From the NCBI RefSeq assembly GCF_007988905.1, contig NZ_BJVA01000001.1, forward strand, positions 124,001-188,000: a stretch of DNA of 64,000 bases. Direction: 5' to 3'. A program made the position numbers and the translations under genes. The notes beneath the pieces are model-generated. The model worked only from the letters and a program-made list of their open reading frames with translations. It was not told the origin of the DNA and ran no database searches. Below, in pieces: positions 1 through 64,000 of the stretch (its first letter is position 1; every line of letters begins with the position of its first letter). This DNA comes from Gluconobacter kanchanaburiensis NBRC 103587. GTDB taxonomy: Bacteria; Pseudomonadota; Alphaproteobacteria; Acetobacterales; Acetobacteraceae.

Positions 1-693
1 CAGGTTTCCGACGTGATTTCTGCCGGGCGTCTGGTGGATGACGCTGTGTTTTCAGAGCGGGAAATCATATCTCCCGTTGGGCTGGAAAGCGTGAAGCTGC
101 CCCGTCCGGTCACGGCGCAGGATATGCGTATCGAGGGGAATGGCCGAGATCGTCCGGTCATGGGCCTGATTCCCGGACAGATCATTACGGATTTCCTGCG
201 TCTGGATCTGCCAGAGAGAGAGGGGGATGTCCTCGCTGATCCTGCGCAAGATGTGTGCAAGGTCTGCGTCGTAGCGCGGCATGGCCACAACGATAATATC
301 GGTCGCGGCTTCGTGCGGGGGTTCGGGCTAAAGGCAGGAGCACTTGCGTCGTCGGTCGGGCATGACAGCCATAATATCTGTGTCGTGGGGTCTAACGATG
401 CTGATATGGCCTGTGCTGTGAACCACCTGGAAAAAACAGGCGGAGGATTTGTCGCCGTTCGCGGTGGTAAAGTGCTTGCGGAACTACGTTTGCCTGTTGC
501 TGGCCTGATGAGTGATGCCTCTTATGAGGAAGTGCAGGATGACCTCATTCTCCTTCGAAAAGCGGCAAAGGAAATGGGTGTGATCCCTGAAGAACCGTTC
601 CTGCAACTCGCTTTCCTGCCTCTGCCTGTTATCCCGCACCTCAAAATTACGGATTACGGAATGGTGGATGTCAGGACGATGTGTCTCGTCTGA
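1..693 (+). CDS. ade: Adenine deaminase, C-terminal part (gene cut by window start)
   Basis: The reading frame is open from the first base, so the gene begins upstream of the window. Adenine deaminase converts adenine to hypoxanthine and ammonia in purine salvage; it is a metal-dependent amidohydrolase acting in the cytosol. The visible 230 residues match the conserved C-terminal domain of the family: VARHG near the middle, then SSVGHDSHNI, the GGG turn, PVAGLMS, and the terminal PVIPHLKITDYGMVDV block. The catalytic metal-binding N-terminal half is not in the window. The stop codon is TGA at 691-693. No partner gene follows; the next 150 bases lead into a decayed insertion sequence. The identification is secure from the C-terminal signature. 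Confidence 0.9.
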   Translation, partial: QVSDVISAGRLVDDAVFSEREIISPVGLESVKLPRPVTAQDMRIEGNGRDRPVMGLIPGQIITDFLRLDLPEREGDVLADPAQDVCKVCVVARHGHNDNIGRGFVRGFGLKAGALASSVGHDSHNICVVGSNDADMACAVNHLEKTGGGFVAVRGGKVLAELRLPVAGLMSDASYEEVQDDLILLRKAAKEMGVIPEEPFLQLAFLPLPVIPHLKITDYGMVDVRTMCLV

Positions 694-841
694 GAAAGAC
701 GGCTGCTTATAAAAACAATCGTTTATATGGCTCGTCAGGAGTAAGTTTGTGAATACGATATTGTCACTAAATACATTCATGGTAATCATGACAAATATTG
801 TATAAATTCAATCTTATACTTAATTTTGTTGGGCTCAGGAC

Positions 842-1300
842 TTATAGCCAGAACATGACGGTTGCAGCGAGACAGATGGCTGAGAAGAAAACATTCGGGC
901 ATCTGTCGTAGCGTGTTGCGACACACCACCAGTCCTTGAGGCGGCCGAACATGATTTCGATGCGGTCGCGTATTTTATATTTCCGCTTGTCGTAGTTGAG
1001 TGGTTTTTCGCAGGATTTCCGCCCCGGAATGCAGGGCCTGATCCCTTTTGTCCGTCCGATCAGGCGGCCTGGATCGCCTTTTTAAACCGCAGACTTGAAG
1101 CCGTGCAGTGCGCTTTAAGATAGGTCGCATCAATTATGATCGTCTGAGGCTCGCTTTTAGCGCAGACAGGCCATTACGCTTCGCAAAAATGATGCTGCTC
1201 AGCACGCGCTGGTCATCAACCCGAGGTTTACTGTGGCTTTGGGGAAAGAGCGGTCGCAAACGCTCCATCTGGCCATCCGCCAGCCGAGGTGTCGTATCTT
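842..1300 (-). pseudogene. Decayed IS5-type transposase remnant
   Basis: Read on the minus strand, the last about 55 codons give an intact transposase C-terminus containing KPLNYDKRKYKIRDRIEIMF, then FGRLKDWWCVATRYDRCPNV and the terminal CLAATVMFWL. Further upstream lie ADGQMERLRPLFPQSHSKPR and RVLSSIIFAKRNGL (N-terminal DNA-binding part) and a middle piece with DATYLKAHCTASSLRFKKGD in another frame. The three pieces are far closer together than in a full element of this family, so at least two internal deletions and frameshifts have occurred. Terminal inverted repeats could not be assigned with certainty. The element is non-functional. It sits directly downstream of the receptor gene stop codon, so insertion may have occurred in that gene's terminator region. 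Confidence 0.8.
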
Positions 1301-1357
1301 TCCGAAAGCCTCGACCGACTGTGTCGGCCTCATGTGTGGCGGGAAACTTTCTGATCT

Positions 1358-3715
1358 TCAGAACTCAGAAACCACAGAGAAGAATGTTCCCCTACGCTGG
1401 CCATATTGGGCCTGATAGATGCCGACGCCACTGCCGTTGCGGAGCTGATAGCGTTTGTCGAAAAGGTTGACGACATCGGCACGGACCTTGATGTCATGTC
1501 CGAACGGCACCCTTGTGAAAGTATGCTGATAACCGATGTTGAAGACATCGTATTCTGGTTCTTTCTCCAGATTGGCAAATCCGCTGCGCAGTCCATAACC
1601 ATAGACGAAATCGACATAGGCCATATCGTGTTTTGTCGTCCATGAGGCTCCGGCCGTAGCCGTGAATTCCCCCTGATGATCGAGCTGTATCGCGTGATTG
1701 CGGATATAGGCCAGTTCAGCCAGATCGAACTGGTATTGTGCGGAGTTGATGTCGCGGGCGGATGTCTTGACGTAGGAGAAATTGCCGAAGAGCGACCAGG
1801 AACCATGCCGCCATGAGCTACCGAATTCGGCGCCGTAGACTCGCCCGCGCTTGTAGCTGAAAGGAGCGAGGATGACGGCGCGGCCGAACTGGCCGAGATC
1901 AGTCAGGTCATGGGCCCATTTGGCGTAGGCATCGAGCGTGATCTGAAATTCGGGTGTGATGCGCTGGAGAATGCCGCCATCTACATAGTGTGATTTTTCC
2001 ACCCGGGTCGCATCGTTGATTGTGTTCGCGGCAGCATTTGTCGTGCCTGCGAATTTGGCGAGCGTCGAAGGGTAGACATATTGCGGTGAGGGCGGGGCGA
2101 AGTAACGCGAATAGCCAAGATGCAGAGTCGTGTTGCGGGTAGGTTTCCAGACCATGTTCGCGCGCGGACTTAACTGGCCTTCATTATCGAAAGACGAGGC
2201 GAACCGGTCATAGCGGATACCGTAATTGAAGGTCAGGTTTCGCGTAATCCGATACTCGTCCTGAATGTAGGCGCCTGCTTCGACGGACCAGTTTCCGGTA
2301 TTGTCGATGAGCCGTGACGCGATGTTCGACGTCTGGTTGCCGCCTTCGTCCGTCTGGAAGGCCAGTGTGTTGGTATCGAGCCGTTCCGACGTGTACTGAC
2401 CCAGCAGGCCCACACGCAGTGTATGACTCCGCGCAATCTCGTAGGAGAGGTCGAACTGCATGCCACCGGTCGTAAAATCGTTGACCTCGTGTTCCGACAC
2501 GCCCTGATAGATCAGGTCCCGATCCCGGTCCGGTGTGTAGTCAATGCGTCCGTAACGGAAATATGGTGACGCCTGAAAATTCATTTTATCCGTCGTGCGC
2601 TGATAGGACAGCACCGCGTAATAATTCTGTTCCGTCTGGCTGTCGTTCAAGTTTGCCCAGTTCATGGACGGATCCTGCGGATTAACGCCGGCCACGTTAT
2701 AAATGGTCGTGTAGTCAGGACTGGTCGTGTCGAATGTCTTGAACGAGTTCGGGATCTCGAAATCCGCATAAGAGGCGCTGGTCAGCAGGGTGACGCGGCT
2801 TGCGTCGTCGATGTGATAGGAGAGATACGAGAACGCTTTTTCCTGTTCCGTTACGTCATGAACGGCCCGGAAGGTATCGCTTGGATTTTCGATCCCAATA
2901 TTGTTGCGGGTAAAGGAAAGGGTGGTGAAGTAGTCAAGTTTTCCGTGCTGGCCCCCCAGTTGCAGCGATGGCACGAATGTATTGTAGCTGCCACCATACA
3001 GCGAGACCTGATTGTGTTTGAGGCTGTCGCCGGTCTTGGTTGTGACGTCTACGACGCCTGCGGTGCGGAAGCCGAACTGGGCAGGGAGGGTACCGGTCAG
3101 CAGGTCCACGGACTGGATAATGCGGGTGTCGAGTTCCTGTCCGAAACCATTCAGTCCTTCGGGCAGAAGAACGCCGTTGACGCGATAGGTCAGGCCGCCA
3201 TGTTCGCCGCGGACATGAACTTCGCCGTAACTATCGAGAACAACGCCAGGTACCCGTAACAGGATCTGGCTGAAAGCAGCATTCTGTCCACCTGGAGTAG
3301 TCGTGATCTGGCGTTGGTCGATGTTGTAATCCACGGCACCAAGTCCCGGGAAAATACGCGCCCGTTCGCGGTTCAGGTGCCCCACAACGCTGATTTGTTC
3401 CGGGCTCCGTCCCGGGGGAGGGGGGGGCTTGGAGGCTGCGCTCCTCTTTGCATGAGTGGTTTTTCCGGGCCCTTGCTTTTGAAGGCCTGAGTGAAGAGCA
3501 GTTTGATGTCTGGTTTCTGTTGCAGCGTCGGGTGTTACCTCGTCCCTATCGGATGGGGAAGCGAAGGCAACGCCCGTAGTAAAAGCAAGTAGACTCAGAG
3601 ATAGTCCTTTATAAATGCCAAAGTTTCTCAGGAATGATAGAGGGATGTTTTTATTATAGTATATGCTATAATTCCAAATATCAGAATGGAGGCATCTTCT
3701 TCGAAGAATGAACAT
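1358..3715 (-). CDS. TonB-dependent outer-membrane receptor
   Basis: This 785-residue protein is a TonB-dependent receptor: an outer-membrane beta barrel with an N-terminal plug that imports iron chelates or other scarce ligands using energy from TonB-ExbBD. A hydrophobic segment ending in FTTGVAFA looks like a signal peptide (about residues 35-52). The plug domain follows (PGGQNAAFSQILLRVPGV, then VRGEHGGLTYRVNG and TTKTGD). The barrel ends in the final phenylalanine (VVSEF) needed for outer-membrane insertion, with a VNLFDKRY strand just before it. A proline-rich linker near residues 94-103 is encoded by an 8-C tract. The substrate is unknown; no siderophore or sugar genes adjoin. The start may lie up to 30 codons downstream of 3715, because the N-terminus before the hydrophobic segment is unusually long. 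Confidence 0.85.
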   Translation of the reverse strand: MFILRRRCLHSDIWNYSIYYNKNIPLSFLRNFGIYKGLSLSLLAFTTGVAFASPSDRDEVTPDAATETRHQTALHSGLQKQGPGKTTHAKRSAASKPPPPPGRSPEQISVVGHLNRERARIFPGLGAVDYNIDQRQITTTPGGQNAAFSQILLRVPGVVLDSYGEVHVRGEHGGLTYRVNGVLLPEGLNGFGQELDTRIIQSVDLLTGTLPAQFGFRTAGVVDVTTKTGDSLKHNQVSLYGGSYNTFVPSLQLGGQHGKLDYFTTLSFTRNNIGIENPSDTFRAVHDVTEQEKAFSYLSYHIDDASRVTLLTSASYADFEIPNSFKTFDTTSPDYTTIYNVAGVNPQDPSMNWANLNDSQTEQNYYAVLSYQRTTDKMNFQASPYFRYGRIDYTPDRDRDLIYQGVSEHEVNDFTTGGMQFDLSYEIARSHTLRVGLLGQYTSERLDTNTLAFQTDEGGNQTSNIASRLIDNTGNWSVEAGAYIQDEYRITRNLTFNYGIRYDRFASSFDNEGQLSPRANMVWKPTRNTTLHLGYSRYFAPPSPQYVYPSTLAKFAGTTNAAANTINDATRVEKSHYVDGGILQRITPEFQITLDAYAKWAHDLTDLGQFGRAVILAPFSYKRGRVYGAEFGSSWRHGSWSLFGNFSYVKTSARDINSAQYQFDLAELAYIRNHAIQLDHQGEFTATAGASWTTKHDMAYVDFVYGYGLRSGFANLEKEPEYDVFNIGYQHTFTRVPFGHDIKVRADVVNLFDKRYQLRNGSGVGIYQAQYGQRRGTFFSVVSEF

Positions 3716-3893
3716 GAGAACGCCTGAAAATGGTTGTTAACGCCCTGAGGGGCATGGAGCAGGAGACGATCATTAGGACAATTACAGCCTTATATGCAAT
3801 ATGCTATATTAAAAAGTATAAGGAAATTAAGGTAGCATTTGCGCGGAAATGGGGGGCGAATTGGATTGAAAGTCTCGTTAGAGAGTCTTCCTT

Positions 3894-4280
3894 TCAATCT
3901 GGCTTATATCCATTAGCTGTAAAGAAATTGGCGCATTCTTCCGCTTTCTGAGCTAGCTGCTCGTCGAGCCGGACAGCTAGCTCAGAAACGCGGGTTGCCA
4001 TGTCTCGGGGCTCTGAAGTGGAATAGGTCGGATCGCTTATGGCGAGCGTTGGATAGGTAATTGACTGCCCAGGACTGATATTTTTGGCGTCGCGCGAACA
4101 TCAATCTTGCAGGAACAAGGGGTAGGATTGGCGATCGTGACTTCCGCGCTAAACGGCAGGTCTTCCAGATCCCGCGTCCAGACCTGACCGTCTACCCGGA
4201 CCATCCATGCGTGGCGGTAGGCTTCCGAATGAGTCGGCGACTTCGCTTGTACGGGGTCGGAGCGAAGGGCATAAACTCAT
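3894..4280 (-). pseudogene. Frameshifted small gene at the end of the tail-like island
   Basis: Two overlapping minus-strand frames together give a protein-like sequence. The first is open from 4276 to its stop at 4037 and includes HSEAYRHAWMVRVDGQVWTR and FSAEVTIANPTPCSCKIDVR. The second runs to a stop at 3894 and includes ISPGQSITYPTLAISDPTYS and LAVRLDEQLAQKAEECANFF. One extra base in the five-A run near 4080-4085 (coding strand CCAAAAATATC) joins them exactly. At the 5' end the only plausible start, ATGAGTTTATG at 4280, is in yet another frame, so a second indel is implied. I do not recognise the product; position and composition suggest a small tail-associated protein. Probably a pseudogene, though sequencing error in the A run is possible. 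Confidence 0.5.
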
Positions 4281-4288
4281 GTTGCCTG

Positions 4289-4531
4289 TCAGATGGGACG
4301 GGATTCCATCCCGCCGCGGTCGAAAACGGGACCCGCCCCCGCAGCGCCCCGGCCGGTGCCCGTATCGTTGTAATCGCCGATTATCTCCGCCCGTGTTCCT
4401 CCGGAGACGAGATTGTCTCCCGCGAAACCGGAATTGTAGAACGATGCGAAAGCCGGCTGACGGCTGGTCGGTGCCAGCCAGCCGCGTGGATTGCTGCTCA
4501 GATCCACGTTTCCTGAAATCAGTCTGACCAC
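4289..4531 (-). CDS. Small hypothetical protein downstream of the tail hydrolase
   Basis: An 80-residue reading frame starts at a GTG one base after the stop codon of the upstream hydrolase gene and ends at 4289. It is rich in Gly, Ser and Asn, with SSNPRGWLAPTSRQPAF in the middle and DYNDTGTGRGAAGAG towards the end. There is no signal peptide or membrane segment and I recognise no family. The tight spacing suggests co-translation with the hydrolase. It could be a real small tail-associated protein or just the residue of a decaying gene, because the frame immediately downstream is broken. Confidence 0.35.
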   Translation of the reverse strand: MVRLISGNVDLSSNPRGWLAPTSRQPAFASFYNSGFAGDNLVSGGTRAEIIGDYNDTGTGRGAAGAGPVFDRGGMESRPI

Positions 4532-4532
4532 G

Positions 4533-6908
4533 TCAGTTCTCCAGATGGGCGTTGAGGGCGCGCGCGATAAATGACGCTGCCAGCCGGTCGGCTGCGGCGG
4601 TCGGATGCGTGCCATCGTGATAAAGGGCGGTATCGGCGTGATTGCTCATCGGCAGCGATGACCAGGGATCGATAAAGGCGTCCGCATCGATCGTTCCATC
4701 CGCGACGGCCTGTCGGATGGCCGCATTCAGGCCCGTGTTATACTGCCCCAGAATGAACAGCTTTTCGTATCCGGCCGCCCGCAGCTTCTGATGAATGGTT
4801 GCATTGTTCGCCACGACGGTCGCGATGGACTGGCCACCATTCACGTCGTTGTTGCCGTACCAGGTGATGGCATGTTTGCGACGGGGCTGGGCCGGGTCCG
4901 CGGCATCGGCCAGCATGTTGGCAATCGTGTATTCCAGAAAGTCCGAAGCCTTGGACCCGGCGACTGAAACCGAACGGACCTCGAAGGGCTGGTCCAGATA
5001 ATCGCCCAGCATCTGCGGCCAGCACCAGCCATCCTTGTTGAGGTAGCCCTGCGTCGTGGATGACCCGAAACAGTCGAGACGATCACGGATCTGGGGCGTC
5101 CAGTCGTACAGACGGGCGGCGCTCACGGTGGCGGCTTTGATATCCGCGTCCGTGACCGCTGCGTTCAGGAGTACAAGGCCGCTGACCTGGAGTGCGGATG
5201 AATACCCGCTGCCTGCGGGAGCCCCGCCCAGAACACCACCAACGAACTGACGGGCACTGAACCCCGATGACAGGGAAATGTCCTGCCCAGCCGGGTAGAT
5301 TGTCGGGACATGCAGGGTGACACTGTCGCCACCCCCGAGGCTCACGCCGATCAGCCCATGACGGACGTTCAGCGTGCGACCGGAGTCCGCCAGAACCGTG
5401 GTGGGCTTGTAATCCGAGAAGGCAAGTCGTCCGCTCTCTGCTCCACCCCCTACGCCGAGGGTCAGCGCCTGTCCGTCCGTCGATCCCAGCCCGAGCAGGG
5501 AATAGGTCGTGTAGAGCGGGCAGTTGCAGGACGAGACCGCACCATAAAGCAGCGCCGAGGCCGACCCTGCTGACAGGGTCAGGGATGCTGGGATTGCCAG
5601 AGGCTGGGCAGCAGCCGGTTCCGCGGCCCATGACACCAGATCCAGCCGTCCGTGATGGCGCTCGCCGATATGAGGCAGATTTGCCACCTCAACACTTGCT
5701 GCCGTCCCGTCAAACCCCGAAGCCATGATGTGATGGCCGTTGCTGCTCTGGTCATACAGCTTCACCACATAGAGCGGCGTTCCGGTCGCAACGCCTGCGC
5801 GGGCCGTCATAAGATCGGAGCGCGACAGAAACCCTGCGTCGTCCTGCCCGATCGAGACCACAACCGGGCCTGAACCCCGGACCGCGATGACGTCCATCAG
5901 TGGACCTGTATAGGCCGAGACCTGCCGCGTCGTGCCGTAAGCGGCCGCCAGCGATGCTGAGAACTGGTCGCCGGGGCGCTGTGGTACGCTTCCTTCAGCC
6001 TGCCAGATGGCGCTGTTTGCGTTCGGATACAGACAGGTCTGGCTTTCACCATCATGCTGCCAGACATCGGCTGCGGCATAGAGCGCGGCGGCATCGTCTC
6101 GACAGCCGGGAGGGCGCTGCGTCACAGAAAGGGTCTGGCCACCCGAAGGGGCCGACAACGCGTTCAGCCGGAGCGGGAAACCGTGCTTGTCCAGCAGTGC
6201 GACGGTCTCATCGGAGCTTTGCAGGAGCCTGACGTCCCCGGCAAAGACGCCGCTGCCCGTCAGGCCGAACGCAGGCTGATCGTCCTGATCCGAGGCATAC
6301 GACCCGTCCGGCCCGATCAGTCCGATGAGAAAGCCGAAAGCGTCCGTCAGAGTCAGCGCATTGCCGTCCTGTCCGGAGAGCATCCGTGCGGTGCCTGCGC
6401 GGATCTCGCCCAGGGAGGTAATCGTCTGAGCCACCGCCGCCCAACCCGCGCGGGCATAAAACTGCCACGCCCCGTTATGGAACCATGCCGCATCCCCAAC
6501 AGCCCAGACGGCATTCCCGTCGAGGGACATCGTGCCAGCTACCGAGACAAGGTAAAGGTCGCCCTCTGCACCGACGCCATTGGCAAGAGCCGGCGCGTTG
6601 GCATGAGCGTCCCAGTATCCCCGGAAATTTCCGATAGAAGATCCGTTCTGCGATGCCGTCAGGAGCACCTTGGCGGCCGGTGCATCGGCCGCCACACCTG
6701 ATACGGCGTTCTGGGCAGACGTCATCGTTGCCGCGAAATCCGTTTTGATCTGCTCCGCCGTGTTGGCCGCGTATTTCTCCGCGAACAGCGACATGATCTG
6801 CGCGGCTGGCAGCTGAAAGATCAGAGGTGTGTTGTTGACGATCCGCACCAGCATGAGGACGTCGCCGTCAGCCAGTGTTGTGATGGGCTGTTGGGTAATT
6901 TCAGTCAT
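4533..6908 (-). CDS. Phage-tail-like protein with C-terminal SGNH hydrolase domain
   Basis: This 791-residue protein begins with a tail-fibre-like N-terminus (TTLADGDVLMLVRIVNNTPL) and a coiled, Ala-rich stretch. A middle region contains VYVxKLYDQS-like sequence (VVKLYDQSSNGHHI), which resembles the lectin/arabinofuranosidase-type fold seen in phage and surface proteins. The last 200 residues look like an SGNH/GDSL esterase: block I DCFGSSTTQGY with the probable serine, WYGNNDV for the oxyanion Asn, and YHDGTHPT for the Asp-His pair. Such domains on tails usually deacetylate or cleave surface polysaccharide; here the substrate is unknown. No signal peptide is visible. It lies 9 bases downstream of the chimeric gene and in the same orientation as the collar-Hint gene. 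The enzyme class is inferred from motifs. Confidence 0.7.
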   Translation of the reverse strand: MTEITQQPITTLADGDVLMLVRIVNNTPLIFQLPAAQIMSLFAEKYAANTAEQIKTDFAATMTSAQNAVSGVAADAPAAKVLLTASQNGSSIGNFRGYWDAHANAPALANGVGAEGDLYLVSVAGTMSLDGNAVWAVGDAAWFHNGAWQFYARAGWAAVAQTITSLGEIRAGTARMLSGQDGNALTLTDAFGFLIGLIGPDGSYASDQDDQPAFGLTGSGVFAGDVRLLQSSDETVALLDKHGFPLRLNALSAPSGGQTLSVTQRPPGCRDDAAALYAAADVWQHDGESQTCLYPNANSAIWQAEGSVPQRPGDQFSASLAAAYGTTRQVSAYTGPLMDVIAVRGSGPVVVSIGQDDAGFLSRSDLMTARAGVATGTPLYVVKLYDQSSNGHHIMASGFDGTAASVEVANLPHIGERHHGRLDLVSWAAEPAAAQPLAIPASLTLSAGSASALLYGAVSSCNCPLYTTYSLLGLGSTDGQALTLGVGGGAESGRLAFSDYKPTTVLADSGRTLNVRHGLIGVSLGGGDSVTLHVPTIYPAGQDISLSSGFSARQFVGGVLGGAPAGSGYSSALQVSGLVLLNAAVTDADIKAATVSAARLYDWTPQIRDRLDCFGSSTTQGYLNKDGWCWPQMLGDYLDQPFEVRSVSVAGSKASDFLEYTIANMLADAADPAQPRRKHAITWYGNNDVNGGQSIATVVANNATIHQKLRAAGYEKLFILGQYNTGLNAAIRQAVADGTIDADAFIDPWSSLPMSNHADTALYHDGTHPTAAADRLAASFIARALNAHLEN

Positions 6909-6917
6909 GGCAGATCC

Positions 6918-7550
6918 TTACGGGGTGACGTTCTGACCACCGACCGTCACGTCATGCTGATTGAACGTCAGGCTCTTCGGGTCAACGGGTGCCCGCACGA
7001 TCCGGAACGTTCCGCCACCCGCCTGCGGGTTGGCTTCGATGTCGAATGTGGCGATGATCGAACTGTTCTTGCTTCCCGCATTGCTCACCGGGTTGCGTAG
7101 CGTGGCGTTCAGGAGCGTCAGAACATAGTTGTTTCCGTTCAAATCCTTGACCGTGATGGCGCCCGGCCCCTGCGCGGCCCGGAGCTGATACAGTGCCCAG
7201 GTCTTGAAGAAGATCTGAACGATCCGCTGGCCAGGCCGGATGCCACAGGCAACAGCATGACCCATACCATAATCCGACCCCGAACCGCCACGATCCAGCG
7301 TGATCTGCACCTGATGGACATAGCCGTTCGGCCCCTGGTCATTCACCGTCAGGCCGAGATCACGCATCAGTCTGGCTACGGTGCACCGTTCCGCCGAGAT
7401 ATTGTCCCAACGCAGCTGATGCCAGACCCAGCGTACGCCATAGACGCCGAAATTCTTGGTGAAGATCTGCAAGATTTTGGGTTTCAACTCGGTATCGCGG
7501 CGCTCCCGCGCCTTCAGCCGATCAGCGTGGGCACGAACCTCAGGAGACAA
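6918..7550 (-). CDS. Chimeric ORF: IS3 transposase fragment fused to tail-associated domain
   Basis: The frame opens at a TTG and encodes 210 residues of two unrelated parts. Residues 1 to about 67 match the OrfB subunit of IS3-family transposases: the helix-turn-helix segment with TKNFGVYGVRWVWHQLRWDN and ERCTVARLMRDLGL. At that point the homology stops, before the DDE catalytic core. The remaining 143 residues (for example RIVQIFFKTWALYQLRAAQG and the end FNQHDVTVGGQNVTP) have no transposase character and look like the C-terminus of a phage-tail or baseplate-like protein. The natural start of the tail gene has probably been lost by recombination with the IS. Whether the fusion is translated is unknown; I see no strong ribosome-binding site at the TTG. 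Confidence 0.6.
   Translation of the reverse strand: MSPEVRAHADRLKARERRDTELKPKILQIFTKNFGVYGVRWVWHQLRWDNISAERCTVARLMRDLGLTVNDQGPNGYVHQVQITLDRGGSGSDYGMGHAVACGIRPGQRIVQIFFKTWALYQLRAAQGPGAITVKDLNGNNYVLTLLNATLRNPVSNAGSKNSSIIATFDIEANPQAGGGTFRIVRAPVDPKSLTFNQHDVTVGGQNVTP
7350..7550 (-). mobile_element. IS3-family transposase OrfB fragment
   Basis: About 67 codons of an IS3-type OrfB N-terminal region survive, recognisable by YGVRWVWHQL and AERCTVARLMRDLGL. The DDE core, OrfA and both inverted repeats are missing. A stop codon (TAG) lies four codons upstream in the same frame. The fragment is joined directly to non-IS coding sequence at about 7350, so it marks a recombination junction, not a simple insertion. 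Confidence 0.65.
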
Positions 7551-7772
7551 CTTCTTCTAAGAATTGCTCATCAGGCCTTTTTCTCACGTGAAATAGATTT
7601 TCGCCAATCCCGCGTGGTCTACCTCAAAATCAGCAGGGTTTTCGAACCCTCCAGAAGTTGGGTGCCGCAGCATAGCAATCTAACGAATAATGATTTCCAA
7701 GCGGCTCAAGACGTAGATGGGAAATCATCAATGGGCATAATAAAAGCCCAAATCATAAGTCAGGTATATCAA

Positions 7773-9932
7773 TCAACGGCTCATCGAGCCTTCCATTTTC
7801 AATCCCATAGGGCCAGACCAGCTATCCGATGCCAGGTATGGACCCGCGCTATGAATCTGAAGCGCCAGGATAGCTGTGTTGTAAACCGTCCGAGAGCGAA
7901 GCGGCAGCAGTGCATTTCCATTTGTCCAGCGCATCGCAGCGTTTTCGACATTGTTCCATCCAGACAGATCAATGTCATGCAAATGGCAGATTAACCTCGT
8001 TGTTATGTCAGATTCAAAAAGCTCGATAGAACCGACCAATACACCAAGTATACGGCGATCATCCAGAAAAGGACCGATCACATCGCACGGCCGGCTGGCA
8101 TTGGACAAAATACGAACGGACCTTACGCCAGAAGGGATCTTGAACATGACCCGATCTTTCGCCTTGCGGATAGGATGAAGAATTTGCCCGGCTTCAGTGA
8201 CAAGACGTAACCCATCTTCGTATGTCAGAATCGGAGCTTGCGACCGCCCCGAATATTCGACGTGATCGGCCCGTGACTGAAGGCTACGAAACAGAGGTTC
8301 AACAAAATGGCGCGAAACATCGAGCGGGGCCGCCGCATCATCCCAAGTTAAATTACGGCTCTGCCTAATTGAGACAACCGGACCGTTCTGATCGAAGGCG
8401 CGTCTGTTACCGGTATCGAGGTAGCTTTCAGTTAATACACCATCGGCCATAATGACAGAGTGGTCCTCTGTCTCCACATGATAATAATCGTAAGATACTA
8501 TGCTTTTATCGAAAAAAATCGAACGTCCGTTGATAAGCATTCGTACCGGGACGAACCGACCATCAAGAAACAGACAATGTTCTGATGTAATGAGCATGTC
8601 TTTGTAGGGAACGTTGTGTGCAATCGCCCCTTTTAACAGACGCACTGGATAGCCAGATTCATCATCCGGCAAACGCGTTCTAACGACCGCACGCGAGTGG
8701 CCTACCCACGTCACCTGCCTGATGGTGCCCTTTGTTACGTCGTCATCAAAGGCAATAATGTGATCACCGATCTGGATCTCTTCTATGGGAATATCGCCTT
8801 TGGACGTACGTATACGGCTTCCTCTGCAAAAGCAGGCCCCTACAGATACGCTCAGAATGGCAGTGTTGCTTCCGTAAGTCTTACCAAAACTCTGAGACCC
8901 GCCACTTCCGGCAACAACTGTATCTGAAAGATTCGGAAGGGCAAAATTCGTAAGACCATTACCGCCGTAAGTTGTGCCTAAAAGGGCAAAAAGCGCCTGG
9001 TTTTGAGCAATGGGTAGCAGTGTACCATTCGCCAATACCCACCCCTGAGGAATGGAGGCTGCTGATCCCGCGTAAGCACGAATTTCGCCCATGACGGGAC
9101 CACTATCGCTACCTGAATTAGGAAAAGCGCCGCTAACACAGATAATGTAATTTAGTGCGAGCCCGGGAGCACGATTGTCAAAGGACGTACCGTTGCCTCC
9201 ATCGGACACGGGGACGTTCGCATTACTCAGAGAGACTGTCTGCTTTCCCACAACAGCCCCCAGTTTTAACGTGCTGGATGTCCCGATAATGCTGCGCCCA
9301 GTCAGATTAGGCAGCGCAAATGTTGCCTGTCCATCTCCGCCATAAGTAGTGCCAATGACCGCATACAACTGGGGGTATTCGGCGATAGGCAGTAATTGCC
9401 CAGCTGCCACAAGAAACTGACCACCAGAGATCATGAAGGTTGACCCCGCAAAAGCGTCAACCTCTCCCACAAATCCCGGCGAAGACGAGTCACTCGTCAC
9501 GCGAATGAGATAATTGACGTTCAGTGAAGGTTGAGCGTTATCCACTGATTGGCTGACGCCACCCAATGCCGGCGGCAACTGGTCGTCGGTCAGCGTGGTC
9601 TGGCTTTCGCCAGTCACCTGTCCCAAAGACGCACTGCTTTGGCTTCCTACTTCTACTTTTCCTGTCAGATCTGGAAGATTGAAATTCTGACTACCATCTC
9701 CACCATATATCGTACCAAGAAGAACAAACAACGACTCGTTGCCCTTAATGGCAAGAAGCTGACCCTGATTCTTTAAGGTGACTGACGTTAAAATATTGTC
9801 AAAAGCAAAGGTTCGGATCATTGCTATCGGCATATCCGAGGAGCTTGCGGCAGATAGAAAGCTGCCGCTGACGACAATTGCCTGCGTCAACGTTATAGTC
9901 TGCTGATTATTGTCAAATGTCCCAGTAGTCAT
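7773..9932 (-). CDS. Three tail-collar repeats plus Hint (hedgehog/intein) domain protein
   Basis: The 719-residue product contains three copies of the phage tail-collar/microcystin-dependent-protein motif, at about residues 56-95 (YGGDGSQNFNLPDLTGKV), 178-215 (YGGDGQATFALPNLTGRS) and 302-340 (YGGNGLTNFALPNLSDTV). The third copy runs straight into a Hint domain starting at about Cys367 (CFCRGSRIRTSKGDIPIEEI, then IGDHIIAFD). Hint domains of this kind resemble the self-processing modules of hedgehog proteins and inteins; in bacteria many are of unknown function. The about 200 C-terminal residues after the Hint region are unrecognised. No signal peptide is seen. The gene is AT-richer than the core genes by eye, suggesting acquisition. 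It is the first gene of the minus-strand tail-like set. The domain calls are good; the biological role is open. Confidence 0.75.
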   Translation of the reverse strand: MTTGTFDNNQQTITLTQAIVVSGSFLSAASSSDMPIAMIRTFAFDNILTSVTLKNQGQLLAIKGNESLFVLLGTIYGGDGSQNFNLPDLTGKVEVGSQSSASLGQVTGESQTTLTDDQLPPALGGVSQSVDNAQPSLNVNYLIRVTSDSSSPGFVGEVDAFAGSTFMISGGQFLVAAGQLLPIAEYPQLYAVIGTTYGGDGQATFALPNLTGRSIIGTSSTLKLGAVVGKQTVSLSNANVPVSDGGNGTSFDNRAPGLALNYIICVSGAFPNSGSDSGPVMGEIRAYAGSAASIPQGWVLANGTLLPIAQNQALFALLGTTYGGNGLTNFALPNLSDTVVAGSGGSQSFGKTYGSNTAILSVSVGACFCRGSRIRTSKGDIPIEEIQIGDHIIAFDDDVTKGTIRQVTWVGHSRAVVRTRLPDDESGYPVRLLKGAIAHNVPYKDMLITSEHCLFLDGRFVPVRMLINGRSIFFDKSIVSYDYYHVETEDHSVIMADGVLTESYLDTGNRRAFDQNGPVVSIRQSRNLTWDDAAAPLDVSRHFVEPLFRSLQSRADHVEYSGRSQAPILTYEDGLRLVTEAGQILHPIRKAKDRVMFKIPSGVRSVRILSNASRPCDVIGPFLDDRRILGVLVGSIELFESDITTRLICHLHDIDLSGWNNVENAAMRWTNGNALLPLRSRTVYNTAILALQIHSAGPYLASDSWSGPMGLKMEGSMSR

Positions 9933-10164
9933 GCAGATGCGCGCCTTTGATACTTTTTTCTGTCGTATTTGGCGTAAGAAAAGATCACATACACAAATGC
10001 ATCTCTGTAAAATGGACTGTTTTTAAAAGACATGCTGCCAGTTTCGATCTCGGCCTCAAAAAAAACAAGTCGAAACATGAATCTCACCAAAAATGCGACA
10101 AAGGGATTTCCTTCATCCGGCAGACCTCTAAAGATGACGCCTGATCATTTTGTTGGGCATTTGT

Positions 10165-11070
10165 ATGACATACGCTGACTTTACACCCTCCGATCACAAA
10201 ACCGTGCCAACCTACACAGTTGATGATTTGATGGCATTGCCTAGCTTCCTTCAGTGCCTGAATTTCTGTAACCACCAACTTCTGTCGATCCACAGGCAAA
10301 TGCCGCGGGAAGTCCGCTATGTCGCTGATTTACGTCGCTGGGTTATGACCCACGGCGCACTTGCATTGCATTTTTCACACCAGATTAATCCGGATCTTCC
10401 ACCACTCACGGCAACCAATCTTTTTCGTGAGGTCGAGCATACGGGAATAGCCAGTCCCAATACGGTCACGAGCTATCTGAAAGAAATTCATACACGGGGC
10501 TATATCACCTTGCTGCCCAAAGCAGACCAGCGTGTGCGGGCCTATGCCATGACAGAATTTTCTGAAAAAATGTTTTATCTCTATCTTCAGATCAATCTGC
10601 AGGGACTGGATCTGATCGATGGTGCCGGGCGTGCTGAGATCGCCAGTACAGATCCGCGAATTTTAACCCACATGCACCCGATTTTTGCGCGGCGCATGCT
10701 CAATGACCCGGTCTATTATGCGCCGCCGCCGTCGATTGCGCCCCTGGTCAACACAACGATTGGCATTTCTGTTCTCAATGAAATGACACGAGCACAGAAA
10801 GAGACATCGTCGGACGCCAGTCGCGCTTATGTTGATCTTGGCAGCGCTAGTGCAATGGCCAAGCACTATGGTGTTTCTCGCGGGAACGTCGCCCGATTGC
10901 TGTCAAAAGTGCAAAATGCTGGCCACTATGGGCAAGATGATCGAGGCACATGGGTTTCAGCGCAACTGTTAGAAGACCATTATGTTCTACAAGCCCTTAA
11001 AATAGCTCATAGCGCATCAGCCTTCATCGAGGCACAGAAGCTGAGAGCAGAGGAGGCTGCGACGATGTAA
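10165..11070 (+). CDS. Regulator-like protein with two winged-helix segments
   Basis: A 301-residue soluble protein with two helix-turn-helix-like regions: one at about residues 90-125 (NLFREVEHTGIASPNTVTSY then LKEIHTRGYITLLPKADQR) and one near 233-262 (SAMAKHYGVSRGNVARLLSK). Both resemble DNA-binding winged helices in which a short recognition helix is followed by a beta hairpin. No ligand or receiver domain is visible. I start it at ATG 10165 instead of the in-frame TTG at 10150; neither has a strong ribosome-binding site. It is transcribed divergently from the collar-Hint gene across 232 bases and could control that island, but this is inference. I do not recognise a named family. Confidence 0.6.
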   Translation: MTYADFTPSDHKTVPTYTVDDLMALPSFLQCLNFCNHQLLSIHRQMPREVRYVADLRRWVMTHGALALHFSHQINPDLPPLTATNLFREVEHTGIASPNTVTSYLKEIHTRGYITLLPKADQRVRAYAMTEFSEKMFYLYLQINLQGLDLIDGAGRAEIASTDPRILTHMHPIFARRMLNDPVYYAPPPSIAPLVNTTIGISVLNEMTRAQKETSSDASRAYVDLGSASAMAKHYGVSRGNVARLLSKVQNAGHYGQDDRGTWVSAQLLEDHYVLQALKIAHSASAFIEAQKLRAEEAATM

Positions 11071-11162
11071 TGATCGATTTCCACATGAACTGGTAGCACC
11101 TGGAGAGATCGAAAAACTGTTGGTTGATGCAGTTTTGTCCTGATTTCTCAGTTTTGGGGTGG

Positions 11163-11560
11163 TTACCATGGTGGCCCCCTCTTTCTGTGCTTCGAGCAGA
11201 GTGAGGATTTCATGCTTCGGCTTGCCAAGCAGCGAATATTATAGACGACATTGGTTGGCCCGATCCTCATTGCCTTTTGAGCGATAAGCCGTGTCGGCCC
11301 AGCCATGAGAAGCCGTATCAAAACGATCAAACAGTCTTTCAATCGCAATGATCTGTGTCGGGCGTTCGCGGAACAGCCGGATTATTCTGGTGTCAGGTAC
11401 ACGATCCGGCAGGGCTGGACCGAGAAAGCGTATGAAGGAAAGGCTATCGTTAATCAGGTATTCTGTCCGCTCATCGGACAGGTTGTTCTGCATCTGGATC
11501 ACTCGACCGAGCTTGGTGCTGTCCAACCTCTCCCGGAAGATGTCAAACCTTCTGAAAAAC
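11163..11560 (-). pseudogene. Second IS5-type transposase remnant
   Basis: Minus-strand reading gives transposase pieces: LSDERTEYLINDSLSFIRFL, then PDTRIIRLFRERPTQI and IERLFDRFDTA, which match the N-terminal third of an IS5-type transposase. Directly after this follow GWADTAYRSKGNE (from the catalytic core) and, in another frame, IGPTNVVYNIRCLA, the typical C-terminal end. Most of the DDE core is deleted and the frame is shifted, so the element is dead. It belongs to a different transposase lineage from the remnant at 842-1300. Its edge lies about 30 bases from the 3' end of the tRNA-Arg gene. Confidence 0.7.
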
Positions 11561-11589
11561 TGACAGAATATAGCGATTTTTGAGATTGG

Positions 11590-11666
11590 TGGTGGACCTG
11601 ACGCGATTCGAACGCGTGACCTTTGCCTTCGGAGGGCAACGCTCTATCCAGCTGAGCTACAGGTCC
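11590..11666 (-). tRNA. tRNA-Arg (anticodon CCG)
   Basis: The minus strand folds as a 77-base tRNA with CCA encoded. The acceptor stem pairs GGACCTG with CAGGTCC. The D arm contains AGCTCAGCTGGATAGAGC. The anticodon stem TTGCC/GGCAA holds the loop CTCCGAA, giving anticodon CCG (reads CGG, arginine). The T arm is GTCACGCGTTCGAATCGCGTC-like with the TTCGAAT loop. The gene borders an IS remnant on one side and the hydrolase gene on the other, at the edge of the accessory region. Confidence 0.95.
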
Positions 11667-11745
11667 ATGTGGGTTCAGATAACTGCTTCGGCGACAGATT
11701 GCCAGCCCCATTTTTCATGAAACATATGGCGTCCGCGTCAGGCCC

Positions 11746-12771
11746 TTACGGAAAAGTCCGGGTCTGGGCTGTGGCCTTCCACGCAGCGGCGGCGATGTCT
11801 CCGCCTGATGGTAGGAAGCGGTTCGGGGCAGCCAGCCACGAAACAGCGTCCTGCGCGGCCCCCCGGCGATCCCGGCTGAGAAGATGGTGCGCGCCAGGCA
11901 GTTCGTCGATCCGCGTGTCCGGAGGCAGTTTGCGAAGCAGGCGTGCCGTGAAGGGTGGCAGGACGAACTGGTCCCGGCCGCCGAAAATGATGAGCAGCGG
12001 GGTCCGGGCTCGGGGAGCGGCCTTGTAGGCGGCCTGCATCAGAAGGGTCAGGCCGTAAAGTGGATGGATCGTCGAACTGTGCAGGGTGAGGGGATCGAAA
12101 TACATCCGGCGGAGTGCCTTGAGATTGTCGCTTGCGACCCGGTGGCCGGGTACGGCTGATCCGTCGAGCTTCCAGTGCGGGGCCAGTACATCCATGCCCC
12201 CCAGAATGCTCTCCCAGGGCTGACCGATATTCAGTGCCGCCGGGGCAAGCAGGATCGTACTGCGGATATAGGGTGTGTCTGTTGTGGCCAGCAGCAGGGC
12301 TATGGCCCCCCCCATGCTTTCTCCCATGACGTGAATGGGAGTGTCCGGATAATGGGCGTGCAGCCAGAGCACCTGTTCGCGGGTGTCCTGCACCAACCTT
12401 GCCGTGCTGCTCCAGCTACCCCGGTCCGCTGTCTGTCCGAAGCCGCGAATGTCCGGGGCGGCCAGGGTAAAGCCTGCGGACGTGAAGGTCGGGCCAGCGA
12501 ATTCCCATGCGTCCCGGCTGTCTCCATATCCATGCAGGGCAAGAATGATGCCACGTGGTTTGGGTGTGGTGGCCGGGTAGAGGCGAAGCGGAATATGGGC
12601 GCCGTCCGACATGGCGAGTGTCAGCGTCGGGGGGATCAGGGCCGTTTCCTGCGCTGTTGGGTGCAGGTTTGGCAGAGGCGGCGCCGTGCAGGCCTGAAGT
12701 GCCAGCAGGCAGAGCACTCCGCAGGAAAGACGTGCGAGGCGGTTTGAAACGGAAGGGAATGGGCCTATCAT
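11746..12771 (-). CDS. Lipoprotein alpha/beta hydrolase (lysophospholipase/monoacylglycerol lipase-like)
   Basis: This 341-residue protein has an N-terminal signal with lipobox LALQAC, so it is probably an envelope lipoprotein. The hydrolase domain has the oxyanion motif LHGYGDSRDAW, the nucleophile elbow MGESMGGAI, the acid in FGGRDQFV and the histidine in GAHHLL, all in canonical order for a serine hydrolase of the lysophospholipase group. The natural substrate is unknown, probably a lipid ester. I choose ATG 12771 because it starts right before the signal peptide; a longer in-frame start at 12819 would reach within three bases of the divergent polA start codon. It is divergent from polA. 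Confidence 0.8.
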   Translation of the reverse strand: MIGPFPSVSNRLARLSCGVLCLLALQACTAPPLPNLHPTAQETALIPPTLTLAMSDGAHIPLRLYPATTPKPRGIILALHGYGDSRDAWEFAGPTFTSAGFTLAAPDIRGFGQTADRGSWSSTARLVQDTREQVLWLHAHYPDTPIHVMGESMGGAIALLLATTDTPYIRSTILLAPAALNIGQPWESILGGMDVLAPHWKLDGSAVPGHRVASDNLKALRRMYFDPLTLHSSTIHPLYGLTLLMQAAYKAAPRARTPLLIIFGGRDQFVLPPFTARLLRKLPPDTRIDELPGAHHLLSRDRRGAAQDAVSWLAAPNRFLPSGGDIAAAAWKATAQTRTFP

Positions 12772-12821
12772 CGCGGAGATTTTAGAACGTCCGCTCCTTT
12801 GGGGCGAGAAGGGAGACATTC

Positions 12822-15656
12822 GTGACGCCAGAAAAGCCCGATTTGGAGAAGCCTGATTCGGGAAAGCCTCATCTGGTCCTGATCGACGGGTCTGGTTTCA
12901 TCTTCCGTGCGTTCCATGCCCTGCCACCGATGAGCAGCCCTCAGGGCGTGCCGGTCAATGCGGTCTATGGCTTTACGAACATGTTGTCGCGTCTGCTGCG
13001 TGACCATGTGGGAACGCATCTGGCGGTGATTTTCGACGCTGGCCGCGTGACGTTCCGCAACGAAATCTACCCGCAGTACAAGGCGCACCGGCCGGAAGCT
13101 CCCGAAGATCTGCGCCCGCAGTTCGGTCTGATCCGCGACGCCACGGCTGCTTTTAATGTGCCGTCGATCGAGCTTGAGGGCTGGGAGGCGGATGACCTTC
13201 TCGCGGCCTATGCGAAAGCGGTCGTGGAAGAGGGCGGATGCTGCACCATCATTTCGTCCGACAAGGATCTGATGCAGCTCGTGCGTCCCGGCGTTGAGCT
13301 GATGGACCCGATGAAGCAGAAGCCGATCCGTGAGGCTGAGGTCGAGGCCAAGTTCGGCGTGCGCCCTGATCAGGTCGTGGACGTTCAGGCGCTGATGGGG
13401 GATTCGACGGATAACGTGCCCGGCGTTCCCGGGATTGGTCCAAAGGGTGCGGCGCAGCTCGTCAACGAATATGGTACGCTGGAGCAGATCCTCGCGGCTG
13501 CTCCGGGTATGAAAGCGTCCAAGCGGCGCGACAATCTGATCGAACATGCCGAGGCCGCGCGCATGTCCCGCAAGCTGGTGCTGCTGGACGAGAACGCGCC
13601 GATGCCGCAGCCGATCAGCGAACTCGGATGCCGCGAGCCGGTTCGCGAAACGCTGCGGGACTGGCTGGAGGAGATGGGTTTCCATTCCACCATCCAGCGC
13701 ATGGGGCTGGGTCTGGCGGCCAAGCCGCGCCCCTTCACGCGTCAAATCGTTCGGCCCGAAGACAAGGCTGCTGAACGCGACGAAGCTGCGGCCGTCACGG
13801 TCCCCGACGCGCCTTATGGCCCTTACGAAACCGTCACGGATCTGGAGGCGCTGGATCGCTGGATCGCGGAGGCCCGGACGGCGGGTGTGGTGGCTGTTGA
13901 TACCGAGACGGACAGTCTCAATGCGCGTCAGGCCCATATGGTCGGGCTCTCGCTATCAGTTGCGCCGGGGAAGGCCTGTTATGTGCCGTTCCTGCATGAA
14001 GTCACGCGCGATCTGCTGGAAGAGGCTCCGGCAGATGAGCCCGCCAGCCGCCAGCTTGATCGTACAGAGGCGCTGGAGCGTCTGGGTCCGCTGTTGCGCG
14101 ATGCATCCGTCCTCAAGGTATTTCAGAACGCGAAATACGATCTGACCGTTTTTCGCGGCGCTGGCATTCCCGAGATCACGCCCATCGATGACACGATGCT
14201 TATTTCCTATGCCCAGTCCGCAGGTGAGCACGGGCAGGGGATGGACGAACTTTCCCAACTGCATCTGGGTCACACGCCCATCACTTATGACTCTGTAACG
14301 GGAACGGGTCGCAAGCGCATTCCCTTCACACAGGTCGCGATCGAGGCAGCGACGGCTTATGCCGCCGAGGATGCGGACGTCACGCTGCGTCTGTGGCAGG
14401 TGCTGCATCCGCCGTTGCGGACCCGACAGGCACTGGCGCTGTATGAAGAAATCGAACGTCCACTGATCCAGATCCTGACGGATATGGAAGATGTCGGCAT
14501 CAAGGTGGACGCCACAGAACTGCGCCGCATGTCCGTCGATTTTGCCGAACGCATGGGAGCGATTGAGCAGGAAATCCATGAACAGGTTGGGCGCAGCTTC
14601 AATGTTGGCTCTCCCAAGCAGCTTGGCGAAATCCTGTTCGACGAAATGGGTCTTCCTGGCGGAAAGCGGACGAAAAGCGGAAGCTGGGGCACGGATTCCG
14701 GAGTTCTGGAATCACTGGCCGAGCAGGGGCATGACCTGCCGCGCAAAATTCTGGAGTGGCGCCAACTCGCCAAGCTGAAATCGACCTATGCCGATGCGCT
14801 GGTCCAGCAGATGGATCAAGACACGCAGCGGGTCCACACGTCCTTCCAGATGGCGATCACTACGACGGGCCGTCTGTCGTCCAACGAGCCGAACCTTCAG
14901 AACATTCCTATCCGGACGGAGGAAGGCGCGCGCATCCGCAAGGCGTTCGTGGCGGCTCCCGGCTGCGTTCTGCTCTCGGCGGATTACAGTCAGATCGAAC
15001 TGCGCCTTCTGGCTCATGTCGCACAGATCGAACCTTTGCTTGAGGCGTTCCGTCTGGGTCAGGACATTCATGCCCGCACGGCGTCTGAAGTCTTCGGTAT
15101 CCCGCTCGAAGGCATGGACCCGCTGACCCGTCGCCGGGCCAAGGCCATCAATTTCGGCATTATTTACGGTATCTCGGCTTTCGGTCTGGCGCAGCAGCTC
15201 CAGATTTCTCCGGGTGAAGCACGTTCCTATATTGATGCCTATTTCGCCCGATATCCCGGTATCCGCGCCTATATGGAGCGGACCAAGGAAGAGGCGAAGA
15301 AGCACGGCTATGTCACCACGCCGTTTGGGCGTCGTTGCTATGTGCCGGGCATTGCCGAAAAGAACGGTGCCCGTCGTGCATATGCGGAGCGTCAGGCCAT
15401 CAATGCCCCGCTTCAGGGCGGTGCGGCGGATATTATCAAGCGTGCCATGGTCCATTTGGCGCGGCGTTTGCCCGAAACGGGGCTGAAAGCGAAAATGGTT
15501 CTTCAGGTGCACGATGAACTGCTCTTCGAAGTTGAAGAGCAGGATGCGAAAGCACTGGCGGAGTTTGTCCGCACAGAAATGGAAGGGGCCGCCAAACTCG
15601 ACGTGGCCCTTGAAGTAGAAACCGGTATCGGCCCCAGCTGGGCTGACGCACATTAA
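12822..15656 (+). CDS. polA: DNA polymerase I
   Basis: DNA polymerase I fills gaps and removes RNA primers during replication and repair. The 944-residue protein has all three modules. The N-terminal 5'-3' exonuclease starts with LIDGSGFIFRAFHALPPMSS. The 3'-5' proofreading domain keeps its acidic residues (AVDTETDSL, NAKYDLTVF, YAAEDADVTL), so proofreading should be active. The polymerase domain carries motif A DYSQIELRLLAH, motif B RRAKAINFGIIYGIS and motif C QVHDELLFEV. Translation starts at GTG 12822, preceded by a good ribosome-binding site (GAGAAGGGAGA). A SCO1-like gene follows 13 bases later and may be co-transcribed. Confidence 0.98.
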   Translation: MTPEKPDLEKPDSGKPHLVLIDGSGFIFRAFHALPPMSSPQGVPVNAVYGFTNMLSRLLRDHVGTHLAVIFDAGRVTFRNEIYPQYKAHRPEAPEDLRPQFGLIRDATAAFNVPSIELEGWEADDLLAAYAKAVVEEGGCCTIISSDKDLMQLVRPGVELMDPMKQKPIREAEVEAKFGVRPDQVVDVQALMGDSTDNVPGVPGIGPKGAAQLVNEYGTLEQILAAAPGMKASKRRDNLIEHAEAARMSRKLVLLDENAPMPQPISELGCREPVRETLRDWLEEMGFHSTIQRMGLGLAAKPRPFTRQIVRPEDKAAERDEAAAVTVPDAPYGPYETVTDLEALDRWIAEARTAGVVAVDTETDSLNARQAHMVGLSLSVAPGKACYVPFLHEVTRDLLEEAPADEPASRQLDRTEALERLGPLLRDASVLKVFQNAKYDLTVFRGAGIPEITPIDDTMLISYAQSAGEHGQGMDELSQLHLGHTPITYDSVTGTGRKRIPFTQVAIEAATAYAAEDADVTLRLWQVLHPPLRTRQALALYEEIERPLIQILTDMEDVGIKVDATELRRMSVDFAERMGAIEQEIHEQVGRSFNVGSPKQLGEILFDEMGLPGGKRTKSGSWGTDSGVLESLAEQGHDLPRKILEWRQLAKLKSTYADALVQQMDQDTQRVHTSFQMAITTTGRLSSNEPNLQNIPIRTEEGARIRKAFVAAPGCVLLSADYSQIELRLLAHVAQIEPLLEAFRLGQDIHARTASEVFGIPLEGMDPLTRRRAKAINFGIIYGISAFGLAQQLQISPGEARSYIDAYFARYPGIRAYMERTKEEAKKHGYVTTPFGRRCYVPGIAEKNGARRAYAERQAINAPLQGGAADIIKRAMVHLARRLPETGLKAKMVLQVHDELLFEVEEQDAKALAEFVRTEMEGAAKLDVALEVETGIGPSWADAH

Positions 15657-15669
15657 AGACAGGAAGGTC

Positions 15670-16278
15670 ATGCAGACCAATCATGAACGCCGCAAGAAGG
15701 TCGGCAATCGCATCATCTGGGGCGTGTTCGCTGTGGCGGTCGTTCTGGGATATGTCGGCTTCCATCTGGCGTCTAACGGTGGGCCGGGTCTGCTGGTCCA
15801 GTCCAACGGTAATGAGGTCGGCGGCAGCTTCCGTCTGGACTCGCTGGGCGAAAGCACTGTGACCGAAGGCGATTTCCATAATACCTGGATGCTGGTCTGG
15901 TTCTTCGACGCCAACTGCCCCGAGGAAAAGTGCAAGCCTGTGCTGAAGAGCATGGAGCAGGCACTGGTCACGCTGCGTCCGGAAGGCATTCGCGTTTCAC
16001 CTCTCGCCGTGTCCCTCAATCCGTTCGACGAGGCTGACCCGCTTAAGGAATATGTCCTGCCCGTCGCACCGCATGTCATGCCGTTCACGGGCACGCCGAA
16101 CATGATCAAGGCCATGACGGCTGAATATCATGCGCCGCTCCAGAAGGAGGGGGACCATTTCGTCCCTGCGCCGCAGATCGTCATCATGGACCCGAATGCG
16201 CGTTATGCCGGCACTATTCCAGCTGATGGCAACGCAGATGCTCTGATCGCGCGTCTGCGTGAACTGGCGAAGCGCTGA
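15670..16278 (+). CDS. SCO1/SenC-like membrane-anchored thioredoxin-fold protein
   Basis: A 202-residue protein with one N-terminal membrane anchor (about residues 13-30) followed by a periplasmic thioredoxin-like domain similar to SCO1/SenC, which deliver copper to cytochrome oxidase or act in thiol redox. The expected CxxxC copper motif appears as CPEEKC, with four residues between the cysteines, and the usual histidine before the final strand (typically DH then a DP-containing strand) is displaced: GDHFVPAPQIVIMDPNARYA. Copper binding is therefore doubtful, and a divergent role is possible. It sits between polA and a substrate-binding protein gene, whose ATG directly follows this stop codon. 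Confidence 0.65.
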   Translation: MQTNHERRKKVGNRIIWGVFAVAVVLGYVGFHLASNGGPGLLVQSNGNEVGGSFRLDSLGESTVTEGDFHNTWMLVWFFDANCPEEKCKPVLKSMEQALVTLRPEGIRVSPLAVSLNPFDEADPLKEYVLPVAPHVMPFTGTPNMIKAMTAEYHAPLQKEGDHFVPAPQIVIMDPNARYAGTIPADGNADALIARLRELAKR

Positions 16279-17934
16279 ATGAAGCGGGGGGCTGCGCTTC
16301 TCGCGGCGGGGTTGTTTCTGGGACTGGGGGCTTTTCCTGCACTTGCCGGAGAGCAGACACCGCCTGACTGGAACGGCATCACGCTTGGCAGCCCCCATCG
16401 CGGCGGCACGTTGCATCTGACGGCGGATGGCCCTGGCGGGACGCTGGACCCGCAGATCAATTATGGCACCCAGTACATGCAGGTGTTCGTCAACATGTAC
16501 GATCCGCTGTTGACCTTCCGCCTGGCGCGGGGAACAGCAGGGTTGGAAGTGGTGCCGGACCTTGCCGACGCCATGCCGCAGATCAGTCCGGATGGCCTGA
16601 CATGGCGCCTGCATCTGCGGCCGGGTCTGCATTTTTCCGATGGTGCGCCCGTGCGGGTGGAGGACGTGGTGGCGTCTTTCCGACGGATCTATCGCGCCGG
16701 AAGCCCAACTGCCGCCTCATTCTATGGCGGTATCGCAGGCGCCGCGGACTGTCTGGAAAAGCCTGACCGCTGCATGCTACCCGGCGTTGAGGGGCATCCG
16801 GAAACCGGCGAAATCGTCTTTCATCTGACGAAGCCGGACGGCGAATTCCTCTACAAACTGGCATTCCCTCATGCGGTGATCCTGCCCGCCGCAACGCCTG
16901 CTCACGACATGGGTGGAACGACCGTTCCCGGAACCGGGCCGTATCGCATCACGCAGTACGATCCGGGACACGGGATGGTTCTGGAGCGCAATCCGTATTT
17001 CCACGTCTGGAACCCCCAGGCCCAGACGGACGGCTTCGTGGATCGCATCGAATATGATTTCGGATTGTCGGACGAGGCGCAGGTCACGGCAGTTGAGCAG
17101 GGGCGTTATGACTGGATGCTGGACGCCAAGCCTGCCGACCGACTGGGTGAACTAGGCGCGCAATACACGTCGCAGGTGTATATCGAGCCGCTGCTAGGCC
17201 TTTATTATCTGGCGATGAACACGCACGAAAAACCGTTCACCGATGTGCGGGTGCGCCGGGCGGTCAGCATGGCCGTCAATCGCCATGCCATGACAATCCT
17301 GTTTGGTGGTAGCGCGATTTCCGAGCCCCTGTGCCAGATGGTGCCACATGGCATTCCGGGCGCTGATCTGGAGCTGGAATGCCCGCAGGATCTGGAGGGC
17401 GCGCGCCGTTTAATCCATGAAGCGGGGGCGGAAGGGGCATCCGTGACACTGGTCGTGCCTAACCGGGCCATGGAACTCGGCATGGGCACGTATCTGCGGA
17501 ATGCTTTGCAGGCCGTCGGTTTGAACGCGCAGCTTCGTCCCATTACGGCAGGTCTTGCGGACTCTTACGAACAGAACACCGCTAATCACGTCCAGATCGC
17601 ATTGTCCTATTGGTTCGCGGATTACCCCTCCGCCTCAACTTTCCTCGACGACCTGTTCGGTTGCGACAACTATCATCCCAACACAGCCGTCTCCCCGAAC
17701 TTCACGGGGTTCTGCGACCAGCATGTGCAGTCTCTGTTCGATCAGGCCAAAGCCGAGACAGATCCGACCAAAGCGGCTCCGATCTGGCAGGAGGCCGGTC
17801 ACGCCATCATGCAGCAGATGCCTGGCTCGCCCATGATCCAAATGAAAACGGTCGATTTCGTCTCGAAACGGACAGGAAACTATTTTTCAACCCTTTTGAA
17901 CCACATGCTGTTTTCGCATGTTTGGGTGCAGTAG
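16279..17934 (+). CDS. Periplasmic peptide/oligopeptide-binding protein (SBP family 5)
   Basis: This 551-residue protein has a signal peptide ending in FPALAGE and the fold of family 5 solute-binding proteins, which feed ABC importers of peptides, nickel or opines. Visible family marks are GGTLHLTADGPGGTLDPQIN, the domain start VPDLADAMPQISPDGLTWRL, and VRRAVSMAVNRHAM in the middle. ATG overlaps nothing but abuts the previous TGA exactly, so translation is probably coupled. No permease or ATPase gene lies nearby, so it is an orphan binding protein whose transporter is encoded elsewhere. The ligand cannot be told from sequence alone. Confidence 0.85.
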   Translation: MKRGAALLAAGLFLGLGAFPALAGEQTPPDWNGITLGSPHRGGTLHLTADGPGGTLDPQINYGTQYMQVFVNMYDPLLTFRLARGTAGLEVVPDLADAMPQISPDGLTWRLHLRPGLHFSDGAPVRVEDVVASFRRIYRAGSPTAASFYGGIAGAADCLEKPDRCMLPGVEGHPETGEIVFHLTKPDGEFLYKLAFPHAVILPAATPAHDMGGTTVPGTGPYRITQYDPGHGMVLERNPYFHVWNPQAQTDGFVDRIEYDFGLSDEAQVTAVEQGRYDWMLDAKPADRLGELGAQYTSQVYIEPLLGLYYLAMNTHEKPFTDVRVRRAVSMAVNRHAMTILFGGSAISEPLCQMVPHGIPGADLELECPQDLEGARRLIHEAGAEGASVTLVVPNRAMELGMGTYLRNALQAVGLNAQLRPITAGLADSYEQNTANHVQIALSYWFADYPSASTFLDDLFGCDNYHPNTAVSPNFTGFCDQHVQSLFDQAKAETDPTKAAPIWQEAGHAIMQQMPGSPMIQMKTVDFVSKRTGNYFSTLLNHMLFSHVWVQ

Positions 17935-17945
17935 GGGATGGATTT

Positions 17946-18601
17946 TCAGATCCCCACTTTGTTTCGTAGGAAAAGAGCAAGTCTCTCGCGATCGCAGGTG
18001 TTGATGCGGCTGCCTGTTAGATGCGTTACGCCGATGGCGGGAAAGCCCCAGATCTGACCTTCCCGGACCAGAACATCCGCTCGGCGTGAATGTTGCTTCC
18101 GTAAAACCGGTCTTCCCTTAGTCAGGGTGTCAAAAGTACCCAGACCAATGACGAAAATCATCCGGGGGCACAGGGCCCTGGTAATGTATTCACAGTTGTC
18201 CTGCGAGAATGTTTCGAGTTCCTTACGGACCGGGCGTGCGATCTGTCGCCATGCGGCCATGGAGGGTGCACGAAAGAAAACGAGATTTAGTCCAGTACAT
18301 CGCTCCAGATAGTTCACCCGAAGATATTGCGGATCGCCCGAGCCAAAGACCATGGGGCCGAAACCAGTTCAAATTGGTGTGGCCAGTGCCTGTGCTGCCC
18401 TTCAGTGAGGCCTTCCAGCGCATCCTGTTCACGGCCGCCCGGTTGGAAGCCGATGAAAAGGATATCGGGACAGGGACGGGGTGGTCCGTAGAGAATACGA
18501 TAACCGAGTGCCTGCTGGCCCATTTCAGGCGCGAGCCTTGTGTAAAGGGCGTCGGTTTCCCGGTATATTTTCTGAACCAGCAGGATTGGTTCGTTCGTCA
18601 C
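17946..18601 (-). pseudogene. Uracil-DNA-glycosylase-like gene split by a frameshift
   Basis: Two adjacent minus-strand frames form one protein of about 217 residues. The first starts at GTG 18601, overlapping the purD stop codon (GTGA), and ends at 18314 after SAPWSLARAIRNIFG; the second continues with VNYLERCTGLNLVFFRAP to a stop at 17946. A single missing base near 18316 joins them. The first half has PDILFIGFQPGGREQD, like motif 1 of the uracil-glycosylase superfamily; the second half has PRMIFVIGLGTFDTL and GVTHLTGSR, where the second active-site motif is expected. Function is inferred from these motifs only. It is either a recent pseudogene, a sequencing error, or a programmed shift at TTCGGGTGA. 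Confidence 0.5.
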
Positions 18602-19827
18602 AGCCCGATATCGTTGCGGAAGATCTTGTCCTCCCACTGGATCGCGGATGCGCCTTCATAAGCCAGCTTGCGCGCTTCTTCCGGTGTTGTGGCCTTCGCG
18701 CAGACGGTCAGGACGCGGCCCCCATCCGCCACCAGAACGCCATCGACCAGTGTTGTGCCCGCATGGAAGACCGAGACGCCCGGAACGGCTTCTGCGCGCT
18801 CGATCCCGCTGATCCGGCCACCTTTTTTCGGGGCGTCCGGATAGCCGTTGGCGGCCAGAACCAGTGAGATCGAATGTTCGTCCGAGAACTCGGCGGCTGC
18901 GTGTTCCAGATTGCCTTGGGCCAGTGCGGCAAGGATCGGTAGCAGGTCCGATTTCAGGCGGATCAGCAGGGCCTGCGCTTCGGGGTCGCCAAAACGAACA
19001 TTGTATTCGATCAGCTTCGGCCCTTCGGTCGTCAGCATCAGCCCTGCAAAGATCACGCCTCGGAACGGCGTGCCACGACGGACCATCTCGGCCAGCATCG
19101 GGCGCACCATGATGTCGAGCGCCTTTTCCTGCATCTCGCGCCCGAACGCGGGGGGCGGGGAAATCGCCCCCATACCGCCGGTGTTCGGGCCGGTGTCACC
19201 ATCGCCGAGGCGCTTGTGGTCGCGTGCGGCCCCGATGAGTACAGCCTTGTCGTCCGAGCAGAATGCGAAAAGCGAGACTTCCTCGCCGACCAGGCATTCC
19301 TCGATCACGAGCGGCATGCCGAGCCGGCGGATAGCGTCTTCGGCTTCCTCGACGCTCTGGGCGACGACCACGCCTTTGCCGCCAGCCAGCCCGTCCGCTT
19401 TGATGACGATCGGAGCGCCACGACGACGCACGAATTCAATGGCCGGGGCTTCGTCTTCAAAGCGCTCCCAGCGTGCAGTTGGAATACCGGCTGCGTCCGC
19501 TACGTCCTTCGTGAACGCCTTGCTGCCCTCCAGCAGCGCCGCCGCCTTCGTCGGACCGGCGCACGGAATGCCCGCTTCGGCGCAGGCATCCGCCAGGCCT
19601 GCTACCAGCGGCGCTTCCGGGCCGGGGACAATCAGATCGATCTTCTGTTCCTGCGCGAACCGGACCAGTCCTGCGACGTCATCGGCCTTTAGCGGAACGA
19701 GCGTGGCAATGGACGCCATGCCGGGGTTGCCCGGAGCCGCATAAAGAGCGCTCAGGCTCGGCGAGCGTGCAAGACATGTAGCCAGGGCATGTTCACGCCC
19801 TCCGGACCCGACCAGCAAAACGCGCAT
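18598..19827 (-). CDS. purD: Phosphoribosylamine-glycine ligase
   Basis: PurD joins glycine to 5-phosphoribosylamine with ATP, the second step of purine synthesis. The 409-residue protein has the N-terminal GSGGREHALA motif, the ATP-grasp loop ADGLAGGKGVVVAQ and the family block MGAISPPPAFG, followed by EYNVRFGDPEAQALLIRL. Length is typical. The stop overlaps the GTG start of the uracil-glycosylase-like gene by four bases, so the two are probably co-translated. The gene is divergent from xseA with 66 bases between them. Confidence 0.97.
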   Translation of the reverse strand: MRVLLVGSGGREHALATCLARSPSLSALYAAPGNPGMASIATLVPLKADDVAGLVRFAQEQKIDLIVPGPEAPLVAGLADACAEAGIPCAGPTKAAALLEGSKAFTKDVADAAGIPTARWERFEDEAPAIEFVRRRGAPIVIKADGLAGGKGVVVAQSVEEAEDAIRRLGMPLVIEECLVGEEVSLFAFCSDDKAVLIGAARDHKRLGDGDTGPNTGGMGAISPPPAFGREMQEKALDIMVRPMLAEMVRRGTPFRGVIFAGLMLTTEGPKLIEYNVRFGDPEAQALLIRLKSDLLPILAALAQGNLEHAAAEFSDEHSISLVLAANGYPDAPKKGGRISGIERAEAVPGVSVFHAGTTLVDGVLVADGGRVLTVCAKATTPEEARKLAYEGASAIQWEDKIFRNDIGL

Positions 19828-19893
19828 TCCGCTTATCCTTTATTCTGCACTCATGGGCTTCGTTTGAGGGCGTGCGTAGCATAGACTGATGTC

Positions 19894-21447
19894 ATGATGG
19901 AGAGTGATGGCGCGTCGATCCGCGGGAATGTGCCGCAATATTCGGTTTCCGAGATTTCCGGAGCGATCAAACGCACGCTGGAGAGCGGATTCGGCCGCGT
20001 GCGCGTGCGCGGTGAGATTACGGAACTCAAGCGCTATCCGTCCGGGCATATTTATCTTTCGCTCAAGGATGAAGGCGGCAAGATCGCAGGTGTGATCTGG
20101 CGCGGGAGTGTCTCGCGCCTTGGCATGGCTCCCGAGAACGGCAATGAAGTCATCGCGACCGGCCGTGTCTCGGCTTATGGCGAACGTTCCAGCTATCAAC
20201 TCGTCATCGATCGCATGGAATTTGCGGGCGAGGGGGCGTTGCTCGCGAATATCGAACGCCTGCGCCGCAAACTGCTTGAAGAAGGGCTGTTTGACCCCGA
20301 GCGCAAGAAGGCCATCCCGTTCCTGCCGTCTCTCGTCGGCGTCATCACGTCGCGGTCCGGTGCGGTGCTGCACGATATCATAACGACGATCAGCCGCCGT
20401 TTCCCGCGGGACGTCCTGCTCTGGCCGGTTCCTGTGCAGGGTGAGGGGGCAGCATCCCAGATTGCCGCCGCCATCGAAGGCATGTCCGTCCGCCGTCCGC
20501 GCACGCCGGATGTGCTGATCGTTGCGCGTGGCGGTGGGTCTCTGGAAGATCTGATGGCGTTCAACGACGAGCGCGTCCTGCGCGCCGTTGCGGCCTGTCC
20601 CGTTCCCGTTATTTCCGCAGTCGGGCATGAGACCGACACGACGCTGATTGACCTTGTTTCGGACCGCCGCGCGCCCACCCCGACCGCAGCCGCCGAAATG
20701 GCCGTGCCCCTGCGCTCGGAAATGGTCGCGGACATGGCGCACCGGAATGCGCGTCTGACAGGTGCGCTGACCCGTATCATCCAGACGGCCCGTGCACGTC
20801 TGGATCAGGCCGCCGCCCGTCTGCCCGATCTGCCCGGTCTGTTGGATTCAGCGCGGATGCGTCTGGAGGATCGGGGGCAGCGGCTCGATCTGGCGTTGCC
20901 GTCTTTTGTAATGCGTATCCGCAACCGGCTTGATACGCCGGGGATGCATCTGCCGTCGCCGCAGCTTCTGATCGGGCGCAGTCAGGCACGTTTGCAGGCC
21001 CTGCGCCTACCCGCGCCAGAGCTTCTCGTCAGTCGCGCCCGTGCCCGCCTGACGGCGCCAGCAACCCATCTTCCCAGTCCGGAACTGCTGATCGAGCGTC
21101 GACGTGCCGCGCTGCGTCTGGTCTCTGGTGAACTGGATACGGCCTGGCAGCGTTCGCTCCAGACCTTCCAGCTCCGGACCGAACGCCAACGCCTGTCGCC
21201 CGATATTCTCAGAAGCGCGATCCGACTTCAGCAGGCTCGGCTTCAGGGGTTGGGCAGTCATCTGGAAGCCGTCTCGCCTCGTGCTATTCTCAGTCGCGGC
21301 TATGTACTTGTGCAGGATGTGAACGGACAACCTGTCACGAGTGCGGAAGCCCGGCCTGTCGCCGATCGCGTCGTTCTGTCTTTCGCGGATGGAGAGCGTG
21401 GGGCAAAACTGGACAGTCTGTCGCCGCAGGGCGATCTTGGACTTTGA
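19894..21447 (+). CDS. xseA: Exodeoxyribonuclease VII large subunit
   Basis: XseA with XseB forms exonuclease VII, which degrades single-stranded DNA to oligonucleotides. The 517-residue protein has the N-terminal OB fold (YSVSEISGAIKRTLESGFG, GHIYLSLKDE) and the catalytic core (GVITSRSGAVLHDI, ARGGGSLEDLMAFNDE, SAVGHETDTTLIDLVSD with the conserved histidine). The C-terminal helical arm contains a tandem series with the pattern LPsPxLLIxRxxARL repeated about every 20-24 residues between residues 315 and 410. The end ILSRGYVLVQD matches the family C-terminus. Two adjacent ATG codons at 19894 and 19897 are both possible starts. Confidence 0.95.
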   Translation: MMESDGASIRGNVPQYSVSEISGAIKRTLESGFGRVRVRGEITELKRYPSGHIYLSLKDEGGKIAGVIWRGSVSRLGMAPENGNEVIATGRVSAYGERSSYQLVIDRMEFAGEGALLANIERLRRKLLEEGLFDPERKKAIPFLPSLVGVITSRSGAVLHDIITTISRRFPRDVLLWPVPVQGEGAASQIAAAIEGMSVRRPRTPDVLIVARGGGSLEDLMAFNDERVLRAVAACPVPVISAVGHETDTTLIDLVSDRRAPTPTAAAEMAVPLRSEMVADMAHRNARLTGALTRIIQTARARLDQAAARLPDLPGLLDSARMRLEDRGQRLDLALPSFVMRIRNRLDTPGMHLPSPQLLIGRSQARLQALRLPAPELLVSRARARLTAPATHLPSPELLIERRRAALRLVSGELDTAWQRSLQTFQLRTERQRLSPDILRSAIRLQQARLQGLGSHLEAVSPRAILSRGYVLVQDVNGQPVTSAEARPVADRVVLSFADGERGAKLDSLSPQGDLGL

Positions 21448-21484
21448 TTTTTTCCATCCATCTGATCTGCGATCCGGAGTCTGC

Positions 21485-21844
21485 ATGCGTTCGTTTTGGT
21501 TGAGTCTCGTTGCCCTGCCACTGCTAGCGGCCTGCGTCGATCAGCCCAGGGCGCCTGTGCCTACCGCCGGTCCAGTCACGCAGGCGAAGATCCCGCCACA
21601 GGATTTTGCGCCGGGACTGGTGGACGAAAGCTCCGAGGACGGGAAGAAAAAACTGTTCAACGACCCGTCAGCCCCTCTGGATACGCCGCTTTGTGGAAGC
21701 GCACTTCAGGAGCAGGCCCGGGCAGGAGCAGCCGTCTACGCACAAAGTCTGGCGAGCACGAGTTCCTGTCCGCGCAATGCCTGCTTTCAGCCTCTGACCG
21801 GGACCTATATCGCGGCGACAGGCGCGCAGAGCGTCTGCCGTTAA
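21485..21844 (+). CDS. Small lipoprotein of unknown function
   Basis: A 119-residue protein with a signal peptide and lipobox LLAAC at the cleavage site (MRSFWLSLVALPLLAAC), so it should be lipidated in the envelope. The mature part is Pro/Ala-rich and carries four further cysteines (PLCGS, SSCPRNACF, SVCR), possibly in disulfides. No family recognised. The ATG at 21485 follows GGAGTCTGC. The gene lies 37 bases after xseA and ends before a strong bidirectional terminator. Confidence 0.7.
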   Translation: MRSFWLSLVALPLLAACVDQPRAPVPTAGPVTQAKIPPQDFAPGLVDESSEDGKKKLFNDPSAPLDTPLCGSALQEQARAGAAVYAQSLASTSSCPRNACFQPLTGTYIAATGAQSVCR

Positions 21845-21865
21845 TCAGGCGATGTAACGCCAAAT

Positions 21866-21904
21866 AAAAAAGGCCGGTCGGGATAATCCCGACCGGCCTT
21901 TTTT
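21866..21904. terminator. Bidirectional rho-independent terminator
   Basis: AAGGCCGGTCGGGA and TCCCGACCGGCCTT form a perfect 14-bp stem around a TAA loop, with an A run on the left and a T run on the right. It lies between two converging genes, the lipoprotein and rne, and can stop both. Confidence 0.95.
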
Positions 21905-21927
21905 ATGAAGAGGAAAACGCTGAGCGA

Positions 21928-24717
21928 TCAGCGCTTCCACCAACCCACGCGACGCTTCGGCGGCGCGATTTCATCGATATTGACCGGCTGCAGAACATTG
22001 CCGTCATCGCTCGGGGCTGCTTCCGGCTTGGCCTTGGCAGTCCGACGGGTCCGGGTCCGTTTCGGCTTGGCACCCTCCGCAACCGTTTCTTCGGTGATGA
22101 TGGCCGAAGGAGCTGATGGAGCCTCGGCCGTGGACTCCGTGACAGGAGCCACAGTGTCATCAGTCTTGGCTCTGGAAGTGCGACGCGTCCGTGTGCGGCG
22201 CGGTTTCGGAGCCTCTTCTACTGCTTCCGCTGCATTGGAAGACGGTGCGGGGCTTTCCTCGGCGGCTGGTATTTCCAGCGTCGTCTCGGTAGGGGCCGCC
22301 TCAACCGTCTTCGCCCGTGCCGGACGGCGACCACGACGGGGCTTGATGACATCTTCGGTAACGGGCTCTTCGGCTACGACTGTCGTTTCGATCACGGGCG
22401 TCTGCTCGATCTCGATTTTTGCAGGTGCGTTGATACCGGTCTGCAAAGCCTGCGTCGTTCCTTCGAACTCTGCCTGCTCGATCACGTCGAAGATATCGAA
22501 GCTGCCACCAAACGGATCGGCGGGCGTCGGACCGGTGTAGCGACGAGTGACAGGACGCTCCTCGCGTTCTTCACGGCGGCGTGGCGAACGTTCTGCCGGC
22601 GCATTGGAGCGCTGCGGCGCCACATAACGGTCTTCGGAAAAAGCCTCCGCGGGCGACACGCCTTCACCTTCGGTCTCGCGAACCACGCGCTTGAAGCGGG
22701 TACGACGACGACCTGGGATGATACCGTTTTCTTCGGCGGCATCGGCAGTCGCAGGCTCGCGCTCCTCGTGAAGGGGGGCATCGTGCTCCTGATACGCGTC
22801 AGCAGCCTGCATGTCACCCGTCTGTTCGCGGCGACCGCCACGACGGCGGCGGCGGCGGCGGCGGCGACCGCCATTGCCTTCTTCATCACTCTCTGACGGC
22901 ACCACGTCTTCGATGATTTCCGCATCGACAACCGACGTCTCCGGGCGCAGGGCCACGGGGGCCTGCTCTTCGATGATTTCGATTGTACGCACCGTTTCAG
23001 GTGTCCGTTCCACGGCGCGCTCGGGTGTACGCTCCGGTGCGGCAGTCTGGGCCTTCAGGCGCTCGATGCGCATGTCGGTCGCGGCCAGATTTTCCTCGGT
23101 GCGGAAGATGACCTGCATGCGGTGGTGACGTTCGATATCCGCAAGCCAGGAGCGCTTGTGATTGAGAATGTAAAGCGCGATTTCCGAACCTACATGCACT
23201 TCGATCTCGGACGAGCGCTGGCGTGCGCCTTCCTCGTCGATCGCTCTCAGAACGTGCAGTGCGGAGCTTTCCGTGCCTCGGATGAAGCCCGTGCCCTGGC
23301 AGTGGGGGCAGGGGGTCAGCACGGCTTCTGCGATGGACGGGCGCAGGCGCTGCCGGGACATTTCGAGCAGACCGAAATGCGAGATGTGTCCGACCTGGAT
23401 GCGAGCGCGATCGGAACGCAGGGCGTCCTTGAGGCGCTTTTCCACCTGGGCGTTGTGGCGACGGCTCTCCATGTCGATGAAGTCGATCACGACAAGGCCG
23501 GCCAGATCGCGCAGGCGGAGCTGACGGGCGACTTCCTCGGCGGCTTCGAGGTTCGTGCGCAGGGCCGTTTCCTCGATATTGCGCTGGGAGGTGGACTTTC
23601 CGGAGTTCACGTCCACGGCCACAAGGGCTTCGGTCTGGTTGATGACCAGATAGCCGCCCGAAGGCAGGCGGGCCGTGGGCGAGAACATCGCGTCCAGATG
23701 GCCTTCAACATTGTAGCGGGCGAACAGGCTCTGCCCCCGGTTCTGCCAGAGCTTCACTTTGTTGGCGTTACCAGGCATCAGCAGGCGCATGAATTCGCGC
23801 GCGCTCTTCCAGGCGGCTTCGCCATCGACGAGAATGTCTTCGATGTCCTTGGAATACAGGTCGCGGATAACACGCTTAATGAGGCTTGCTTCCTCATAGA
23901 CGAGCGTCGGAGCAACCGAGGACAGGGCGTGGGAGCGGATGTCGTCCCACAACTGCAACAGATATTCGCAGTCGCGCATCACTTCGGGAGCGGGGCGACC
24001 GGCTCCGGCTGTGCGGACGATCATCGCCATGGATTTAGGCAGATCCAGTTCTGCGATCACATCGCGCAAGCGGCGGCGATCGGCGTCAGACGTGATCTTG
24101 CGGGAAACCCCGCCGCCACGCAGGGCGTTGGGCATCAGGACACAGTAACGACCGGCAAGGGAGATATAGGTGGTCAGGGCTGCGCCCTTGTTGCCACGCT
24201 CTTCCTTGACGACCTGGACCAGCAGCACCTGACGGCGGCGGATGACTTCCTGAATCTTGTAGTTGCGCAGGAAACGGGCCGTGCGGCGCGAAGACGCGTT
24301 TTCTTCACCCGTATCGTGCTCGCCGCCGACGGTTTCGGGAGCCCGGCGGTCGCTGATCTCGCCGTCGTCGCTCTCTTCCGGGGCACTTTCGGTGTCACCG
24401 TCGTCGGCGATTTCAGCGCGTTCGGCGTTTTCTTCTTCCTGGAGCGCAAGAAGCTTCTCGCGGTCTGCAACAGGGATCTGGAAGTAGTCGGGGTGGATTT
24501 CGCTGAAAGCCAGAAAGCCGTGACGATTCCCGCCGTATTCGACGAACGCGGCCTGAAGGCTTGGCTCTACACGGATAACCTTGGCAAGATAGATGTTGCC
24601 CTTGAGCTGTTTCTTGGTTGAGGTCTCGACGTCGTAATCTTCGACGCGGTCACCATCCATGACCACAACACGCGTTTCTTCCGCGTGTGTGGTGTCGATG
24701 AGCATACGCTTGGTCAT
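21928..24717 (-). CDS. rne: Ribonuclease E
   Basis: RNase E cleaves single-stranded RNA near 5' ends and scaffolds the degradosome. The 929-residue protein starts with MTKRMLIDTTHAEETRVVV. Its S1 domain is split by a long acidic insert of about 70 residues (for example EIADDGDTESAPEESDDGE), as in other alphaproteobacteria. The DNase-I-like catalytic domain keeps both metal-binding aspartates (VAVDVNSGK and VVIDFIDMESRR), and the zinc link is CPHCQGTG. The last about 380 residues are low-complexity, rich in Arg, Glu, Pro and Ala, with runs of arginine, the usual disordered scaffold. I chose ATG 24717 because the S1 family start lies there; the open frame upstream lacks homology. Confidence 0.96.
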   Translation of the reverse strand: MTKRMLIDTTHAEETRVVVMDGDRVEDYDVETSTKKQLKGNIYLAKVIRVEPSLQAAFVEYGGNRHGFLAFSEIHPDYFQIPVADREKLLALQEEENAERAEIADDGDTESAPEESDDGEISDRRAPETVGGEHDTGEENASSRRTARFLRNYKIQEVIRRRQVLLVQVVKEERGNKGAALTTYISLAGRYCVLMPNALRGGGVSRKITSDADRRRLRDVIAELDLPKSMAMIVRTAGAGRPAPEVMRDCEYLLQLWDDIRSHALSSVAPTLVYEEASLIKRVIRDLYSKDIEDILVDGEAAWKSAREFMRLLMPGNANKVKLWQNRGQSLFARYNVEGHLDAMFSPTARLPSGGYLVINQTEALVAVDVNSGKSTSQRNIEETALRTNLEAAEEVARQLRLRDLAGLVVIDFIDMESRRHNAQVEKRLKDALRSDRARIQVGHISHFGLLEMSRQRLRPSIAEAVLTPCPHCQGTGFIRGTESSALHVLRAIDEEGARQRSSEIEVHVGSEIALYILNHKRSWLADIERHHRMQVIFRTEENLAATDMRIERLKAQTAAPERTPERAVERTPETVRTIEIIEEQAPVALRPETSVVDAEIIEDVVPSESDEEGNGGRRRRRRRRRGGRREQTGDMQAADAYQEHDAPLHEEREPATADAAEENGIIPGRRRTRFKRVVRETEGEGVSPAEAFSEDRYVAPQRSNAPAERSPRRREEREERPVTRRYTGPTPADPFGGSFDIFDVIEQAEFEGTTQALQTGINAPAKIEIEQTPVIETTVVAEEPVTEDVIKPRRGRRPARAKTVEAAPTETTLEIPAAEESPAPSSNAAEAVEEAPKPRRTRTRRTSRAKTDDTVAPVTESTAEAPSAPSAIITEETVAEGAKPKRTRTRRTAKAKPEAAPSDDGNVLQPVNIDEIAPPKRRVGWWKR

Positions 24718-25295
24718 GGAAAACTGAACTCCACGACGCTCCACTGTGACTGCCTTGGCCTGTGGGAGCATCAGATTGTGTGGGGTGGAGGGAACGGCGC
24801 AGTCCGAACGCACAGCGGCGGGATCCATCTGGTCCCGTTCCGGTGAGGCTGCTGGATGCGAGCACGTTGAATGACATTCGTCCCCTGAACAGACGGCCGG
24901 TCCAGAATCTGGAGCCGGATGAAAAACTTTGTCCGGAAGACCCTGAGGGGCATACCGGAGTCCATGGATCGCCACTTCGATCCGGTCAGGACAGCGTACG
25001 GAAGGCAACTCGCGCATCTGTCAAACGACGGGACGTCATGACGGGAACAGGAAAAGGCGGGAGCGGCACGGGAAGGCTTGAGCCCGTGGCCGGTCGGACC
25101 GTACTTTACATGTCCCTGTACCGCAGGATGACTGAAAGCGTTGTCTGTGGCAAGCGTGCCATTTTCCTTCCGTGCGCCCCACGCCTTCACGGCGTTGCGA
25201 AAGACAGTTTTTGGTGCGTCTGCGCCATGTTTCTGACAGGGTCTGATGCTGTATGATCATTTCTGTCATTCATCGCACGGACCGGAACACCGCCA
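24718..25295. promoter_or_regulatory. Long leader region between rne and the amidase gene
   Basis: 578 bases with no gene I can support. The rne-side part probably forms a long 5' untranslated region. In enterobacteria the rne leader is several hundred bases long and lets RNase E limit its own mRNA; a similar role here is inference from length and position only. The other end should hold the amidase promoter. Several open frames cross it but show no family resemblance or convincing ribosome-binding sites. Confidence 0.4.
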
Positions 25296-26144
25296 ATGCT
25301 GACGCGACGTACACTGACCAGCGCCCTGAGCAGCGGTTTCTGCGCTGGTGTGTCGGGGGGGGCGTTTCTTGTGCCCCGGGCTGCCCTGGCCCGCCACGCG
25401 GCGCACGCGAAACTTCATACGCCGGCCATTCATAAAGGAGCAGCCCCTCCAAAGCCGCTGGTGATGCTGGATCCTGGTCATGGAGGCAAAGATCCGGGAG
25501 CGATCGGGGTTTCCGGAACCTATGAAAAACATATTGCCGAAGCCGCAGCTTCGGAACTGAGTCGTCAGCTTCTGGCCTCGGGGCGTTACCGGGTGGCGAT
25601 GACGCGCTCTGAAGACCGTTTCATTCCGCTGGAAGGGCGGGTCGAAATGGCGCAGCGACATCAGGCCCATCTCTTCATTTCCATGCATGCCGACGCCCTG
25701 CATGACAGGGATGTGCGAGGCGCAAGTGTCTATACATTGTCAGGTGGGGCATCCGATGCCCAGACAGCATCTCTCGCGCGGACGGAAAACAGCGCGGACC
25801 GCTTCGCTGGTCCCGCATTTCACGGTATGTCGCCGGATGTACAGCAGATCCTGGCAAGTCTCGTTTCGGAAGAGACGCGCCGGGGTTCAGCACATATGGC
25901 GGCCAGTGTCGTGAACTCGTTCCGAAACAGAATCGGGTTGCTGACCCATCCGGCCCGCCATGCCGCGTTCGTGGTCCTGAAATCCTCCGAGATCCCTTCT
26001 GTTCTGGTGGAGATGGGTTTCATGTCCAATCGGCTGGATGAAGCGGCCCTGCGTCAGGCCGTGCATCGCACCCAGGTCGCCAACGCAATGAAAACGGCCA
26101 TAGACCGTTATTTCGCAACGAATGCAGGCGTCATGACAGGGTGA
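25296..26144 (+). CDS. amiC: N-acetylmuramoyl-L-alanine amidase (Amidase_3)
   Basis: This enzyme cuts the amide bond between peptide and glycan in peptidoglycan, usually to separate daughter cells. The 282-residue protein starts with a twin-arginine signal (TRRTLTSALSSGF), so it should be exported folded by the Tat system, whose tatBC genes are also in this window. The zinc amidase motifs are present: MLDPGHGGKDPGAIG, SMHADAL and the catalytic glutamate in VEMGFMSN. There is no AMIN domain. It is divergent from rne, an arrangement usual in alphaproteobacteria; a class A penicillin-binding protein gene often follows there, but here leuA does. Confidence 0.92.
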   Translation: MLTRRTLTSALSSGFCAGVSGGAFLVPRAALARHAAHAKLHTPAIHKGAAPPKPLVMLDPGHGGKDPGAIGVSGTYEKHIAEAAASELSRQLLASGRYRVAMTRSEDRFIPLEGRVEMAQRHQAHLFISMHADALHDRDVRGASVYTLSGGASDAQTASLARTENSADRFAGPAFHGMSPDVQQILASLVSEETRRGSAHMAASVVNSFRNRIGLLTHPARHAAFVVLKSSEIPSVLVEMGFMSNRLDEAALRQAVHRTQVANAMKTAIDRYFATNAGVMTG

Positions 26145-26220
26145 CCCAATGTTTTTGCATTGGAGACTTTATGTTCATGCGGGTTGCGCATGGCGCAAGA
26201 ATCAGTCATTGAACGCAGCC

Positions 26221-26265
26221 ATGACGTTTCTTTCGATCCTCTCGCTTCGACTTATCGGCCCCTGA
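26221..26265 (+). CDS. leuL: Putative leucine leader peptide (14 aa)
   Basis: A 14-codon frame encodes MTFLSILSLRLIGP, with four leucines and two isoleucines, in the leuA leader. Its TGA lies inside the 5' arm of a strong hairpin. Such Leu-rich peptides act as ribosome-stalling sensors in leucine attenuators. The ribosome-binding site is weak (GCAGCC before the ATG), so translation is inferred from the peptide composition and the RNA structure. Confidence 0.6.
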   Translation: MTFLSILSLRLIGP

Positions 26266-26333
26266 ACGCCTTATTCTAGGCGGACAGCGCTCCGTTGCGT
26301 TCAGGGGATAACAGACCGAAAGCCACCCTGAAC
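26259..26333 (+). promoter_or_regulatory. leuA attenuator-like switch with two exclusive hairpins
   Basis: Segment 1 CCCCTGAACGC (26259-26269) pairs perfectly with segment 2 GCGTTCAGGGG (26297-26307). Segment 2 also pairs through GTTCAGGG (26299-26306) with segment 3 CCCTGAAC (26326-26333), just upstream of the leuA start. The two hairpins cannot coexist. The leader-peptide stop lies in segment 1, so a ribosome finishing the peptide would hide it and favour 2:3 pairing near the leuA ribosome-binding region, while stalling at early Leu codons would leave 1:2 free. There is no T run, so control of translation or Rho access is more likely than intrinsic termination. Confidence 0.6.
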
Positions 26334-26353
26334 CAGACGAGACGATCTCCATC

Positions 26354-27922
26354 ATGACTTTCCATCACCCGTCCTTCGGCACCATCGCCGACGACCGCGT
26401 CATTATTTTCGACACTACGCTGCGCGACGGCGAGCAGTCTCCCGGCTTTTCGATGAACCTCGAAGAGAAGCTCCGTATGGCCCATGCGCTGAGTGCTCTG
26501 GGCGTGGATGTGATTGAAGCCGGGTTCCCCGTGGCGTCCGAAGGCGATTTCGAGAGTGTGCGCCGGATTGCCGAAGATGTCCGTGGATCGGTGATCTGCG
26601 GTTTGGCCCGCAGTGGTGGTAAGCGCGATATCGAATCCTGTGGCGAGGCCCTGAAAAAAGCCGAGCGACCGCGGATTCACAACTTCATTTCCACGTCTCC
26701 GCTGCACATGAAATACAAGCTGCGTATGGAGCCGGAAACGGTTCTGGAAATCATTGCCTCGGGCAACCAGAAGGCGCGCCAGTACACGGATGACGTGGAA
26801 TGGTCGGCTGAGGACGGCTCGCGGACCGATCCTGATTTTCTGTGCCGTTGCGTCGAAATGGCGATCCGCAATGGCGCGAACACGATCAACATTCCCGATA
26901 CGGTCGGCTTTGCTACACCGGAAGAAATGCGCGCGATCTTCACCATGCTGCGCGAACGCGTGCCGGGTGCGGATCAGGTGATTTTCTCTGCGCATAACCA
27001 CAACGATCTGGGCCTCGGCGTTGCGAACACGCTGGCGTCCGTCGAAGGTGGCGCACGGCAGATCGAATGTACGATCAACGGCATCGGCGAGCGCGCAGGT
27101 AATGCGGCGCTTGAAGAAATCGTCATGGCGTTGCGCACGCGTCACGATCAGTACGGTAAGACGACTGGTATTGAGACGACAAAGCTGCTGGGCATGTCCC
27201 GCATGCTGGCGACGATCACGGGTTTTGATGTCCAGCCGAACAAGGCCATCGTCGGACGTAATGCATTCGCTCATGAAAGTGGCATCCATCAGGACGGGAT
27301 CCTGAAAAACGCTGCGACTTACGAAATCATGACGCCGGAAAGCGTAGGCTGGAACAAGACCTCGCTGGTCATGGGCAAGCATTCCGGCCGTGCGGCATTC
27401 CGCGACAAGCTGGCGCAACTCGGTTATCCGCCGCTGGAAGACGATGCCCTGAACGCCGCGTTTGCGCGCTTCAAGGATCTGGCCGACAGCAAGAAAGTCG
27501 TTTTTGATGATGATATCCGAGCGCTCGTCGATGATGAAAGTCGTGACCACGAGCGGGTTCATCTGATTGCACTGGAACTGGCGTCGGGCACGAAGCAGAA
27601 GGCTCGTGCCAAGCTGGAGATCAGCGTTGATGGTGCCATCCAGTACGCGGAAGTCAGTGGCAATGGGCCTGTCGACGCAGCTTTCCGCGCAATAGGCGAG
27701 GCTTTCCCACATACTGCTGAGCTGGCCCTCTTTTCTGTAGCCAACGTGACTGAAGGTACGGATGCACAGGCTCGCACGACGGTCCGTCTGCAGGAAAACG
27801 GCAAACTCGTGGACGGGCAGGGCGCCGATGCTGATACGGTGGTATCCGCAGTCCGGGCCTATATTCACGCACTGAACAAGCTTCTCACCAAGCGCGAACG
27901 CACCGAGCCGGAAGCTCTGTAA
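26354..27922 (+). CDS. leuA: 2-isopropylmalate synthase
   Basis: LeuA condenses acetyl-CoA with 2-oxoisovalerate, the committed step of leucine synthesis. The 522-residue protein has the DRE-TIM barrel motif TTLRDGEQSPGFSMN, the metal-binding HNHNDLGLGVANTLAS block, RAGNAALEEIVMAL and HESGIHQDG. The C-terminal third is the leucine-binding regulatory domain, so feedback inhibition is expected. Expression is probably also controlled by the leader described above. The gene is monocistronic, closed by a strong terminator 12 bases downstream. Confidence 0.97.
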   Translation: MTFHHPSFGTIADDRVIIFDTTLRDGEQSPGFSMNLEEKLRMAHALSALGVDVIEAGFPVASEGDFESVRRIAEDVRGSVICGLARSGGKRDIESCGEALKKAERPRIHNFISTSPLHMKYKLRMEPETVLEIIASGNQKARQYTDDVEWSAEDGSRTDPDFLCRCVEMAIRNGANTINIPDTVGFATPEEMRAIFTMLRERVPGADQVIFSAHNHNDLGLGVANTLASVEGGARQIECTINGIGERAGNAALEEIVMALRTRHDQYGKTTGIETTKLLGMSRMLATITGFDVQPNKAIVGRNAFAHESGIHQDGILKNAATYEIMTPESVGWNKTSLVMGKHSGRAAFRDKLAQLGYPPLEDDALNAAFARFKDLADSKKVVFDDDIRALVDDESRDHERVHLIALELASGTKQKARAKLEISVDGAIQYAEVSGNGPVDAAFRAIGEAFPHTAELALFSVANVTEGTDAQARTTVRLQENGKLVDGQGADADTVVSAVRAYIHALNKLLTKRERTEPEAL

Positions 27923-27934
27923 AAGATCATCTAC

Positions 27935-27976
27935 AAACAGGCGTGAAGGGACTGACCCGCACGCCTGTTTTTTTTT
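27935..27976 (+). terminator. Rho-independent terminator of leuA
   Basis: AAACAGGCGTG and CACGCCTGTTT form an 11-bp stem with a 14-base loop, followed by a long T run. Confidence 0.95.
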
Positions 27977-28029
27977 GTCTACCGATTATTTAACTAATTA
28001 AAATAGTTTATATAATCGGTAGACAAAAA
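27972..28029. repeat. 18-bp perfect inverted repeat upstream of the TauE/SafE gene
   Basis: TTTTTGTCTACCGATTAT (27972-27989) is repeated exactly in inverted form as ATAATCGGTAGACAAAAA (28012-28029), around a 22-base AT-only-like spacer that itself contains AACTA/TAGTT. The left arm overlaps the leuA terminator T run. The structure ends 46 bases before the transporter start codon. The AT-rich palindrome looks like an operator pair or a cruciform; it is not a terminator, since the right side is followed by A, not T. Confidence 0.7.
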
Positions 28030-28075
28030 TACCACGAACGGTATGGTCTCATTATCTGAGGGATAAGGGACCGTC

Positions 28076-28843
28076 ATGCCGCATTCTTGGCTTTATACGC
28101 TTTCAGGGCTGCTGGTCGGCTTTCTGGTGGGAATGACGGGCGTTGGCGGTGGGTCACTCATGACGCCGTTGCTGATTCTGCTGTTTGGCGTCAAGCCTCA
28201 GTCGGCTGTCGGGACAGACCTGCTTTATGCCGCCATTACCAAGATTTTCGGCACGGCACTTAATCGGCACCACGGTGTTGTCCGCTGGAGAATCGTTCTT
28301 CTCCAAATGGCCGGAAGTCTCCCTGCCGGGCTTTTATGCCTGATTTTCCTTCGTCATTTCGGTCCCAGCCCATTTGTGTCCAGGTTGATCACCGAAGTGT
28401 TGGGTATTGCGCTGCTGCTGACCGTTCCGGCGATCCTTTTCAAACCCTGGCTGCAGAAATGGTCCGCAGGGGTCGGCACGCTTCGCCCCGTGACCATTGA
28501 TGGTCTGACGGTAGTACTTGGTGTTGTGCTCGGGACGCTGGTCACACTTTCATCCGTAGGGGCCGGAGCCATTGGTATGGCGGCCCTGACGGTCCTGTAC
28601 CCGCGTGTCAGTACGCGTGAACTCGTTGCAACGGATATTGCGCATGCCGTTCCCCTGGCGCTGCTGGCTGGCGGGGGACACTGGCTTCAGGGCGCTGTCG
28701 ATTCTGTTGTGCTGGTGGAACTGTTGATGGGTTCCATTCCAGGCATTTTGCTTGGAACACTTCTTGCGGGACGGTTGCCCGAGAATGCCCAGAGATGGTT
28801 TCTGGGCATTCTCCTTGCAGTTATCGGTCTGAGAATGATCTGA
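28076..28843 (+). CDS. TauE/SafE family sulfite/organosulfonate exporter-like permease
   Basis: A 255-residue inner-membrane protein with about eight transmembrane helices arranged as two similar halves. The family motif VGFLVGMTGVGGGSLMTPLL opens the first half and VLGVVLGTLVTLSSVGAGAIG opens the second. TauE/SafE proteins move anions such as sulfite, sulfoacetate or taurine-derived compounds; the substrate here is not evident and no sulfur genes adjoin. AAGGGA before the ATG is a good ribosome-binding site. The upstream 18-bp palindrome may control it. Confidence 0.85.
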   Translation: MPHSWLYTLSGLLVGFLVGMTGVGGGSLMTPLLILLFGVKPQSAVGTDLLYAAITKIFGTALNRHHGVVRWRIVLLQMAGSLPAGLLCLIFLRHFGPSPFVSRLITEVLGIALLLTVPAILFKPWLQKWSAGVGTLRPVTIDGLTVVLGVVLGTLVTLSSVGAGAIGMAALTVLYPRVSTRELVATDIAHAVPLALLAGGGHWLQGAVDSVVLVELLMGSIPGILLGTLLAGRLPENAQRWFLGILLAVIGLRMI

Positions 28844-28868
28844 GGCCAATAACCCTGCGCATTTTGGC

Positions 28869-29330
28869 TCAGTAGCCGTAGCCACCCTGATAACTGGGGG
28901 ATTGCTGTTGATAGCCACCCTGCTGGGCATATCCGTTGTTGGGCGGGTACTGGCAGTTCGTGTTCGGCGGGCACTGGTACTGCGGTTGCATGTACTGCCC
29001 CTGCTGCTGCCGATAGCCGCCCTGCTGGTTATTGTAATAACCCTGCTGGCCGTTGGCGTATCCCCCCTGGTACCCGGGGCGATTAGGAGTCGTAATCGCG
29101 CCTGCGCCCGCGCCAAGGACGCCGCCAGCCAGAGCACCGATTGCCGCACCGCGGCCACCCCCTGCGAGAGCACCGATGGCAGCGCCGGTTCCGCCGCCCA
29201 GGAGACCGCCTCCGAGAGCGCGCGAGCCGGGATCATAATTCCCTTCGCATCCACCCAGAGCGAGAACAGTGGCGAATGCCCCGACAAGCGCCGTACAGCG
29301 CAGGGCGGAGTGGGAAAAAACGGTCCTCAT
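28869..29330 (-). CDS. Glycine-zipper lipoprotein (longer copy)
   Basis: A 153-residue envelope protein with signal peptide and lipobox LGGC. Residues 38-80 form a glycine zipper ([20 protein letters not shown] and a second AAIGALAGG repeat), which can pack in membranes. The tail from about residue 86 is rich in Gln, Gly, Tyr and Pro, and holds two cysteines (YQCPPNTNCQY). It resembles the YMGG-type glycine-zipper proteins. It is a paralogue of the next gene and is convergent with the TauE-type gene. Function unknown; envelope structure is a guess. Confidence 0.7.
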   Translation of the reverse strand: MRTVFSHSALRCTALVGAFATVLALGGCEGNYDPGSRALGGGLLGGGTGAAIGALAGGGRGAAIGALAGGVLGAGAGAITTPNRPGYQGGYANGQQGYYNNQQGGYRQQQGQYMQPQYQCPPNTNCQYPPNNGYAQQGGYQQQSPSYQGGYGY

Positions 29331-29363
29331 AGTCCGAATCCTTGATCGTCTCTAACGGAATGA

Positions 29364-30992
<1,629 letters not shown>

Positions 30993-31009
30993 GGACTGGC
31001 TGACGCCGG

Positions 31010-31939
31010 ATGCTGTCCATCCATGCCCGGCAGGTGCTTGCAAAGGCCGTCCTGCCCATCCTGATCCTTCTGGCGGTCGGACTTGTCTTGCTAGGGCTGG
31101 TTCGTCGTCCGGTCGTGGATGGGGTGCGACTGATGGCGACGGACTTTATGGCGCCCGCCTATCATGGGCTGGTCTGGCCGCAGGAACGGGTCATGGTCTG
31201 GCTGACCGATCTTCGTGGCGCGACGGATCTGGCAAAGGAAAATTCCCGTCTGCGGGATGAAAACCACGCCCTGCGACATTGGTACGATGTGGCCGTGGCG
31301 CTTGCGGCAGAGAACGGACGCCTTAAGAACAGCCTGCACTGGATTCCGGAAACGGTACCTCAGTATGTGACGGGCCGGGTGACCCGCGACGATGGAGGTC
31401 CGTATTCGCGCGCGGTCCTGCTCGATGTGGGCAGCGGACATCAGGTCCGGATCGGAGATGTTGCGCTTGACGCCGCAGGGTTTCTGGGACGTGTGACGGA
31501 AGTCGGCCCTCATACCGTCAGGGTTCTCCTGATCAATGACGACGCGAGCCGCATTCCCGTTACGTTGGGCACGTCTCATGGCGATGCGATCATGGCGGGC
31601 GACGATACTGCCGCTCCGCGTCTGATTTTTTACCCGCAGGATCATCACCCCGTTGAGGGTGAACGTGTTGAGACCCGTGGTCAGAGCACCATGCCTGCCG
31701 GACTGCCGGTCGGAACGGTTCACTACACCGCGCCCAACCGACCGGTGGTGGTGCCGGATGCCGATCTGGGACGGCTCGATATTGTCAGGGTTTTCGACTA
31801 CGGCGATGATGACTCCCAGGCCCCGGATGCTCCGGGACGGGTTCGCGTAAAAAAACTGCCCCAGAATCCGTTATCCGGGCCACTGCCGTTTTCCTGGATG
31901 CCCAATTTTCCGGACATGCCGGGACGGGGAGGGCAATAG
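31010..31939 (+). CDS. mreC: Rod shape-determining protein MreC
   Basis: MreC is a bitopic inner-membrane protein linking MreB to periplasmic PBP2. The 309-residue protein has one transmembrane helix (LPILILLAVGLVLLGLV), a periplasmic coiled coil (ENSRLRDENHALRHW, AAENGRLKNSLHW) and the beta-rich MreC core (VTRDDGGPYSRAVLLDVGS, GFLGRVTEVGPHTVRVLLI, TSHGDAIMAG). It ends with a Pro-rich tail. mreD follows after five bases. Confidence 0.95.
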   Translation: MLSIHARQVLAKAVLPILILLAVGLVLLGLVRRPVVDGVRLMATDFMAPAYHGLVWPQERVMVWLTDLRGATDLAKENSRLRDENHALRHWYDVAVALAAENGRLKNSLHWIPETVPQYVTGRVTRDDGGPYSRAVLLDVGSGHQVRIGDVALDAAGFLGRVTEVGPHTVRVLLINDDASRIPVTLGTSHGDAIMAGDDTAAPRLIFYPQDHHPVEGERVETRGQSTMPAGLPVGTVHYTAPNRPVVVPDADLGRLDIVRVFDYGDDDSQAPDAPGRVRVKKLPQNPLSGPLPFSWMPNFPDMPGRGGQ

Positions 31940-31944
31940 GACTT

Positions 31945-32511
31945 ATGGTCGCTGAGAATTCCACGCCCCATCTGCACTCCGCTGTTGAGCCGAAACAGAC
32001 GTTCCGGCGTGCGCTGGACATGTCGGCGCGCGCGGCTATGCCGTCGCTGTTTATCATGTTCTGCGCGATCCTGCTGTCCGCACCCTTCGGAGTTCCCGGT
32101 CAGGCGCAGCTTCAGTTCGGAATTGCGATGTGCACCGTGTGGTTCTGGGCGTACAGTCGTCCGAAATCGATGCCGGCTCTTGCTGTTTTTCTGAACGGGC
32201 TGGTCGTTGAGATCTTCAGTTTCGGTCCTCCGGGGGCTATTCTGCTGTCGTTGCTGGTGATTTATGGTGTGGCGCATCACTGGCGATATGGTCTGTCCCG
32301 CCTTGGTTTTCTTGCAGGATGGCTGATTTTCAGTGTTCTTGCTGTGCTGGCCTCATGTTTCCAATGGGCTCTTGTGTGCGTGCATGCGGTTGCATTGCTG
32401 TCTCCTGTTCCTGGCCTCTTTCAGGCGGCTCTGACAATCGGTATCTATCCCAGCCTGATCGCGCTGTTTGTCTGGGGGCGCCGAACCTTCGCCAATCCCG
32501 ATCAGGCCTGA
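31945..32511 (+). CDS. mreD: Rod shape-determining protein MreD
   Basis: MreD is a small polytopic membrane component of the elongasome. The 188-residue protein has about five hydrophobic segments (for example FIMFCAILLSAPFGVPG and LLSLLVIYGVAHHWRYGLS) and the family feature FLNGLVVEIFSFGPPGAI. Sequence conservation in MreD is low; the call rests on topology plus its place between mreC and mrdA. Confidence 0.85.
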   Translation: MVAENSTPHLHSAVEPKQTFRRALDMSARAAMPSLFIMFCAILLSAPFGVPGQAQLQFGIAMCTVWFWAYSRPKSMPALAVFLNGLVVEIFSFGPPGAILLSLLVIYGVAHHWRYGLSRLGFLAGWLIFSVLAVLASCFQWALVCVHAVALLSPVPGLFQAALTIGIYPSLIALFVWGRRTFANPDQA

Positions 32512-32588
32512 CAGTCGTTCCCGTTCGCCGTGCATGGCGTAGGGGGCGCGGAGCCGCTTTCTTTTCCGGATCGTGAATTCCTGCCCTG

Positions 32589-34649
32589 ATGTTTTCCCGA
32601 AACTCCCCTTTCCGGTCTCACATCCGTAACAGACGGCAGGCTGAGCCTGTGCGATCCGGGCGCGGTGTCTTTACGCGCCGGGCGCTGCTGGTGATGGCGG
32701 TGCAGGCGGGGGTGCTGGGCGTGCTGGGGCGCAGGCTTTACAATCTTCAGGTCGTGGATGGCGATCATTTGCGCCAGCTCGCTGAACGCAACCGGACCAG
32801 CAAACGCCTGCTCGCTCCGGCAAGGGGTACGATCCATGACCGGTTCGGCGTGGCGCTCGCGGACAACAAGGTGAGCTGGCGCGCGCTTCTGATGCCGGAA
32901 GAGACGACGGATATTCCCGCCGTCATTGAGCGTTTTTCCCAGATCGTGCCTCTGGACGAGCATGACCGCGCGCGCATCGAGCGTGATCTGCGCCATGTCC
33001 ATAAATATGTCCCCGTCACGCTGCATGAATTCCTGTCCTGGGACGACATGGCCCGGATCGAACTCAACGCGCCCTCTTTGCCAGGCGTGCTGGTTGATGT
33101 TGGGTCGACCCGACTTTATCCGTTCAAGGATCTGACTGCCCATATTGTGGGCTATGTCGCGCCTCCGAATGAAGAGGACGTGGCGAAGGACACAACACTC
33201 TCCCTGCCGGGAATGCGCGTCGGTCGCGCCGGGATCGAGCAGACTCAGGAAGGGCTCCTGCGGGGTGAGCCGGGCTCTGTAGAGATGGAAGTCAACGCCG
33301 TTGGTCGCGTCATTGGTGAGATCGACCGCGTGGAAGGGCAGCAGGGCGAGGATGTGCGGCTGACGCTGGATTCCGTCCTTCAGCAGCAGGTGCTCGATCG
33401 TCTCGAAGATCGTGTGGCGAGTGCGGTGGTCATGGACTGTCGGAACGGCGAGGTGATGGCGATGGTCAGCACGCCATCTTTCGATCCGTCCCTGTTCGAT
33501 TCAGGCGTCAGCCATGCCCAGTGGAACGAATGGGCCAACGACCCGCGCACACCACTGTTAGACAAGGCCGTGTCAGGTCTTTATCCGCCCGGCTCGACTT
33601 TTAAACCAGCTGTGGCACTCGCAGCCCTCAAATCCGGATCAGTCACTGCGCAAGACCGCTTTAATTGCCCCGGATATTACGATCTGGGCGGTGTGCGTTT
33701 CCATTGCTGGAACCGCTGGGGCCACGGCATGATCAATATGCGCGAAGGCCTGAAATATTCCTGCGACGTCTATTTCTATGAAGTGGCACGTCGTTGCGGC
33801 ATGGACCCGATTAAGGCGGTCGGCAACACGATGGGGTTGGGCGTTAAACCGGAGATCGAGCTGCCGCATGTCCGCTCCGGTGTGATCCCGACGCCTGAAT
33901 GGAGGCAGAAAAACGGTTTTCACTGGAATGGCGGTGATACGGTCAATGCGGGCATTGGGCAGGGTTTCGTGCAGGTCACGCCGCTGGAGCTTGCGATTTA
34001 CACCTCACGCATCGCCTCAGGTCGAAATATTCAACCCCATCTGCTGCGGGCGACCAAAAACCAGCTTTCCGCCATAGCATCGGACGAGTCCGTGTCGAAG
34101 GTTGACGTGCCGCCAGAATTTCTGGACGTCGTGCGTGGCGGTATGTTTGCGGTTGTCAATGAACCGCATGGCAGTGCCCCTAGAGCACGGTTGGACTTGC
34201 CGGGTATACAGATGGCCGGAAAGACGGGGTCAGCCCAGGTCAGGCGCGTCTCGCGGGCACTGCGTGAGTCCGGGCACTTCAACTCCATGAATCTCCCGTG
34301 GGAATATCGTCCCCATGCGTTGTTCATCTGTTTTGCGCCTTACGATAATCCGAAATATGCCGTCGCGGTGGTCGTGGAACATGGCAATGCAGGCGCGGAC
34401 GAAGCCGCTCCGCTTGCTAAACTCATCATGACCGATACCCTGTTGCGTGACCCGGCCAGCGACGTGCGTCCTGCACCGCCCGCGCCCACCCAGAGCGCGA
34501 TTTCCCAGAATGCAATCTCTCAGCCCGGGGTTTCCACGCCGGCACTTTCTCCTGCCCAGCCCGATGCGACCTTGCCTGTGCAGGAAACAAAGTTCCCTAA
34601 CGAGGACCAGCCAATGGCAGGGCAATCGGATCCGGGAGCGCGGCGATGA
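32589..34649 (+). CDS. mrdA: Penicillin-binding protein 2 (elongation transpeptidase)
   Basis: PBP2 cross-links peptidoglycan during cell elongation with RodA. The 686-residue class B protein has an N-terminal transmembrane anchor (ALLVMAVQAGVLGVLGR), the dimerisation/pedestal domain (APARGTIHDRFGVALADN, AHIVGYV), and the transpeptidase domain with STFK near residue 336 (YPPGSTFKP), the SxN-equivalent SCD (KYSCDVYFYEVA) and KTG (MAGKTGSAQVR). It ends in a Pro/Gln-rich tail of about 60 residues. The last four bases overlap the rodA start, so the two are translationally coupled. Confidence 0.96.
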   Translation: MFSRNSPFRSHIRNRRQAEPVRSGRGVFTRRALLVMAVQAGVLGVLGRRLYNLQVVDGDHLRQLAERNRTSKRLLAPARGTIHDRFGVALADNKVSWRALLMPEETTDIPAVIERFSQIVPLDEHDRARIERDLRHVHKYVPVTLHEFLSWDDMARIELNAPSLPGVLVDVGSTRLYPFKDLTAHIVGYVAPPNEEDVAKDTTLSLPGMRVGRAGIEQTQEGLLRGEPGSVEMEVNAVGRVIGEIDRVEGQQGEDVRLTLDSVLQQQVLDRLEDRVASAVVMDCRNGEVMAMVSTPSFDPSLFDSGVSHAQWNEWANDPRTPLLDKAVSGLYPPGSTFKPAVALAALKSGSVTAQDRFNCPGYYDLGGVRFHCWNRWGHGMINMREGLKYSCDVYFYEVARRCGMDPIKAVGNTMGLGVKPEIELPHVRSGVIPTPEWRQKNGFHWNGGDTVNAGIGQGFVQVTPLELAIYTSRIASGRNIQPHLLRATKNQLSAIASDESVSKVDVPPEFLDVVRGGMFAVVNEPHGSAPRARLDLPGIQMAGKTGSAQVRRVSRALRESGHFNSMNLPWEYRPHALFICFAPYDNPKYAVAVVVEHGNAGADEAAPLAKLIMTDTLLRDPASDVRPAPPAPTQSAISQNAISQPGVSTPALSPAQPDATLPVQETKFPNEDQPMAGQSDPGARR

Positions 34650-35833
34650 AGCGGAACGGTCTGGATACGTTCGGTTTTCTCAAGTCCGATCGTCGCCTCC
34701 TGCGCGCGGAGCCTGATTTCCGTCCGATGGCGCGTCTGTTGCAGGTCAACTGGATCTATGTCCTGCTGGTCTGTGTGCTGGCGGGCGTGGGTTACATCGC
34801 CCTCTATTCCGCGGGTGGCGGGTCGGCCAAGCCGTTTGCCGGGCCGCAGATGGTGCGGTTCGGTTTCGGCCTTGTCATGATGATTGCGGTCTCGCTCGTC
34901 AGTCCGCGTGTTCTGCGGATGGCGTCGGTTCCGGTCTATCTGCTCTCAGTCACTCTGCTCGCCCTTGTGTTGCGGATGGGGCATGTGGGGAAGGGTGCGG
35001 AGCGCTGGATCAATCTGGCGGGCATGCAGTTCCAGCCTTCCGAATTCGCCAAAATCGGCCTCGTCCTGATGCTGGCGACATGGTTTCACCGCATCGGTAA
35101 CGAGCGGATGGGCAACCCGCTACGTCTGATCCTGCCCGCTCTCCTGACGCTGTTGCCGGTCCTGCTGGTGCTCAAGGAACCCAATCTGGGTACGGCCACC
35201 ATTATCGGCGTTATCGGGGCCACGATGTTTTTCGCGGCCGGAATGCGGCTGTGGCAGATCCTGCTGCTCGTGGCCCCGCTGCCCTTCATGGGAAAGCTGG
35301 TCTACAGCCACCTTCACGACTATCAGAAAGCACGGATCGACACCTTCCTGCACCCCGAGCATGATCCGCTCGGTGCGGGCTACAACATCATCCAGTCCAA
35401 AATCGCCCTTGGTTCGGGTGGTATGTGGGGCGAGGGATATCTGCATGGCAGCCAGGGACAGCTGAACTTCCTGCCGGAAAAACAGACGGATTTCATTTTC
35501 ACCATGATCGGTGAAGAATGGGGCTTCGTCGGCGGGGTTGCCGTCATCGCGCTACTCGGAACGCTCGTCATCGGTGGAATGCTCATTGCGATCCGCAGCC
35601 GCAACCAGTTTGGGCGCCTGCTGGGTCTCGGTATTGCGATGGATTTCTTTCTGTACTGCGCCGTAAACCTGTCGATGGTTATGGGTGCCATCCCGGTCGG
35701 TGGCGTGCCGCTGCCGCTGATTTCCTATGGCGGCTCGGCGATGCTGACGATGATGTTCGGCTTCGGCCTGCTCATGTCCGCCTGGGTGCATCGGAACGAG
35801 CGCGATCCGGGTCAGGAAGACGATGAGGACTGA
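34646..35833 (+). CDS. rodA: Peptidoglycan glycosyltransferase RodA
   Basis: RodA is the SEDS-family glycosyltransferase that polymerises glycan strands from lipid II with PBP2. The 395-residue protein has about ten transmembrane segments and the SEDS marks WINLAGMQFQPSEFAKIG, the loop GSGGMWGEGYLHGSQGQLNF, LPEKQTDFIFTMIGEEWGF and the final PLISYGGSAML. The start overlaps mrdA by four bases (ATGA) and the end overlaps the next gene by 11 bases. Confidence 0.97.
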   Translation: MKRNGLDTFGFLKSDRRLLRAEPDFRPMARLLQVNWIYVLLVCVLAGVGYIALYSAGGGSAKPFAGPQMVRFGFGLVMMIAVSLVSPRVLRMASVPVYLLSVTLLALVLRMGHVGKGAERWINLAGMQFQPSEFAKIGLVLMLATWFHRIGNERMGNPLRLILPALLTLLPVLLVLKEPNLGTATIIGVIGATMFFAAGMRLWQILLLVAPLPFMGKLVYSHLHDYQKARIDTFLHPEHDPLGAGYNIIQSKIALGSGGMWGEGYLHGSQGQLNFLPEKQTDFIFTMIGEEWGFVGGVAVIALLGTLVIGGMLIAIRSRNQFGRLLGLGIAMDFFLYCAVNLSMVMGAIPVGGVPLPLISYGGSAMLTMMFGFGLLMSAWVHRNERDPGQEDDED

Positions 35834-37100
35834 GTATCTGCGTGGCTTCTCGATCCCGCAGAGTGGGATGTCCGTGCGTCAGATGGTGTTCTGGGGACTG
35901 CTCTTGGCGGTGGCCCTTTTCCTGAGACATCCGGGCGCGTTGCTGATGTCGCAGTTCTGGGGCGAAGATTCATGGGTCTGGTATCCGCAGGCTTATGAAC
36001 AGGGTGCGGCAAGCCTGCTTAATCCGGAGACTGGATACCTTCAGACCTTCCCGCGCCTGATCGGCCTTCTGGCTCAGGGGGTGCCGTTCCATCTGGCTCC
36101 GACCCTTTTCGCGCTCGTAGCCTTTCTGGTGCAGCTTACGCCGCCTCTGTTTCTGCTGACCGGGCGGCTGGATCAGGCGTGGCCGGACAGGACGTCGCGT
36201 CTGCTGTTCGCGCTGTTCATGGTCGCGCTGCCCAATTCCTACGAAGTACAGGTCAATCTCACCAACTCCCAGTGGCATCTCGCCATTCTCGCGTTTCTGG
36301 TCCTCCAGAGCACGCCGCCACAGGGCTGGGGGCAGCGCCTGTTTGACGGCGCTATCCTGCTGCTGTCAGGGCTGACAGGGCCGTTCTGCGTCTTCCTGTT
36401 TCCGATCGCTCTGCTTCGTTTTGTGGCGGTTCAGGACCGTTCGCACCTGATACGGCTCGCGCTTGTCAGTCTCTGTGTGGGCCTTCAGGCGATCACCTAT
36501 CTGCATAAAGCCCATCAGCGGGTCGGCACCGAGCTTGGGGCATCGCTCATCACGGGGATGCGCATCATTGCTCTCAATATCGAGATCGGCCTCCTGTTCG
36601 GACAGCATGCGGCTGCGGATGTGGCGGGCTCCGTATTCTGGTGGCAGCACCGCAGTCCGGCCGTCGTGCTCTGTCTTCTGGGGATCGCGGCCCTGACCTA
36701 TGCCTGCATGCGGGGCCCCACGATCTTCCGTGACGCGCTTCTTGCTTCCGCATTAACCTTTGCCGCCGCTCTGACCCATCCTCAGGTATCCGTTGATCAG
36801 CCCCAGTGGCATATGATGCAGTATTCCGGCTGGAGCGACCGGTATTATATTTTCGCGATGCTGACCCTGCTCGGGTCATTCTTCGTCCTGGCCAGGGCCT
36901 CGCGCCCTGCGGTGAAGGCAGCCGGGGTCTCGGCGCTCCTGCTTGTAATGGGAGCCTGCGTGCGGGACTGGCACTTTCCGTTCTTTCCAATGTCGGATTT
37001 CTATACGAAAGCCGCGGAATTCGAACGCGCCCCCTCCGGAGCGGTCATCACTTACGGCATCCAGCCTTCACCAATGACCGCGCAGATCCGCAAACGCTGA
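35823..37100 (+). CDS. Polytopic membrane protein, GT-C glycosyltransferase-like, at the end of the rod operon
   Basis: A 425-residue protein with about ten hydrophobic helices. After the first helix comes an extracytoplasmic acidic loop, FWGEDSWVWYPQAY, in the place where GT-C glycosyltransferases carry their catalytic acidic motif. Other notable segments are PNSYEVQVNLTNSQWHLAIL and YSGWSDRYYIFAMLTLLGSF. GT-C enzymes use lipid-linked sugars on the outer face of the membrane. The gene overlaps rodA by 11 bases, so it is part of the operon. The family and substrate are not certain; an alternative is a non-enzymatic membrane protein. Confidence 0.5.
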   Translation: MRTEYLRGFSIPQSGMSVRQMVFWGLLLAVALFLRHPGALLMSQFWGEDSWVWYPQAYEQGAASLLNPETGYLQTFPRLIGLLAQGVPFHLAPTLFALVAFLVQLTPPLFLLTGRLDQAWPDRTSRLLFALFMVALPNSYEVQVNLTNSQWHLAILAFLVLQSTPPQGWGQRLFDGAILLLSGLTGPFCVFLFPIALLRFVAVQDRSHLIRLALVSLCVGLQAITYLHKAHQRVGTELGASLITGMRIIALNIEIGLLFGQHAAADVAGSVFWWQHRSPAVVLCLLGIAALTYACMRGPTIFRDALLASALTFAAALTHPQVSVDQPQWHMMQYSGWSDRYYIFAMLTLLGSFFVLARASRPAVKAAGVSALLLVMGACVRDWHFPFFPMSDFYTKAAEFERAPSGAVITYGIQPSPMTAQIRKR

Positions 37101-37171
37101 GAGCCGACGTCCCCTCGCTTAAATCATAAGCAGCAGGCTCATGGCGACCCTGGTCTGGAATACGATGAAGA

Positions 37172-39208
37172 TTAACCGCTCAGCAGATCTGCCAGATCGT
37201 TCTGCACGCTAAAGGGCGGAGCGGTACCAGCGACAGTTCCCAGAAGGGGTACACCGCATGCCATCAGAAAATCTGCGATCCGGTCAAGTGTTTCGGGATC
37301 GCGTGTCGGATCATCTGCATTGCCTTGCGGCACCCAGATCAGGGTCTCGTACCGGGCCCGTGTCAGCAGGACGCGATAGGTGTTCTGTCGCCATAGCGCC
37401 GTTTCCTCAGATTTCACATTGGCCCATTTCGTGCCCGAGAAACGACGTGGCTGCCAGTAATCGTCTGATGAGGCGCGGATCAGGTCTCCATCCCAGCACA
37501 GCCCCACGAAATCCAGTTCCAGCCCCTGGATTGCAAACTCCGTCGCATAGGTTTCCAGCGCATCGGAAGCCCGGATGTCCCTGTCCGGAACCCATCGATT
37601 CAGAAACCACTGCGAGACGGCCTTGTCGTCCATATGCGGAACTTCACAGCCAAGCCCCTCGGCGCGAAGACGTTTCGCTTTGGAGCTTGCGACCAGCCCG
37701 CACCGGTAGGTCAGGCGGGAGCGATGACGCAGCCCGGCCCGCAGATCATCCAGACTACGTGTGAGCCGAAACGGCAGATCCGTCAGCCCGGCCAGACTTC
37801 GCGCTGTCTCGACGTCTCCATTCAATACGGCATTGACCCAGCGGGGTGCTTTTTCTTCGCGCAGGGAGCGGATTGCCACCCCGAGGTGCAAAAAGCGCTG
37901 CCGGCCCGCCGCAAGTGCTGATGGCAGATGGATCAGGTCCCCGGTCCCGATCACGTCCGGAGCCGCTTCAACGCGCCAGGCTGGGCGGCTCAGAAGGGCC
38001 TCGCCCCAGCAGGCCAGACCTCCTTCACCGTCATTGATTTCCTGTCCATGCCCGATCAGGCACAGAATGGCCGCGAAACCGTCATGCCGACCCATGATGT
38101 CCAACAGATGCGCAGGCTCGGACTTTGTCAGTTTCACATGCCGCGATGCGCTTTTGCGGACAGCCTGAGCCTGCGTCCAGCACCGTTGGGCCTCGTCAAT
38201 GACCATGATCTGTTCAGGCGGACAGTCTTCAGGTCGCCCGACATAATGATCACGGAATTTCGTCAGGGACTGAATGGTGGATTCCATCCGCTGCTCGACG
38301 AGCAGGCGCTTCTGGCCACGACTGACCGTATCGCGCGTCAGGGCCTCGCGCAGAACCGAAACAAGGGTCGGATTCCCCGTTAGGAACGTCGCGCTCGTGG
38401 CGTCGCCGTCATCCGCAAAAGCTGCTTTCAGGCCACATAACGTCTTGCCCGCCCCCGGAATGCCGGAGACGAACACGATGACCTTGCGTCCAGCCGTCCG
38501 GGCGGTGTCTAGAATGCTTGCGATGCAGGCTGAGGTCTGTGTCAGGTTTGTCGCATCGGCACGGGCGGTGTGGATGTCGGCAACGCTATGTGTGGCGTAA
38601 ATCTGCCGTGCCGCTTCTACGATGCTTGGGACCGGATCGTAAGGAGCGTGTTCCCATTGTGCGGGGATCAGCGGATGATCGGTATGAGCCGTTTGTGCCG
38701 CCAGCGTGGTCAGGAGCGTTTTCAGTCCCGCTGCATTGACGCGCTGAACCTCTGTGACGCCCAGGGGAAGTAGAAGCGGCGTTGTCTGGGCGCGAGGCGA
38801 AGCGTTTGTGGCAACCAGAACGGGAATGAGCGGGTGAGACCGGCTGGCGGCATGAAAATCCAGCAGGTCGAGCGCATAGCCTTCCGTCTGGGAGAGGGCT
38901 GATGCATCAAAACTGGATGAGCCGATCTTGAATTCCAGAACGTAAATCGCGCCAGGCGACACCAGAACCGTGTCGATCCGTCCGCCAAGTCGTGGGATCG
39001 GAAATTCGAACAGAACCTGCCAGTCCTGCGTGTTGGGAATTGTCGGAAGAATGTCACGCAGAAGATCGATCTGCGCTTCCCAGGCGCGAGCCTGCTGTGG
39101 CTCGCCCTGAAAACGGTTCTGCACCACCTGATGGGACAGGGCGGCGCAGAGTTGGTCCGGGGGAGTGTGAAGGAACGTGGTGACGGATCCGGACCACCAC
39201 GCTCCCAT
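37172..39208 (-). CDS. PD-(D/E)XK nuclease fused to DUF2075 (Schlafen group 3-like) helicase
   Basis: The 678-residue protein has an N-terminal nuclease fold: GGRIDTVLVSPGAIYVLEFK gives D79, E92 and K94, and QTEGY (Q107-Y111) matches the QxxxY motif of RecB/Cas4-like nucleases. The C-terminal part is a P-loop helicase of the DUF2075 type: Walker A GIPGAGKT (249-256), Walker B VIDEAQR (336-342), a conserved FAIQGLELDFVGL region and motif VI VLLTRARYETLIW. All key residues look intact, so it should be active on nucleic acid. Its ATG is four bases after the glyS stop, giving probable read-through expression with glyQS. Roles in defence or RNA processing have been suggested for relatives; here it is open. 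Confidence 0.75.
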   Translation of the reverse strand: MGAWWSGSVTTFLHTPPDQLCAALSHQVVQNRFQGEPQQARAWEAQIDLLRDILPTIPNTQDWQVLFEFPIPRLGGRIDTVLVSPGAIYVLEFKIGSSSFDASALSQTEGYALDLLDFHAASRSHPLIPVLVATNASPRAQTTPLLLPLGVTEVQRVNAAGLKTLLTTLAAQTAHTDHPLIPAQWEHAPYDPVPSIVEAARQIYATHSVADIHTARADATNLTQTSACIASILDTARTAGRKVIVFVSGIPGAGKTLCGLKAAFADDGDATSATFLTGNPTLVSVLREALTRDTVSRGQKRLLVEQRMESTIQSLTKFRDHYVGRPEDCPPEQIMVIDEAQRCWTQAQAVRKSASRHVKLTKSEPAHLLDIMGRHDGFAAILCLIGHGQEINDGEGGLACWGEALLSRPAWRVEAAPDVIGTGDLIHLPSALAAGRQRFLHLGVAIRSLREEKAPRWVNAVLNGDVETARSLAGLTDLPFRLTRSLDDLRAGLRHRSRLTYRCGLVASSKAKRLRAEGLGCEVPHMDDKAVSQWFLNRWVPDRDIRASDALETYATEFAIQGLELDFVGLCWDGDLIRASSDDYWQPRRFSGTKWANVKSEETALWRQNTYRVLLTRARYETLIWVPQGNADDPTRDPETLDRIADFLMACGVPLLGTVAGTAPPFSVQNDLADLLSG

Positions 39209-39212
39209 GGCC

Positions 39213-41267
39213 TCAGCCCTCGATCTGGCCGAAATCGGCGATCAGGGCTGTTGTCTCGCGGAAGAGGGAGAGCAGTTTGAGGCGGTTGGCGCGTACTTCC
39301 GGTTCCGGCGCGTTGACCGTCACGGCCTCGAAGAAGCGATCCAGCGTAGGGCGCAGGGCTGCAATGGCCTGCATCGCATCGGTGAAGCGCTCTTCTTTGA
39401 GAGCTGTTTCAATTGCGGGAACAGCCTGATCCAGACCGGCAGCCAGCGCGCGCTCTTCGTCCTGAGTATAGAGGGCCGGATCGGGAGCGCCCGTATGCGG
39501 GCCATCCTTCTTGTCCTCGATGCGCAGTATGTTGGCGGCGCGCTTGGCGGCGGCGAGCAGGTTGCGGCCGTCTTCCGTCTGGATCATCTCCGACAGGGCG
39601 GAAGTTCGGGCCAGAAGCCGGACCAGATCGCCGTCCAGCCCATGCGTCAGGATGGCGGCAAGAACGTCATGCCGTTCGCCTTCGCTGCGAAGCTGCACGC
39701 GCAGACGCTCGGCCATAAAGTCCGGCAGCTTGGCCAGTTCGCCCTCTGCGCGTCCGTTAGCAGCCTGAGCGAACAGCGCCGTCAGTTCTAGACGCAGCTC
39801 GTTGTCACGGATCGTGCGGATGATGCCCAGGGCCGCACGACGCAGTGCATACGGATCGCCCGAACCACTTGGCAGTTCGCCGATGGCAAAGAACCCGGCC
39901 AGCAGGTCCAGACGGTCCGCAAGCGCCACGGCCACCGAAACCGGTGCCTTCGCCGTTTCGTCAGACTGACCGCGCGGCAGATAATGCTCGGCTACGGCGC
40001 GGGAGACGGCTTCGTCCTCGCCGTCATGCGCCGCGTAGTAGCCGCCCATGACGCCCTGAAGTTCGGGGAACTCGCCGACCATTCCTGTCGTCAGATCCGC
40101 CTTGGCCAGCAGGCCCGCGCGCTCGGCCTGTGCGATCTGCGCGCCATCAAGCCCCATGGCCTGCGCCACGGTGCCCGCAAGCTTCGAAATCCGCTCCGCG
40201 CGCTCGGCCTGCGTGCCCAGCTTGGCGTGGAACGTCACCGCCGCCAGCGCTGGAACGCGGTCGGCAAGCTTGGTCTTGCGATCCAGATCCCAGAAATGCC
40301 GTGCATCGGCAAAACGGGCGCGGAGCACACGTTCATTGCCCGCCGTGGTCAGCTTGCCACCGTCCTTGAACGGCAGATTACCGATAAAAGCGAAATACGG
40401 TGCAGCCTTGCCGTCCGGGTTCCGGAGGGCGAAATAGCGCTGGTTGATCCGCATGGAGACCTGCATCACTTCGGCCGGCAGATCCATGAATGGAGCATCG
40501 ATTTTACCCAACAATGGGACTGGATACTCGACCAGCCCGCAGACTTCATCGACCAGCCCGTCATTCTGCACGACCGTAATGCCATGCTGGTCCGCCAGAC
40601 GCGCCACGCCGGTGCGCACCATGTCGCGGCGGCTGTCCATGTCCACAATGACCGAACGGGTTTCAAGCTCGTCCTGCCACTGCTGGCCGGACAGGATCTC
40701 GAATGCGCCGGGAGCCAGAAAGCGGTGGCCTTCGGAGAGGTTGGACGCTTTCAGACCATGCGCATCATCCCCATCGCGGGCGAGGGTAAACGGCACGACA
40801 TGCCCGTCCAGCAGGCACGCGATCCGGCGCAGCGGGCGGACCCAGGTGAAGGTCGATCCCGCACCCCAGCGCATGGATTTGGGCCAGGGGAATTTCCACA
40901 GAAGCTCCGGTATGGCTTCAGCCACGCGGCTTTCCGTGCTCACCGGATCGAGCGACTTGTTCAGAACCCAGAAGCCGTTTTCCAGCGTCAGATCCGCTGG
41001 TGTGACGCCATGCTTGCGCGTGAAGCCTTCCAGCGCCTTTTCCGGAGCCCCTTCGCGCGGGCCACGTTCGGACACGCTGCGGGCCGGGATCTCGGCATCG
41101 ACATTCAGGATTGCTGCAATACGGCGAGCGCCGAAGAACGTGCGCAGATCGCGCGGGTTCAGGCCATCGAGCGCCTTCGTCAGCAGCGAACCCAGATCGT
41201 CCGCCGCGCGGGCCTGCATGCCGGAGGGGATTTCCTCGCTGAACAGTTCGAGAAAGAGTTCAGCCAT
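39213..41267 (-). CDS. glyS: Glycyl-tRNA synthetase beta subunit
   Basis: The beta subunit of the heterotetrameric bacterial GlyRS carries the tRNA-binding and anticodon-binding domains. The 684-residue protein starts with [20 protein letters not shown], the family N-terminus, and includes [35 protein letters not shown] and [23 protein letters not shown] 41267 is preceded by GAGGAGA and overlaps the glyQ end by eight bases (ATGGCTGA), so the subunits are made in coupled amounts. Confidence 0.97.
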
Positions 41268-42135
41268 GGGACGTCTCCTCACCGGCGAGCCAGGCTTCGC
41301 AGGCGGCTTTGGCAAGCGCACGGACGCGCCCGATATAGGAGGCGCGCTCAGATACGGAAATCACGCCCCGTGCATCCAGAAGATTGAACAGATGGGAGGC
41401 CTTGAGGCACTGGTCATAGGCAGGCTGGGCTACGCCGGCTTCGGACAGCCGGATGGACTCCCGCTCGGCATCGTTGAAATGGGTGAGCAGCATCTGCGTG
41501 TCGGCGAGTTCGAAATTATGGCGCGAATAGTCCTGCTCGGCGCGCAGGAACACATCGCCATAGGTCAGGCCACGGCCATTGAAATCGAGGTCATAGACGT
41601 TCTCAACGCCCTGCACATACATTGCCAGGCGCTCGAGCCCGTAGGTCAGCTCCGTAGACGGCATGACGGTCGGAATGCCGCCAACCTGCTGAAAATACGT
41701 GAACTGCGAGACTTCCATCCCGTCACACCAGACTTCCCAGCCCAGTCCCCAGGCGCCGATGGTCGGGTTTTCCCAGTCATCCTCGACGAATCGGATATCG
41801 TGCAGTTCCGGGTCGATCCCGATGGCGCGATAGCTGTCGAGCAGAAGCTGCTGGCTGTCTTCCGGCGTCGGCTTGAGCAGCACCTGATATTGGTAATAGT
41901 GCTGAAGACGGTTCGGGTTCTCGCCATAACGGCCATCCGACGGACGGCGGCAGGGCTGCACATAGGCCGCAGACCACGGCTTGGGACCAAGCGCGCGAAG
42001 CGTGGTGTGCGGGGAGAGAGTGCCCGCTCCGAGTTCGGTATCGTAGGGCTGCAAAATAGCGCAGCCCTTCTCGGACCAGAATTGATGAAGGCGCAGGATC
42101 AGGTCCTGAAAACAGAGCGGCCGGGTCGCAGACAA
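41260..42135 (-). CDS. glyQ: Glycyl-tRNA synthetase alpha subunit
   Basis: The alpha subunit holds the class II catalytic core for Gly activation. The 291-residue protein has [38 protein letters not shown] and [20 protein letters not shown], all typical. It starts at TTG 42135: a good ribosome-binding site (GGAG) lies nine bases upstream and the family N-terminus fits, with no ATG nearby. The end overlaps glyS. Confidence 0.95.
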
Positions 42136-42279
42136 TTCGATAGGCTCCGGTTGGCAGAAATCTGGCGCACCTTACAGGCACAGGCTCTCAACCGGAAGGG
42201 AGCGTCCTTTCGCCGATCTTGTAGAGTGGGCGCAGGTGCATCATATGATTGATGCTCTGCAATTTCTTCATCTGGAAGG

Positions 42280-43056
42280 ATGATGACGATGAACAACGAA
42301 GAACGCGATCTGATCGCCCGTTTCGTCGCCCGTGTCGGGGGAGGGGCGCAGGTCACGGGGCCTGGACAGCCGCCGGCCGCCCCTTTGCCGCCCATCGACC
42401 CGGAAGCGGATCGCTTCATCGCTGACAACTTCCAGAGATACCCGGAAGCCCGCTACCGCGTCACGCAGATGGCCGTGGTGCAGGAAGCGGCACTGGCACA
42501 GGCGCAGAACCGTATCCGCCAGCTTGAATTCCAGCTCCAGCAGGCCCAGCAGCAGCTCGCGCAGGCGCAGCAGTCGGGCGGTTCCAAGCCTGGCCTGTTT
42601 GGTGGTCTGTTTGGTGGCGGCAACCGTCCGCAGCAGTCTGCGCCCCCGCCGGGTTGGGGCGCGCAGGCTGCGCCTCCGCCGAATTTCATGCCGCAGCAGC
42701 AATATGCGTATCCGCCGGGCTACCAGCCGGGCATGTTCCAGCGCGGCGGCTCGGGCTTTCTCGGCTCGGCCCTGACGACGGCCGCGGGTGTCGCTGGCGG
42801 TATGATGGCCGCCAATGCGCTTGAGGGTCTGTTCTCCGACCATCACGGTGGCGGCGATGCGGCCGGTGGTTGGGGAACTGGCGGCGATACGATCATCAAC
42901 AACTATGGCGGCGATGCTACGGCAGTCGATCCGTTTGGCGGAGCAGGAACTGACGCCGGAAACTTCTCCAGCTCCGACTTCGGGGGCGGTGATTTTGGTG
43001 GTGGCGGCGATTTCGGCGGCGGTGACGGCGGCGGCGGATTCGACGATATGTTCTGA
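42280..43056 (+). CDS. DUF2076 domain protein
   Basis: A 258-residue protein. The N-terminal part (NNEERDLIARFVARV, PEADRFIADNFQRYPEARYR, MAVVQEAALAQAQNRIRQLE) matches DUF2076, and a Gln-rich coiled coil follows. The middle has LFGGLFGGG and Pro/Gln-rich stretches. The C-terminus is almost only Gly and Asp (GGGDFGGGGDFGGGDGGGG), flexible and perhaps metal-binding. Function unknown. Start could be any of three in-frame ATGs within 10 bases (42280, 42283, 42289). Divergent from glyQ. Confidence 0.75.
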   Translation: MMTMNNEERDLIARFVARVGGGAQVTGPGQPPAAPLPPIDPEADRFIADNFQRYPEARYRVTQMAVVQEAALAQAQNRIRQLEFQLQQAQQQLAQAQQSGGSKPGLFGGLFGGGNRPQQSAPPPGWGAQAAPPPNFMPQQQYAYPPGYQPGMFQRGGSGFLGSALTTAAGVAGGMMAANALEGLFSDHHGGGDAAGGWGTGGDTIINNYGGDATAVDPFGGAGTDAGNFSSSDFGGGDFGGGGDFGGGDGGGGFDDMF

Positions 43057-43084
43057 TCGTTTTGCGATTGTGTAGACAGTTTTG

Positions 43085-43124
43085 AAAAACCCGTCCGGGC
43101 CACTATGCTCGGACGGGTTTTTTG
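43085..43124 (+). terminator. Rho-independent terminator after the DUF2076 gene
   Basis: AAAACCCGTCCG and CGGACGGGTTTT form a 12-bp stem with a loop of about 12 bases, then a T run. Confidence 0.9.
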
Positions 43125-43202
43125 TTGTTTGCCAACCTGCTGTCTTATGCTGCGTTCGCTGTCATGACCGTTCTTATTGCTCCAGCCGGAAAGTCCTAGC
43201 TG

Positions 43203-44774
43203 ATGACATCGTCCGCCCCGAATGCCGATTTCCGTGATCTTGTTGCCTTCGATGCGCTGGAAGACGAAAAAATTACTCCTTTTTCTCTTGATGGCACACC
43301 GGTGGTCGTCATCCGCGACGGGGAGCAGGTGCACGCCTTTGCCGGAAAGTGCCCCCATAAGGATGCTCCGCTGGAGCAGGGCGCATTCTGCCGGACGGCA
43401 AAAGGCAGCGTTCTGGTCTGCCCCTGGCACAAGGCTGTTTTCGATGCGGTGGATGGCAGCCTCGTGGAGCCTCTCGCTCTTGATCCGCTTCCACAATATC
43501 CTGTGCAGATCGTAGACGGCAGGGTTCTGGTGGGGCTCAGGCCCATGCAGCGTCAGGCTCCACAGAAGCGGCAGGAGACTGAAAGCGTCCTTCTGCTGGG
43601 AGCGGGAGCCGCGGCTGTCAGTGCGGCTGTGACACTGCGTGCAGAAGGGTTTGCCGGAACCATCTCGATGGTCAGCGAGGAAAAGGATCTTCCTTATGAT
43701 CGTACGGCCCTGAGTAAGACTGTTCTCGTGAGCGAAACGGAAAAGGCACACGCGCCGCCGGTCAGGGAGGAATCTTTTTATGCCGAGCGGGGAATTCGTC
43801 GGATCCGTGGGCGCGTTCGGGAATTCGATCCGCAAACCCGCACGGCTGAACTTGAGGACGGGACGAGGCTGACAGCGGATCACGTCCTGATCGCGACGGG
43901 TGCTGTTACCAGAAAACCCGATATTCCCGGCGTGGACATGCAGGGTGTTTATACTCTGCACCGCGAGGCGGATGCGGAACGTATCGCAGCACTTCTCAAT
44001 CCCGACCTTGCCGTCACGATCGTCGGTGCAGGCTTTATCGGGCTTGAAGCTGCCTCCTCGCTGCGTCAGCGTGGAGTAGGGGTAACGATTATTTCGGATA
44101 CCGAAATCCCGATGGAAAAGCAGTTCGGGCGCGAGATCGGCATCCGGTTGCGTCAGCTTCATGAAGAGAATGGCGTGGCTTTCGTTTCGGATGCCCGTGT
44201 GATGGAGATCTATTCCGACGAAAGCAAGGATGGCGTTGCGACGGCGTCCGGTGTTGAGCTGGATGACGGAACACGTCTGCCCGCAGCGTTCGTACTACTG
44301 GGGGTGGGGGTGACGCCGGCGACAGGATACGTCTTGGGACTGGAACGTGATGAATGCGGAGCCATCGTGGTCAATGGCCAGATGCGGGTGATGGCCGGAG
44401 GGGACACCTGTTCCAACGTATATGCGGCGGGCGATGCCTCAGCGATCATCCATGATGGCGCACCACGGCGAATCGAGCACTGGCGTCATGCCGAAATCCA
44501 GGGACGGATCGCGGCGCTGGCCATGATGGGGCATGACACGCCGAACGTTCCGATGCCGTGGTTCTGGACGCAGCAGTTCGGCAAGAAAATCGAACTTCTG
44601 GGCTGGGGCGAAAGCTTCGATAACGTGGCGCTGGAAGGGGATATCCGGGGTTTCAGGTTCCTTGCGACCTATCTCAAGGACGGTAGGCCTGTTGCGCTTG
44701 CCGGGGCAGGCCGGGCTACCGATATGGCACGGGCGGCGGTCGATTTCGAAGGTTTCCTCGCGGAAAAGGCCTGA
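43203..44774 (+). CDS. Rieske-type FAD-dependent NAD(P)H reductase (AIF-like)
   Basis: A 523-residue electron-transfer flavoprotein. The N-terminal Rieske domain has CPHKDAPLEQG and CPWHKAVFD, giving the two Cys and two His ligands of a [2Fe-2S] cluster. Then come the FAD-binding GxGxxG (LLLGAGAAAVSAAVTLRAEG), the LPYDRTALSK block and the NAD(P)H-binding site TIVGAGFIGLEAASSLRQRG. This layout is that of AIFM3-like and ferredoxin-reductase components of oxygenases. No oxygenase gene adjoins, so the electron acceptor is unknown. It is a stand-alone gene, bounded by a terminator upstream. Confidence 0.85.
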   Translation: MTSSAPNADFRDLVAFDALEDEKITPFSLDGTPVVVIRDGEQVHAFAGKCPHKDAPLEQGAFCRTAKGSVLVCPWHKAVFDAVDGSLVEPLALDPLPQYPVQIVDGRVLVGLRPMQRQAPQKRQETESVLLLGAGAAAVSAAVTLRAEGFAGTISMVSEEKDLPYDRTALSKTVLVSETEKAHAPPVREESFYAERGIRRIRGRVREFDPQTRTAELEDGTRLTADHVLIATGAVTRKPDIPGVDMQGVYTLHREADAERIAALLNPDLAVTIVGAGFIGLEAASSLRQRGVGVTIISDTEIPMEKQFGREIGIRLRQLHEENGVAFVSDARVMEIYSDESKDGVATASGVELDDGTRLPAAFVLLGVGVTPATGYVLGLERDECGAIVVNGQMRVMAGGDTCSNVYAAGDASAIIHDGAPRRIEHWRHAEIQGRIAALAMMGHDTPNVPMPWFWTQQFGKKIELLGWGESFDNVALEGDIRGFRFLATYLKDGRPVALAGAGRATDMARAAVDFEGFLAEKA

Positions 44775-44879
44775 ACGTTTCGGCAGGGGCGCTGGAGCGC
44801 TCGCAGAAAACTTGACATCAGAGGGCCGTCCCGGCTTCCTGCGCCCACTTATCCGCACAGGACGTTGAAGAGGCCCGCC

Positions 44880-46676
44880 ATGCATCCATACCGCACCCAT
44901 GACTGTAGCGCCCTGCGTGAAGAAAACGCCGGGCAGATCGTCCGCCTTTCCGGCTGGGTGCACAGCAAGCGCGATCACGGCGGCCTGCTGTTCATCGACC
45001 TGCGCGACCATTACGGCGTCACACAGATCGTCATTCCCGCGGGTACAGACCTGCTGGAAAAGGCAGAACGTCTGCGCGTCGAGAGCGTCATCACCGTGAC
45101 CGGCAAGGTCGTGGTGCGTCATGGATCGCAGCGCAACCCGAACCTGCCGACCGGTGATGTGGAAGTTCTCGCCGAAGCTCTGGAAATCCGTTCCAGCGCC
45201 GAAGTCCTGCCATTCCAGGTAGCGGGCAACGAGAATTACCCTGAAGACCTGCGTCTGAAGTACCGTTACATCGACCTGCGCCGCGACAAGATGCACCAGA
45301 ACATCCTGCTCCGCAGCAAAGTCATTACGAGCCTGCGCCAGCGCATGATCGCGCAGGGCTTCACCGAGTTCCAGACGCCGATCCTGACGGCCTCGTCTCC
45401 CGAAGGCGCGCGGGACTTCCTCGTCCCGGCCCGTCTGCATCCGGGCAAGTTCTACGCCCTGCCGCAGGCTCCGCAGCAGTTCAAGCAGCTCGCGATGGTC
45501 GCGGGTTTCGACCGTTACTTCCAGATCGCACCCTGCTTCCGTGACGAAGCCTCCCGCGCTGACCGCAGCCCGGGCGAGTTCTATCAGCTCGATTTCGAGA
45601 TGTCGTTCGTCACGCAGGAAGACGTCTTTACGGTGCTCGAACCCGTCCTCGCCGGCGTATTCAACGAGTTCACGCCCGAAGGCTGGAAGATCACGGACGG
45701 CGCTTTCCCTCGCATTCCGTATGCCGACGCCATGCGCGATTACGGCTCCGACAAGCCGGACCTGCGCAACCCGCTGATCATCAAGGACGTCACGGAAGCC
45801 TTCCGCGATTCCGGTTTCGGCCTGTTCGCCAAGATCGCGGCCTCGGGAGGCCAGATCCGCGCCATTCCGGCTCCGGGTGCGGGCGACCGTCCGCGCGGCT
45901 TCTTCGACAAGCTCAACACCTGGGCGCGTGAGAGCGGTGCCGGTGGCCTGGGCTACATCATTTTTGAAGCAGAAGGCGGCAAGGGCCCGATTGCCAAGAA
46001 CCTCGAAGCCGAGCGCGTCGAGAGCATCCGTGAAGCCTGTGGCCTGAAGGCCGGGGACGCCGTGTTCTTCGCAGCGGGTAAAGGCGATGAGGTCGCCAAG
46101 TTCTCCGGCGTCGTTCGCACCAAGGTTGCAACCGAACTGGACCTGATTGAGAAGAACGCGTTCCGCTTCTGCTGGGTCGTGGACTTCCCGATGTTCGAGC
46201 TGAACGAGGAAACCGGAAAGGTCGACTTCTCGCACAACCCGTTCTCCATGCCTCAGGGTGGTCTCGATGCTCTGAACACGCAGGACCCGCTGACGATCAA
46301 TGCCTATCAGTACGATATCGTCTGTAACGGCGTGGAGCTGTCTTCTGGCGCCATCCGGAACCATCTGCCGGAAGTCATGCTCCGTGCGTTTGAAATCGCA
46401 GGTTATGGTCCCGAAGTTGTGGAAGAACGCTTTGGCGGCATGCTGAACGCCTTCCGTTATGGCGCTCCGCCGCATGGTGGAGCCGCACCGGGCGTGGACC
46501 GTATCGTGATGCTGCTGGCCGATGAGCCGAACATCCGCGAAGTTATTCTCTTCCCGCTCAACCAGAGCGGCGAAGATCTGATGATGGAAGCGCCGGCTCC
46601 AGTCGAGCCGGCCCGCCTGAAGGAGCTTCATCTTGCGCTCGACCTGCCGAAGCCTAAGCCGACTGCCAGCAAGTAA
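44880..46676 (+). CDS. aspS: Aspartyl-tRNA synthetase, non-discriminating (Asp/Asn) type
   Basis: AspRS charges tRNA-Asp; the non-discriminating type also charges tRNA-Asn, which GatCAB then amidates. The 598-residue class II enzyme has the anticodon-binding OB domain ([20 protein letters not shown]), motif 2 region ([19 protein letters not shown]), the bacterial GAD insertion, and motif 3 ([14 protein letters not shown]). The histidine at residue 33 (RDHGG) corresponds to the residue that marks non-discriminating enzymes, where discriminating ones such as E. coli have Leu. ATG 44880 follows GAAGAGG at good spacing, so I prefer it to the TTG at 44865. Confidence 0.95.
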
Positions 46677-46705
46677 ACCTTAAGCAGCCTCATTCGCTGT
46701 TTCAG

Positions 46706-46743
46706 AACCGGCAACTTCCATTCGGGAGATGCCGGTTTTTTTT
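46706..46743 (+). terminator. Rho-independent terminator of aspS
   Basis: AACCGGCA and TGCCGGTT form an 8-bp stem around a 16-base loop, followed by a T run. Confidence 0.9.
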
Positions 46744-46790
46744 ATGCTGTCTGTTTTGCTTCGTTATTTTCAGGTGTGGTCCGTGCGAAA

Positions 46791-47255
46791 CTACCAGTGG
46801 ATCCGGATTCCCGCTGTCACGGCTGCACTGCCGCCTGCGGCACCCTGGATGGTATCGCGGTGTCCTCCGAAGAAGCTTGCCATCAGGTCCACGCCTGGAA
46901 GTGATTTCAGCGGATAGGCAAAAGTCGTCGTCACGCCTTTTTCTTCCATCAGCGGCGATTGTGCTGCCCGCTCCACGTCCAAAGGGCCAATTTTTGAGAG
47001 ATTTGACAGATCCAGCTTCATCCACTCCCGTCGCACTACGGGGGAGGTTCCTGTCTGCTCAAAACTTAATCCGCCTGACCCGGATCGGCCTGTCATGCTG
47101 TCCCGCAGCGCAGGATCCCGCAGGGCATCCGAACGGGGCATTCGTGTGCGGGCGGTATGATGTGCGGGCATGAAATAGGCGGGGGCCTGGGCGCGAAGCG
47201 GGAAGGCCCAGACGCTGCCGAGAATACAGGCCGCAATCCACCAGTCTGTGTACAT
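46791..47255 (-). CDS. Exported protein of unknown function
   Basis: A 154-residue protein with a signal peptide (WWIAACILGSVWAFPLRAQA). The mature part is basic and ends with a Gly-rich SFFGGHRDTIQGAAGGSAAV and a final tryptophan (AGIRIHW), as if it ended in a membrane-seeking strand. No family recognised. ATG 47255 has a purine-rich GGGGG about 9 bases upstream. It converges on aspS across the aspS terminator. Confidence 0.55.
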   Translation of the reverse strand: MYTDWWIAACILGSVWAFPLRAQAPAYFMPAHHTARTRMPRSDALRDPALRDSMTGRSGSGGLSFEQTGTSPVVRREWMKLDLSNLSKIGPLDVERAAQSPLMEEKGVTTTFAYPLKSLPGVDLMASFFGGHRDTIQGAAGGSAAVTAGIRIHW

Positions 47256-47596
47256 GCTAAAACCCCCAACGAAAAAACGAAATGAGGGTCTGCGGTAATG
47301 GCGTGCGAACCGGATGTGCAAGATGTAGGCGCACACTACGCGCTGTGCCAAAAATGATACAGTCAATATAAAACATTCAAATTCAAAAGACTGTAAATAA
47401 ATTTAACTCTAAATTTGTATCTCAAAAGACACATATCAACTTCTGTATCTTTCCGTTACAGGCGTAGGGGAGGGCATCATGCATGAAACACAAAATTATG
47501 ATCTGCCCGGATTCCGCCACAGATGCGCCTCAGCTGCGCCAAGACGCTCCCGTCATCATCTTTCTGTGACAAGGCGTCATAGAAAGGAGAGTATTA
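47256..47596. promoter_or_regulatory. AT-rich divergent region between two exported-protein genes
   Basis: 341 bases with no supported gene. The central 47340-47460 stretch is clearly AT-rich against its surroundings and should hold promoters for both flanking genes. A short open frame from 47479 has no family match and overlaps the ribosome-binding site (AAAGGAGAG) of the next gene, so I do not call it. Confidence 0.4.
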
Positions 47597-47869
47597 ATGC
47601 TGAAACATCTGTCAGGGATTTTGGCTGTTTCCGCCCTGTTTGCAGGTACGATGGCGATTGCGCCGATGTCGGGAACAGCCCATGCTCAGTTCGTGCCCTA
47701 TAGTGGCCCATACCGGCAGGCACCGCCGCCACCGCATACGCTGCCGGAGACCATTCCGCCCCATCGCGGAGACCTGCACTGGGTGCCGGGCTACTGGCGC
47801 TGGAGTGGCAACGGGTATCGGTGGCAGCCGGGCCATCTGAGCCGAAAACCCAATCTGCGACATGCATGA
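47597..47869 (+). CDS. Small exported protein with YXWGXW-type repeat
   Basis: A 90-residue protein with a signal peptide ending in GTAHAQF. The mature part is Pro- and aromatic-rich and has WVPGYWRWSGNGYRWQPGHL, a form of the WVPGxW/YxWxPGHW repeat found in many small exported proteobacterial proteins of unknown role. The ribosome-binding site is strong (AAAGGAGAG). Related proteins are thought to sit in the envelope. Confidence 0.7.
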   Translation: MLKHLSGILAVSALFAGTMAIAPMSGTAHAQFVPYSGPYRQAPPPPHTLPETIPPHRGDLHWVPGYWRWSGNGYRWQPGHLSRKPNLRHA

Positions 47870-47873
47870 GGGG

Positions 47874-47903
47874 ATGCAAGGGGAACGGCGTGTTCCCTTG
47901 CAT
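47874..47903. terminator. Hairpin between converging genes
   Basis: ATGCAAGGGGAAC and GTTCCCTTGCAT pair with a single bulged G around a five-base loop (GGCGT). It sits between two converging genes. There is no T run, so it may be a weak or Rho-assisted terminator. Confidence 0.5.
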
Positions 47904-47905
47904 GT

Positions 47906-48682
47906 TCAGACTGTAACGAGAACTGGGACGTGATCGGAGGCCTTTTCCTTTGCCCGCTCGTCCCGATCGATCACGAAAGCTGTCAGGCGTTCGGCCATAC
48001 GAGGCGACAGAAGTGCATGATCGATCCTCAGGCCCGAATTTCGCTGGAACGCCGCCGCCTGATAATCCCAGAACGTGTAATGCCGGCCTGCAGGGTAGAG
48101 CGTGCGCAGGGCATCCGTCAGCCCTATCCATTTTAACTTGCGGAATGCTGCGCGCGTTTCAGGGCGTACCAGTGCGTCGTTGGGTGACAGCGCGCCGGGC
48201 GCGAGATCTTCGTCCGTCGGGCAGACATTGAAGTCCCCGATGAACGCAAACGGTTTCTCCGCCTCCAGCAGAACACGCGCCCGTTCCGCTAAAGCGTCGA
48301 AAAACGCCAGTTTGGTCGCGTAACCGTCCTCACCGCCGGAATTACCGTTGGGCAGATACAGATTGCCGATCGTGATGCCATCGAGTTCCGCCTCGATATA
48401 ACGGGCAGACGGATGATCGAAGCCCGGAAGCGTATGGTGCGTCACCGTGAAGGGGCGGCGTCCAATCAGGGCCACGCCGTTATAGGCTTTCTGACCAGAG
48501 GTCGCGACATGCAGCCCGGCTTCTGCGAACATGACCGGAAACTGGCTGTCCTCGCATTTGATTTCCTGAAGGCACAGCAGATCGCAGTCCGGATGGCGTT
48601 CCAGCCAGTCCTGAACGTGATGGGCGCGGGCGCGGATGGAGTTGATGTTCCAGCTTGCGAAGGTGAACGGCGTCGTGGTCAT
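47906..48682 (-). CDS. xthA: Exodeoxyribonuclease III
   Basis: XthA cuts DNA at abasic sites and trims 3' ends in base-excision repair. The 258-residue protein has the family motifs NINSIRARAHHVQDWL, LCLQEIK with the metal-binding Glu, FAFIGDFNV and the terminal SDHVPVLV with the catalytic Asp-His. ATG 48682 lies four bases after the erpA stop, so the two form an operon. A longer in-frame start at 48733 would overlap erpA and has no homology. Confidence 0.95.
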   Translation of the reverse strand: MTTTPFTFASWNINSIRARAHHVQDWLERHPDCDLLCLQEIKCEDSQFPVMFAEAGLHVATSGQKAYNGVALIGRRPFTVTHHTLPGFDHPSARYIEAELDGITIGNLYLPNGNSGGEDGYATKLAFFDALAERARVLLEAEKPFAFIGDFNVCPTDEDLAPGALSPNDALVRPETRAAFRKLKWIGLTDALRTLYPAGRHYTFWDYQAAAFQRNSGLRIDHALLSPRMAERLTAFVIDRDERAKEKASDHVPVLVTV

Positions 48683-48686
48683 CGGA

Positions 48687-49031
48687 TCAGGCCAGCGAGA
48701 AGCTGGTGCCGCAGCCGCATGATGAAGCTGCATTCGGGTTCGTGACCGTGAAATGCGCGCCCATCAGCTTGTCCACGAATTCCAGTTCCGCGTTTTCCAG
48801 CAGGTCGAGGCTGGTTGTATCCACAAATACGCGAGCGCCGTCACGCTCGATGACGACATCATCCGCGGCCTGATCGCGCTCCAGTTTGAACTGGTACTGA
48901 AACCCGTTGCATCCTCCGGCCAGAACCGCCACGCGCAGCGCCAGCCCCTCAGGTTTTGGCTGGGCTGCGATGATCTCCTTGATGCGGGCGGCCGCACTAG
49001 CGGAAACGCTGAAAGGCACGGTGTCGGACAT
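48687..49031 (-). CDS. erpA: Iron-sulfur cluster insertion protein (HesB/IscA/ErpA type)
   Basis: A 114-residue A-type carrier that holds and delivers Fe-S clusters. The three ligand cysteines are present: GGCNGFQYQF and the C-terminal SSCGCGTSF. Which A-type subclass it is cannot be told for certain; its position next to xthA and divergent from dgt is the usual alphaproteobacterial erpA context. Confidence 0.9.
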   Translation of the reverse strand: MSDTVPFSVSASAAARIKEIIAAQPKPEGLALRVAVLAGGCNGFQYQFKLERDQAADDVVIERDGARVFVDTTSLDLLENAELEFVDKLMGAHFTVTNPNAASSCGCGTSFSLA

Positions 49032-49220
49032 GGGTTCTGGTTCCCGGACTCTTCTGAAAAGACAACTGCGGTCCTGATTATATGGTCAGAGCACCCCCCA
49101 GAGCAAAGGGGAGGGCGGGAGGGTCGTGCTTGCGCAGGCACAATGCTGGCGTAGAATGATCCCGTGGGCCGCCTAAAACAGCGCTCTCTCGGCTCGACGG
49201 CTCACGCAGGACACGTCTTG

Positions 49221-50396
49221 ATGGTAGCGATCTACGCGGTACAGGATTCTGGCTCCCCTACGGATCTCAGGGGCCGACTCTACCCCGAGGTGGAAAGCCC
49301 GGTCCGCTCGCCCTGGCAGCGGGACCGTGACCGCGTGCTGCATTCTGCGGGGTTCCGGACCCTGCAATACAAGACACAGGTCTTCATCAACCACGAAGGC
49401 GATTTTTTCCGTACCCGCCTGACGCATTCGCTCGAAGTCGCGCAGATCGCCCGCTCCATCGCCCGCAATCTGGACCTCAACGAGGATCTGACCGAAACCG
49501 TAGCGCTTGCCCATGATCTCGGTCACACGCCGTTCGGCCATGCCGGGGAAGACGCCCTCGCACTTGCGATGAAGGACTGGGGTGGCTTCGATCACAACAC
49601 TCAGTCCCTGCGGCTCGTGACCGCGCTCGAAGCCCGGTACCACGCTTTCGATGGCCTTAACCTGACATGGGAAGCGCTGGAGGGCCTCGCCAAACATAAC
49701 GGCCCGGTCAAACGCCCGACGCCCTATTTTGCGGAATACGACGCAAAACATCATCTGGACCTGCAAAGCCACGCCTCGGCCGAAGCGCAGGTCGCGGCCA
49801 TGTCAGATGATATCGCCTATCACGGCCACGATCTCGATGACGGTTTGCGCGCCGGGCTGCTGTCTTTTGAGGATATCGAAGACCTGCCACTGGTCGGAGA
49901 CGCCCTGCGCCGCTCCCGCGAGATGGAGCGCCTGATAGGGCGTGAGGCGTCCGATCAGGCCCAGCGCGTGCGGCATGAAACCATCCGCGTCGTCATCAAC
50001 CAGCTTGCCACGGACCTTACGGACCAGACACGCCGGAACCTCGAAGCACTCAACCCGCAATCGGCTGACGATATCCGCCATGCCGGTTATCCCGTGGTGG
50101 CGTTCAGTCCGGAAATGCGGGAGGCTAACAAGGCCATCCGCAAGTTCCTCTATGCCCGCATGTACCGGCATTGGCGCGTCAACCGTATGGCGCGGAAAGC
50201 CAAGATCGCGGTGCGGGAAATCTTCGACATCCTGTCCGAAGATCCCGGTCTTCTGCCCGATCCGCTGCGGGGCCGAGCGAAAGCCGCCGATGACGTACAG
50301 CGCAGGCGTCTGGTGGCCGATTATATTGCCGGAATGACCGATCGTTTCGCGATGGAAGAACATCGACGGTTGACGGACCTCTCCGTGCTGGGCTGA
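49221..50396 (+). CDS. dgt: Deoxyguanosinetriphosphate triphosphohydrolase-like protein
   Basis: Dgt-family HD proteins cleave dNTPs to deoxynucleosides and triphosphate, adjusting nucleotide pools and in some bacteria restricting phage. The 391-residue protein has the HD motif residues: FFRTRLTHSLEVAQIARSIA, LAHDLGHTPFGHAGEDAL and the later DDIAYHGHDLDDGL. Length matches the shorter Dgt type 2. ATG 49221 fits the family N-terminus; a GTG at 49164 would add 19 residues. argS follows after 43 bases. Confidence 0.9.
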   Translation: MVAIYAVQDSGSPTDLRGRLYPEVESPVRSPWQRDRDRVLHSAGFRTLQYKTQVFINHEGDFFRTRLTHSLEVAQIARSIARNLDLNEDLTETVALAHDLGHTPFGHAGEDALALAMKDWGGFDHNTQSLRLVTALEARYHAFDGLNLTWEALEGLAKHNGPVKRPTPYFAEYDAKHHLDLQSHASAEAQVAAMSDDIAYHGHDLDDGLRAGLLSFEDIEDLPLVGDALRRSREMERLIGREASDQAQRVRHETIRVVINQLATDLTDQTRRNLEALNPQSADDIRHAGYPVVAFSPEMREANKAIRKFLYARMYRHWRVNRMARKAKIAVREIFDILSEDPGLLPDPLRGRAKAADDVQRRRLVADYIAGMTDRFAMEEHRRLTDLSVLG

Positions 50397-50439
50397 TAGA
50401 GCCTCTGATTTGAAGACGCGTTACAGGAATCGAGCTGAA

Positions 50440-52248
50440 ATGGCCGCTGACACCACGACCCCTACGACTGACTGTCTCTTTGCCCGCACCCGGGTTCAGG
50501 TGTGCGACGCTCTGCGATCGGTCGTCCCCGGCCTGCCGGAAGAGGTGGTGCAGCGCGTCGATCTGACCCCTACCCGTGATCCGTCCCACGGTGATATGGC
50601 GACAAACGCCGCCATGCTGGCCGCCAAGCCCGCACGCCGCAAACCTGCTGATATTGCTGCCGAACTGGTCGCGAAACTCTCCGAACTTCCGGGGATCGCG
50701 AAGGCCGAAGCCGCCGGTCCGGGCTTTGTAAACCTGACGCTCAAGCCCGAGGTCCTTCAGGGCGTGGCCGTTTCCGTTCTCAAGGCGGGTGACCGCTACG
50801 GCCGTTCGACGATGGGGCAGGGGACGCGCGTGAACGTGGAATACGTCTCCGCCAACCCGACCGGCCCGATGCATGTCGGTCACTGTCGCGGCGCGGTGGT
50901 CGGTGACGCGCTGGCAAACCTGCTCGAAGCCGCAGGCAGTCCGGTGACGCGCGAATATTACATCAACGACGCCGGAACGCAGGTCGTCGCCCTGACCTGG
51001 GCCACCTACTGGCGCTATCTTCAGGCCATCGGCACGGAGATTTCCGCAGACGAATTCGGTGGCCTGACCCCGAACGGCCTGCAATATCAGGGCGAGTACC
51101 TGATCCCTGTTGCACAAAGCATTGCTGAAAAGCACGGTCGTGCGCTCGCCAATGCCGAAGGTGGCCCCGCTGACCCGTCCGTCTGGTTCGAGATTGTGCG
51201 CCGTGAAGCGTTGACGCAGATGATGGCTGCTATCCGCGAAGATCTGGAAGCGCTCGGCATTTCGCACGAAGTCTTCGCGAGTGAAGCCGAGACTCTGGCC
51301 AGCGGTCGCGTGGATGCCGCGATTGCCACGCTCGACAGCAAAGGCCTGCTCTATGAAGGCGTGCTGGAGCCGCCCAAGGGCAAGATGCCGGAAGACTGGG
51401 AGGCCCGTCCGCAGACGCTCTTCCGCTCCACCGAATTTGGTGACGATCAGGATCGTGCGCTCCGTAAGTCCGACGGCACCAATACCTATTTTGCCAACGA
51501 CATCGGCTATCACGCCCAGAAGGCCGAAAATGCCGACGTCCTGATCGACGTCCTCGGCGCCGATCATGGCGGCTACGTTTCCCGCATGCGCGCCGCTATT
51601 TCCGCTCTGACGGATGGCAAGACCGGCTTTGAAGTCGTGATGTGCCAGATCGTTCGCGTCGTGAAGAACGGCGAGCCGGTGAAGATGTCCAAACGTGCCG
51701 GCACGTTCGTGACCCTGCGCGACCTGCTCGACGAAGTGGGCCGTGATGCTGTGCGCTTCACGATGCTGACCCGCAAGGCCGACGCGCAGATGGAGTTCGA
51801 CCTGGATGCCGTTGTCGCCCAGACGCGCGACAATCCGGTGTTCTACGTCCAGTACGCTCATGCCCGCTGCCGGTCGGTCCTGCGTTCGGCCGAGACGATG
51901 TTTGGTGCAGAGTCCGTGACGCCCGAAGCTCTGTGCGAAACCGATCTGTCCAACCTGTCTTCGGACGTCGAACTGGCCGTTCTGCGTCGTCTGGCGGCTT
52001 TCCCGCGCAGTGTTGAAGCCGCTGCGACGGCCCGGGAGCCGCACCGGATCGCGACCTATTGCATTGATCTGGCCTCCGATTTTCATGCCCTCTGGAACCG
52101 GGGCCGCGAAGACACCACCCTGCGCTTCCTGCATGAGAACGACCGCGCAACCAGCCTCGCCAAGCTGGCGCTGGTCTCGGCGATTGCAGGAACGCTGCGC
52201 TGTGCCCTCACCATTCTCGGCGTCGTGCCGGTAGAGGAAATGCGATGA
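50440..52248 (+). CDS. argS: Arginyl-tRNA synthetase
   Basis: ArgRS charges tRNA-Arg. The 602-residue class I enzyme has the HIGH-type motif SANPTGPMHVGHCRGAVVG, the KMSKS equivalent KMSKRAGTFV and the C-terminal anticodon-binding DALR domain with RCALTILGVVPVEEMR. I start at ATG 50440 because the family N-terminal domain begins there; a TTG at 50410 is also in frame. The stop overlaps the next ATG (ATGA). Confidence 0.96.
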   Translation: MAADTTTPTTDCLFARTRVQVCDALRSVVPGLPEEVVQRVDLTPTRDPSHGDMATNAAMLAAKPARRKPADIAAELVAKLSELPGIAKAEAAGPGFVNLTLKPEVLQGVAVSVLKAGDRYGRSTMGQGTRVNVEYVSANPTGPMHVGHCRGAVVGDALANLLEAAGSPVTREYYINDAGTQVVALTWATYWRYLQAIGTEISADEFGGLTPNGLQYQGEYLIPVAQSIAEKHGRALANAEGGPADPSVWFEIVRREALTQMMAAIREDLEALGISHEVFASEAETLASGRVDAAIATLDSKGLLYEGVLEPPKGKMPEDWEARPQTLFRSTEFGDDQDRALRKSDGTNTYFANDIGYHAQKAENADVLIDVLGADHGGYVSRMRAAISALTDGKTGFEVVMCQIVRVVKNGEPVKMSKRAGTFVTLRDLLDEVGRDAVRFTMLTRKADAQMEFDLDAVVAQTRDNPVFYVQYAHARCRSVLRSAETMFGAESVTPEALCETDLSNLSSDVELAVLRRLAAFPRSVEAAATAREPHRIATYCIDLASDFHALWNRGREDTTLRFLHENDRATSLAKLALVSAIAGTLRCALTILGVVPVEEMR

Positions 52249-53402
52249 GTCCGGAAAACGATCAGGATCGCAACCGCCCCGATCCCGGCGACTATGCCCA
52301 GTTGCCGAAACAGCCTCCGGGCCCGGGAGCACGTCCGCAGCAGCGTTTCGACCGTGAACGGTTAAGCAACGATTACGATGACGAACCCGCACCCCGCCGT
52401 CGCCCGGCGGCATCTGCAAATGCTGCGGGTGCGGGACGTTTAACGTCCCTGCTGGGGAGTGATCCTGCAACGCGCAAGCTGGTTGGGGGGGCGGCCGGCA
52501 TCGGCGTCGTGTTGCTGCTGGCCGTTGGAGGGTGGTCGCTTATGGGCAGCCATCATGGCGGAATTCCCATTATCGGTCCGCCGCCGGGGCCGGTGAAGGA
52601 TCGTCCCGCCGATCCGGGCGGAATGCAGATCATGGGTGGGGATGACGGTGACACCGATATGACAGGCAATGGTGAGGCCCATCTTGCCCCAGGACCGGAA
52701 CAGCCCGATACGAAGGCGTTGGCCCGTCAGTACGGCGTCCCACCCGGGACACCTGGGCAGGCAGCATCAGATGCCTCCAGAACGGATGCGTCGACAACAG
52801 GTGCCGTAACGGCGGACAAGGCTGTCCAGACCCAGACGCCAGCAGGAGCGGACCAGGCAGGTCAACCGGAAGCTTCTGTTGCTCCTGAGCCAACGGTTCC
52901 CGCCGGTACCGGACAGTCGTCTTCGGATACGGCATCGCCTGCGGCCGTTCCGGAAAAACCGCAGGATCAGGCGGCGCCTCCCACCGAGCCTTCAAAGCCA
53001 GTCTCAAAAGAGGCGCCGAAGAAGGAGGAGGTCCCCGCCCGTCATGTGACGCGTCCGGCTGAAAAGCCGCTGCCCGCGCCGGTTCCGCCGCCTGAGAATG
53101 TCGGGCTGCCGAAAGCTGCTGCTACCGCCATGCCGAAGGCCGAGGCGTCGGGCACCGGTTCGCATGAAGTGCAGCTTGGTGCGCTCGACAGTGAGGCTGC
53201 GGCCCGCAAGGAATGGGACAGTCTGCGTCATCAGGCTCCGGGCCTGTTCGCGGGTCATACGCCTCTGTTCGAAAAGACCACACGAGGCGATCACACATTT
53301 GTGCGTTTGCGGGTCGGCGGTTTTGCGGATCTGAAAGCGGCGCGGGCTTATTGTGTGAAGCTGCACGCGCAGTCCGTCGCCTGTACGCCAGCTCAGTTCT
53401 GA
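52245..53402 (+). CDS. SPOR-domain membrane protein
   Basis: A 385-residue bitopic protein. A charged cytoplasmic segment of about 80 residues is followed by one transmembrane helix (GGAAGIGVVLLLAVGGWSLM), then a long Pro/Ala/Gln-rich periplasmic stalk and a C-terminal SPOR domain (GSHEVQLGALDSEAAARKEW, then FVRLRVGGFADLKAARAYC). SPOR domains bind denuded glycan strands at the septum, so the protein probably acts in cell division. It overlaps argS by four bases and precedes scpA. Confidence 0.8.
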   Translation: MSPENDQDRNRPDPGDYAQLPKQPPGPGARPQQRFDRERLSNDYDDEPAPRRRPAASANAAGAGRLTSLLGSDPATRKLVGGAAGIGVVLLLAVGGWSLMGSHHGGIPIIGPPPGPVKDRPADPGGMQIMGGDDGDTDMTGNGEAHLAPGPEQPDTKALARQYGVPPGTPGQAASDASRTDASTTGAVTADKAVQTQTPAGADQAGQPEASVAPEPTVPAGTGQSSSDTASPAAVPEKPQDQAAPPTEPSKPVSKEAPKKEEVPARHVTRPAEKPLPAPVPPPENVGLPKAAATAMPKAEASGTGSHEVQLGALDSEAAARKEWDSLRHQAPGLFAGHTPLFEKTTRGDHTFVRLRVGGFADLKAARAYCVKLHAQSVACTPAQF

Positions 53403-53412
53403 GTGCTGGCGT

Positions 53413-54174
53413 TTGAGCGAGACACTGCATCTGACGCTTGACGGGTTTGAGGGGCCACTCGATCTGCTCCTCGATCTGGCCCGCAGGCAGAAGGTGGATC
53501 TGGCGAAAATCTCCATTCTGCAACTCGTGGAGCAGTATCTGGCCGTCGTAGACAAGGCCCGTGCGGAAGCGCGGAGCCTCCGGCTGGAACTGGCGGCGGA
53601 CTGGCTTGTCATGGCGGCCTGGCTTGCCTGGCTGAAATCCAAACTTCTCCTGCCTGCCGAGAATGAAGACCCCGACGCTGAAGATGCGATTGAGCTTCTT
53701 CAGGAACGCCTCATCGAACTTGAACGGATGCGCGCTGCAGCCCAGTGGCTGGCCGAACAACCCCGCCTGGGTCTGGATGTCTTCCGGCGCGGGCTGGGTG
53801 AAGATCATACAGAAATCGACCGCTCCGGTCTGCGTGTGGACACGCCCGCGCTGATCACGGCCTATTTGTCCGCTCGACGTCGAACAGGGCGCAGGCGCGT
53901 CTATGCGCCGCGCGCCCGTCGTTACTGGAGCGTGCAGGATGCGCTTTCGCGTCTCAAACGCCTTCTGGGAACCGACACGGTAGCAGGATGGCACACATTG
54001 ACGTCCCTGTTGCCGGGCGCTGACGAACTGGACGATGAGGAGGGCCCTTACGGGCGTAACGCGGCTCTCGCGGGGACGCTTCTGGCGGGGCTGGAAATGG
54101 CGAAAGGAGGAGCGCTCGAACTCCGCCAGCCTGAGGCCTTTGGTGAAATTGAATGGCGGGCAGCCGCATCATGA
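53413..54174 (+). CDS. scpA: Segregation and condensation protein A
   Basis: ScpA is the kleisin that bridges SMC heads in the bacterial condensin. The 253-residue protein opens with the family signature LTLDGFEGPLDLLLDLARRQ and has VDLAKISILQLVEQYLAVV and WLVMAAWLAWLKSKLLLP. It starts at TTG 53413; the N-terminus fits the family there. It overlaps scpB. Confidence 0.93.
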   Translation: MSETLHLTLDGFEGPLDLLLDLARRQKVDLAKISILQLVEQYLAVVDKARAEARSLRLELAADWLVMAAWLAWLKSKLLLPAENEDPDAEDAIELLQERLIELERMRAAAQWLAEQPRLGLDVFRRGLGEDHTEIDRSGLRVDTPALITAYLSARRRTGRRRVYAPRARRYWSVQDALSRLKRLLGTDTVAGWHTLTSLLPGADELDDEEGPYGRNAALAGTLLAGLEMAKGGALELRQPEAFGEIEWRAAAS

Positions 54175-54761
54175 CTCTTTCCTCCTTACTCGACCGGGCC
54201 CGTCTTCTGGTGGAGGCGCTCGTTTTCGCCAGCCCTGAACCCGTAAAGTCCGCTGCGATTGCCGAGCTTCTGAAAGCACAGTCGGTCAATGTTCCGGTGG
54301 AGGATGCCCTTCAGGCCGTGCAGGAGCGTTATCGCGATCATGCCATTGAAATGGTTCTGGTGGCGGGTGGCTGGCAGTTCCGCACCCGTTCGGAATTCGC
54401 CTCTGCCCTGACGAAAGTCGTAGAAAAGCCCCGCCGCCTCAGTCGTGGTGCGATGGAGACGCTGGCTATCATCGCCTATCACCAGCCCTGCACCCGGGCG
54501 GAAATCGAGGCCATCCGTGGCGTGTCGCTCGGGCAACCCATTCTTGATGCCCTTCTGGAAGACAGCCTGATTGCTCCCAAAGGTCGTAAGGACGTGCCGG
54601 GGCGTCCCGTATTATGGGGCACTACGGCCGGTTTTCTGGAAAGTTTTGGCCTGCCGGATCTCGGGGCTCTGCCTCGCCGGGAAGACTTCCTGCTGGATCG
54701 CGCGCCTACGGAAGTAGAAGAGGATGTTTCGGCCGTAGGCGTAACGGAGCAGACAGGCTAG
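54171..54761 (+). CDS. scpB: Segregation and condensation protein B
   Basis: ScpB dimers bind ScpA in the SMC complex. The 196-residue protein has two winged helices with LVEALVFASPEPVKSAAIAE, SRGAMETLAIIAYHQPCTRA and EIEAIRGVSLGQPILDAL, and the RPVLWGTTAGFLESFGL end. I chose ATG 54171, which overlaps the scpA stop (ATGA); ATG 54153 would add six residues. Confidence 0.95.
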   Translation: MTLSSLLDRARLLVEALVFASPEPVKSAAIAELLKAQSVNVPVEDALQAVQERYRDHAIEMVLVAGGWQFRTRSEFASALTKVVEKPRRLSRGAMETLAIIAYHQPCTRAEIEAIRGVSLGQPILDALLEDSLIAPKGRKDVPGRPVLWGTTAGFLESFGLPDLGALPRREDFLLDRAPTEVEEDVSAVGVTEQTG

Positions 54762-54770
54762 GAATGACGC

Positions 54771-55376
54771 ATGTTTGACTTCAGTTTCTCGGAAATCGCG
54801 CTGTTCGTGATGGTGGCGATGGTCTTCATCCGCCCGAAAGACCTGCCGGTTGCCATCCGTACCCTGTCCAACGGGCTGAAGGCAATGCGGCGCATGGCCT
54901 CGGAATTTCAGTCCCATGTGGACGAGATGGTTCGCGAAGCCGATCTCTCCGAAGCGCGGGACCAGTTCCGGGACCTGAAGAATTTCAATCTGCGCGACCG
55001 CGTGACCAAAGCGATCGACGGAGACAACACCATCCGCCGCAGTTTGGACCTAGACACATCCGCCAGGGCGTCGGCGGCTGCACTGCCAAAGGTCCCGGCT
55101 GCTCCGCCGCTTCCGCCGCCACCCTCCCTGACCGATCTGGAAACGGTGCCCTACAATGCTCGTCCACAGTTCGAACCGGCAGTTGATACCCCGACGCAGA
55201 CAGACAGCTTTCCAAACGACGATGTGATGGAGGCGCCCTCCATTCTGCCGCCCAGCACGGCACGGCGGCTCCAGCATGAGCGCCCCCGTTGGCGCGCGCC
55301 TGATATCCTGCCGCCTGTCCGGGCCATCCATGCCGGTCGGCGCATCCCCATCGCGAGCGGAAAGGACGGGGAATGA
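54771..55376 (+). CDS. tatB: Sec-independent translocase subunit TatB
   Basis: TatB with TatC forms the receptor for twin-arginine signal peptides. The 201-residue protein has the single N-terminal helix MFDFSFSEIALFVMVAMVFI with the conserved Glu at position 8, a Pro hinge (RPKDLP, where a Gly usually precedes the Pro), an amphipathic helix and a long Pro-rich tail. It overlaps tatC by four bases. No tatA gene lies between scpB and tatB as it does in many alphaproteobacteria, so TatA must be encoded elsewhere. Confidence 0.9.
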   Translation: MFDFSFSEIALFVMVAMVFIRPKDLPVAIRTLSNGLKAMRRMASEFQSHVDEMVREADLSEARDQFRDLKNFNLRDRVTKAIDGDNTIRRSLDLDTSARASAAALPKVPAAPPLPPPPSLTDLETVPYNARPQFEPAVDTPTQTDSFPNDDVMEAPSILPPSTARRLQHERPRWRAPDILPPVRAIHAGRRIPIASGKDGE

Positions 55377-56158
55377 CCGACACTGACAGCATCAACGACA
55401 CGCCGATGCCGCTCCTCGAACATCTCGTGGAACTGCGCAAACGGCTGATCTGGTCGATCGTGACCTTCGTGATCGCCTTTGCCATCTGCTATCATTTTTC
55501 GGGCGAGATTTACCGTTTTCTGGCGGCCCCGCTCGGCAACATCATGCGCAAGAACGGCGAGCAGCCGCATCTGATCTACACCGCGCTGTATGAGGCTTTC
55601 TTCACCTATATCCGCGTGGCTGTTTTCGGCGCGACCTGCCTGTCTTTTCCCATGATCGCCATCCAGGCCTGGATTTTCATCGCGCCCGGCCTGTATCGCA
55701 GCGAGAAACGCGCGTTTGCGCCGTTCCTGATCGCCACGCCCATCATGTTCCTAATTGGCGCGGCACTCGCTTATTATGTCGTGTTTCCTTACGCGTGGCA
55801 GTTCTTCCTGTCCTTCCAGACGCCGCAGAACACTGATGGCGGCATGCAGATCGAACTTCAGGCCAAGGTCTCGGAATATCTGACGCTGGTTACGAAAATG
55901 ATCCTCGCTTTCGGGGTCTGTTTCGAATTGCCCGTCATTCTGACGCTGCTGGTCCGGGTGGGGCTGCTGAGCGTGGCGCAACTCAAGCGTTTCCGCCGCT
56001 ATGCCGTTGTCGCATCGTTTGCCGTTGCGGCCGTTATTGCGCCGCCAGATGCGATTACGATGCTGAGCCTCGCCATTCCCCTCGTCGCACTGTACGAAGT
56101 ATCCATTCTGACGGCCCGGTTCGTGGAACCGAAACCGATGGCCGCTGACGAAGACTGA
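55373..56158 (+). CDS. tatC: Sec-independent translocase subunit TatC
   Basis: TatC recognises the twin-arginine motif and anchors the Tat pore. The 261-residue protein has six transmembrane segments and the family marks PLLEHLVELRKRLIWSIV, YTALYEAFFTYIRVAVFGA, and RFRRYAVVASFAVAAVIAPP with DAITMLSLAIPLVALYEVSI. One likely client in this window is the amidase with a TRRTLTSAL signal. Confidence 0.97.
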   Translation: MTDTDSINDTPMPLLEHLVELRKRLIWSIVTFVIAFAICYHFSGEIYRFLAAPLGNIMRKNGEQPHLIYTALYEAFFTYIRVAVFGATCLSFPMIAIQAWIFIAPGLYRSEKRAFAPFLIATPIMFLIGAALAYYVVFPYAWQFFLSFQTPQNTDGGMQIELQAKVSEYLTLVTKMILAFGVCFELPVILTLLVRVGLLSVAQLKRFRRYAVVASFAVAAVIAPPDAITMLSLAIPLVALYEVSILTARFVEPKPMAADED

Positions 56159-56184
56159 AGACATACCTGCCGGAGCCCTGAACC

Positions 56185-57447
56185 ATGCATGACCTGAAAG
56201 CCCTGCGCGCCGACCCGGCCGCTTTTGACGCTGCTCTCGCACGTCGGGGCCTGTCACCCGTGGGGCAGCAGCTCGTCAGCGAAGACGAAGAGCGCCGCGC
56301 TGCTCTGGCCGCGCTTCAGGACGCACAGGCCGCCCGCAAGACGATCGCCAAGGAAATCGGCCTGCTTAAGCGGCAGAAGCTCGACACCTCTGAGATTGAA
56401 GCAAAGGCCGTGGCCCTGCGTGACCAGATCGCAGGTCTGGAAGAGTGTGCGAATACGATCCAGACCCGCATCGATAATGTGCTTAAAGCCCTGCCAAACC
56501 GTCTTGATGCCTCTGTCCCGGACGGCAAGAACGAAGACGACAACGTGATCGTCCATGTCCGAGGCGAAAAGCGCGAGCTGGCTTTCGAGCCGAAACAGCA
56601 TTTCGAGCTTGGCGAAGCGCTTGGTCTGATGGATTTTCCGACCGCGGCCAAACTGTCCGGCACGCGGTTTGTGGTCCTGCGTGGCGCACTTGCCCGTCTG
56701 GAGCGTGCTCTGGGTCAGTTCATGCTCGACACCCACACGTCCGAGTTCGGCTACAGTGAAACCAGCGTGCCGCTTCTGGTCAATGACGACGCCATGTATG
56801 GCACGGACAAGCTGCCCAAATTCGCCGAGGACTCGTTCCGTACCGAAGACGGCCGCTGGCTGATCCCGACCGCCGAAGTCCCGCTCACGGCGTCCGTCAT
56901 GGGCGATATTCTGCCCGCTGACTCCCTGCCGATCCGCATGACTGCGCTCTCGCAGTGCTTCCGCTCCGAAGCTGGCTCCGCCGGGCGTGACGTGCGTGGC
57001 ATGCTGCGCCAGCACCAGTTCACGAAATGCGAACTGGTCTCGGTCGTGCGGCCGGAAGACAGCGAGGCCGAGCATGAGCGCATGACGCAGGCTGCTGAGA
57101 CGGTTCTGGAGCGTCTCGGCATCACGTTTCGTCGGATGCTACTCTGCGCGGGCGATACGGGGTTTGGTGCTGCCAAGACGTTCGATCTGGAAGCCTGGCT
57201 GCCGGGGCAGAAGGCATGGCGCGAAATTTCCTCGTGCTCCAACACGCGCGATTTTCAGGCGCGCCGGATGAATGCGCGCTATCGTGCGGAAAATGGACCG
57301 GCCTTCGTCAATACGCTCAACGGGTCTGGTCTTGCTGTCGGCCGGACGATGATCGCGGTCATGGAAACCTATCAGAACGAAGACGGCAGCATCGATATCC
57401 CCGAGGTTCTGCGCCCCTACATGGGTGGGCTGAACCGCATCGGTTGA
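56185..57447 (+). CDS. serS: Seryl-tRNA synthetase
   Basis: SerRS charges tRNA-Ser and tRNA-Sec. The 420-residue class II enzyme has an N-terminal coiled-coil arm for the tRNA long variable arm (residues about 28-100), motif 2 [20 protein letters not shown] and motif 3 [20 protein letters not shown], with the ending [11 protein letters not shown]. The scp-tat-serS order is common in alphaproteobacteria. A periplasmic protein gene follows 12 bases later. Confidence 0.97.
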
Positions 57448-57459
57448 GGGCTGTCAGGC

Positions 57460-58200
57460 ATGATCACGATCCGTCGCTTTGTTCTGACCCTGCTCATGAC
57501 GGGCTCTGTCCTGCCTGTTGGCAATGTCTGGGCCGAAAACATGCACATTCTGCATGGTCAGGCTCTGTATCACGAGCGAATGGCTCTGCCGCCGGGGGCG
57601 ATGCTCAATGTGTGGATCGAGGATACGGCAGCAGCGCATGGCGCACCTCTGGTTGTTGCCGAACAGCGTGAAGAGATCCAGCGCGCTGTTCCCATTTCTT
57701 ATTCGCTGACATATCCCCCGCTTCCCGCGGGAGGGCATTACACGCTCAATGCGGAGATCACCGTAGAGGGGCGCAGACTTTTTGCGACGTCGAATGAGGG
57801 AGTGCCTTTGGATCATCCCGCGCTCGTGCTTCATCGCGTGGCTGGGTCAGCGGTCCGTGTGCCTTATGGCACGTGGGGCATTCAGAGCTTGGGAGACCGG
57901 CACTTCGAAAATTCTGCTGATGCCCCGGGCCTGACATTGCAGCAGGATGGGACTGTGTATGGTTCTGACGGGTGCAACCGCCTCATGGGGCATTTCAGGA
58001 TTGAAGGTCAGAACCTCCATTTCCTGCCCTTCGCCATGACGCGTCGGGCCTGCCTGCCACCTCTGATGCTTCAGGAGCAGCTCATCAGCAGATACCTCCC
58101 GACCGTGACGTCATGGTCGCGTGAGGGAGAAAACCGTCTGGAGCTTCGCGCCGGCGCATCTGGCGAGACGATGCTTCTTGTCCCGCGCGACACACTATAA
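57460..58200 (+). CDS. Exported YbaY-like/META domain protein
   Basis: A 246-residue periplasmic protein with a signal peptide (LTLLMTGSVLPVGNVWAE). The first domain (LHGQALYHERMALPPGAMLN, then YSLTYPPLPAGGHYTLNAEI) resembles YbaY/YscW-type lipoproteins; the second is a META/HslJ-like domain (TVYGSDGCNRLMGHFRIEGQ and MTRRACLPPLMLQEQL). Such pairs are linked to envelope stress tolerance, but no function is shown. It is probably co-transcribed with serS. Confidence 0.75.
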   Translation: MITIRRFVLTLLMTGSVLPVGNVWAENMHILHGQALYHERMALPPGAMLNVWIEDTAAAHGAPLVVAEQREEIQRAVPISYSLTYPPLPAGGHYTLNAEITVEGRRLFATSNEGVPLDHPALVLHRVAGSAVRVPYGTWGIQSLGDRHFENSADAPGLTLQQDGTVYGSDGCNRLMGHFRIEGQNLHFLPFAMTRRACLPPLMLQEQLISRYLPTVTSWSREGENRLELRAGASGETMLLVPRDTL

Positions 58201-58465
58201 AAACCACTTTTTGGGGCGGGGTTTTTAAAATATTCTGCCCGTTGGATGATTTTCAGACGTAGGGAATACTTTTTGGAAGGGTGGGGGGGGTATCATGCCC
58301 CTTCCCACGAGCCGGAGAAGGGGACTAGTCTGATGCGGTTGTCGCTGTCTTTCAAAAGTAGATTGAGCAGACAAAACCTCTCTCAACGTAATGGGAGATC
58401 TCTGACCGGCAGAGAGTTTTGTTGCATGGCGGTGTGCGCCACTGTTAGCAGGCCGGAGGCTTAAT
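58201..58465. promoter_or_regulatory. Structured leader region before the XRE regulator
   Basis: 265 bases with notable structure. AAAAACC/GGTTTTT at 58202-58232 may act as a weak terminator for the upstream gene. GGAAGGGTGGGGGGGG (58275-58290) faces CCCCTTCCC, forming a G-rich hairpin. CAAAACCTCTCT and AGAGAGTTTTG (about 58373-58426) pair with one mismatch. A 43-codon open frame from 58333 ends one base before the regulator ATG; it has no family match but could couple translation. Confidence 0.4.
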
Positions 58466-59062
58466 ATGAAAAAAACAATATCCCTTGGGCTGGGTCAGAA
58501 GTGGAAGGCCGCCCGTCCGGGAAAAGCCGGCGAGGTCCGGGAAATTATTACCCTTGGAGCTGGTGGTGTAGGCTTCAGGGTGGAGGGCCAAACACTGACT
58601 CCAGCGCACGTGTCCGAAACGGCGTTCAGGGTATGGATCACAGAAACGGAGGCTAGATTGACCAGAAACGCCATTCCCTCCGCGCAGCTCTCTCCAGGGC
58701 TCGAACTGGGACGCCGGATCCGGCTCCTGCGGGAAATGATAGGGCTGAGTCAGCAGCAGCTTGCCGAAAAAGTCGGGATTTCGCGCTCGGCTGTTGCGTT
58801 CTGGGAAACGGGGCGGTCCGGCCATGTCGGCAAGCATCTGGGCAGTCTGGCGCAGGTTCTTGGCGTCGAGCCGGAAGTCCTGCTGACCGGAATGGCTTAC
58901 AAGGCCATTCAGGAAACCCTGACGCCTGATGAAAACACGATGCTGACCCTTTACCGGCAGCTCGATCCGCTCATCAAGCTGCAGGCCCAGAAATGGATTG
59001 AGCGACGCGTGCGCAGCAAACAGCCGGAGCCGCACACGAAAGAACGCTCCAAGAGCGCCTGA
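58466..59062 (+). CDS. XRE-family helix-turn-helix regulator
   Basis: A 198-residue DNA-binding protein. The Cro/C1-type HTH lies at about residues 80-135 (ELGRRIRLLREMIGLSQQQL, EKVGISRSAVAFWETGRSGH, LAQVLGVEPEVLLTG). The first about 65 residues are a separate unknown domain (GEVREIITLGAGGVGFRVEG, TPAHVSETAFRVWITETEAR), which could bind a ligand. The tail is basic. The ribosome-binding site GGCCGGAGG is good. The target is unknown; self-control through the structured leader is possible. Confidence 0.8.
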   Translation: MKKTISLGLGQKWKAARPGKAGEVREIITLGAGGVGFRVEGQTLTPAHVSETAFRVWITETEARLTRNAIPSAQLSPGLELGRRIRLLREMIGLSQQQLAEKVGISRSAVAFWETGRSGHVGKHLGSLAQVLGVEPEVLLTGMAYKAIQETLTPDENTMLTLYRQLDPLIKLQAQKWIERRVRSKQPEPHTKERSKSA

Positions 59063-59119
59063 GCTTATCGTGGCCGAGGGGTTTTGATTCTCTCGGTCCG
59101 CTCCTTCCCCATCGGGCTG

Positions 59120-61624
59120 CTAGGAAGAACGTCGACGCCCACCAGCAGGGCGTTTGCCCGTTTTGGCGGGGAAGGGTCGTCCACCGCTTTTTCTCGGGCC
59201 GGAATAAGGTCGCCGATCTGAGGTACCGCGTCCGTTGTGGTTTCCAGAACGCTGCTGTTTCTGGCTTTCGCGCATCCGGCTCTGCGTCCGCAAGACCTGT
59301 TCGATCCAGTCATTGAGAATGGACGTGTTGATTTCCGCGTCCTGACGCGCCGGATAGGCGTCCGGAAAGCGCAGAGCGAGCCAGCGCCAGGCCACCAGCC
59401 GCTTGTGGCGTTTCTCGGCACGCTCCAGTTCTTCGCGTCCAGCCTGTTCCGGATGCGGCAGACGACCCGTACCCGGCGGCGGTACCGGTCGTCCCGCGGC
59501 ATGGTCGGCCGCCCACTGGACAAGGCGCTGGATCCCGTTGTCCCGCTCGTCGATCGGGCACATGGCATAGGTCCAACGTGTCGAAAGATCGAGATTTTCC
59601 ACGCCTTCCAAAGCGGCTGCGATTTCCAGCGCCTGTTCCATGTCGGCGAGACGATAGTTCGGGTCATCCGCACGCAGAACGGCATGTTTGATGCGCGTCA
59701 GAACGCCATAAAGACTGTCGCTGGCAATTTCTTCGGCAACGGCCCGGACGATATCCGAATCCGGCTGAACCAGCGGGCGGAGTTCCGTGACGACTTCAGG
59801 TGGCGCACTCAGCATCTTCTTGACGAAGGTCGGGCTGCCCGCTCCCGCCAGCACGCAGACAAGTCCGTTTTCATGCTTGCCGTAACGCCCCGCGCGCCCG
59901 CCGATTTGCTTGACCTCCTGCGAGACCAGATCGCGCGTTTGGCGTCCGTCGAACTTGCGCAGCGCACTGAACACCACGCGCCGGATGGAGAGGTTCAGCC
60001 CCATGCCGATGGCATCCGTCGCAATGAGGATATCGGCCTCGCCATTGTTGAACCGGGCCGCTTCCGCACGACGGACTTCCGGGCTCAGAGCGCCGTAGAC
60101 GACAGCCACGCGGCGTCCACGCGCCATGAGCTCGGCGCGCAGATCCAGAACTTCTCGGCGCGAAAAGGCGATAACGGCGTCGCTGGGCTTCAGTTCATCG
60201 AGATGCAGCGTCTCACCTGCCTTGAGCGGGCTTTTGCGTTCGAGATGGATCTCATCCACCGGATCATCGCAAAGTTCGGCAATGCGCTTGACCAGCGGGA
60301 TGCAGTCCGGCGCACCGAGGATGAAGACATGCCGTGCCGGGACACCCATGATGGCAGCCGTCCAGGCAGCACCACGGTCCGGATCGGCGAGCATCTGGGC
60401 TTCGTCGATGATGGCCACATCCACAGGATTGTGGAACGGACACATCTCGACCGTCGCCGCCAGATGGCGCGCGCCCGGCATTTCGATCCGCTCCTCGCCC
60501 GTGGACAAGGATGCCGGAACGCCGCGTGAGAGCAGGGACTCGCGGAATTCATGGGCGAGCAGGCGCAAGGGCGCGAGTGCCAGCCCGCTCTCGGCATTCG
60601 CCAGAGCATTGAGGGCAGTATAGGACTTGCCGGAGTTCGTCGGCCCGGTCACGAGCGTGATGCGCCGTTTCAGCGCACGCGCGGTGCGGAAATGGGCCGC
60701 AAACCGGTCCAGCGCCGCGACACGGGCAATGGCGGCATTGCCCGCCTTGTTGCCCAGATCCAGAACTTCCGGCCGGTCTTTCGTTCCGCTGCGCCACTGC
60801 GGCAGGAACGTCCGAAGCCGTTTGAGCTCAATGGGATCGAAAAAGAACAGCTCGATTCCGTCCGGTCGCGTTTCGCGGCGTGCAACGGGAATGCGGTTTT
60901 CCGCAACCCAGCGCAGGGCCTCGCGGCGTGAGCAGTGCAGAACACCGGGCAGATCATCGAAGCTGACGAGTCCCTCTTCCCACTGTCGCAGGCGTTCAAG
61001 CTCGCGCGCCCTGCGTTCTTCGGCACGGGCCTGAATGTCGGCCTGTTCGCGGGCGCGACGTTCTTCTGCAATCCGCAGGTCGTCCTCAAAGCCCAGATCG
61101 ACGCTGCCGAAGGCGCTGGCAATGCTTTGTGAAAGCTTTTCAAGCTGGCCGCTCGACAGGATCAGCCCGGTGTCGGCGAGATCGGCGCGGACATCCTCCA
61201 GCACGGCACGCGGAGAATCACCCATCTCCTGCCAGCGCGTCATCAGGACATCGTCCAGTGTCCGGCGCAGGGCAGGCATGTCGGCGCGCGGGTCATGGGT
61301 GCGGGCCGCTGCGTCCTGCGTGTCGGCTTTACTTACCCAGACTTCACCGGCCCTGCGGCACAGATTCATGAGCTGGGATGCCCAGGTCTTGCGGCGCACA
61401 ACGCACAGCGCCTCGATCAGCCCGTCATGGGACAGGCTCGCCTCCGGACCTTCAAGCCGGCGCGCAACCTGACGCAGCAGGGCAGGGCGTTCGCGCGACG
61501 TGATGTCGAGCGAAGTTCCGAATTCGGCCTCGGCCCGCGCAAGGGCGCGTTCGGCCGGAGAGAGTGTGTCGGAGAGAGGGGCGTCCGGCATGGAGTCGTC
61601 TGTCATAAGAGTCTTGTGCGTCAT
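59120..61624 (-). CDS. SUV3-like RNA/DNA helicase
   Basis: An 834-residue superfamily 2 helicase like mitochondrial SUV3, which unwinds RNA for the degradosome. An N-terminal about 300 residues unique to bacterial members include a charged coiled coil (RIAEERRAREQADIQARAEE) and a HTH-like segment. The core has motif I GPTNSGKSYTALNALANAES at 327-346, DEAQML (407-412) and IGGRAGRYGKHENGL. The C-terminus is basic and Gly/Arg-rich (RPYSGPRKSGGRPFPAKTGK), probably RNA-binding. No PNPase or RNase gene adjoins, though rne is elsewhere in the window. Start could also be ATG 61606. It converges on the XRE regulator and is divergent from fpr. Confidence 0.85.
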   Translation of the reverse strand: MTHKTLMTDDSMPDAPLSDTLSPAERALARAEAEFGTSLDITSRERPALLRQVARRLEGPEASLSHDGLIEALCVVRRKTWASQLMNLCRRAGEVWVSKADTQDAAARTHDPRADMPALRRTLDDVLMTRWQEMGDSPRAVLEDVRADLADTGLILSSGQLEKLSQSIASAFGSVDLGFEDDLRIAEERRAREQADIQARAEERRARELERLRQWEEGLVSFDDLPGVLHCSRREALRWVAENRIPVARRETRPDGIELFFFDPIELKRLRTFLPQWRSGTKDRPEVLDLGNKAGNAAIARVAALDRFAAHFRTARALKRRITLVTGPTNSGKSYTALNALANAESGLALAPLRLLAHEFRESLLSRGVPASLSTGEERIEMPGARHLAATVEMCPFHNPVDVAIIDEAQMLADPDRGAAWTAAIMGVPARHVFILGAPDCIPLVKRIAELCDDPVDEIHLERKSPLKAGETLHLDELKPSDAVIAFSRREVLDLRAELMARGRRVAVVYGALSPEVRRAEAARFNNGEADILIATDAIGMGLNLSIRRVVFSALRKFDGRQTRDLVSQEVKQIGGRAGRYGKHENGLVCVLAGAGSPTFVKKMLSAPPEVVTELRPLVQPDSDIVRAVAEEIASDSLYGVLTRIKHAVLRADDPNYRLADMEQALEIAAALEGVENLDLSTRWTYAMCPIDERDNGIQRLVQWAADHAAGRPVPPPGTGRLPHPEQAGREELERAEKRHKRLVAWRWLALRFPDAYPARQDAEINTSILNDWIEQVLRTQSRMRESQKQQRSGNHNGRGTSDRRPYSGPRKSGGRPFPAKTGKRPAGGRRRSS

Positions 61625-61741
61625 TCCGGCATGCGCTTCAACGCGGATGGGTTTCCCGAGCGGTGACGATTGGGCTAAAAGACCCGACCCTTATCAGGTC
61701 CGAGACCTGTTATCCGTTCCGCACCGGAGACAGAACCAGAC

Positions 61742-62629
61742 ATGTCTACCCCGATTTTTGCCGCCCCCACCCCCGAGATCGACGAGCCCATCACCGGCTT
61801 GGTGCCGTTCGAAGGTCATCCGAAGCAGTATCGTCTTGCCGAACCGAGCAAGGAATACGCGCATCTGTATCCGGCCAAGGTGCTGACGGTCCACCACTGG
61901 ACGGACCGCCTGTTCAGCTTCACCACAACGCGTGATCCGGGCCTGCGCTTCGAGAACGGTCAGTTCGCAATGATTGGCATTGAAGTCGAGGGCAAGCCGC
62001 TCCTGCGCGCCTATTCAATCGCGTCCGCGAACTACGAAGACCACATGGAGTTCCTCTCCATCGCTGTTCCCGATGGTCCGCTGACCTCGCGTCTGCGCCA
62101 TGTGAAGGTCGGCGATACAGTTCTGATCGGCCGCAAGCCGGTTGGCACGCTGCTGCTCGACAACCTCAAGCCGGGCCGCAACCTGTATTTCCTGTCCACA
62201 GGCACAGGTCTGGCACCGTTCATGAGCCTCATCAAGGACCCCGAGGCCTATGAGCGCTATGAGAATGTGATCCTCAGCCACACCGTCCGCATTTCGGGCG
62301 AGCTGGCCTATGAGAACCACATCCGCCACGAACTGCCGGAGCACGAATTCCTTGGCGAGTACGTGAAGGACAAGCTGCGTTACTACCCGGCTGTGACTCG
62401 CGAAGACTATGCCGTGACCGATCGCATCACCAAGCTGATCGAAACGGGCAAGATCTTCGAGGATCTGGGCATCGACAAGCTCGATCCCGAGCATGACCGC
62501 GTCATGATCTGTGGCTCGCCGGAAATGTTGGCTGACACCGAAGCTCTGCTGGAGCGTATGGGTTTTGAGGAAGGCAATATGAGCACGCAGGGTTCGTATG
62601 TCGTCGAGAAGGCCTTCGCCGAGCGCTGA
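61742..62629 (+). CDS. fpr: Ferredoxin-NADP reductase
   Basis: Fpr transfers electrons between NADPH and ferredoxin/flavodoxin, often under oxidative stress or for Fe-S biogenesis. The 295-residue protein is the bacterial subclass with FAD motif RAYSIASANYEDHMEF, NADP motif STGTGLAPFMSLIKDPEAYE and the C-terminal SYVVEKAFAER. An N-terminal extension of about 40 residues precedes the family core. A glutathione reductase gene follows 28 bases later in the same direction, so the pair may form an NADPH redox operon. Confidence 0.93.
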   Translation: MSTPIFAAPTPEIDEPITGLVPFEGHPKQYRLAEPSKEYAHLYPAKVLTVHHWTDRLFSFTTTRDPGLRFENGQFAMIGIEVEGKPLLRAYSIASANYEDHMEFLSIAVPDGPLTSRLRHVKVGDTVLIGRKPVGTLLLDNLKPGRNLYFLSTGTGLAPFMSLIKDPEAYERYENVILSHTVRISGELAYENHIRHELPEHEFLGEYVKDKLRYYPAVTREDYAVTDRITKLIETGKIFEDLGIDKLDPEHDRVMICGSPEMLADTEALLERMGFEEGNMSTQGSYVVEKAFAER

Positions 62630-62657
62630 GGTCTCAAACAGGGTACGAAAGGCCGGA

Positions 62658-64000
62658 ATGATGCAGGATTTTGATCTGTTCGTTATTGGTGCCGGATCGG
62701 GCGGTGTGCGCTGCGCGCGTATCGCCGCCCAGAACGGAGCGCGCGTCGCAATTGCGGAGCGCCGTCACTGGGGCGGAACCTGCGTCAATCTGGGCTGTGT
62801 TCCCAAGAAATTGATGGTCTATGCGGCTGATTATGGCCGCGAGATTGCCGATGCCCCGTCTTATGGATGGGATGTCGAACCGGTCGCGCATGACTGGTCC
62901 ACGCTGATCAGCGCCAAGGACCGCGAGATCGAGCGCCTCAACCGCATCTATGTCTCGATGCTGGAAAAGGCCGGTGTGACGCTGTTTACGGGCAATGCCA
63001 GCTTCGTGGATGCCCATACCGTAGAAATTGGACCGTCCGAACTCGCGCCGGATGCGTCCGTCCAGCGTGTCCGGGCGAAGAATATCGTGATTGCCACGGG
63101 CTCCACGCCTACGCGTCTGGATATTCCCGGAGCGGAACATGTCATCGTCTCGGACGATGCGTTCCATCTGACGGACCGTCCAGAACGCGTTGCCGTGATT
63201 GGCAGTGGGTATATTGGCGTTGAGTTCGCGGGTATTTTCGCAGGGCTTGGTTCCACGGTTGATCTGGTCTTCCGGCAGCCCCATCCCCTACGCGGCTTTG
63301 ACGACGAACTGCGCGTCCATCTGTCCGAACTGCTGCCACTAAACGGCATCAAGGCGCATCCCGGTCGCTCTCCGGAGCGGATCGAAAAGGTTGCGGATGG
63401 CTATCGTCTACATCTTGAAGGCGGGCACGTCATCGAGACGGATTGCGTGTTCATGGCGACGGGCCGTCATCCCAATTTGGCGCCACTGAAGCTCGACAAT
63501 GCGGGCGTGGCCACACGCGATGGCCGTATTCCCGCCAAGCCTGACGATGCGACGACGAACGTGCCGGGCATCTACGCCATCGGTGACGTGACGGATGCCT
63601 ACAATCTTACGCCCACGGCCATTGCCGAAGGTCACATTCTGGCCGAGCGCCTGTTTGGCGAGCCGGGTCGCGAATGGTCCTTTGCCACGACGCCCAAGGC
63701 CGTATTCTTCTCCCAGCCGCTCGCTACGGTCGGCCTGACCGAAGAGGAAGCTGTGCAGAAGTATGATGTGGACATCTACACGTCCAGCTTTACGCCGATG
63801 CGCCAGACGCTTTCAGGCCGCAAGGGCAAGACCCTGATGAAGCTCGTTGTGGACGCAAAGAGCCAGGCCGTGCTGGGTGCGCATATGATCGGCTCGGATG
63901 CGCCGGAAATCATTCAAGGCCTCGCCATTGCGATTACGGCAAAGCTGACGAAGCGGGATTTCGATCGTACGATCGGCCTGCATCCCACCAGCGCGGAAGA
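62658..64000 (+). CDS. gor: Glutathione-disulfide reductase (cut by window end)
   Basis: Gor reduces oxidised glutathione with NADPH. 447 complete codons are visible with no stop. The FAD-binding N-terminus is VIGAGSGGVRCARIAAQNGA, followed by the redox disulfide GGTCVNLGCVPKKLMVYAA. The NADPH site is VIGSGYIGVEFAGIFAGLGS; GIYAIGDVTDAYNLTPTAIA and the dimerisation domain with the conserved HP near the end (GLHPTSAE) follow. The CVNxGCVPKK form fits glutathione reductase better than dihydrolipoamide dehydrogenase, which normally reads GTCLNxGCIPSK. ATG 62658 or 62661 are both possible starts. The gene continues past the window. Confidence 0.93.
   Translation, partial: MMQDFDLFVIGAGSGGVRCARIAAQNGARVAIAERRHWGGTCVNLGCVPKKLMVYAADYGREIADAPSYGWDVEPVAHDWSTLISAKDREIERLNRIYVSMLEKAGVTLFTGNASFVDAHTVEIGPSELAPDASVQRVRAKNIVIATGSTPTRLDIPGAEHVIVSDDAFHLTDRPERVAVIGSGYIGVEFAGIFAGLGSTVDLVFRQPHPLRGFDDELRVHLSELLPLNGIKAHPGRSPERIEKVADGYRLHLEGGHVIETDCVFMATGRHPNLAPLKLDNAGVATRDGRIPAKPDDATTNVPGIYAIGDVTDAYNLTPTAIAEGHILAERLFGEPGREWSFATTPKAVFFSQPLATVGLTEEEAVQKYDVDIYTSSFTPMRQTLSGRKGKTLMKLVVDAKSQAVLGAHMIGSDAPEIIQGLAIAITAKLTKRDFDRTIGLHPTSAE

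Follow-up and report, generated by a model that had tools for sequence, protein, structure and literature searches.

A putative leucine-sensing leader element conserved upstream of leuA in Alphaproteobacteria, with predicted pairing between its leucine codons and the leuA Shine-Dalgarno region

Introduction

The leu operon attenuator of Escherichia coli and Salmonella, represented in Rfam as Leu_leader, combines a leader peptide containing Leu codons with an RNA structure downstream of it. In erm-type translational attenuators, a ribosome stalled on the leader frees a sequestered ribosome-binding site, the trigger being the antibiotic together with the nascent chain, and TnaC exemplifies arrest by a nascent peptide at termination in response to tryptophan. 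As for the Alphaproteobacteria, the 2004 work of Vitreschak reportedly covers ilvIH.

The nearest described system, which the element reported here resembles in architecture, is the actinobacterial LEU element. In the account of Seliverstov et al. (2005, PMC1262725) it lies 5' of leuA, carries a leader ORF with a run of Leu codons, and folds so that this run pairs with the leuA Shine-Dalgarno (SD) box in a base stem, with an inner pseudoknot or alternative hairpin. The same account considers that the element is possibly bound by a protein, because leader mutations in Streptomyces behaved unlike classical attenuation, and leaves the mechanism open. Within the Alphaproteobacteria, leader attenuation has been described for other genes, namely trpE in Sinorhizobium (according to PMC10117765) and ilv in Caulobacter, the latter as transcription attenuation by a Rho-independent terminator, with a leader containing Ile and Val codons 5' of the ilv genes (according to PMC4117421). 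Our search of the open-access literature, carried out mostly at the level of listings, recognised no description of an alphaproteobacterial leuA leader; leuA was not found in the main texts of papers about premature terminators, about RNA motifs of alphaproteobacteria and about the transcripts of Caulobacter, Sinorhizobium and Gluconobacter, and the main text of a Gluconobacter oxydans RNA-seq paper mentions neither leuA nor a leader peptide.

Here we describe such a leader in the window, by which we mean the whole 64-kb stretch of Gluconobacter DNA that was analysed, and compare it with its relatives in other genomes. An earlier note, made from the sequence alone, had proposed a leucine attenuator-like element 5' of leuA in which two mutually exclusive hairpins act as a switch.

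Results

The features of the locus are collected in Table 1. The leader ORF comprises 14 codons, four of them Leu and two Ile (ATG ACG TTT CTT TCG ATC CTC TCG CTT CGA CTT ATC GGC CCC TGA), and lies 88 nt 5' of leuA, whose best named relatives are Gluconobacter genes (up to 99%). The hairpin arms, 11 nt each with 27 nt between them, are 100% complementary, and the direct repeat CCCTGAAC has its other copy at 26260-26267. What the earlier note had said of the leader's composition, of the stop codon inside the first arm of a perfect 11-bp hairpin, and of the missing T run was borne out throughout. The leader ATG is at 26221 and its stop at 26263-26265; a consensus scan of 26000-26500 returned no terminator-like site, and the hairpin is not followed by a U run in the window.

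Table 1. Coordinates of the leuA leader features within the window.
Feature	Position	Strand	Basis or remark
Possible promoter TTGCGC-N17-CATTGA	26184..26212	+	by eye, a weak guess; ends 8 nt 5' of leader ATG
Leader peptide ORF, MTFLSILSLRLIGP followed by stop	26221..26265	+	sequence; Leu at codons -4, -6, -8 and -11 from stop
Base stem, predicted 5' strand, GAUCCUCUCGCU, within leader codons 5-9	26235..26246	+	duplex, fold, cognate-specific pairing
Invariant Leu codon -4, CTT	26251..26253	+	Leu in 124/124 dereplicated and 46/46 held-out loci
Arm A of hairpin, CCCCTGAACGC, holding leader stop TGA (26263-26265)	26259..26269	+	inverted repeat; covariation
Arm B of hairpin, GCGTTCAGGGG	26297..26307	+	inverted repeat; covariation
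CCCTGAAC, repeat of part of arm A and possible partner of arm B; clade-restricted	26326..26333	+	direct repeat
Base stem, predicted 3' strand, AGACGAGACGAUC, leuA ribosome-binding region	26335..26347	+	duplex, fold
leuA, 2-isopropylmalate synthase, 522 aa	26354..27922	+	LeuA_dimer PF08502 match, E 4.3e-31; relatives

The promoter candidate was picked by eye, as were its relatives: TTGCG recurs in 13 of 14 aligned upstream regions from Gluconobacter, Neokomagataea and Saccharibacter, and CATT stands 17 nt further on in nine of the 14. A sigma-70 consensus scan of 26000-26500 rated no site there as promoter-like, this candidate included. If it is a promoter, the leader mRNA would have its 5' end at or near its AUG, as PMC10117765 describes for the trpL mRNA of Sinorhizobium.

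The window contains 31 perfect 11-nt inverted repeats (overlapping, loop 3-40), and 20 dinucleotide shuffles average 1.55, so that hairpins of such size are above chance and several others are present in the window. Folded on its own, the window leader is only mildly unusual (z -1.68, with 12 of 200 shuffles equally good), and the case therefore has to rest on comparison. Long perfect inverted repeats are also seen at 27972-28029, just 3' of leuA, and at 21864-21906, near the end of a ribonuclease E-like gene; these are probably terminators. Rfam 15 at gathering score matched one tRNA only in the window and left the element unmatched, and among eight relatives searched at E up to 1 it gave three matches, none of them overlapping the element. 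A terC RNA (RF03067) above the gathering score was seen in one relative (L140, 567-627, minus strand), about 0.9 kb from its leuA leader.

A covariance model, R1, built from 49 sequences (the window and 48 relatives, out of 60 distinct cores; alignment A1), gave hits in 355 of 397 genomes of Acetobacteraceae and in 82 of 385 sampled from the Alphaproteobacteria as a whole. A retrained model of 74 sequences (alignment A4, from 79 loci offered) matched 121 of the 385, a count taken at E 0.01 with strict filters, for which a leuA without a match does not amount to proven absence of the element. In a phylum-wide search R1 matched 35 of 299 genomes, 33 of these within the class; one of the two matches outside it was checked (L234) and has no leuA beside it. 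A curiosity of Gluconobacter alone is ruled out by the family and class counts, and what the models detect is, as judged from sequence, a conserved leuA leader element across many alphaproteobacteria.

Directly downstream and on the same strand, leuA is present in 210 of the 210 distinct class loci that the models fetched and that were checked. These comprise 30 (L082-L111) and 40 (L182-L221) loci from the family, 40 (L142-L181) and 29 (L113-L141) from the class, 51 held-out loci (L250-L300; leuA downstream in 51 of 51) and 20 distinct loci from the phylum search; not counted are six phylum loci that duplicate others, G599 (a class hit of R1) and the family hits in excess of these 70. We also looked for a pattern, namely a frame ending in approximately Leu-Arg-Leu-x-x-Pro, a stop within CCCCTGA or CCCCTAG and a downstream arm ending in AGGGG, in the 80 best named leuA loci (406 candidates encoded a relative) and found it in 76; since these loci were fetched via their leuA, they are no evidence that the element sits 5' of that gene. 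Three of the four loci that fail the pattern are damaged or variant. One of these (L079) has a variant element with a leader ending in RPWA. In Asaia astilbis and A. prunellae (L027 and L038; 100-130 nt 5' of leuA) arm A has two and one C fewer, respectively, which moves the leader frame past its usual stop, and these elements are perhaps decaying copies. In the fourth locus, from an AT-rich Acetobacter MAG of sheep abomasum (L072), no such element, nor anything similar, was found 5' of leuA.

A second type of LeuA, about 26-30% identical to the query, stands behind the same leader in L131, L135, L140, L223, L225, L232, L242, L247, L250, L273 and L300. The leader is thus common to two kinds of LeuA, which suggests either that the enzyme was replaced beneath a retained leader or that both were transferred.

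For the comparison of sequences, 185 loci were dereplicated to 124, 63 from Acetobacteraceae and 61 from other alphaproteobacteria; 46 of the 51 held-out loci had a usable leuA start, and 44 were retained. An open frame with a start codon at least eight codons upstream is found in all 124 dereplicated loci (ATG in 113) and in all 46 held-out ones. Its end is strongly conserved: Leu occupies codon -4 in 170 of 170 loci and codon -6 in 119 of 124 (37 of 46 held-out), and Pro stands at codon -1 in 123 of 124 (43 of 46 held-out). Codon -5 is Arg in 109 of the 124 loci, Leu in 13 and Gln in two, and in the held-out set Leu in 23 and Arg in 22 of 46; CGA encodes 108 of the 109 Arg residues, so that constraint seems to act on the nucleotides and not on the residue. 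The stop position holds TGA in 103 loci, TAG in six, TGG in 14 and another triplet in one, and where it is TGG the frame continues a little (e.g. RPWA-stop). Across the 124 loci the last 16 codons include on average 5.12 for Leu (range 1-8); the corresponding figure for the two remaining frames is 1.58.

Conservation extends to the nucleotides. Codon -4 is CTT in 115 and CTA in nine of the 124 loci (40 and six in the held-out set), never CTC or CTG, and a CT at offset -8 from arm A is present in 124 of 124 and 46 of 46 loci; across 29 long ORFs of the window, 18.7% of Leu codons are CTT and 6.6% of Arg codons are CGA. The heptamer CGACUUA (26248-26254 in the window, and in relatives) is conserved as nucleotides beyond the need of peptide or pairing. 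It is near-invariant though codon -5 can be Leu, and no pairing partner was found that explains all loci; a slow CGA codon ahead of the decisive CUU is possibly the reason.

The hairpin itself covaries. In an alignment that was fitted to the model's structure, and hence leans toward a paired result, 98.0% of A:B cells are paired and five of nine pairs have changed on both sides, each value being reached in 0 of 500 shuffles; a third measure, further pair types, was equalled by 10 of 500. The leader stop lies 77-153 nt 5' of the first matched leuA residue in the 76 named loci. The earlier note's leucine attenuator-like element 5' of leuA is backed by this combination of a conserved peptide end, Leu codons and a covarying hairpin.

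The base stem was recognised by reading loci by eye, which gave the idea for its test. For each locus, the duplex energy of its own leader with its own ribosome-binding site (RBS) was set against GC-binned permutations among genomes. Over 124 loci the cognate duplex came to -14.93 kcal/mol against -13.00 kcal/mol permuted (0/5000, z -8.6), with z -5.8 in Acetobacteraceae (63 loci) and z -6.3 in other families (61 loci). Most of the signal lies in the last 24 nt before arm A (z -7.5), the stretch 24-45 nt before it giving z -2.6. The 44 held-out loci reproduced it for the last 24 nt (z -3.8, 1/5000; controls -1.1 to -0.2) and more weakly for a 45-nt window (z -2.6, 25/5000).

Could such a signal arise trivially? 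Chance complementarity, CUY resembling an anti-SD sequence, is shared by swapped pairs, yet own pairs are better. An artefact of base composition is countered by the GC-binned permutations, reversed leaders and shifted windows, the controls over all 124 loci lying between z -1.8 and +0.4 (further upstream -1.0, reversed leader +0.2, leuA codons +0.4, leuA -44 to -22 -1.8); within sub-groups the controls range from z -2.4 to +1.7, and that of leader against leuA codons in Acetobacteraceae (-2.4) is not null. Shared ancestry might inflate the count, and the signal persists with one locus per family (43 families, ten draws; 0/4000 each, z -5.1 to -7.0). At single loci it is less sharp: the own RBS is in the best tenth of partners for 29 of 124 loci (median rank 37.5 of 124), and several Acetobacter loci, e.g. 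L039, L045, L051 and L062, have no cognate advantage. The predicted Leu-codon/SD pairing is a population signal, absent from some loci.

This predicted pairing is a general second one that the earlier note had missed. The guess made there that translation initiation, as an alternative to Rho, may be the target is supported. The note's own second hairpin, between arm B and CCCTGAAC, stood only in part: the 8-nt pairing exists in the window, but it is enriched only in Acetobacteraceae. At least 6 nt complementary to arm B occur downstream of it in 23 of 63 Acetobacteraceae loci (11.6% in shuffles) and in seven of 61 loci from other alphaproteobacteria (10.1% in shuffles), and at least 8 nt in 16% of Acetobacteraceae against 0.6% in shuffles. 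In the aligned leaders, the check that the note had suggested, the first stem covaries and the Leu codons are conserved; the second pairing is at chance level outside Acetobacteraceae. Overall, the note's interpretation is partly supported. The arm-A copy begins 2-3 nt after arm B in 14 of the 23 loci, as in AGGGGAACCCCTGAG, and 18 nt after it in Gluconobacter; copies of the AGGGGAACCCCTGAG type give a compact alternative hairpin. Arm B followed at once by such a copy (AGGGGAACCCCTGAG or similar) was seen in L183, L187, L195, L200, L210 and other Acetobacteraceae loci. Its restriction to one clade speaks against this hairpin as the general switch, and it is better described as a predicted, lineage-specific addition.

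In folding calculations the window gives 0.72 for the SD region paired to leader codons and 0.80 for the hairpin, and over the loci the SD-leader mean is 0.44. With a modelled stalled ribosome, the mean SD unpaired probability goes from 0.37 to 0.44 (124 loci), increasing by more than 0.2 in 24 loci and decreasing by more than 0.2 in five; with a swapped RBS, modelled stalling raises it by 0.04. A modelled ribosome at the stop codon gives 0.43, nearly the same mean as the stalled one, so that the contrast between the two depends on kinetics. In the window the values are 0.27 for the free RNA, 0.40 for the stalled ribosome and 0.25 for the ribosome at the stop. The models agree in direction, but weakly, with a stalled ribosome freeing the SD region, and the thermodynamic switching that they predict is modest.

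Discussion

We consider it probable, at roughly six chances in ten, that this leader is a ribosome-operated switch which tunes leuA to leucine supply mainly via leuA translation, i.e. by translational attenuation. Sequence comparison shows three predicted features that carry this reading: a leader ORF mostly ending in Leu-(Arg/Leu)-Leu-x-x-Pro-stop, with the stop within arm A of A:B; a base stem joining the Leu-codon stretch just 5' of arm A to the SD region of the same leuA; and a fixed distance from the last Leu codon to arm A. A ribosome is described in PMC4833913 as covering about 12 nt downstream of the codon being read. Given the fixed distance, 12 nt counted onward from Leu -4 (window positions 26254-26265) extend precisely to the leader stop inside arm A, and as Leu -4 is invariant, arm A would lie under a ribosome starved at that codon. 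The last 24 nt, where the base stem is strongest, would likewise lie beneath a ribosome halted at Leu -4.

With ample leucine, the ribosome would complete the leader and depart, and A:B would then form along with the base stem, concealing the leuA start. When leucyl-tRNA is scarce, the ribosome would wait at the last Leu codon and cover arm A as well as the 24 nt of codons that pair with the SD region, so that neither helix could form and leuA would be translated. In part of the Acetobacteraceae, the window included, the freed arm B may then pair with the nearby arm-A copy and so be kept off the start site, and in Commensalibacter-like, AT-rich relatives the U-run hairpin may act as a terminator by the same logic.

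Such a device would share with the E. coli/Salmonella leu attenuator a Leu-codon leader read by the ribosome, RNA structure downstream and leucine biosynthesis as its target, but nearly all loci have no U run, and the repressive helices would be prevented by the ribosome itself. Of the hallmarks of classical ribosome-mediated transcription attenuators, the Leu-rich leader is found here and an intrinsic terminator before the structural gene is lacking in nearly all loci; as regards a mutually exclusive antiterminator helix, the arm-A copy occurs in 23 of 63 Acetobacteraceae loci and elsewhere at chance level (seven of 61). With erm-type attenuators, as these are described, it would have in common that a stalled leader ribosome unmasks a ribosome-binding site, the erm trigger being different (antibiotic and nascent chain). 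The Caulobacter ilv attenuator belongs to the same class of bacteria and likewise has a leader peptide for branched-chain amino acids with a ribosome pausing on an RNA hairpin; by its description, however, it is a case of transcription attenuation through a Rho-independent terminator, with Ile/Val codons and an ilv target. The actinobacterial LEU element, going by its description, is alike in its position 5' of leuA with a Leu-codon leader ORF (here in 210 of 210 model-fetched loci) and in a base stem of Leu codons and the leuA SD box enclosing further helices (here a population signal). It differs in phylum and in its pseudoknot or alternative hairpin, whereas the inner helix here is, among the nested helices examined, a simple hairpin with the leader stop and a near-invariant CGACUUANNNGCCCCUGA core.

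The U-less hairpin leaves room for another route. Rho might terminate transcription in the spacer of about 50 nt when the leader is free of ribosomes or the hairpin has formed, a stalled ribosome blocking Rho loading or the hairpin. This would suit the lack of a U run at most loci and the untranslated RNA after the leader stop (arm B to leuA, median 54 nt), but it leaves the match of leader codons to the SD region of the same genome's leuA unexplained, and we regard it as unlikely.

That A:B is itself an intrinsic terminator, whose formation is directly prevented by a ribosome stalled at the Leu codons, we regard as very unlikely. TTTTTTTT (U8) directly follows arm B only in a Commensalibacter MAG (L074) and a similar, AT-rich locus (L168), and even a loose U-rich test after the hairpin was passed by only nine of 124 loci and three of 46 held-out ones; the window and nearly all relatives tested lack such a run, which speaks against an intrinsic terminator as the general case. 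In the two exceptions (L074, around 2329-2412, and L168) the leader ends in FQLISP or FQLSSP and the hairpin is then followed by eight T; there it looks like an intrinsic terminator, as far as sequence can indicate.

Re-initiation would turn the base stem to the opposite use, ribosomes that terminate on the leader being brought near the leuA start and restarting there, which would raise translation with no leucine sensing. The folded element does draw the two ORFs together, and re-initiation at leader peptides has already been proposed (PMC4833913). The enriched leader-gene distance given there for Actinobacteria is 10-11 bp, against 77-153 nt here, and conservation of the Leu codons would be left unexplained, so that we see little chance of this account being correct. 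Least probable of all is that the L-R-L-x-x-P-stop C-terminus stalls termination as a nascent arrest peptide sensing leucine or another metabolite, since the conservation that invites this idea (Pro -1 in 123 of 124, Arg -5 in 109, Leu -4 in all) includes a Pro that arm A dictates, position -5 varies (Leu or Gln in 15 of 124 loci, Leu in 23 of 46 held-out ones), and TGG stands in place of the stop codon in 14 of 124.

Through translational attenuation, much of a large bacterial class would possess a concrete means of regulating leuA, whose product is the enzyme at the entry to leucine synthesis. As a more tentative proposal, which we hold with rather less than even confidence, the element might be an ancient alphaproteobacterial leucine sensor that dispenses with a dedicated anti-structure, the starved ribosome at a spaced, invariant Leu codon being both anti-hairpin and anti-sequestrator, and its hairpin would have drifted between control of translation in most lineages, a third segment added in parts of Acetobacteraceae and an intrinsic terminator in Commensalibacter-like genomes. 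The loci offer a natural series of cases, with a single hairpin that may control either translation or transcription. The finding also bears on the mechanism of the actinobacterial LEU element, left open by its describers. If it is true, then, taken together with the LEU element, pairing between Leu codons and the leuA SD region would have arisen twice or be very old, since the CUY codons of Leu are inherently complementary to Shine-Dalgarno sequences.
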